IMG/VR virus record: IMGVR_UViG_3300037349_000198
Span: 1-20,073 of that record
Length of the DNA stretch: 20,073 nt
Strand: one strand, 5' to 3'
Source: a virus
Both the position numbers and the translations under genes were made by a program. This document shows positions 1 through 20,073 of the stretch, one piece after another; within the stretch, counting starts at the first letter, position 1; each line of letters starts with the position of its first letter. The notes under the pieces are model-generated. The model worked only from the letters and a program-made list of their open reading frames with translations. It was not told where the DNA came from and ran no database searches.

Positions 1-61
1 TGTTTAATTTGTTTAGTTATGGTGCAGCAAGTGTCCAATATTGCTTGTGTATCGTATTGAA

Positions 62-87
62 TGAGTCAAGTGAGACAGCGTGAGTCA
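62..87 (+). repeat. Left heptamer cluster (TGAGTCA x2, TGAGACA)
   Basis: Three heptamers start at 62 (TGAGTCA), 71 (TGAGACA) and 81 (TGAGTCA), so they are spaced 9 and 10 bp, about one helical turn. Bases 71-90 form the left arm of an imperfect inverted repeat: they match the reverse complement of 333-352 at 18 of 20 positions. One turn of spacing usually means side-by-side protein binding on one DNA face, which is inferred here. Confidence 0.7.
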
Positions 88-148
88 CGTCAATTGGATA
101 TTGGGACGATGCATTAAGGTCCCGCGGCTCCAGTGAATTCAATTGTTT

Positions 149-173
149 TGAGTACACCGAGTACAGTGAGACA
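149..173 (+). repeat. Middle heptamer cluster (TGAGTAC, CGAGTAC, TGAGACA)
   Basis: Three related heptamers start at 149, 158 and 167, exactly 9 bp apart, in the same orientation as the left cluster. They are more degenerate but keep the GAG core. The AT-rich stretch begins directly after them. They are probably a weaker binding array for the same unknown protein. Confidence 0.55.
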
Positions 174-335
174 CATTAAAACAGTTTATATTACTATTTT
201 ATTGGAATATACACACCGCGTTATAGAAAAAGTAATTAAAAAATATATAGAGCTGGTAGGGGCCTAAATCGCATTATCTGACTCATTTTAATTTATTGGC
301 TAACGGGACCGAATACTTAACGCACCTCGACTACC

Positions 336-360
336 TGACTCACGCTGACTCACTGTCTCG
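336..360 (-). repeat. Right heptamer cluster, inverted (TGAGTCA x2, CGAGACA)
   Basis: On the minus strand the order is CGAGACA, TGAGTCA, TGAGTCA (plus-strand starts 354, 346 and 336). A further single inverted TGAGTCA lies at 279-285. Bases 333-352 are the right arm of the inverted repeat whose left arm is 71-90 (18 of 20 matching). The two arms enclose about 240 bp including the AT-rich core. Confidence 0.7.
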
Positions 361-424
361 GCAAATCGTACATTTGCTATCATTTTCCTCTTGACTTAGC
401 CAATGGACATTAGATCGACGAGAG

Positions 425-433
425 TTATCCACA
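425..433 (+). promoter_or_regulatory. Consensus DnaA box (TTATCCACA)
   Basis: The nonamer TTATCCACA is a perfect match to the bacterial DnaA box consensus. It is the only perfect copy I noticed in the window and sits just right of the repeat region and just left of the first possible ORF. A single box can occur by chance; its position beside the AT-rich repeat block makes an origin role worth considering. Confidence 0.45.
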
Positions 434-441
434 AATAGTTG

Positions 442-657
442 ATGCGCCGAATCATGCAACGCAGTCAGACTAACACGCTGCGCATGCTCACAAATGCATC
501 GCGGGAGCTCGGGTTCAACTCCAATGTGGTCGATTTAGGCCGGGGGTGGGGGGTCACTTATTTCGGAGGGTTTTTGGACCCTGGTACCCCCAAATTCCGC
601 GCCTCTAAAATGATCGAGGCTATCCGAGGGTCACCGAGCCTAATTTTCTACGATTGA
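442..657 (+). CDS. Doubtful small ORF, unknown function
   Basis: A 71-residue frame starts at ATG 442 (a TTG lies immediately before it). There is no good ribosome binding site: the nearest purine run (GACGAGAG) ends about 18 nt upstream. The protein reads like a globular fragment, rich in Gly, Arg and aromatic residues in its second half, but I recognise no family and no motif. GC-rich third positions set it apart from the phage genes downstream, where A and T endings dominate. It could be a small gene of other origin, a remnant, or a chance ORF. The start might also be ATG 454 or 484, neither with a better signal. Confidence 0.3.
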   Translation: MRRIMQRSQTNTLRMLTNASRELGFNSNVVDLGRGWGVTYFGGFLDPGTPKFRASKMIEAIRGSPSLIFYD

Positions 658-689
658 CTTAACGCAGTGCTCCAAGATAAACATACGCC

Positions 690-824
690 ATGAAACGCTA
701 CCCCACCGAACATCCAGAAATCGCAACCCTTCTAGCAGTCCTCCTTTTGCCTCTCTTGCTGGCGTACGCAATAATTCGTGGGGCCGGTGTGGTCGCACGA
801 AAATTAATTTGTCTTTACCTTTAA
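690..824 (+). CDS. Possible single-helix small membrane protein
   Basis: This 44-codon frame encodes a basic N-terminus (MKRY), then a hydrophobic stretch at about residues 11-29 (IATLLAVLLLPLLLAYAII), then a basic tail with three Arg/Lys residues. That is the layout of a one-pass membrane peptide, as in small holins, pinholins or toxic peptides. Support is thin: no clear Shine-Dalgarno sequence precedes the ATG, and the ORF is short enough to arise by chance in T- and C-rich DNA. A weak promoter-like pair (TTGACT 654-659, GATAAA 676-681, 16 bp spacer) lies just upstream and would leave almost no leader. Function is not assigned. Confidence 0.28.
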   Translation: MKRYPTEHPEIATLLAVLLLPLLLAYAIIRGAGVVARKLICLYL

Positions 825-855
825 ACTCCCTCACACTAATACCGATATCAATGGG

Positions 856-877
856 GTAGGCTTGATCACCTACTTTT
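856..877 (+). terminator. Weak hairpin with T-run upstream of the exported-protein gene
   Basis: GTAGG (856-860) pairs with CCTAC (869-873) around an 8 nt loop and is followed by TTTT. The stem is only 5 bp, so termination would be weak. It could insulate the next gene from upstream reading, or be a chance hairpin. Confidence 0.25.
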
Positions 878-903
878 AAAAAACCTTTAAAGGAGATAAC
901 TAA

Positions 904-1422
904 ATGAAATTTGTTTTGCCACTGCTAATGCTCTTGTGCGTGAGCATCACGTCCTACGCGCAAACAGGAATTAATGCCAGCCCCTTCAAACCTGAAGAGG
1001 ACAAGCGTTTTCGTAAATTAGAGCAAGAAGTAAAGGGTAAGTTCTTTTGGGATTTTACAGTTCAAGGGGGCTCAACGGCGGCTGCCATAAATTTAAGGCC
1101 CTATTATTCAGCCGGACAACTGCCAGCAAATGCTATAATCACAAGAAGCTATATGGTGGCAAATACTGGCGTCACAGGCTCTGGCGCTCAATTTGCCCTT
1201 GCTTGCGGATCAGCTAATATTTTAAGTGCTACTGTAGGGACAGCTCTTTCCACGCAATACGCACTTTTAGATGGGCTTCAGACCGGAGCTTCCACTGCTA
1301 TGAGTAAGGTCGGCACTTCTCAGTGTACACCGACAATTACCTGGAGCACGGGTGCCGCAACCGCTGGGCGAATTGATGTTTATCTTGATTACATCAAACC
1401 CGCAGATATCAACGGACAATAA
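904..1422 (+). CDS. Exported protein with phage decoration-like domain
   Basis: The ATG has a strong ribosome binding site (AGGAGA, 891-896, 7 nt spacing). The 172-residue product opens with a Sec signal peptide: Lys2, a hydrophobic core at about 3-15, and a likely signal peptidase I site after Ser-Tyr-Ala (residue 19). A short charged linker (28-45) leads to a Gly/Ala/Thr-rich domain. That domain carries INL at 62-64, LPANAII at 73-79, GSGA at 92-95 and a closing TAGRIDVYLDYI, the same layout as the decoration protein at 8690-9193. The mature part has two cysteines (101 and 141) that could form a disulfide after export; the capsid-side relative has none. It stands alone, with a strong terminator behind it, so it may be a moron-type gene expressed separately from the virion genes. 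The relationship is by eye; function is unknown. Confidence 0.85.
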   Translation: MKFVLPLLMLLCVSITSYAQTGINASPFKPEEDKRFRKLEQEVKGKFFWDFTVQGGSTAAAINLRPYYSAGQLPANAIITRSYMVANTGVTGSGAQFALACGSANILSATVGTALSTQYALLDGLQTGASTAMSKVGTSQCTPTITWSTGAATAGRIDVYLDYIKPADINGQ

Positions 1423-1425
1423 GAA

Positions 1426-1495
1426 TCGCGCTAGGGCTAAACTCCAAGGTCACGGGGTGCCCTTTTCGGCTTCGGGTTGAGCCGACTTTCCGCGA
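1426..1495 (+). other. Structured intergenic RNA segment
   Basis: Between the exported-protein gene and its terminator, TCGGCT (1466-1471) pairs with AGCCGA (1480-1485) around an 8 nt loop. An outer TCGCG (1426-1430) can pair with CGCGA (1491-1495), giving a nested structure. It may be part of the 3' untranslated RNA that stabilises the transcript. I see no tRNA signature or known riboswitch core. Confidence 0.3.
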
Positions 1496-1515
1496 GTGAT
1501 CGGGTTAATGTTTGG

Positions 1516-1545
1516 GGGTCCCTCGTCCACGGGGGACCCTTTTTT
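1516..1545 (+). terminator. Rho-independent terminator after exported-protein gene
   Basis: GGGTCCC (1516-1522) pairs with GGGACCC (1533-1539) around a 10 nt loop, followed at once by six T (1540-1545). It separates the upstream transcription unit from the packaging genes, so terS needs its own promoter or antitermination. Confidence 0.9.
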
Positions 1546-1571
1546 AACTTGCGGGGAATCCTTGAGGCCGA

Positions 1572-1579
1572 TATATAAT
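1572..1579 (+). promoter_or_regulatory. Possible -10 element (TATATAAT) before terS
   Basis: TATATAAT lies just upstream of the terS start, with a poor -35 (TTGCGG, 1549-1554) 17 bp before it. Transcription would begin around 1585-1590, past the first ATG (1584). If the promoter is real, it favours the second in-frame ATG at 1596 as the translation start. Confidence 0.3.
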
Positions 1580-1583
1580 TTTT

Positions 1584-2333
1584 ATGAGACAATCGATGGC
1601 TGATGACACACTACTTGAGACAAAAGCTGATCCTACTAAGGAGACCACTCCCACCTTTACCTGTCGGAATAATCAAACAGGCCTTCTTGAAGTACGCCAC
1701 GCCCTAACAGGTGATTTGCTTGGTGTCCAAAAAAGCATGGATACCAATATTCTCTACGCAAAAGAAAAAATGGCCACGATGGTTAAGGTCAACGGGCGAG
1801 AGCTTCTCCTTGAACCCGGGGTCACAGCCGACATGGTCGATCAGCGAAGGCTTCGCCAGTGGGTCTATTCTGAAGTTATTGGCGAGACCATTTGCCAAAT
1901 GATCATTGAGGGGTGGGCCATTCATAAAATATGCAAAGAACCGGGCTTCCCCACTATTAGTATTCTATCAACCTGGAGACGAGAGAATTCATCCTTTGAA
2001 GAGATGATACGACAAGCCTTTAGAGAACGCGGTGAGTATCATAGAGATAAAGTTTTAGAAATTGCAGAAAAAAATGAAGACGCTGCCACTGATGAAATTG
2101 GGGGCGCAAAGCTTGCTATTGATTCTCATAAGTGGCTAGCTCAAACCGATAACCACGAACGCTTCGGCCTCAAAACAAAGGTGGACCTAGACGCTAAAAT
2201 CACAGCGCGTTTTGTAATTGACACAGGGATCAGACGGCCTGAAGATCCTGGCTATCAAAAAGATCAAACAAGGATTGCCCAAGATAATCAGAAACCAGTT
2301 TTAGAGATCGTAAAAGGGGAAGAAAAGAAATGA
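1584..2333 (+). CDS. terS: Terminase small subunit (probable)
   Basis: This 249-residue protein precedes the large terminase module. Residues about 100-132 look like a helix-turn-helix (ETICQMIIEGWAIHKIC, then a turn and STWRREN), followed by helical residues 135-165; this is the usual DNA-recognition and oligomerising layout of TerS. A stretch around 174-200 (AIDSHKWLAQ, then FGLKTKV) matches how many phage small terminases end. The first 90 residues are an extension I cannot assign. TerS binds the packaging site and hands concatemeric DNA to TerL. No strong Shine-Dalgarno sequence serves ATG 1584; ATG 1596 (protein start MADD) has GAGA 7 nt upstream and is equally likely. The gene overlaps the next by 4 nt (ATGA). 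Confidence 0.8.
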   Translation: MRQSMADDTLLETKADPTKETTPTFTCRNNQTGLLEVRHALTGDLLGVQKSMDTNILYAKEKMATMVKVNGRELLLEPGVTADMVDQRRLRQWVYSEVIGETICQMIIEGWAIHKICKEPGFPTISILSTWRRENSSFEEMIRQAFRERGEYHRDKVLEIAEKNEDAATDEIGGAKLAIDSHKWLAQTDNHERFGLKTKVDLDAKITARFVIDTGIRRPEDPGYQKDQTRIAQDNQKPVLEIVKGEEKK

Positions 2334-2623
2334 AGCCTTATATCGGAATGATTGTGCATTTTAACGAAATCGCACAGAAAAAACCTTGGCCAGCAATTAT
2401 TATTGCAATCCATGAAGATGAAGCTAGTGCACTTAAGGGTTTAGTCGATGTGCACGTTTTCTCCACAATCTCTGGAGGAATCCACATCGCTCGAAAAATT
2501 GAGCATTCAGATAAACCAAAAGAAAAAGAGCAAACCTGGAGTGTGATCCCTCACCAAAAAGAAGAGGTAAACCAAAAACCAGCTCAACCGGATAAATTTG
2601 CAAGTCATAAGGGGAATAAATAA
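2330..2623 (+). CDS. Small conserved phage protein of unknown function
   Basis: This 97-residue product starts with a compact beta-rich part (GMIVHFNE at 6-13, WPAIIIAI at 20-27, VDVHVFST at about 39-46) and ends in a charged, Lys- and Gln-rich tail. Small proteins with this order (an IVHY/F strand, then an A-I-I strand, then a V-x-V-F strand and a late Trp) are common beside terminase genes in podovirus-like phages; their role is unknown to me. The ATG overlaps the terS stop in an ATGA junction, so translation is probably coupled. Confidence 0.75.
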   Translation: MKPYIGMIVHFNEIAQKKPWPAIIIAIHEDEASALKGLVDVHVFSTISGGIHIARKIEHSDKPKEKEQTWSVIPHQKEEVNQKPAQPDKFASHKGNK

Positions 2624-2847
2624 TGGACCAATGCAAAGTTTGTTTAAAAGAAATTAAGTACTGCTCATGCGCACATCACCATGTGCCACATAAAAAAGGG
2701 GCCATCCCCCTAGAAGTAGCGCCCACAAAGGCTCCCGAGGCAGACGTTTCAGGCTCATCAGGCCCCGTTGCCAATGAATCAGACGTTGAGGCTTTGAGTG
2801 AGAAACCAAAAGCTACAAAAAATCGCAAAGGTTTTGGCCGAAAATAA
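2623..2847 (+). CDS. Small Cys-rich putative metal-binding protein
   Basis: The 74-residue product begins with four closely spaced cysteines, C4-x2-C7-x6-C14-x-C16, followed by a His cluster (H18, H19, H20, H23). This is a plausible small zinc-binding knuckle. The rest is a disordered, Pro/Ser/Ala- and Glu-rich linker ending in a basic tail (KNRKGFGRK). The ATG shares one base with the preceding stop (TAATG), and the stop is followed directly by the terL start, so it sits inside the packaging operon. A nucleic-acid or terminase accessory role is a guess; I do not recognise a family. Confidence 0.65.
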   Translation: MDQCKVCLKEIKYCSCAHHHVPHKKGAIPLEVAPTKAPEADVSGSSGPVANESDVEALSEKPKATKNRKGFGRK

Positions 2848-4167
2848 GTGGAAGGCCTCACTGAAGTTATAAAGACGGGCTACTACCCAAGAGCCTACCA
2901 AGAAGCTTTGCACCAAGCTTTGAAGAGATTCAATGTCATCGTCTGCCACCGGCGTTTTGGTAAAACTATTTTTTCTTTAAATGAGATGATCGACAAGGGT
3001 CTAAGAAACACTTTAAAAAATCCACAGTACGCCTACATTGCCCCAAACTACGGGCAAGCAAAGCGCGTGGCGTGGGAGCCCTTAAAAGAATATATCAAGC
3101 ATTTGCCGGGGGTGACGATCAATGAGGCTGAGCTTCGCGTGGATGTGCCTCGTGGTGATCCTTATAATGATAGGGTTAGGTTCTTACTTCTTGGTGCAGA
3201 GAATCCCGGGTCCGTACGTGGGATTTATCTTGATGGTGTTATTCTTGACGAGTTTGCAGAGTGTGATCCCATAATATGGGCCCAAGTCGTGCGCCCGGCG
3301 TTGTCTGATCGCCTGGGGTGGGCAATTTTCATTGGAACCCCCAAGGGTGAAAATCATTTCTACGATATCCTACAGGTCGCTAAAAAATCAGCCGATCATT
3401 GGTTTAATGTCATCTACAAAGCTTCAGAGACAGGTATTATTAATGAGACAGAACTCATGCTCGCCAAAAAAGAAATGTCCGAAGAAGAATTCAATCAAGA
3501 GTTTGAGTGCTCATTCACGGCAGCACTTACCGGGGCTTATTACGGGAAACTCCTCGAAGATGCGGAAAAAGATGGCAGAGTTTGTAGCGTGCCTTACGAT
3601 CCTGCTTGCGGTGTTGTCACTTACTGGGATCTCGGTGTTGGTGATACAACTGTTATTTGGTTTGTTCAACAAGTAGGCCGTGCTTTCCATGTGATCGATT
3701 ACTACGAAATGTCAGGAATGGGTTTAGACCACTACTATGAAATTTTAAGTAAGAAGTCTTATTCCTATGAGGAGCATGTGCTCCCCCATGACGCCAATGC
3801 CCGAGACCTTAGCTCAGGCAGATCTAGAGTTCAAAATTTAAGAGACCTTGGGATGACTCGGATTAGGGTTTTAGAGCGTGAGAACATTGAAGACGGGATT
3901 AACGCTTGCAGACTCCTACTTCCCAGGACATACTTTGATAGTGTGAAGTGTGCTAGGGGCCTAAGTGCTCTTAAAAACTACCAAAGAAAATGGGACTCTA
4001 AAAACAAAATTTTCTCGGATGCCCCACTTCATAATTGGGCGTCAAATGGTGCCGATGGATTTAGAACCTTCGGTATGGGTTGCCGCGATGAAGTTAGACG
4101 GCCTAGGAATAAAGACTTGCCAAGATCGGCTGAGAGCTATAACCCATTCGGGGGGGAAGACCAATAA
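2848..4167 (+). CDS. terL: Terminase large subunit (ATPase/nuclease)
   Basis: The 439-residue packaging motor has both domains. The ATPase part shows a variant Walker A at 33-40 (CHRRFGKT), Walker B at 131-135 (VILDE, with catalytic Glu135) and a coupling motif at 161-167 (FIGTPKG). The RNase H-like nuclease shows the expected acidic residues in YWDLG (Asp261), PHDAN (Asp315) and NGADGFR (Asp403). It docks on the portal, translocates DNA into the prohead and cuts it when the head is full or at a defined end. The start is GTG immediately after the previous stop; the only purine run (AAAGG) is about 16 nt upstream, so translational coupling is likely. No in-frame ATG fits without losing the Walker A region. 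It is complete. Confidence 0.97.
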   Translation: MEGLTEVIKTGYYPRAYQEALHQALKRFNVIVCHRRFGKTIFSLNEMIDKGLRNTLKNPQYAYIAPNYGQAKRVAWEPLKEYIKHLPGVTINEAELRVDVPRGDPYNDRVRFLLLGAENPGSVRGIYLDGVILDEFAECDPIIWAQVVRPALSDRLGWAIFIGTPKGENHFYDILQVAKKSADHWFNVIYKASETGIINETELMLAKKEMSEEEFNQEFECSFTAALTGAYYGKLLEDAEKDGRVCSVPYDPACGVVTYWDLGVGDTTVIWFVQQVGRAFHVIDYYEMSGMGLDHYYEILSKKSYSYEEHVLPHDANARDLSSGRSRVQNLRDLGMTRIRVLERENIEDGINACRLLLPRTYFDSVKCARGLSALKNYQRKWDSKNKIFSDAPLHNWASNGADGFRTFGMGCRDEVRRPRNKDLPRSAESYNPFGGEDQ

Positions 4168-4611
4168 ATGGGAGGCGGGGGACCAAGTACAATTTTACCA
4201 CAAGGTAAGATTGATTCAGTAAATGGATATAATTCCCAAACAGCCTCTACCCGGCAATCCATTATTGATGACACATCTATTGATTCTGTTTCTAAGCAAG
4301 AACTCTTAAATATGCTCCAATATTCAAATGGTATCGACCCTGCCCACACAGGCGATGATACCGCAGATCAAATTGCAAATGTAAGTGCTCAGCTAGCTAC
4401 TGATGAAGGTTCTGATCCTCTTTATGTAGGCCGCAGGAATAATGAAGACCAAATAAACGCTATGATCGCTCAACCAGGCCAACTTCAAACAAATTTAACA
4501 GACAATAATTCAACCCCCATGGGGACACCCACACTACTAACCTCAAGTGCAAACGCTGCGGCGTCTTCATCTCAAGGTCCAACCGCGCCCTCAGGAGGGA
4601 AAAATGGCTAA
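4168..4611 (+). CDS. Unrecognised protein between terL and portal
   Basis: The 147-residue product starts at an ATG directly abutting the terL stop. It is low in complexity: a Gly-rich start (MGGGG), then Asn/Gln/Asp/Ser/Thr-rich sequence, and an Ala/Ser-rich end. There are no cysteines, membrane segments or obvious domains, so it is probably largely disordered apart from a possible helix around SKQELLNML. Its last 8 nt overlap the portal start, and the portal Shine-Dalgarno (AGGAGG) lies inside it. Its position suggests a minor head or packaging accessory. I do not recognise a family. Confidence 0.65.
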   Translation: MGGGGPSTILPQGKIDSVNGYNSQTASTRQSIIDDTSIDSVSKQELLNMLQYSNGIDPAHTGDDTADQIANVSAQLATDEGSDPLYVGRRNNEDQINAMIAQPGQLQTNLTDNNSTPMGTPTLLTSSANAAASSSQGPTAPSGGKNG

Positions 4612-6280
4612 GCAATCAAAGAGTAAAATAAAATTTAATTACCCATCAAAGATTGCTTCGACTGAAATTGTTGGGGCCTTTAATGAATTAAAATCTCTAA
4701 GATTTGTCTGGGATGCTCACTGGCGTGAAATTGCTGATTTTCATATTCCAAGAAAAAATGATATTTTGCGCCAACAAATTCCAGGCTCAAAAAAGGCGCT
4801 CGACCTATACGACAACACAGCGATGCATTCTTCAGAATTACTCACCTCGGCCCTTCATGGACTTCTAACAAATCCCGCGGCTTATTTCTTTGATTATACC
4901 TCTGGGGATCCTGAGATAGATTACGACGATGATTGCAGGGCTTGGATGCAAGATGCCATGCGAAAAACCCACGACGTTTTAAATGATTCAAATTTTCAAA
5001 CCCAAATCCATGAAGTCTATACTGATATTGTAAACTTTGGCACAGGGCCCATGACTATTGAAGAGGACTCACGCTATGTTGTGAGATTTAAATCCTGGGC
5101 TGTAAAGAATGTTTATTTAGATGAAGACCCCCAAGGGGAAATTAATCGCGTTTATAGATATTTCAAATGGAACGCGGATAAGATTGTAAAACGATTTGGT
5201 ATAGAGAATGTTTCAAAGGTAGTTTTAAAATCTTTTGAAGACCGCGATATAAATACGATGTTTGAAATAATTCATGCGGTTTACCCAAAAGATGAAGAGT
5301 CAAATGACCTTCATAATTTCCTCTCTCAATATGTGGAACTTGAAACCAGAAAAGAATTAGATGTTGGGGGCTTTAATGAATTCCCCTACATCACCCCCCG
5401 CTGGAATAAAATAGATGAGGAGATGTACGGCAGATCTCCCGCAATGACATCATTACCAGAGGCAAAGACAATTAATGAGATGACAAAGACCACTCTCATT
5501 GCTGCTCAAAAAGTAATTGATCCACCTCTTATGATTCCTGATGATGGCTTTATTATGCCGATTAAAACAAAGCCCGGAGGATTCAATTATTACCGCCCGG
5601 GCACTGATCCTATTAAGCCAATTTTTAATCAAGATATCAGACTTGACCTGTCGGACACGGAAAGAGAAGCCACCCGAAAAAGAATCAGAGAAGCTTTCTA
5701 CGTGGATCAACTAAGCCTAGGGACCAATAACCCTCAGATGACGGCGACTGAAGTCAATGCCAGGCAAGAACAAGCCATGACCCTACTTGGCCCAATGTTG
5801 GGTCGCCTTCAATCTGAGCTTTTACAGCCCATGATTTTAAGGGTTTTTAATATTATGATGAGACGAGGTATGTTTAAGCCCGTTCCATTAAAGCTTAAAA
5901 AACACAGCCGCATCGTGGTGCAATATTCAAGTTTAATTGCCAAAGCCCAAAGACAAGTTGATATCAAAGCCATCCAAAAATATTTAGATGTTCTAACTCC
6001 CTTTACAAATGCCGACCCCACTGTGATGGATAATCTTGACGGGGACATAGCGGCTAGGTTACTTCTCAAACTTACTGGGGCACCTCAAGAGATTATTAAA
6101 GATCAAAATGATGTTAAGCAAATTCGCGATGCAAGAGCAAAGGCACAAGCTAAGCAAGCTCAGCAACAAGATCAGCAACATCAAGCAGAGGTTGCAAGTA
6201 AAGCTTTACCTGCGATGGCTACAGCACAACAAGCCCAACAAAAAATGATGGGTGGAATTAAAGGACCTGCAAGTGCCTAA
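4604..6280 (+). CDS. Portal (head-tail connector) protein
   Basis: The 558-residue product matches the podovirus head-to-tail connecting protein family (T7 gp8 type) in size and motif style. Its N-terminus has the familiar FNELKSLRFVWDAHWREIAD segment, then DNTAMHSSELLTSALHGLLT, where the portal clip and wing begin. It ends in a Gln/Ala-rich coiled tail, as many podovirus portals do. Twelve copies form the ring at one capsid vertex through which DNA enters and leaves. I chose ATG 4604 because AGGAGG (4593-4598) lies 5 nt upstream; the in-frame start at 4547 has no such signal and would add 19 residues overlapping the previous gene. The 8 nt overlap with that gene suggests coupled translation. 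Confidence 0.95.
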   Translation: MAKQSKSKIKFNYPSKIASTEIVGAFNELKSLRFVWDAHWREIADFHIPRKNDILRQQIPGSKKALDLYDNTAMHSSELLTSALHGLLTNPAAYFFDYTSGDPEIDYDDDCRAWMQDAMRKTHDVLNDSNFQTQIHEVYTDIVNFGTGPMTIEEDSRYVVRFKSWAVKNVYLDEDPQGEINRVYRYFKWNADKIVKRFGIENVSKVVLKSFEDRDINTMFEIIHAVYPKDEESNDLHNFLSQYVELETRKELDVGGFNEFPYITPRWNKIDEEMYGRSPAMTSLPEAKTINEMTKTTLIAAQKVIDPPLMIPDDGFIMPIKTKPGGFNYYRPGTDPIKPIFNQDIRLDLSDTEREATRKRIREAFYVDQLSLGTNNPQMTATEVNARQEQAMTLLGPMLGRLQSELLQPMILRVFNIMMRRGMFKPVPLKLKKHSRIVVQYSSLIAKAQRQVDIKAIQKYLDVLTPFTNADPTVMDNLDGDIAARLLLKLTGAPQEIIKDQNDVKQIRDARAKAQAKQAQQQDQQHQAEVASKALPAMATAQQAQQKMMGGIKGPASA

Positions 6281-6554
6281 GTTAAGTTTTGGAAAGAATA
6301 AAGATGTAAAGCGTGAGCAAGTTAAAAAAGTCACCATTTACCATGACACCTTTAAGCATACAGCCAATGGAAGGGCAGTTTTAAAAGATATGATGGGGGC
6401 ACACTTCATGCTCCAAAGTTCTTTTGATCCTAATCCCTACGAGATGGCCAGACGCGAAGGTGAGAGAAATGTAATTTTAAGAATCTTATCGATTCTAGAG
6501 ACCTCAGCAAGTGAGCTGAGAAAATTAATGGAAGAGAGAGAATATGATGAATAG
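6273..6554 (+). CDS. Bbp19-like small head-module protein
   Basis: The likely start is GTG 6273, with AAAGGA (6260-6265) 7 nt upstream, giving 93 residues; an earlier GTG at 6252 lacks a ribosome binding site. The core reads YHDTFKHTANGRAVLKDM, then a run to NPYEMARREGERNVILRIL. This matches the pattern of the Bbp19 family (a Phe/Thr start, GR-x-VL, then EG-x-R before a final helix), found beside portal and capsid genes in BPP-1-like phages. Its role is unknown, probably head assembly. It overlaps the portal gene by 8 nt and the scaffold gene by 8 or 11 nt. Assignment is from memory of the family pattern. Confidence 0.75.
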   Translation: MPKLSFGKNKDVKREQVKKVTIYHDTFKHTANGRAVLKDMMGAHFMLQSSFDPNPYEMARREGERNVILRILSILETSASELRKLMEEREYDE

Positions 6555-7497
6555 AAAGTTTTTTGTAATGGCCGAAGCAGGCACTGAAGGTACCGGCGCC
6601 GGTGGAACTGCAATTAATAACCCGCCCCCAATTGCCGCTCCAGATGTTGACGCAAAGGGTGGAGATGATGCCGCAGCCTTGGCTGCAAAAGCTGCCGCTG
6701 CGAATGCACCCAAGGGTGATTTTGTATTACCTGAGAAGTGGTATGAGAAATTGCCTGATGATTTAAAGAATGAACCGACGTTAAGAAATTTCACTGACTT
6801 TAATCATTTAGTTAAATCTTTGGTGCATGCTCAAAAAGCTATTGGAGCTGATAAACTCGTTAAGCCCTCTAAGCATGCTACCGATGCTGACATCAAGGAA
6901 TTCTATAAAGCCTCAGGGTTGCTTCCTGAGAGCCTGGACAAATATGATGTTAAACCACCTCCGATTTTTGAGAAAGACCAGGAAGGGTTTAATAAATTAA
7001 AAGCTGCCGCTTTCGAAGCTGATATCTCACCAAAGCAATTCCAAAAATTAGCCGACGCTTATGGTACAGACCTTGCCCAACAAATTGTTAAAAATCAAAC
7101 CATGGCAAAAGAAGCTCAGGCAATAGGGATTAATGGACTAAAGGCTGAGTGGGGCAAAAAATACGATGAGAATTTACGGGCCGCGGGCCATGCCTTGAAT
7201 AAATTTGGCGATGACTCTTTAAAGAAGATGTTAGACACCACAGGTCTTGGCAATCACCCCGCAATCTTAAAGGCCTTTGCTAAGATGGGAGAGAATTTAG
7301 TGGAGCACACAATTGATAAAGGTGGCGCTGGAAATCAGGAAAGAAACTTTACCCCTAAAGAAGCTGCCGCTAAATCGGCTGCCATTATGGGTAACCCCGC
7401 ACATCCTTATTATTTGAAAGATCACCCTGGACATTTGGCAGCGGTCGAGGAGATGAAGGGTCTGTTTGAAATGCAGTATGTAGATGCTGGGGCTTGA
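6547..7497 (+). CDS. Capsid assembly scaffolding protein (probable)
   Basis: The 316-residue protein lies between portal and major capsid genes, where podoviruses keep their scaffold. It opens with a Gly/Ala/Pro-rich low-complexity leader, then a Trp- and Lys-rich segment (VLPEKWYEKLPDDLKN), a step typical of phage head-assembly proteins (a KASGLLPESLDKYDV-like motif), and long predicted helices (LKAEWGKKYDENL and on) to the C-terminus. Scaffolds guide shell assembly and then leave or are degraded. ATG 6544, 6547 and 6568 are all in frame; 6547 gives 6 nt spacing from the purine run at 6530-6540 and an 8 nt overlap with the previous gene. No protease motif is visible. Confidence 0.85.
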   Translation: MNRKFFVMAEAGTEGTGAGGTAINNPPPIAAPDVDAKGGDDAAALAAKAAAANAPKGDFVLPEKWYEKLPDDLKNEPTLRNFTDFNHLVKSLVHAQKAIGADKLVKPSKHATDADIKEFYKASGLLPESLDKYDVKPPPIFEKDQEGFNKLKAAAFEADISPKQFQKLADAYGTDLAQQIVKNQTMAKEAQAIGINGLKAEWGKKYDENLRAAGHALNKFGDDSLKKMLDTTGLGNHPAILKAFAKMGENLVEHTIDKGGAGNQERNFTPKEAAAKSAAIMGNPAHPYYLKDHPGHLAAVEEMKGLFEMQYVDAGA

Positions 7498-7671
7498 CTT
7501 TAGAGCCCTTTTTACCGAAGTATGATTATATAGGTTCACCGGAGATGGGCAATCGTCGCTGATCCATTGTTGAAGGTGTGACCATAAAATAGCGCGAATC
7601 CTCCAAAGAGGGCAATTCGACAAAGTTCAAATTTTGTAGTTTTGTCTATAACTTTTTTCGGAGGATGACTC
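7498..7671 (+). promoter_or_regulatory. Structured leader upstream of the major capsid gene
   Basis: This is the longest gene-free gap inside the structural operon. It can form two hairpins: CGAATCCTC (7595-7603) with GAGG and ATTCG (7608-7619, 3 nt bulge), and GACAAA (7619-7624) with TTTGTC (7641-7646). A strong ribosome binding site (GGAGG, 7660-7664, 7 nt before ATG) follows. TTGACT (7494-7499) and TATGAT (7521-7526) resemble promoter boxes, but the 21 bp spacer is too long for ordinary sigma70. The leader may carry a capsid-specific promoter of unknown type or an RNA processing or stability site, as before gene 10 of T7. Confidence 0.45.
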
Positions 7672-8613
7672 ATGTCTCAACAAATTACCACAGCGTTTGT
7701 AAAACAGTTTGGAAGTAATATCTACTTCCTTGCGCAACAAAAAGGATCACGACTTCGCGGCTCAGTTCGTAATGAGCAACAAGTCGGTGACGTTGCATTC
7801 TATGACCAAATCGGAGCAGTAAGTGCTGTTCTAAAAACCAGCCGTTATTCAAACACACCGCAAATCGATACACCACACGCTAGACGTATGGTTTCGATGA
7901 ACGATTATGAATGGGCTGATTTGATCGACAAACAGGATAAAATTCGAATCCTCATTGATCCTCAATCTGCATACACACAGAGTGCTATGTGGGCCATGGG
8001 TCGATCGATGGATGACGTTATTATCTCCGCAGCCCTTGGAACCTCTTACACTGGCGTAAGTGGATCAACCTCTGTGACCTTGCCAGTTGCTCAGTACTAC
8101 GCAGCTAATGACGGAACCCAGTTCACAAATTTAAACACCGTCACTCTTCGTGGAATAAAGCAAAAATTTGATGCAGCCGATATCGATGAAGCAATTCCTC
8201 GATACATTTGCTGCTCTTCATCCCAGATCCAAAACTTACTTGTTGAAACACAAGTAACAAGTGCCGATTTCAACACAGTCAAAGCACTGGTTGAAGGAAA
8301 AATCGACACGTTCATGGGGTTCAAATTCATTCGCTCTGAGCGATTAAATACCTTGGCTTCAGCTTCTTTCTCGGCTGATCCCACAACCGGTATTGTGACC
8401 GCAGGGTCCAATTTCACAAACTACACCACATGCCGCCAAGTAATTGCTTGGGCACAAGATGGAATACTCTTGAGCACTGGTATGGATGTATTTGCTCGCA
8501 TTGATGAGCGCGCTGATAAGTCTTACAGCACTCAAGTTTACGCAGCAATGTCACTCGGTGCGACCCGAATGGAAGAAGTGAAAGTCGTCGCAGCTCTCTG
8601 TAAAGAAAGCTAA
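7672..8613 (+). CDS. Major capsid protein
   Basis: The 313-residue product fits the podovirus capsid family of the Bbp17 type: an N-terminal MSQQITTAFVKQFG, then LAQQKGSRLRGSVR, then VGDVAFYDQIG, and later RRMVSMNDYEWADLIDKQDKIRI with a following MGRSMDDVIISAALG helix. These are the N-arm, E-loop and spine-helix regions expected of an HK97-fold subunit of about 34 kDa. It assembles the icosahedral shell with the scaffold and portal encoded just upstream. The start has a strong Shine-Dalgarno (GGAGG, 7660-7664). Codon choice here is more even and C-rich than in neighbours, as expected for the most abundant virion protein. A terminator follows 17 nt after the stop. Confidence 0.94.
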   Translation: MSQQITTAFVKQFGSNIYFLAQQKGSRLRGSVRNEQQVGDVAFYDQIGAVSAVLKTSRYSNTPQIDTPHARRMVSMNDYEWADLIDKQDKIRILIDPQSAYTQSAMWAMGRSMDDVIISAALGTSYTGVSGSTSVTLPVAQYYAANDGTQFTNLNTVTLRGIKQKFDAADIDEAIPRYICCSSSQIQNLLVETQVTSADFNTVKALVEGKIDTFMGFKFIRSERLNTLASASFSADPTTGIVTAGSNFTNYTTCRQVIAWAQDGILLSTGMDVFARIDERADKSYSTQVYAAMSLGATRMEEVKVVAALCKES

Positions 8614-8630
8614 GAATTATTTTAATAGCG

Positions 8631-8661
8631 GTGGGGTGTATTAAAATACATCCCACTTTTT
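8631..8661 (+). terminator. Rho-independent terminator after major capsid gene
   Basis: An 11 bp stem, 8631-8641 with 8646-8656 (one G-U pair, 4 nt loop TAAA), is followed by five T (8657-8661). The next gene starts only 29 nt later with no room for an ordinary promoter, so this terminator must be leaky or serve as an RNA 3' end that lifts capsid expression over the genes behind it. Confidence 0.92.
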
Positions 8662-8689
8662 CTAGAAAATTTTAAAAGGAGATTTGAAA

Positions 8690-9193
8690 ATGGCTCAGTT
8701 ATATGGTGTGAATGCGACTCTGGGACAAAATAGTAACCCAGTCGTAAAAGTACCTCCCGGTCAAGGTGGGGGAATGCTCCGAGTAATGTTTGACAGCTAC
8801 GCCTACGGGGCTGGTGGATCAACTACTGCGGATATTATTAACCTCGGTAATCCACTTCCTCCCGGAGCTTTAATCCTTGACGTTATAGTAAATCATAACG
8901 CCTGGGGTGGATCTGGAGCGATCAACCTCGGATATGTGGTCAGCACAGGAGACACTGATGCAGCTTCTGCTACAGCATTCTTCTCAGCTCTCAGCATGGC
9001 CTCCGCTGCGACTGTTAGACTGACTGACACAACCTACAACGCTGCTACAGGGTTGTATAAATTGTTTAGCTCTGCCCCTGCCGCTGCTTCGAATCAATTA
9101 GCTCCTCAGATTCAAGTTCAAGCTGTGGTTTCCACCGGCGGTGCTGCTCAAGCAAGTACCCTCGCAGTGGCTGTTTATTATTTAACGTACTAA
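8690..9193 (+). CDS. Capsid decoration/cement protein (probable)
   Basis: The 167-residue product is small, Gly/Ala/Ser/Thr-rich, without cysteines or a signal peptide, and beta-rich by appearance. Key points are INLGNPLPPGALI at 50-62, GSGAINLGY at 74-82 and a closing strand pattern (AVAVYYL). Genes of this size directly behind the capsid gene usually encode shell-stabilising cement proteins (Bbp16 slot in BPP-1-like phages). The exported protein at 904-1422 has the same overall order of motifs. ATG 8690 is chosen because AAAGGAG lies 8 nt upstream; a TTG at 8684 is in frame but too close to it. Terminators stand before and after the gene. Confidence 0.75.
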   Translation: MAQLYGVNATLGQNSNPVVKVPPGQGGGMLRVMFDSYAYGAGGSTTADIINLGNPLPPGALILDVIVNHNAWGGSGAINLGYVVSTGDTDAASATAFFSALSMASAATVRLTDTTYNAATGLYKLFSSAPAAASNQLAPQIQVQAVVSTGGAAQASTLAVAVYYLTY

Positions 9194-9201
9194 GAATCGT
9201 A

Positions 9202-9231
9202 GGGCACGCCTTCGGGCGTGTCCCTTTTTTT
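9202..9231 (+). terminator. Rho-independent terminator with UUCG loop
   Basis: GGGCACGCC (9202-9210) pairs with GGCGTGTCCC (9215-9224, one bulged T) around a TTCG tetraloop, followed by seven T (9225-9231). It is a very stable terminator placed 14 nt before the next gene's start, again with no room for a promoter between them. Confidence 0.94.
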
Positions 9232-9245
9232 GAAGGGGTGAAAAT

Positions 9246-9875
9246 TTGACCGGCATAAATTCCGAAACGGACTTGTGTAATTCTGCGCTCATAAAACTTG
9301 GCGCAGATCCCATCACAGAATTAGGCGTTGATACATCTAAACAAGGTGTGCTTTGCTCAAATCGTTACCCCTACATTCGTGACGAAGTTTTAACAAATCA
9401 TCCATGGAATTTTGCTAAAAAAAGAGCCTCCCTTGCTCCAAGTGCAACGACACCTTTTAATTACAAATATACTTACGGCTTTCAAGTCCCCAATGATCTT
9501 TTAAAACTCTTAGGAAATGATCTCGATGAAGATGACTCTTGGGTTTACGAGGGTGGCTATATTTGTTGTTATGCCACAACACTAAACATACTTTATATAT
9601 TTCAACAAACCGACACCACAAGATATGACGCCTTGGCAGCTAGTGCCATCGCCTGGAGATTAGCCGCAGAATTGGCATACCCTCTAGTTCAATCCACAAC
9701 GCTCGCTAAAACTTGTATGGATGCTTACTTAGCCACAATGAAAGATGCACGCAGCAAAAACGCTCAAGAGAGAGGATCCCTTCAGCAAGTGGTGGCAGAT
9801 TCTTGGTCGCAAGCTAGGGTCTCAGGTGGCCTTGACAATGGATTTGGCCAGGGTGATGACCCTTCAAAATTATAG
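9246..9875 (+). CDS. Tail tubular protein A / head-tail adaptor
   Basis: The 209-residue product has the hallmark start of T7 gp11-like adaptors: TDLCNSALIKLGADPI at about 8-23, then a Cys and Tyr segment and RDEVLTNHPWNFAKKRASL, followed by a YGFQVPNDLLKLL strand-turn. These rings bind under the portal and carry the nozzle protein encoded next. The start is TTG, with AAGGGGTG (9233-9240) 5 nt upstream; a nearby GTG at 9238 hits an in-frame stop after three codons, which decides for TTG. The TTG start may hold this protein to a low level. The C-terminal helix is Gln/Ser-rich and ends near GQGDDPSKL. Confidence 0.92.
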   Translation: MTGINSETDLCNSALIKLGADPITELGVDTSKQGVLCSNRYPYIRDEVLTNHPWNFAKKRASLAPSATTPFNYKYTYGFQVPNDLLKLLGNDLDEDDSWVYEGGYICCYATTLNILYIFQQTDTTRYDALAASAIAWRLAAELAYPLVQSTTLAKTCMDAYLATMKDARSKNAQERGSLQQVVADSWSQARVSGGLDNGFGQGDDPSKL

Positions 9876-9881
9876 GATATA

Positions 9882-12731
9882 ATGGGACGTTTTAACGCAC
9901 TAGAAAGTTGTTTTAGCCTCGGCGAAGTTTCGCCTAAAATGTTGGGAAGGTCTGACCTTAAAGATCAGTACGCCCAAATGTGCCAAGAGGTTACAAACTT
10001 TATAATTCATAAACAAGGTGGCGGCTCTCGTCGCCCTGGGACTCAATATCAATTATCCTCTATAAACGGAATTAATTTACCTGCGGGTAAGACTAAAATG
10101 ATCCCGTTTATTATTTCTAAAACTTTAAAGTTCATGGTTTACATTTTCCCCAATGACATAGGAATTAATAATCTTGGCATAGCGGTTCATAACCCCCAAA
10201 CAGGGCAGGTGATTTACACGCCCTTTAATGCCAACACCACAAGTGATTGCAGGGCCCCCGCTCCATTTATTACTTTCCCAGGTATGTCCTCGTATAATAG
10301 TGTCGCTGATTTTCAGCAAATTTCTTATTCATCAAGCGGTGATATCTTAATAATTTGCGCTGGAGGATACCCTCCAATTTATTTGGCGTATGGGACTTTT
10401 ATAGGGGCGGGCAGTGTTAATTTTATTCTGTTTGATATTTGGACCTCTAGATCCATCATCCCCTTAACTCAGCAAGCAAGCTACGCTGCGGGTACTACAG
10501 GGGCCTACAACCCCGGTGGATACTCCGCAAACCCACCATCTTTTGCAAGTAGGCCAACACCTATTAATCCATGGGAGATTACACCCTTTACTTTTTCAAA
10601 CTTTTTCCCCTGGCAGACTTTTCATATTGGCACAGGATACGGAACCGTTGGGGCCACAAAGGTTGATCTTGATTTTGACGGGCCTGGAACCGCTGGCGTG
10701 AATGCTGATATGCCCTTTAGCATTTATGACCCAAACACAAAAGCGAGAACCGGAAGTAATGGGCTAATAAGTTTTAATGGGTGCCTTGGGAATTTAATCA
10801 GAATAGACACCAATGGTACCACTGGCATTGGAATCATTGACTCCGTTGCTGGCGGCTCTACTGGGCAACCCACTGTTACAATTCTAAAAGCCTTCGGGGA
10901 TCAAACACCCACTGTTATGTATATGTCCACTTGGTGCACTTATGGGTGGCCAAAACTCTGCTCTTTTTATCAGCAAAGATTGGTGTTAGCAAATTCCGAT
11001 ACCTTTGATGATACTCTTTGGGGCTCTGAGCAAGGTAATATCACCATGTTTAGGCTCCAAAAAAATATTGAAGATTCAACATTCGCCACCATATCAAACG
11101 ATATGCCCTTTCAATTTGCCCTTGCTCAAACTGAAGACGATGAACTTAAATGGATGACCTCTGATCGGGATTTCATGATTGGCACTTCAGGTGGAGAGTG
11201 GCTCTGCTCAGGCACTGATCCAACACAAAGCTTAGGCCCCCTTAATGTGGGGATTTATTTGCAAACTGCCTATGGCGGGGAAAGAGTCCCTCCGGTTAGA
11301 AGTGAAAGTAATGTTCATTTTGTTTGTAGGGGTGGGACAAAAATCCGGGAGATAGTTTATGACTTCAGAGAAAACCATCGCCTTGCTGACGATATTACTA
11401 ATTATGCTGAGCACATCACTCAGCTTGGTTACAGCCAACGAGCTTCGATTCTACCCTCAGCGGTATTTCGCCTGGCGTATCAGGCTCTTGATAATAATAT
11501 TACTTGGGCTATCGACAATAACGGCCTCCTATTTGCTCTTACAAGGGATCGTGCAACGGGCGTTATGGCCTGGCATAAGCATCCATTAGGAGGAGTTTCA
11601 GGAAACGTTTCCCAAATTTTTACTTTTGCAGGGCTTGCCGCTGGCGCCTCAGGCATGACGCCAAGTTCTTATTTTACTTTTTCAGACGGTAACGGCGTTA
11701 ATCATTATGTTTGGGCTTATATCGGGGGTGTTGGTACTGACCCAGCAATCGCTGGAGCCACAGGACACAAGTGGACCCTCGCTGGAACTGAAACTACAGC
11801 TCAACTTGCAACGTCAATGATCACCCTCATTAACGGTATCGCAGGATTTACATCTTATTTAAATTTAAACGGGGTTCTTTTTAACGGCGGGCAATCTCAG
11901 TATCTAGCGGGTAATATAGTTTTTATTCAATGCACAGCCGCAGGTGCTACAACTCTCCCCGCTAATCCTTCAGGTGTAGCCATGGGCTATGTGGATTTAG
12001 TTACTCAAGGGGTTACGCGCTCTACAGAAACGCCGTTTGTTTTAGATATTTGCACGATGCCCTCAAATTACGGGGATAGTGATGAGGTGTGGCTTTTAGT
12101 GAATAGGTTTATAAATGGCGTAAGTACTGTATGCGTTGAAAAGATGGGTAAACCATATAGGTTTACATCAATGGCTAACACATCTTTAGTAGCTGATGAC
12201 AAATTATTTTTAGCCGATTGCGCGGCTTTTCAAAGGTTATCTTCACCCGGCACAGTGTTTAACGGCTTTACTCAATTAAAAAATACTTTAGTGGATATCA
12301 TAGCAGACGGTAATTATATCGCAGGCGTTACCGTTGACAGCACAGGAACCATCACTACACCCGGCACTCAAACTTACACCGAAGTCATCGCGGGTATTCC
12401 CTACAACGCCTATCTAAGACCAATGCCTATAGTGGCAGGGTCAATGATAGGATCTGGGGACTCAACGCTAAAAAGGATAGATCGGGTTATCGCAAGATTT
12501 TGGAGAACTGTCGCCGCAGGCTACGGGAAATTATCTACAAACCTTGTTCAATTTCCTTTTAGACCCCAGGGTGTTGCTAACGGTACTCCAACGCCAATGT
12601 TCACGGGTGTTATGAATAAGATGTACACCGACGATATAGAAAACGATGCCGATATTTTAATTGCGAGCACAGTTTCACTTCCCTGCACCATAACGTCCAT
12701 GACCCTAAGAGGGCTTACGATGGATGGATAA
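9882..12731 (+). CDS. Tail tubular protein B / tail nozzle, with inserted domain
   Basis: The 949-residue protein is of the T7 gp12 nozzle type. Typical points are SLGEVSPKMLGRSDLKDQY (12-30) and VTNFIIHKQGGGSRRPGTQY near the start; FYQQRLVLANS and LWGSEQGN in the middle; LKWMTSDRDFMIGTSGGEWL, then VHFVCRGGTKIREIVYDF; and DEVWLLVNRFINGV late. It closes the tail and is the exit for DNA. It is longer than T7 gp12 (794 residues). Part of the excess is a separate domain at about 589-710, with SSYFTFSDGNGVNHYVWAYI, a GTDPAIAG turn and a TTAQLATSMITLI helix, of a kind I recognise from other phage tail proteins. AGGAT at 9874-9878 lies 3 nt before ATG 9882. It overlaps the next gene by 8 nt. Confidence 0.95.
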   Translation: MGRFNALESCFSLGEVSPKMLGRSDLKDQYAQMCQEVTNFIIHKQGGGSRRPGTQYQLSSINGINLPAGKTKMIPFIISKTLKFMVYIFPNDIGINNLGIAVHNPQTGQVIYTPFNANTTSDCRAPAPFITFPGMSSYNSVADFQQISYSSSGDILIICAGGYPPIYLAYGTFIGAGSVNFILFDIWTSRSIIPLTQQASYAAGTTGAYNPGGYSANPPSFASRPTPINPWEITPFTFSNFFPWQTFHIGTGYGTVGATKVDLDFDGPGTAGVNADMPFSIYDPNTKARTGSNGLISFNGCLGNLIRIDTNGTTGIGIIDSVAGGSTGQPTVTILKAFGDQTPTVMYMSTWCTYGWPKLCSFYQQRLVLANSDTFDDTLWGSEQGNITMFRLQKNIEDSTFATISNDMPFQFALAQTEDDELKWMTSDRDFMIGTSGGEWLCSGTDPTQSLGPLNVGIYLQTAYGGERVPPVRSESNVHFVCRGGTKIREIVYDFRENHRLADDITNYAEHITQLGYSQRASILPSAVFRLAYQALDNNITWAIDNNGLLFALTRDRATGVMAWHKHPLGGVSGNVSQIFTFAGLAAGASGMTPSSYFTFSDGNGVNHYVWAYIGGVGTDPAIAGATGHKWTLAGTETTAQLATSMITLINGIAGFTSYLNLNGVLFNGGQSQYLAGNIVFIQCTAAGATTLPANPSGVAMGYVDLVTQGVTRSTETPFVLDICTMPSNYGDSDEVWLLVNRFINGVSTVCVEKMGKPYRFTSMANTSLVADDKLFLADCAAFQRLSSPGTVFNGFTQLKNTLVDIIADGNYIAGVTVDSTGTITTPGTQTYTEVIAGIPYNAYLRPMPIVAGSMIGSGDSTLKRIDRVIARFWRTVAAGYGKLSTNLVQFPFRPQGVANGTPTPMFTGVMNKMYTDDIENDADILIASTVSLPCTITSMTLRGLTMDG

Positions 12732-13167
12732 ATTATCGGTGTGGGAATATAAACTAGGGGATTCAAGAAAGTTTAAGCCCAAAGAGGGAATTTTTGATGC
12801 CACAGTCCACGATAATATAGAGAGAATTTTCGCTCTTGGGTCGGATAGGCAGTGGATGTTCACCATTGATTTAGAGGGAAAGCCGGTGGCTGTTATCGGT
12901 GGCACTCTGATTGCCGGAGGTGTTGCAGAGCTTTTCTCTATCATGGCTGATGAGGTCTATAAAAGACCGCTGGCATTTGCCCGGACCGTTGAAAGGTGCA
13001 TGACTTATTGCCAAAAGAAGTTTAAATTTCATAGGTATCAAACGCTCGTAAAAACCGACGAGGTGGGGCTACATCGGTGGGCCAGGTTCTTAAAAATGGA
13101 ACCTGAGGGAGTCTTAAGACAGCTCTACGATAAAAAAGATCACACAATGTATTCGAGGCTATACTAA
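12724..13167 (+). CDS. GNAT-fold protein, T7 gp13-like
   Basis: The 147-residue product has the strand-helix order of a GNAT acetyltransferase: a charged start, a beta pair around RQWMFTIDLEGKPVAVIGG (42-60), AELFSIMADEV, a long helix (PLAFARTVERCMTYCQKKF), and the HRWARFLKMEP-type end common in N-acetyltransferases. The acetyl-CoA pyrophosphate loop (Q/R-x-x-G-x-G/A) is not visible. T7 gp13, in the same place between the nozzle and gp14, is also GNAT-like and needed for virion assembly, so a structural rather than enzymatic role is likely. Translation is probably coupled through the 8 nt overlap with the nozzle gene; AGAGGG lies just upstream. Confidence 0.8.
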   Translation: MDKLSVWEYKLGDSRKFKPKEGIFDATVHDNIERIFALGSDRQWMFTIDLEGKPVAVIGGTLIAGGVAELFSIMADEVYKRPLAFARTVERCMTYCQKKFKFHRYQTLVKTDEVGLHRWARFLKMEPEGVLRQLYDKKDHTMYSRLY

Positions 13168-13721
13168 TGGCGGCAGGGGCAATAATAGGGGCAGTGGGAA
13201 TGGGCGTATCAATGTATGCCCAATATCAAGATGGCCAAGATAAGGCCCAGGCTGCCGCGCGCGATGCTGCTAATAAGCAGCTCATGGCTCAAGAAACTTT
13301 AGATCGTGCCGCTGCCAATCGCCAAAGTTTAGAGCGAGGAATGGCTGAGACCGCAGGGAATCAATCAAGTCAATTCGCGGCAGGGAATGTTGCCGTAAGT
13401 AGTGGCTCACCACTTATGGTCATGGAGAATACTTACGCCTCTGCTCGTAGAAAAATTTATATGGATCAAGAAAATGCCAATTGGGAAGCCCAGCAAGATC
13501 TTATCTCAGGCGCTAATGAGACAACTTTGGCGGGTGAACAAGCTCAAGCTGGAGAAATAGGGGCCGCTGGGTCTCTACTAACAGGGGCAGGAAATATGGC
13601 CTCTAAGTGGTCAAGTAATACAAATACGAGTACAAACCCCATGGACGGAGCAACATACTTAGGCACCTATGCGGGCGGCGGTAATGCTGGCGTTCAGTTT
13701 GACGGATCGAATGCGGGGTAA
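13167..13721 (+). CDS. Internal virion protein, T7 gp14-like
   Basis: The 184-residue product has a hydrophobic N-terminus (AAGAIIGAVGMGVSMYAQY, 2-20) followed by a long Ala/Gln-rich helix, then AGNVAVSSGSPLMVMENTYASARRKI. The GN-V-x-x-SGSPL-x-V turn is a hallmark of gp14-type ejection proteins and similar DNA-injection proteins. After ejection such proteins enter the host outer membrane and start the DNA conduit. The C-terminal 50 residues are Gly/Thr/Asn-rich and probably flexible. The ATG shares one base with the previous stop (TAATG). Cysteines are absent. Confidence 0.78.
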   Translation: MAAGAIIGAVGMGVSMYAQYQDGQDKAQAAARDAANKQLMAQETLDRAAANRQSLERGMAETAGNQSSQFAAGNVAVSSGSPLMVMENTYASARRKIYMDQENANWEAQQDLISGANETTLAGEQAQAGEIGAAGSLLTGAGNMASKWSSNTNTSTNPMDGATYLGTYAGGGNAGVQFDGSNAG

Positions 13722-13730
13722 GAGGGATAA

Positions 13731-15935
13731 ATGGCACCACGAATAGAATTAGAAGATCAAACCCCTACTGAGAATACGCAAGTTCATGGCGCTGATATTC
13801 AGTTTCAACAATTTGGTGCGCAGTACAAAGCTGCCGCTCAAGCTGGAGAAGGAATAGAGGGCCTTGGTCTTCAGCTCATGAATAAAAGAAAAGAAGCAAA
13901 CGATGCAAACTATGCGTTTAATTCTTCTTTTAAATACGCGCAAGACTACCAAAAAGAATCTGAAAATTTTCAGCAAAATTCTCCTCTAGGAATGGATGGC
14001 TATGCAGCCAACATGAGTAAATTCTCTACTGATTATTATGATCAGGTTATGAAGAATGCTCCGAGTGATGATGCTAGACGGATTTTTGATCAGTACGGCA
14101 GGCGTACCATGATGGATAACGCCATAGGCGCTGACAAGTTTGAATTCGTAGAGAAAGCAAAAAAGCAGCAAGCTGATATTTCTACCAATGGTGACGAGCT
14201 TTCCAAATCTTTAATGGATCACCCTGACTATAATACTTTCGCAGATCGCCTAAATATCTTAAAGGGGCAAATTAACGCTGGCGTAGGGACTGCTTACGAA
14301 AGCCAAGAGCAAGCAAACGCCGATACTAAAAAAGCTTCTAATCAAGCAGCCGTGGGCCTTATGGAAGGATTAATTTCTCAAGGTAGATACGGCGAAGGTT
14401 TAATGGTTTTAAAAGATGGTCAGCCTGTAGGCGATGCCATAGACCCCAAAGAAAAAGCCCATTACCTAGAGCACCTAAAGGGCTTAGTAAAAACAGACCA
14501 GGATACAAGGGTCTCAACGGCTATGAGCCAACTTGATGATGTCACTTATCAAGCGACCCATGGAAAGCGTGTAGACGCTGGATACGCAGCTCAAGCCGCC
14601 CAAACAATTCAAAATTCAAGAATGGACCCAGATAAAAAAGCAAGGGCCCTTGATGATCTTCACACAGCCCTAACCGTTGGTAACGACACTTCGCGCTTAG
14701 GTACCCTCCCAATGAGTGAGTGGTCAAAACTTCCCTCAGCAAATCCACAAAATTCAGATTGGAATTCTGCTAAGCGTGGAAAAATTCAAGACTCATTTAA
14801 TGCTGTAGCTGAGAGCTTTGCTAAAGATCGTGAGAATGATCCTGTGCAAAGTGTCTTAGATAATTTTCCAGTGTTGGGGAATAAAGCCCAGCAAGCCCAA
14901 GGCGGCGATCCTGGAGTAATGCAAGATTATTTAGATCAAGTAGTGTCTAAACAAAAATACTTGCAAGTCCAAAATCCAAAAGTTTTATCAAACCAGCAAG
15001 CCCAGCAAATGGGGGATATGATTAATAAAGCCCCTAATCCTGAGGCCGCAGCGGCAGCTATCACTGGAATGCAGCAATCCTTTGGAAAATATTTTTCACA
15101 AGCCTTCAATGAACTAGCTGAGAAATCCTCTAAAGGTGGAGCAGGAGTTAATCCAAATTTAGCATTGGCAGCCTATATGCCCGATCAAGGATCAAGGCAG
15201 CGTGTAATTGAAAACGTCTTGAATGCTAAGAATATTACAGATCTTTATGAAGCAAGAACCACTGGAACAGACGTTAGCTTTCTTGAAGATGCTGTGAAGG
15301 GAAAAACAAAAACTATCACAGATATTTTAGACGCGGCAACGCCAGACGGCTCTAATGCTGCTCTTGGGAAATCTATTTCAAATCAAATAAATATAGAGGC
15401 TCAAAAGCTTTTAATTGATCCGGCGAATTCACAGCTAAGGCCAAGAGATGCCGCTGATCAAGCTTATAAAAATATTGTGGATCAAAATTTCTACACTCCC
15501 AAGGGGGGTGCCTCCACAGTACTCGTTCCAAAAACTTACACCACGGTGGATGGTCAAGGGAACCAAGCAAATTTACCAAATAATCCTGATTTAATAAAAG
15601 CTGCTCTTACCCACTACTCAACCCCTGAGGGGATAGCATCTTTAAATCCTAAGCTTGATGACAACATAGTAAAATCTTTTTATGGCGATAAGAGTGCGGC
15701 AAAAGAATACACCGTTAATGTTTTAAAGGATCACGCACGCTGGGTGAATACTCCTGATAATTCTGGCATTAGACTTGTGGCCCCTAACGGGGACCATATG
15801 GAGCCCATCCTAGATTCTAAGGGCAATAAAATTGATATGAAGTTTCAAGATATTTCAACAAGGCCCGATCCAAATGTACAGGGAGTGAATAAGCAACTCA
15901 AAGCTGGCTACATGGGAACGCCGAATGGATACTAG
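13731..15935 (+). CDS. Large internal virion (ejection) protein, gp15 position
   Basis: The 734-residue protein is close in length to T7 gp15 (747). It is almost wholly helical in character, rich in Gln, Ala, Lys and Asp, with no membrane segment, signal peptide or catalytic motif I can see. The N-terminal third has the pattern of phage ejection proteins (ARRIFDQYGRR near 120, then a FADRLNILKGQINAG helix and GLISQGRYGEGLMVLKDGQPV near 214-234, a repeat-like helical pair). In T7, gp15 forms the periplasmic part of the DNA tunnel. The start has AGAGGG (13722-13727) 3-4 nt upstream and a 9 nt gap from the previous gene. Its end overlaps the next gene by 11 nt. Homology to gp15 is inferred from order and size, not from a motif. 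Confidence 0.75.
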   Translation: MAPRIELEDQTPTENTQVHGADIQFQQFGAQYKAAAQAGEGIEGLGLQLMNKRKEANDANYAFNSSFKYAQDYQKESENFQQNSPLGMDGYAANMSKFSTDYYDQVMKNAPSDDARRIFDQYGRRTMMDNAIGADKFEFVEKAKKQQADISTNGDELSKSLMDHPDYNTFADRLNILKGQINAGVGTAYESQEQANADTKKASNQAAVGLMEGLISQGRYGEGLMVLKDGQPVGDAIDPKEKAHYLEHLKGLVKTDQDTRVSTAMSQLDDVTYQATHGKRVDAGYAAQAAQTIQNSRMDPDKKARALDDLHTALTVGNDTSRLGTLPMSEWSKLPSANPQNSDWNSAKRGKIQDSFNAVAESFAKDRENDPVQSVLDNFPVLGNKAQQAQGGDPGVMQDYLDQVVSKQKYLQVQNPKVLSNQQAQQMGDMINKAPNPEAAAAAITGMQQSFGKYFSQAFNELAEKSSKGGAGVNPNLALAAYMPDQGSRQRVIENVLNAKNITDLYEARTTGTDVSFLEDAVKGKTKTITDILDAATPDGSNAALGKSISNQINIEAQKLLIDPANSQLRPRDAADQAYKNIVDQNFYTPKGGASTVLVPKTYTTVDGQGNQANLPNNPDLIKAALTHYSTPEGIASLNPKLDDNIVKSFYGDKSAAKEYTVNVLKDHARWVNTPDNSGIRLVAPNGDHMEPILDSKGNKIDMKFQDISTRPDPNVQGVNKQLKAGYMGTPNGY

Positions 15936-17679
15936 TGCAGACGCAGGGTCAATCTCACAGAATACTGACATAGTTGGGAGTAGCGACGGCTACTCTAAAA
16001 TGATGAATACCCTAAAACCTAATTCTTCAGCCTTTGATGAAATGAAGGCTACAGCCGACGATACAGTCTCATCGATGATGACGGGATCTTTAGCCCGCAT
16101 GTATATGATGAACCAGGCCCAAAAAAATGCGGAAGATCTTGGCTCCCAAAAATCAAGTGTTGAAGATCTCAATCGCCAGTATCCAGGGTTACCCAATCCC
16201 TTCAAAGAACCCACTGATCCTTTTACAGCGGGTGAAATAGCACGCCGTCAAGCTGAGAAAAAAGAATTAGAAGATACAATTTCAAACGGTCCCCAAGGAC
16301 CCCTCTACGCTGCGGGAAGATTTGGTGCGGGCCTCCTTGCCCATGCAGGTGATCCCCTGGAGTTAGGGGCTGCAATGGCTACAGGTTTCGCTAGTGAGGC
16401 TGCCTTAGGGGCCACTGCCCTTGGTGCAAAGTTAGGAACGGGCGCAGTTCAACGCCTAGCTACGGGAGCAATTGAGGGCGCTGGAGCCACGGCTGCTATG
16501 GAGCCAGCAAACTGGATCGCTAATAAACAAGACAACACACCGAATTCTCTAAGTGGATCAGCGTTTAATATTTTACTTGGTGGATTAACTTACGGAGCGA
16601 TCAAAGCAGGTGCTCCCATTATAGCATCATCACTTTCAAGAGGTGAGGGAAATCTAGTTGAAACTCTTAATCAACCTCAAGCTGATCAAGTGCATAACTA
16701 TACGACCTCACTTCTTTCACAGGACAAAAATCCAGACCCAGGTCCATTGCTAAATGATTTCGCAAGAGAAAAAGCAGGAGAAGGACCAAAGGCTGATGAA
16801 CCACCCTACGTATTTAAAAAGCAACTCGACATGGAAAAGATTGGCGAGGTGTGGTTTTATGTGCCTAAAGAATCAGTGGAAGCGTCTTTTAAAGACGGCG
16901 CAAGGCCCAAGCTTGGTGGAGATTTTGGCAGTGGTCTCTACGCTACTGATAACCCTAGCGTTGCCAACGGAGTTAGTGCGGCTAAAACTCTAGACACCCC
17001 GGGATCAGTTCATGGGGTATCCTTAGGGGATACCAATTTAATTAAAATGGATGAAGTGCCGACAGGTAAAGCATTCGATGCCCATAGTGATTTTCTCCAG
17101 AGTTTTAAAGATGTGAGTCCAGAGAATTTAACTCCAAGGGATGTCATCGAGAGTTTAAAAACTGGGATTGATAAAGGGGAAATTAAACCTGAAGTTTTGG
17201 AGAACTACTATAATAAACTCCAAAGTGCAGGCACCGATGGCCTCCACTACGAGGTATCTCAGACAGGTGGGGTTTCTCATGAGCCCTACAACGCAGCATA
17301 TATCTTTGACCATGACTCAGATAAAATTATCCAGTCTGGCGTTATTGATTCTAATCCTGATAGAGTTCGTGAGCCCTCGCCGCAAGAAGTAAGTGATCTT
17401 GGAAAAAAATCTTTAAGCCACGAATCAGATCTCTGGCATGATCCAAAAGCTGAAGAAGAATTTCAGAAGCATCTAAATGAAGGAATTCCCACAGTAGATC
17501 AAACAACTTTTGAGGATAGATACAAAGAAGCCCGCCAAGAATTAGAGCACCAACTAAAGCAAGAACCTGATGCCGCTGCTCAAGCAAAATTAGACCACAT
17601 CGATGAGGTCTCAAAGCGCGGCGCTCAAATGGAAAAATTGGCTAAGGCTACAATGGCGTGCTTTGGGAGAAGTGGATAA
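15925..17679 (+). CDS. Ejection protein with candidate ADP-ribosyltransferase-like domain
   Basis: The 584-residue protein has three parts. Residues 1-125 are helical and charged. Residues 131-235 are Gly/Ala-rich amphipathic helices (GRFGAGLLAHAGDPLELGAA, later GAIEGAGATAAMEP), a pattern common in large phage internal and polyvalent proteins. Residues about 305-475 look like an ADP-ribosyltransferase fold of the polyvalent-protein type: VWFYVPKESVEASFKDGARP, FGSGLYATDN (Tyr339), VHGVSLGDTNLIKMDE, then TDGLHYE (Glu443) and YNAAYIFDHDSDKI. The position usually held by the catalytic His reads Phe/Tyr, so activity is uncertain. A coiled C-terminus follows. No lytic transglycosylase motif is seen. 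The start overlaps the previous gene by 11 nt; the stop shares a base with the next ATG. Confidence 0.75.
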   Translation: MDTSADAGSISQNTDIVGSSDGYSKMMNTLKPNSSAFDEMKATADDTVSSMMTGSLARMYMMNQAQKNAEDLGSQKSSVEDLNRQYPGLPNPFKEPTDPFTAGEIARRQAEKKELEDTISNGPQGPLYAAGRFGAGLLAHAGDPLELGAAMATGFASEAALGATALGAKLGTGAVQRLATGAIEGAGATAAMEPANWIANKQDNTPNSLSGSAFNILLGGLTYGAIKAGAPIIASSLSRGEGNLVETLNQPQADQVHNYTTSLLSQDKNPDPGPLLNDFAREKAGEGPKADEPPYVFKKQLDMEKIGEVWFYVPKESVEASFKDGARPKLGGDFGSGLYATDNPSVANGVSAAKTLDTPGSVHGVSLGDTNLIKMDEVPTGKAFDAHSDFLQSFKDVSPENLTPRDVIESLKTGIDKGEIKPEVLENYYNKLQSAGTDGLHYEVSQTGGVSHEPYNAAYIFDHDSDKIIQSGVIDSNPDRVREPSPQEVSDLGKKSLSHESDLWHDPKAEEEFQKHLNEGIPTVDQTTFEDRYKEARQELEHQLKQEPDAAAQAKLDHIDEVSKRGAQMEKLAKATMACFGRSG

Positions 17680-20073
17680 TGGCAAATAATTGCTTTGAGG
17701 CTTTAAGAAAAGAATTGCCTGAAGAAATCACTGATAAAGATATTAAAGACTTCTTAAAAAATGCAGAAGATCTAAAAAACTCTGCGCCCAATTTTAGAAC
17801 ATTCAGGCAAATGATGATCGATAAAGTAAATCAAGAGCGCCAAAACCTTGCGATCTATAAGCAAAGAGTCATAGCTGATCAAGGAAAAATTCGCGAATCC
17901 ATGGCTCGAATGACAAATCCTAAAAATTATAATGGCGATGCTTTGAAAGCTTTAGAAACAGAGGCCGATGGATCAAACAGTGCGTACTCTGAAAAAGCAA
18001 ATCGATCTATGCTCTCTGAAGCTGAAGCAAATCGCCAGCAACTTGGTGTACCCTTTTTAAACGCACTAGAGAAAATTCCTGGGGCGAACGAAAAATTAGC
18101 GTCAAAGGAGATTGATTTAGATGTTAGAAAAGAATTGTACGAATTACGAGAGGGCGGAAGCCCAGGTTCTACAAAAAATCCTACAGCTATGGAGACAGCG
18201 AAAGTCTTCAAGGCCCTTCACGATAGAATTAGATCTCTCTCTGATGCCGCAGGGTACCCAATGGGTAACATCGACGGATATATGGGACCTCAGAGTCACG
18301 ATCCTGCTAGAATAGCCCCCGATGGAATAGGTACTGTAAAAGCTAATGAGACGAAAGCTCAGTGGATAAAAAAAGCAGATCAAACTTTTGACATAAAAGG
18401 TGGCGAGACTCTCTCTAAAGAAGAGAAAATTTCGATTTTAAGTAAGATCCACGATGACATCGTAAACGGTCGCTATGGAAAAGAGGGCCTTGCTCCAGGA
18501 ACAGGTGATGATTTCGTTTCAGGTTATGACCGTGGCATGGGGATGAAGCTTTCGGGCTCAAGAACTTTAGTGCCAAAATCTCCAGAACTTCTCTCAAGCT
18601 ATTTAGAAAAATACGGCAAAGGTGGTTTACTTGACTCTGCTCTTGATCAAATTGATAACGAGTCTCGCCGCATTGCTAGGAACTCCCAATATGGCTCAAC
18701 TCCGGGTGATACCTTTAAGGGGCTTATCACACGAATGCAAAAAGAGTTTCCAGAGCAAGCCGACAAATTAGAATCAGCAAGACCACAGCTCATGGATCGC
18801 TTTAATACTGCCGCAGGAATGGCAGAAAGACCTGGGGATAATAATTTAACAAAAGCCACCAATGCCGCAATGGCAGTGCAAACCATATCGAAGCTTTGGA
18901 AAGTCACCGTTAAAAAATTAAACGAGTGGCCCAATGCCATAAGCTTAGTTTCCACCTCTCAAGGCCGTGGGTATCTTGAAACTGCGGCAGAAATTACCAA
19001 ACAATTTTTTACAATAGATAGGGGGGATATGAGTAAACTCATGCTCTCCTACGAGCCTAAAAAAATGTCTCTCATTGAAGAAATAAAACACGTCTTTCAA
19101 GGGGATGCGTCTCGTGAAAATTTAGTTGATCCCGTAACAGGCCAAGAATATCCCCAGCCTGGGATGCTTACGCGTGCCACAGCCCTCACGCAGAGATTAA
19201 ACGGCATGAGAGCTGCGACCCAAAAAAACTTTAATACAACGGCTAAAACCGCAGCCCATTTTTGGGGCCTGGATGCTGGTACTACGTTTGAAAAATTAAA
19301 TCCATCTCAGCAAGGAAATCTCACACGCTATTCAATCGATAAAGCAACGTGGGATGTCATCAGACAAGGCGTGGGAGAGTTTCCTGGGTCAAAGCTTAAA
19401 GCTATTTTAACTGAGAACATCACAAAAACTGATCCTAAAATAATTCAAGGTATCATCGATCAAAATAAGCTTGATACCACTCCTGAAAAATTCATGCTCC
19501 AAGCGCAGAATAAATATATCAACATGCTCCAATATCAAGCCCACACTGCGGTCTACCATTCAAACGTTGCCACACAAGTGGCATTGAAAAATTTCCCAGG
19601 ATCAGTGACAAGCCCTAATTCTGCGGGTGGAAATCTAATGAAGCTTGCGACCCAATATAAATCGGTCATGTTTCAAATGGGCCACGCCGAAGCCACTATT
19701 TTAAAATCAAACCCCAACCTCACAGCTAACCCAAGTATTTGGCAAGCCATTAAGGGTGGAGCTACCGATGGCCATCTAATGACAAAAGTTATCCCCACAG
19801 CCCTGGCGAGCGCAGGTCTTTATGCCGCAGGCAAAGCGGGAATGAATAAACTCGAAGGAAAAGATGCGCCTAATTTTCACTCAATGGAATTTGCGAAAGA
19901 ATCTCTAGCTAACTCCGGAGCCATCGGAATCATGTCAGATCCGGTTGCAGGCTACGCTGCAAAAAATGGTGAGAATGAAGTTAAGTGGGCTCTTGGCCCC
20001 ACACTTGGCGAAGGGTACACCCTAGGAGACGCTGCTCTTAAATCACTCCAAGGTAGAGGAACGGCTAGATCTT
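17679..20073 (+). CDS. Large internal virion protein, gp16-like (partial, runs off right edge)
   Basis: An open frame of at least 798 codons starts at the ATG of a TAATG junction and has no stop before the window end. The first 90 residues are helical and charged. Around 200-230 comes GYMGPQSHDPARI (His207) followed by a Trp (QWI, Trp229), a pattern I know from very large podovirus internal proteins. The last visible part, with MKLATQYKSVMFQMG, then SGAIGIMSDPV and ALGPTLGEG, resembles the C-terminal region of such proteins. It is likely the last and largest ejected protein, forming the inner-membrane part of the channel in T7-like systems. No transglycosylase or nuclease motif is visible in this part. 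How much is missing is unknown. Confidence 0.85.
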   Translation, partial: MANNCFEALRKELPEEITDKDIKDFLKNAEDLKNSAPNFRTFRQMMIDKVNQERQNLAIYKQRVIADQGKIRESMARMTNPKNYNGDALKALETEADGSNSAYSEKANRSMLSEAEANRQQLGVPFLNALEKIPGANEKLASKEIDLDVRKELYELREGGSPGSTKNPTAMETAKVFKALHDRIRSLSDAAGYPMGNIDGYMGPQSHDPARIAPDGIGTVKANETKAQWIKKADQTFDIKGGETLSKEEKISILSKIHDDIVNGRYGKEGLAPGTGDDFVSGYDRGMGMKLSGSRTLVPKSPELLSSYLEKYGKGGLLDSALDQIDNESRRIARNSQYGSTPGDTFKGLITRMQKEFPEQADKLESARPQLMDRFNTAAGMAERPGDNNLTKATNAAMAVQTISKLWKVTVKKLNEWPNAISLVSTSQGRGYLETAAEITKQFFTIDRGDMSKLMLSYEPKKMSLIEEIKHVFQGDASRENLVDPVTGQEYPQPGMLTRATALTQRLNGMRAATQKNFNTTAKTAAHFWGLDAGTTFEKLNPSQQGNLTRYSIDKATWDVIRQGVGEFPGSKLKAILTENITKTDPKIIQGIIDQNKLDTTPEKFMLQAQNKYINMLQYQAHTAVYHSNVATQVALKNFPGSVTSPNSAGGNLMKLATQYKSVMFQMGHAEATILKSNPNLTANPSIWQAIKGGATDGHLMTKVIPTALASAGLYAAGKAGMNKLEGKDAPNFHSMEFAKESLANSGAIGIMSDPVAGYAAKNGENEVKWALGPTLGEGYTLGDAALKSLQGRGTARS

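Follow-up and report, generated by a model that had tools for sequence, protein, structure and literature searches.

The decoration and adhesion modules of tailed phages are usually regarded as parts of the virion that are assembled in the cytoplasm. The cement proteins of phages GP4, Pam1, and KHP30 are trimers, and cement proteins bind mature capsids at their three-fold axes (PMC9698820); decoration proteins, moreover, often bind surface carbohydrates (PMC7602432). Receptor blocking by exported phage proteins of the Llp/Cor type also shields progeny from debris (PMC13164509). According to one survey, hypervariable phage proteins of the adhesin type have no signal peptides (PMC6199706). The open-access literature was found to cover receptor blockers that phages export as well as phage-like fibres exported by bacteria, but not the protein family analyzed here.

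The window, i.e., the whole 20,073-nucleotide stretch of DNA that was analyzed, carries the genes for packaging and virion structure of a podovirus. ORF calls and Pfam/PHROG annotation identified genes for the small and large terminase subunits (TerS, TerL), portal (head-tail connector), scaffold, a capsid protein of the Phage_capsid_2 type, a decoration protein, tail tubular proteins A and B, and internal virion proteins. The first clear gene of the window is an ORF of 172 codons with an ATG start (positions 904–1422, + strand), which is preceded by a Shine-Dalgarno sequence (AAAGGAG, 889–895, + strand) 8 nt upstream of the start codon and lies directly 5′ of the gene for an Sf6-type TerS (1584–2333, + strand; PF20901, 2e-18). 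An earlier note on this DNA had assigned the ORF to its own transcription unit. The downstream boundary of such a unit was supported by a strong intrinsic terminator at 1514–1548 (+ strand; 12-bp GC-rich stem and T tract within 1514–1541, TTTTTT; fold z = −3.1). Upstream of position 904, no sigma-70-like sites above chance, relative to shuffled sequences, were found, so that the upstream boundary is putative. The window contained no Rfam matches or tRNAs. Its AT-rich stretch without clear genes carries a 22-nt inverted repeat (69–90 and 333–354; 91% complementary, 242 nt apart), which is possibly regulatory or an origin.

The first 19 residues encoded by ORF 904–1422 (MKFVLPLLMLLCVSITSYA; 904–960, + strand) were predicted to form a Sec signal peptide that is cut by signal peptidase I between A19 and Q20, with MK as n-region, VLPLLMLLCVSI as h-region, and a c-region and cleavage site TSYA/Q. 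The export call was made with a simple rule-based scorer rather than with SignalP and gave a score of 22.3. As a control, the scorer was applied to 480 proteins from related loci that are homologous to other products of the window and are not exported; three were called positive, all with a score of 18.2 and from an upstream start, and none reached 19. Signal peptides were also found at the same place in the exported relatives described below, in which they are kept in form though not in sequence and follow start codons that mostly have good ribosome-binding sites. Together with the score, these independent relatives bore out the clear signal peptide recorded in the earlier note. The mature domain (961–1419, + strand; 153 residues, 16.0 kDa, pI 8.6) was predicted to adopt an Ig-like beta-sandwich fold and to belong to the cement/decoration superfamily of phages. 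Near its N-terminus it carries a motif, SPFKPEEDKRFRKLE (PFxPExDxRF; 982–1026, + strand), that in alignments is common to the exported relatives in contigs L113, L114, and L155, and further contains the module signature LPANAIITR (1120–1146, + strand). Exactly two cysteines are present in the mature protein, Cys101 (codon 1204–1206, + strand) and Cys141 (codon 1324–1326, + strand); a third, C12, lies within the signal peptide. The decoration protein of the same phage (8690–9193, + strand) contains none, and the earlier note had likewise recorded two cysteines for the exported protein only.

The earlier note had compared these two proteins and reported the same order of motifs in both. At the level of the individual proteins this similarity was weak: direct BLASTP was not significant (E = 20), and the match of the decoration-family HMM to the 904–1422 protein (E = 0.18) was too near noise to count as evidence on its own, a spurious ORF scoring 0.36. 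Comparison of families, in contrast, gave solid support. The major capsid gene (7672–8613, + strand; Phage_capsid_2, Pfam 1e-79) was used to find 80 loci, and the decoration family comprised 63 distinct homologues, the gene for each lying immediately 3′ of that for a related capsid protein. To assemble the family of the exported protein, sequences were collected by means of a degenerate DNA pattern for LPxNAIITR and by profile searches, resulting in alignment A6. With hhalign, the exported-protein family matched the decoration family with Prob 95.7 and P = 9.2e-9 over approximately 120 columns, a span that runs through the LPxxA-I motif and the GSGA-type turn to the last strand, whereas control profiles (reversed, column-shuffled, or from eight unrelated families) all yielded P ≥ 0.14. 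Smaller inputs gave P values of 5e-7 (four-member exported set including L155), 6e-7 (exported subset with only L113 and L114), and 7e-4 (single sequence).

Searches against the PDB were consistent with this result. In profile searches, the exported family matched the BPP-1 cementing protein (3j4u_H, E 0.003) and the GP4 cement protein (8h89, E 0.07), and the decoration family matched the cement proteins of GP4 (8h89_J, 6e-11) and Pam1 (7eel_H, 4e-10). An AlphaFold2 model of the mature 904–1422 domain was beta-rich (pLDDT 77, pTM 0.68), and its two best Foldseek matches in the PDB were the cement proteins of KHP30 (7dn2_1, 3.3e-4) and Pam1 (7eel_H, 5.8e-4), with a probability of 1.00, followed by a phage baseplate-tail chain (8gtc_T) and a tail fibre (9rkv_N). 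The model also had 49 viral model matches at E < 0.001; TM-scores of its fold matches were modest (0.54–0.65). For the AlphaFold model of the decoration protein, Foldseek matched the cement proteins of Pam1 (7eel_H, 4e-7), GP4, and KHP40. Based on these common PDB matches, namely Pam1 7eel_H and the KHP30/KHP40 cement proteins, the predicted folds of the two proteins agree. Judged by their profiles, the two families are clearly homologous. The 904–1422 and 8690–9193 proteins belong to the same superfamily but are only distantly related and not recent duplicates; the former represents a separate branch, whose nearest kin are phage proteins with export signals, decoration genes in the head regions of other phages, and a tail-spike tip. 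A protein of Pelagibacter phage Baldr that is annotated as a “TonB-dependent receptor domain repeat protein” and encoded 3′ of the capsid gene, before that for tail tubular protein A (OQ414636.1, 9441–9893), resembles the decoration family (E = 8, a position-based assignment) and is probably a cement protein.

Direct searches with the 904–1422 protein detected no close relative in IMG/VR, 84,980 genomes, 50,697 phages, and 72,556 plasmids; weak phage matches (E 0.8) corresponded to a gamma-glutamyl cyclotransferase-type gene and were rejected. A profile scan of genome contigs yielded no chromosomal relative of the module, and in the annotation tables of annotated phages with related large terminases, no annotated exported gene occurred in the stretch before TerL. 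Signal-peptide versions were, however, recovered from six other contigs of uncultured phages (L113/L130, L114, L155, L116, L108/L112, and L118), so that, with the window included, there are at least seven phage contigs in which the same structural module has an export signal. The exported module is thus a recurring, uncharacterized phage feature and not a one-off.

In four of the six contigs, which stem from related podoviruses, the gene either neighbors TerS or lies within the operon for portal and scaffold. The relative in L114 (signal peptide MKKLFLLLALAATAVSAHA, cut before Y) overlaps TerS by 4 nt and has a second exported gene upstream; that in L113/L130, an apparently circular contig of 42,186 bp with repeated ends, is located directly 5′ of TerS (MKHFILAAALAASLFSLHARA, cut before D) and is likewise preceded by another exported gene. 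The relative in L155 (MFKICKGLFLVLVCLAPSFSFA, cut before R) was recovered by a DNA search with the PFxPExDxRF motif alone and sits between the portal and scaffold block of a close podovirus kin, which also carries its own decoration gene. In L116, the exported relative is divergent from TerS, and in L108/L112 it adjoins a signal-bearing, fibre-like protein of 1,192 amino acids with a CBM5/12 domain (1.5e-10) and another exported protein. In L118, a beta-helix tail spike of 791 amino acids (phrog_7458, 1e-21; PF13229, 7e-20; gene at 8012–10387) starts with a Sec signal peptide and has the module at its C-terminus.

The surroundings of these genes contained further exported proteins. The fibre-like CBM5/12 gene of L112 (IMGVR_UViG_3300013232_000183, 4849–8427) lies just 3′ of a collagen-like tail fibre gene and is followed by a gene for a second exported, cysteine-rich protein (8436–9341), forming an island of exported fibres in a podovirus-like contig. 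In L114 (2359–2784) and L130 (5563–5913), the gene for the exported module, itself 5′ of TerS, is directly preceded by one for a second, unrelated small exported protein; sub-threshold hits aside, these two proteins gave no Pfam/PHROG match at the limits used. More small genes for lipoproteins or proteins with signal peptides occur near TerS in related podoviruses (L155, 2547–2846 and 2073–2393; L019, 3726–3998 and 2711–2965), and genes for exported proteins seem to cluster in the region 5′ of TerS as in a hot spot.

The cysteine pair was found to track export. It is present in five of the seven exported proteins (those of the window, L113, L114, L108, and L155, in which the columns of Cys101 and Cys141 are conserved), missing from the exported proteins of L116 and L118, and absent from the non-exported members of A6, as the idea of folding in an oxidizing compartment had predicted. 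Several of the non-exported members have a major capsid gene as neighbor, namely those of L101, L094, and L129. In a tree of 17 modules, the window protein was placed inside an all-exported clade with a support of 98/98; upon addition of two more rows, one of which formed a long branch, this clade dissolved. Both trees require a minimum of three changes of the export label. A module of the virion surface has thus entered the export pathway, and this probably happened repeatedly, although the exported group may alternatively have had one origin followed by losses.

In its predicted Ig-like fold and profile-level homology, the 904–1422 protein resembles the trimeric cements of Pam1 (7eel), Ralstonia phage GP4 (8h89), Helicobacter phages KHP30/KHP40 (7dn2, 7dou), and Bordetella phage BPP-1 (3j4u; Pfam Bbp16). 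Unlike the known cements of this type, which are cytoplasmic, bind capsids, are devoid of the cysteine pair, and in the cases analyzed are encoded directly 3′ of the capsid gene, it has a Sec signal, and its gene precedes TerS, while the slot after the capsid gene is held by 8690–9193. Since it lacks two tested features of cements, the post-capsid position and the absence of an export signal, it was classified as a variant and not as a cement protein. With the receptor blockers T5 Llp and Cor it shares a small size, export, and a plausible receptor-occupying purpose (PMC13164509). It differs from these proteins in its predicted cleavage site (SYA/QTG), which has no cysteine at +1 and no lipobox, and in its fold matches, which are cement and tail proteins; in the fold search, no Llp occurred among the 50 best PDB matches of the model. 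The combination of a signal peptide with a phage-type, trimeric, beta-rich surface module is also found in the MAT adhesins of Bdellovibrio (PMC10769870), but in these long fibres of bacterial origin the N-terminal domain, of approximately 130 amino acids, is conserved, whereas 904–1422 encodes a single, short, 153-aa phage module with no shaft.

The anatomical part of the earlier proposal, an exported domain of the capsid-decoration type, agreed with the signal peptide, the family homology, and the predicted fold, and the 904–1422 protein is very probably an exported module of the virion-surface type. Neither of the outcomes that the earlier note had named as refuting it, differing predicted folds or a rejected signal peptide, was observed. 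The functions listed there (surface exclusion, receptor masking, lysogenic conversion, and a periplasm-loaded virion part) are candidates between which sequence does not discriminate. With respect to function, we tentatively favor a Sec-exported, free-standing, trimeric Ig-like module of the cement or fibre/spike-tip type that works as a receptor- or glycan-occupying adhesin. The mature protein would acquire its disulphide while folding in the periplasm, trimerize, stay there or occupy the cell surface, and after lysis be present in the lysate. By filling receptor or glycan sites, it could stop infected cells and debris from binding phage, which would limit superinfection and keep progeny from re-adsorbing to debris. 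The module would be expressed late; late co-expression is suggested by the portal/scaffold position in L155 and the 4-nt TerS overlap in L114. Protection of progeny fits such a late gene position better than does superinfection exclusion of the infected cell. The tail spike of L118, which ends in the module, ties it to surface binding. Against surface action, no lipoprotein features and no obvious anchor for the cell surface are present in the 904–1422 protein. Homology by itself does not demonstrate receptor binding, and actual occupation of receptor or glycan sites is possible but somewhat doubtful. If it occurs, the family would represent an unnoticed class of phage-encoded receptor blockers. 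More generally, though with considerable reserve, a class of tailed-phage virion-surface modules (cement type, spike tips) may be envisaged that have cleavable Sec signals, gain a disulphide, are produced together with the late genes, and act outside the cytoplasm, where they either occupy the phage's own receptors in cell and lysate or join the virion only after lysis.

Direct use in the virion, with the exported, disulphide-folded protein coating capsids or tails once lysis mixes periplasm and virions, is unlikely. The predicted fold and superfamily are those of cements that bind capsid three-fold axes (PMC9698820). Moreover, the L155 relative is located among head genes, and the genes for the cytoplasmic relatives of L101, L094, and L129 adjoin capsid genes. 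However, the window phage already encodes a cement protein (8690–9193). In addition, no tailed phage is known to load a Sec-exported subunit, and none was found in the open-access literature. Virion binding, if true, would represent a new post-lysis route for virion decoration; either way, the family supplies a defined protein for expression and testing.

A host-benefit or conversion adhesin, that is, an exported fibre-type moron with a design comparable to that of the Bdellovibrio MAT adhesins, seems just as improbable. Bacteria do have exported phage-like trimeric adhesins (PMC10769870), an independent terminator follows 904–1422, and exported fibre-like neighbors, one with a CBM, occur in L112. 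Lysogenic conversion nevertheless had no direct support here, since no lysogeny gene (integrase or repressor) was identified in the 20-kb fragment. The GC content of ORF 904–1422 equals that of the genome, and late lytic expression, which also argues against such a moron, is suggested by the TerS overlap in L114 and by the placement of the L155 gene between those for portal and scaffold.

In T7-like phages, TerS is flanked by lysis genes, and spanins are helical, envelope-spanning proteins. A lysis-associated periplasmic factor would be in line with the position of 904–1422 next to TerS and with matches of 9 of the 17 family members to phrog_20969, labeled “Rz-like spanin” (best E 0.0012; 904–1422 protein 0.021). 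These profile matches are weak, however, and the beta-sandwich model of the 904–1422 protein, with neither the transmembrane nor the coiled-coil design of spanins, led us to reject assignment to this family. Since phrog_20969 also matches family members that are cytoplasmic and linked to capsid genes, L101 among them, its label is probably wrong for the module and likely misassigned, and a role in lysis is very unlikely. An equally small chance was given to absence of export, with the hydrophobic N-terminus acting as membrane anchor or the protein being an ordinary, cytoplasmic second decoration protein, for which the rule-based origin of the export call and the ambiguous hydrophobic N-terminus of family member L117 could be adduced, but which is at odds with the short h-region, polar c-region, and AxA-type sites, conserved in form across further family proteins, and with the confinement of the cysteine pair to exported forms.

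Elsewhere in the window, a gene at 12724–13167 is located between those for tail tubular protein B and an internal virion protein. Its product, which had no Pfam match at E ≤ 1, is acetyltransferase-like by eye only, and the position of the gene is kept in many related contigs.
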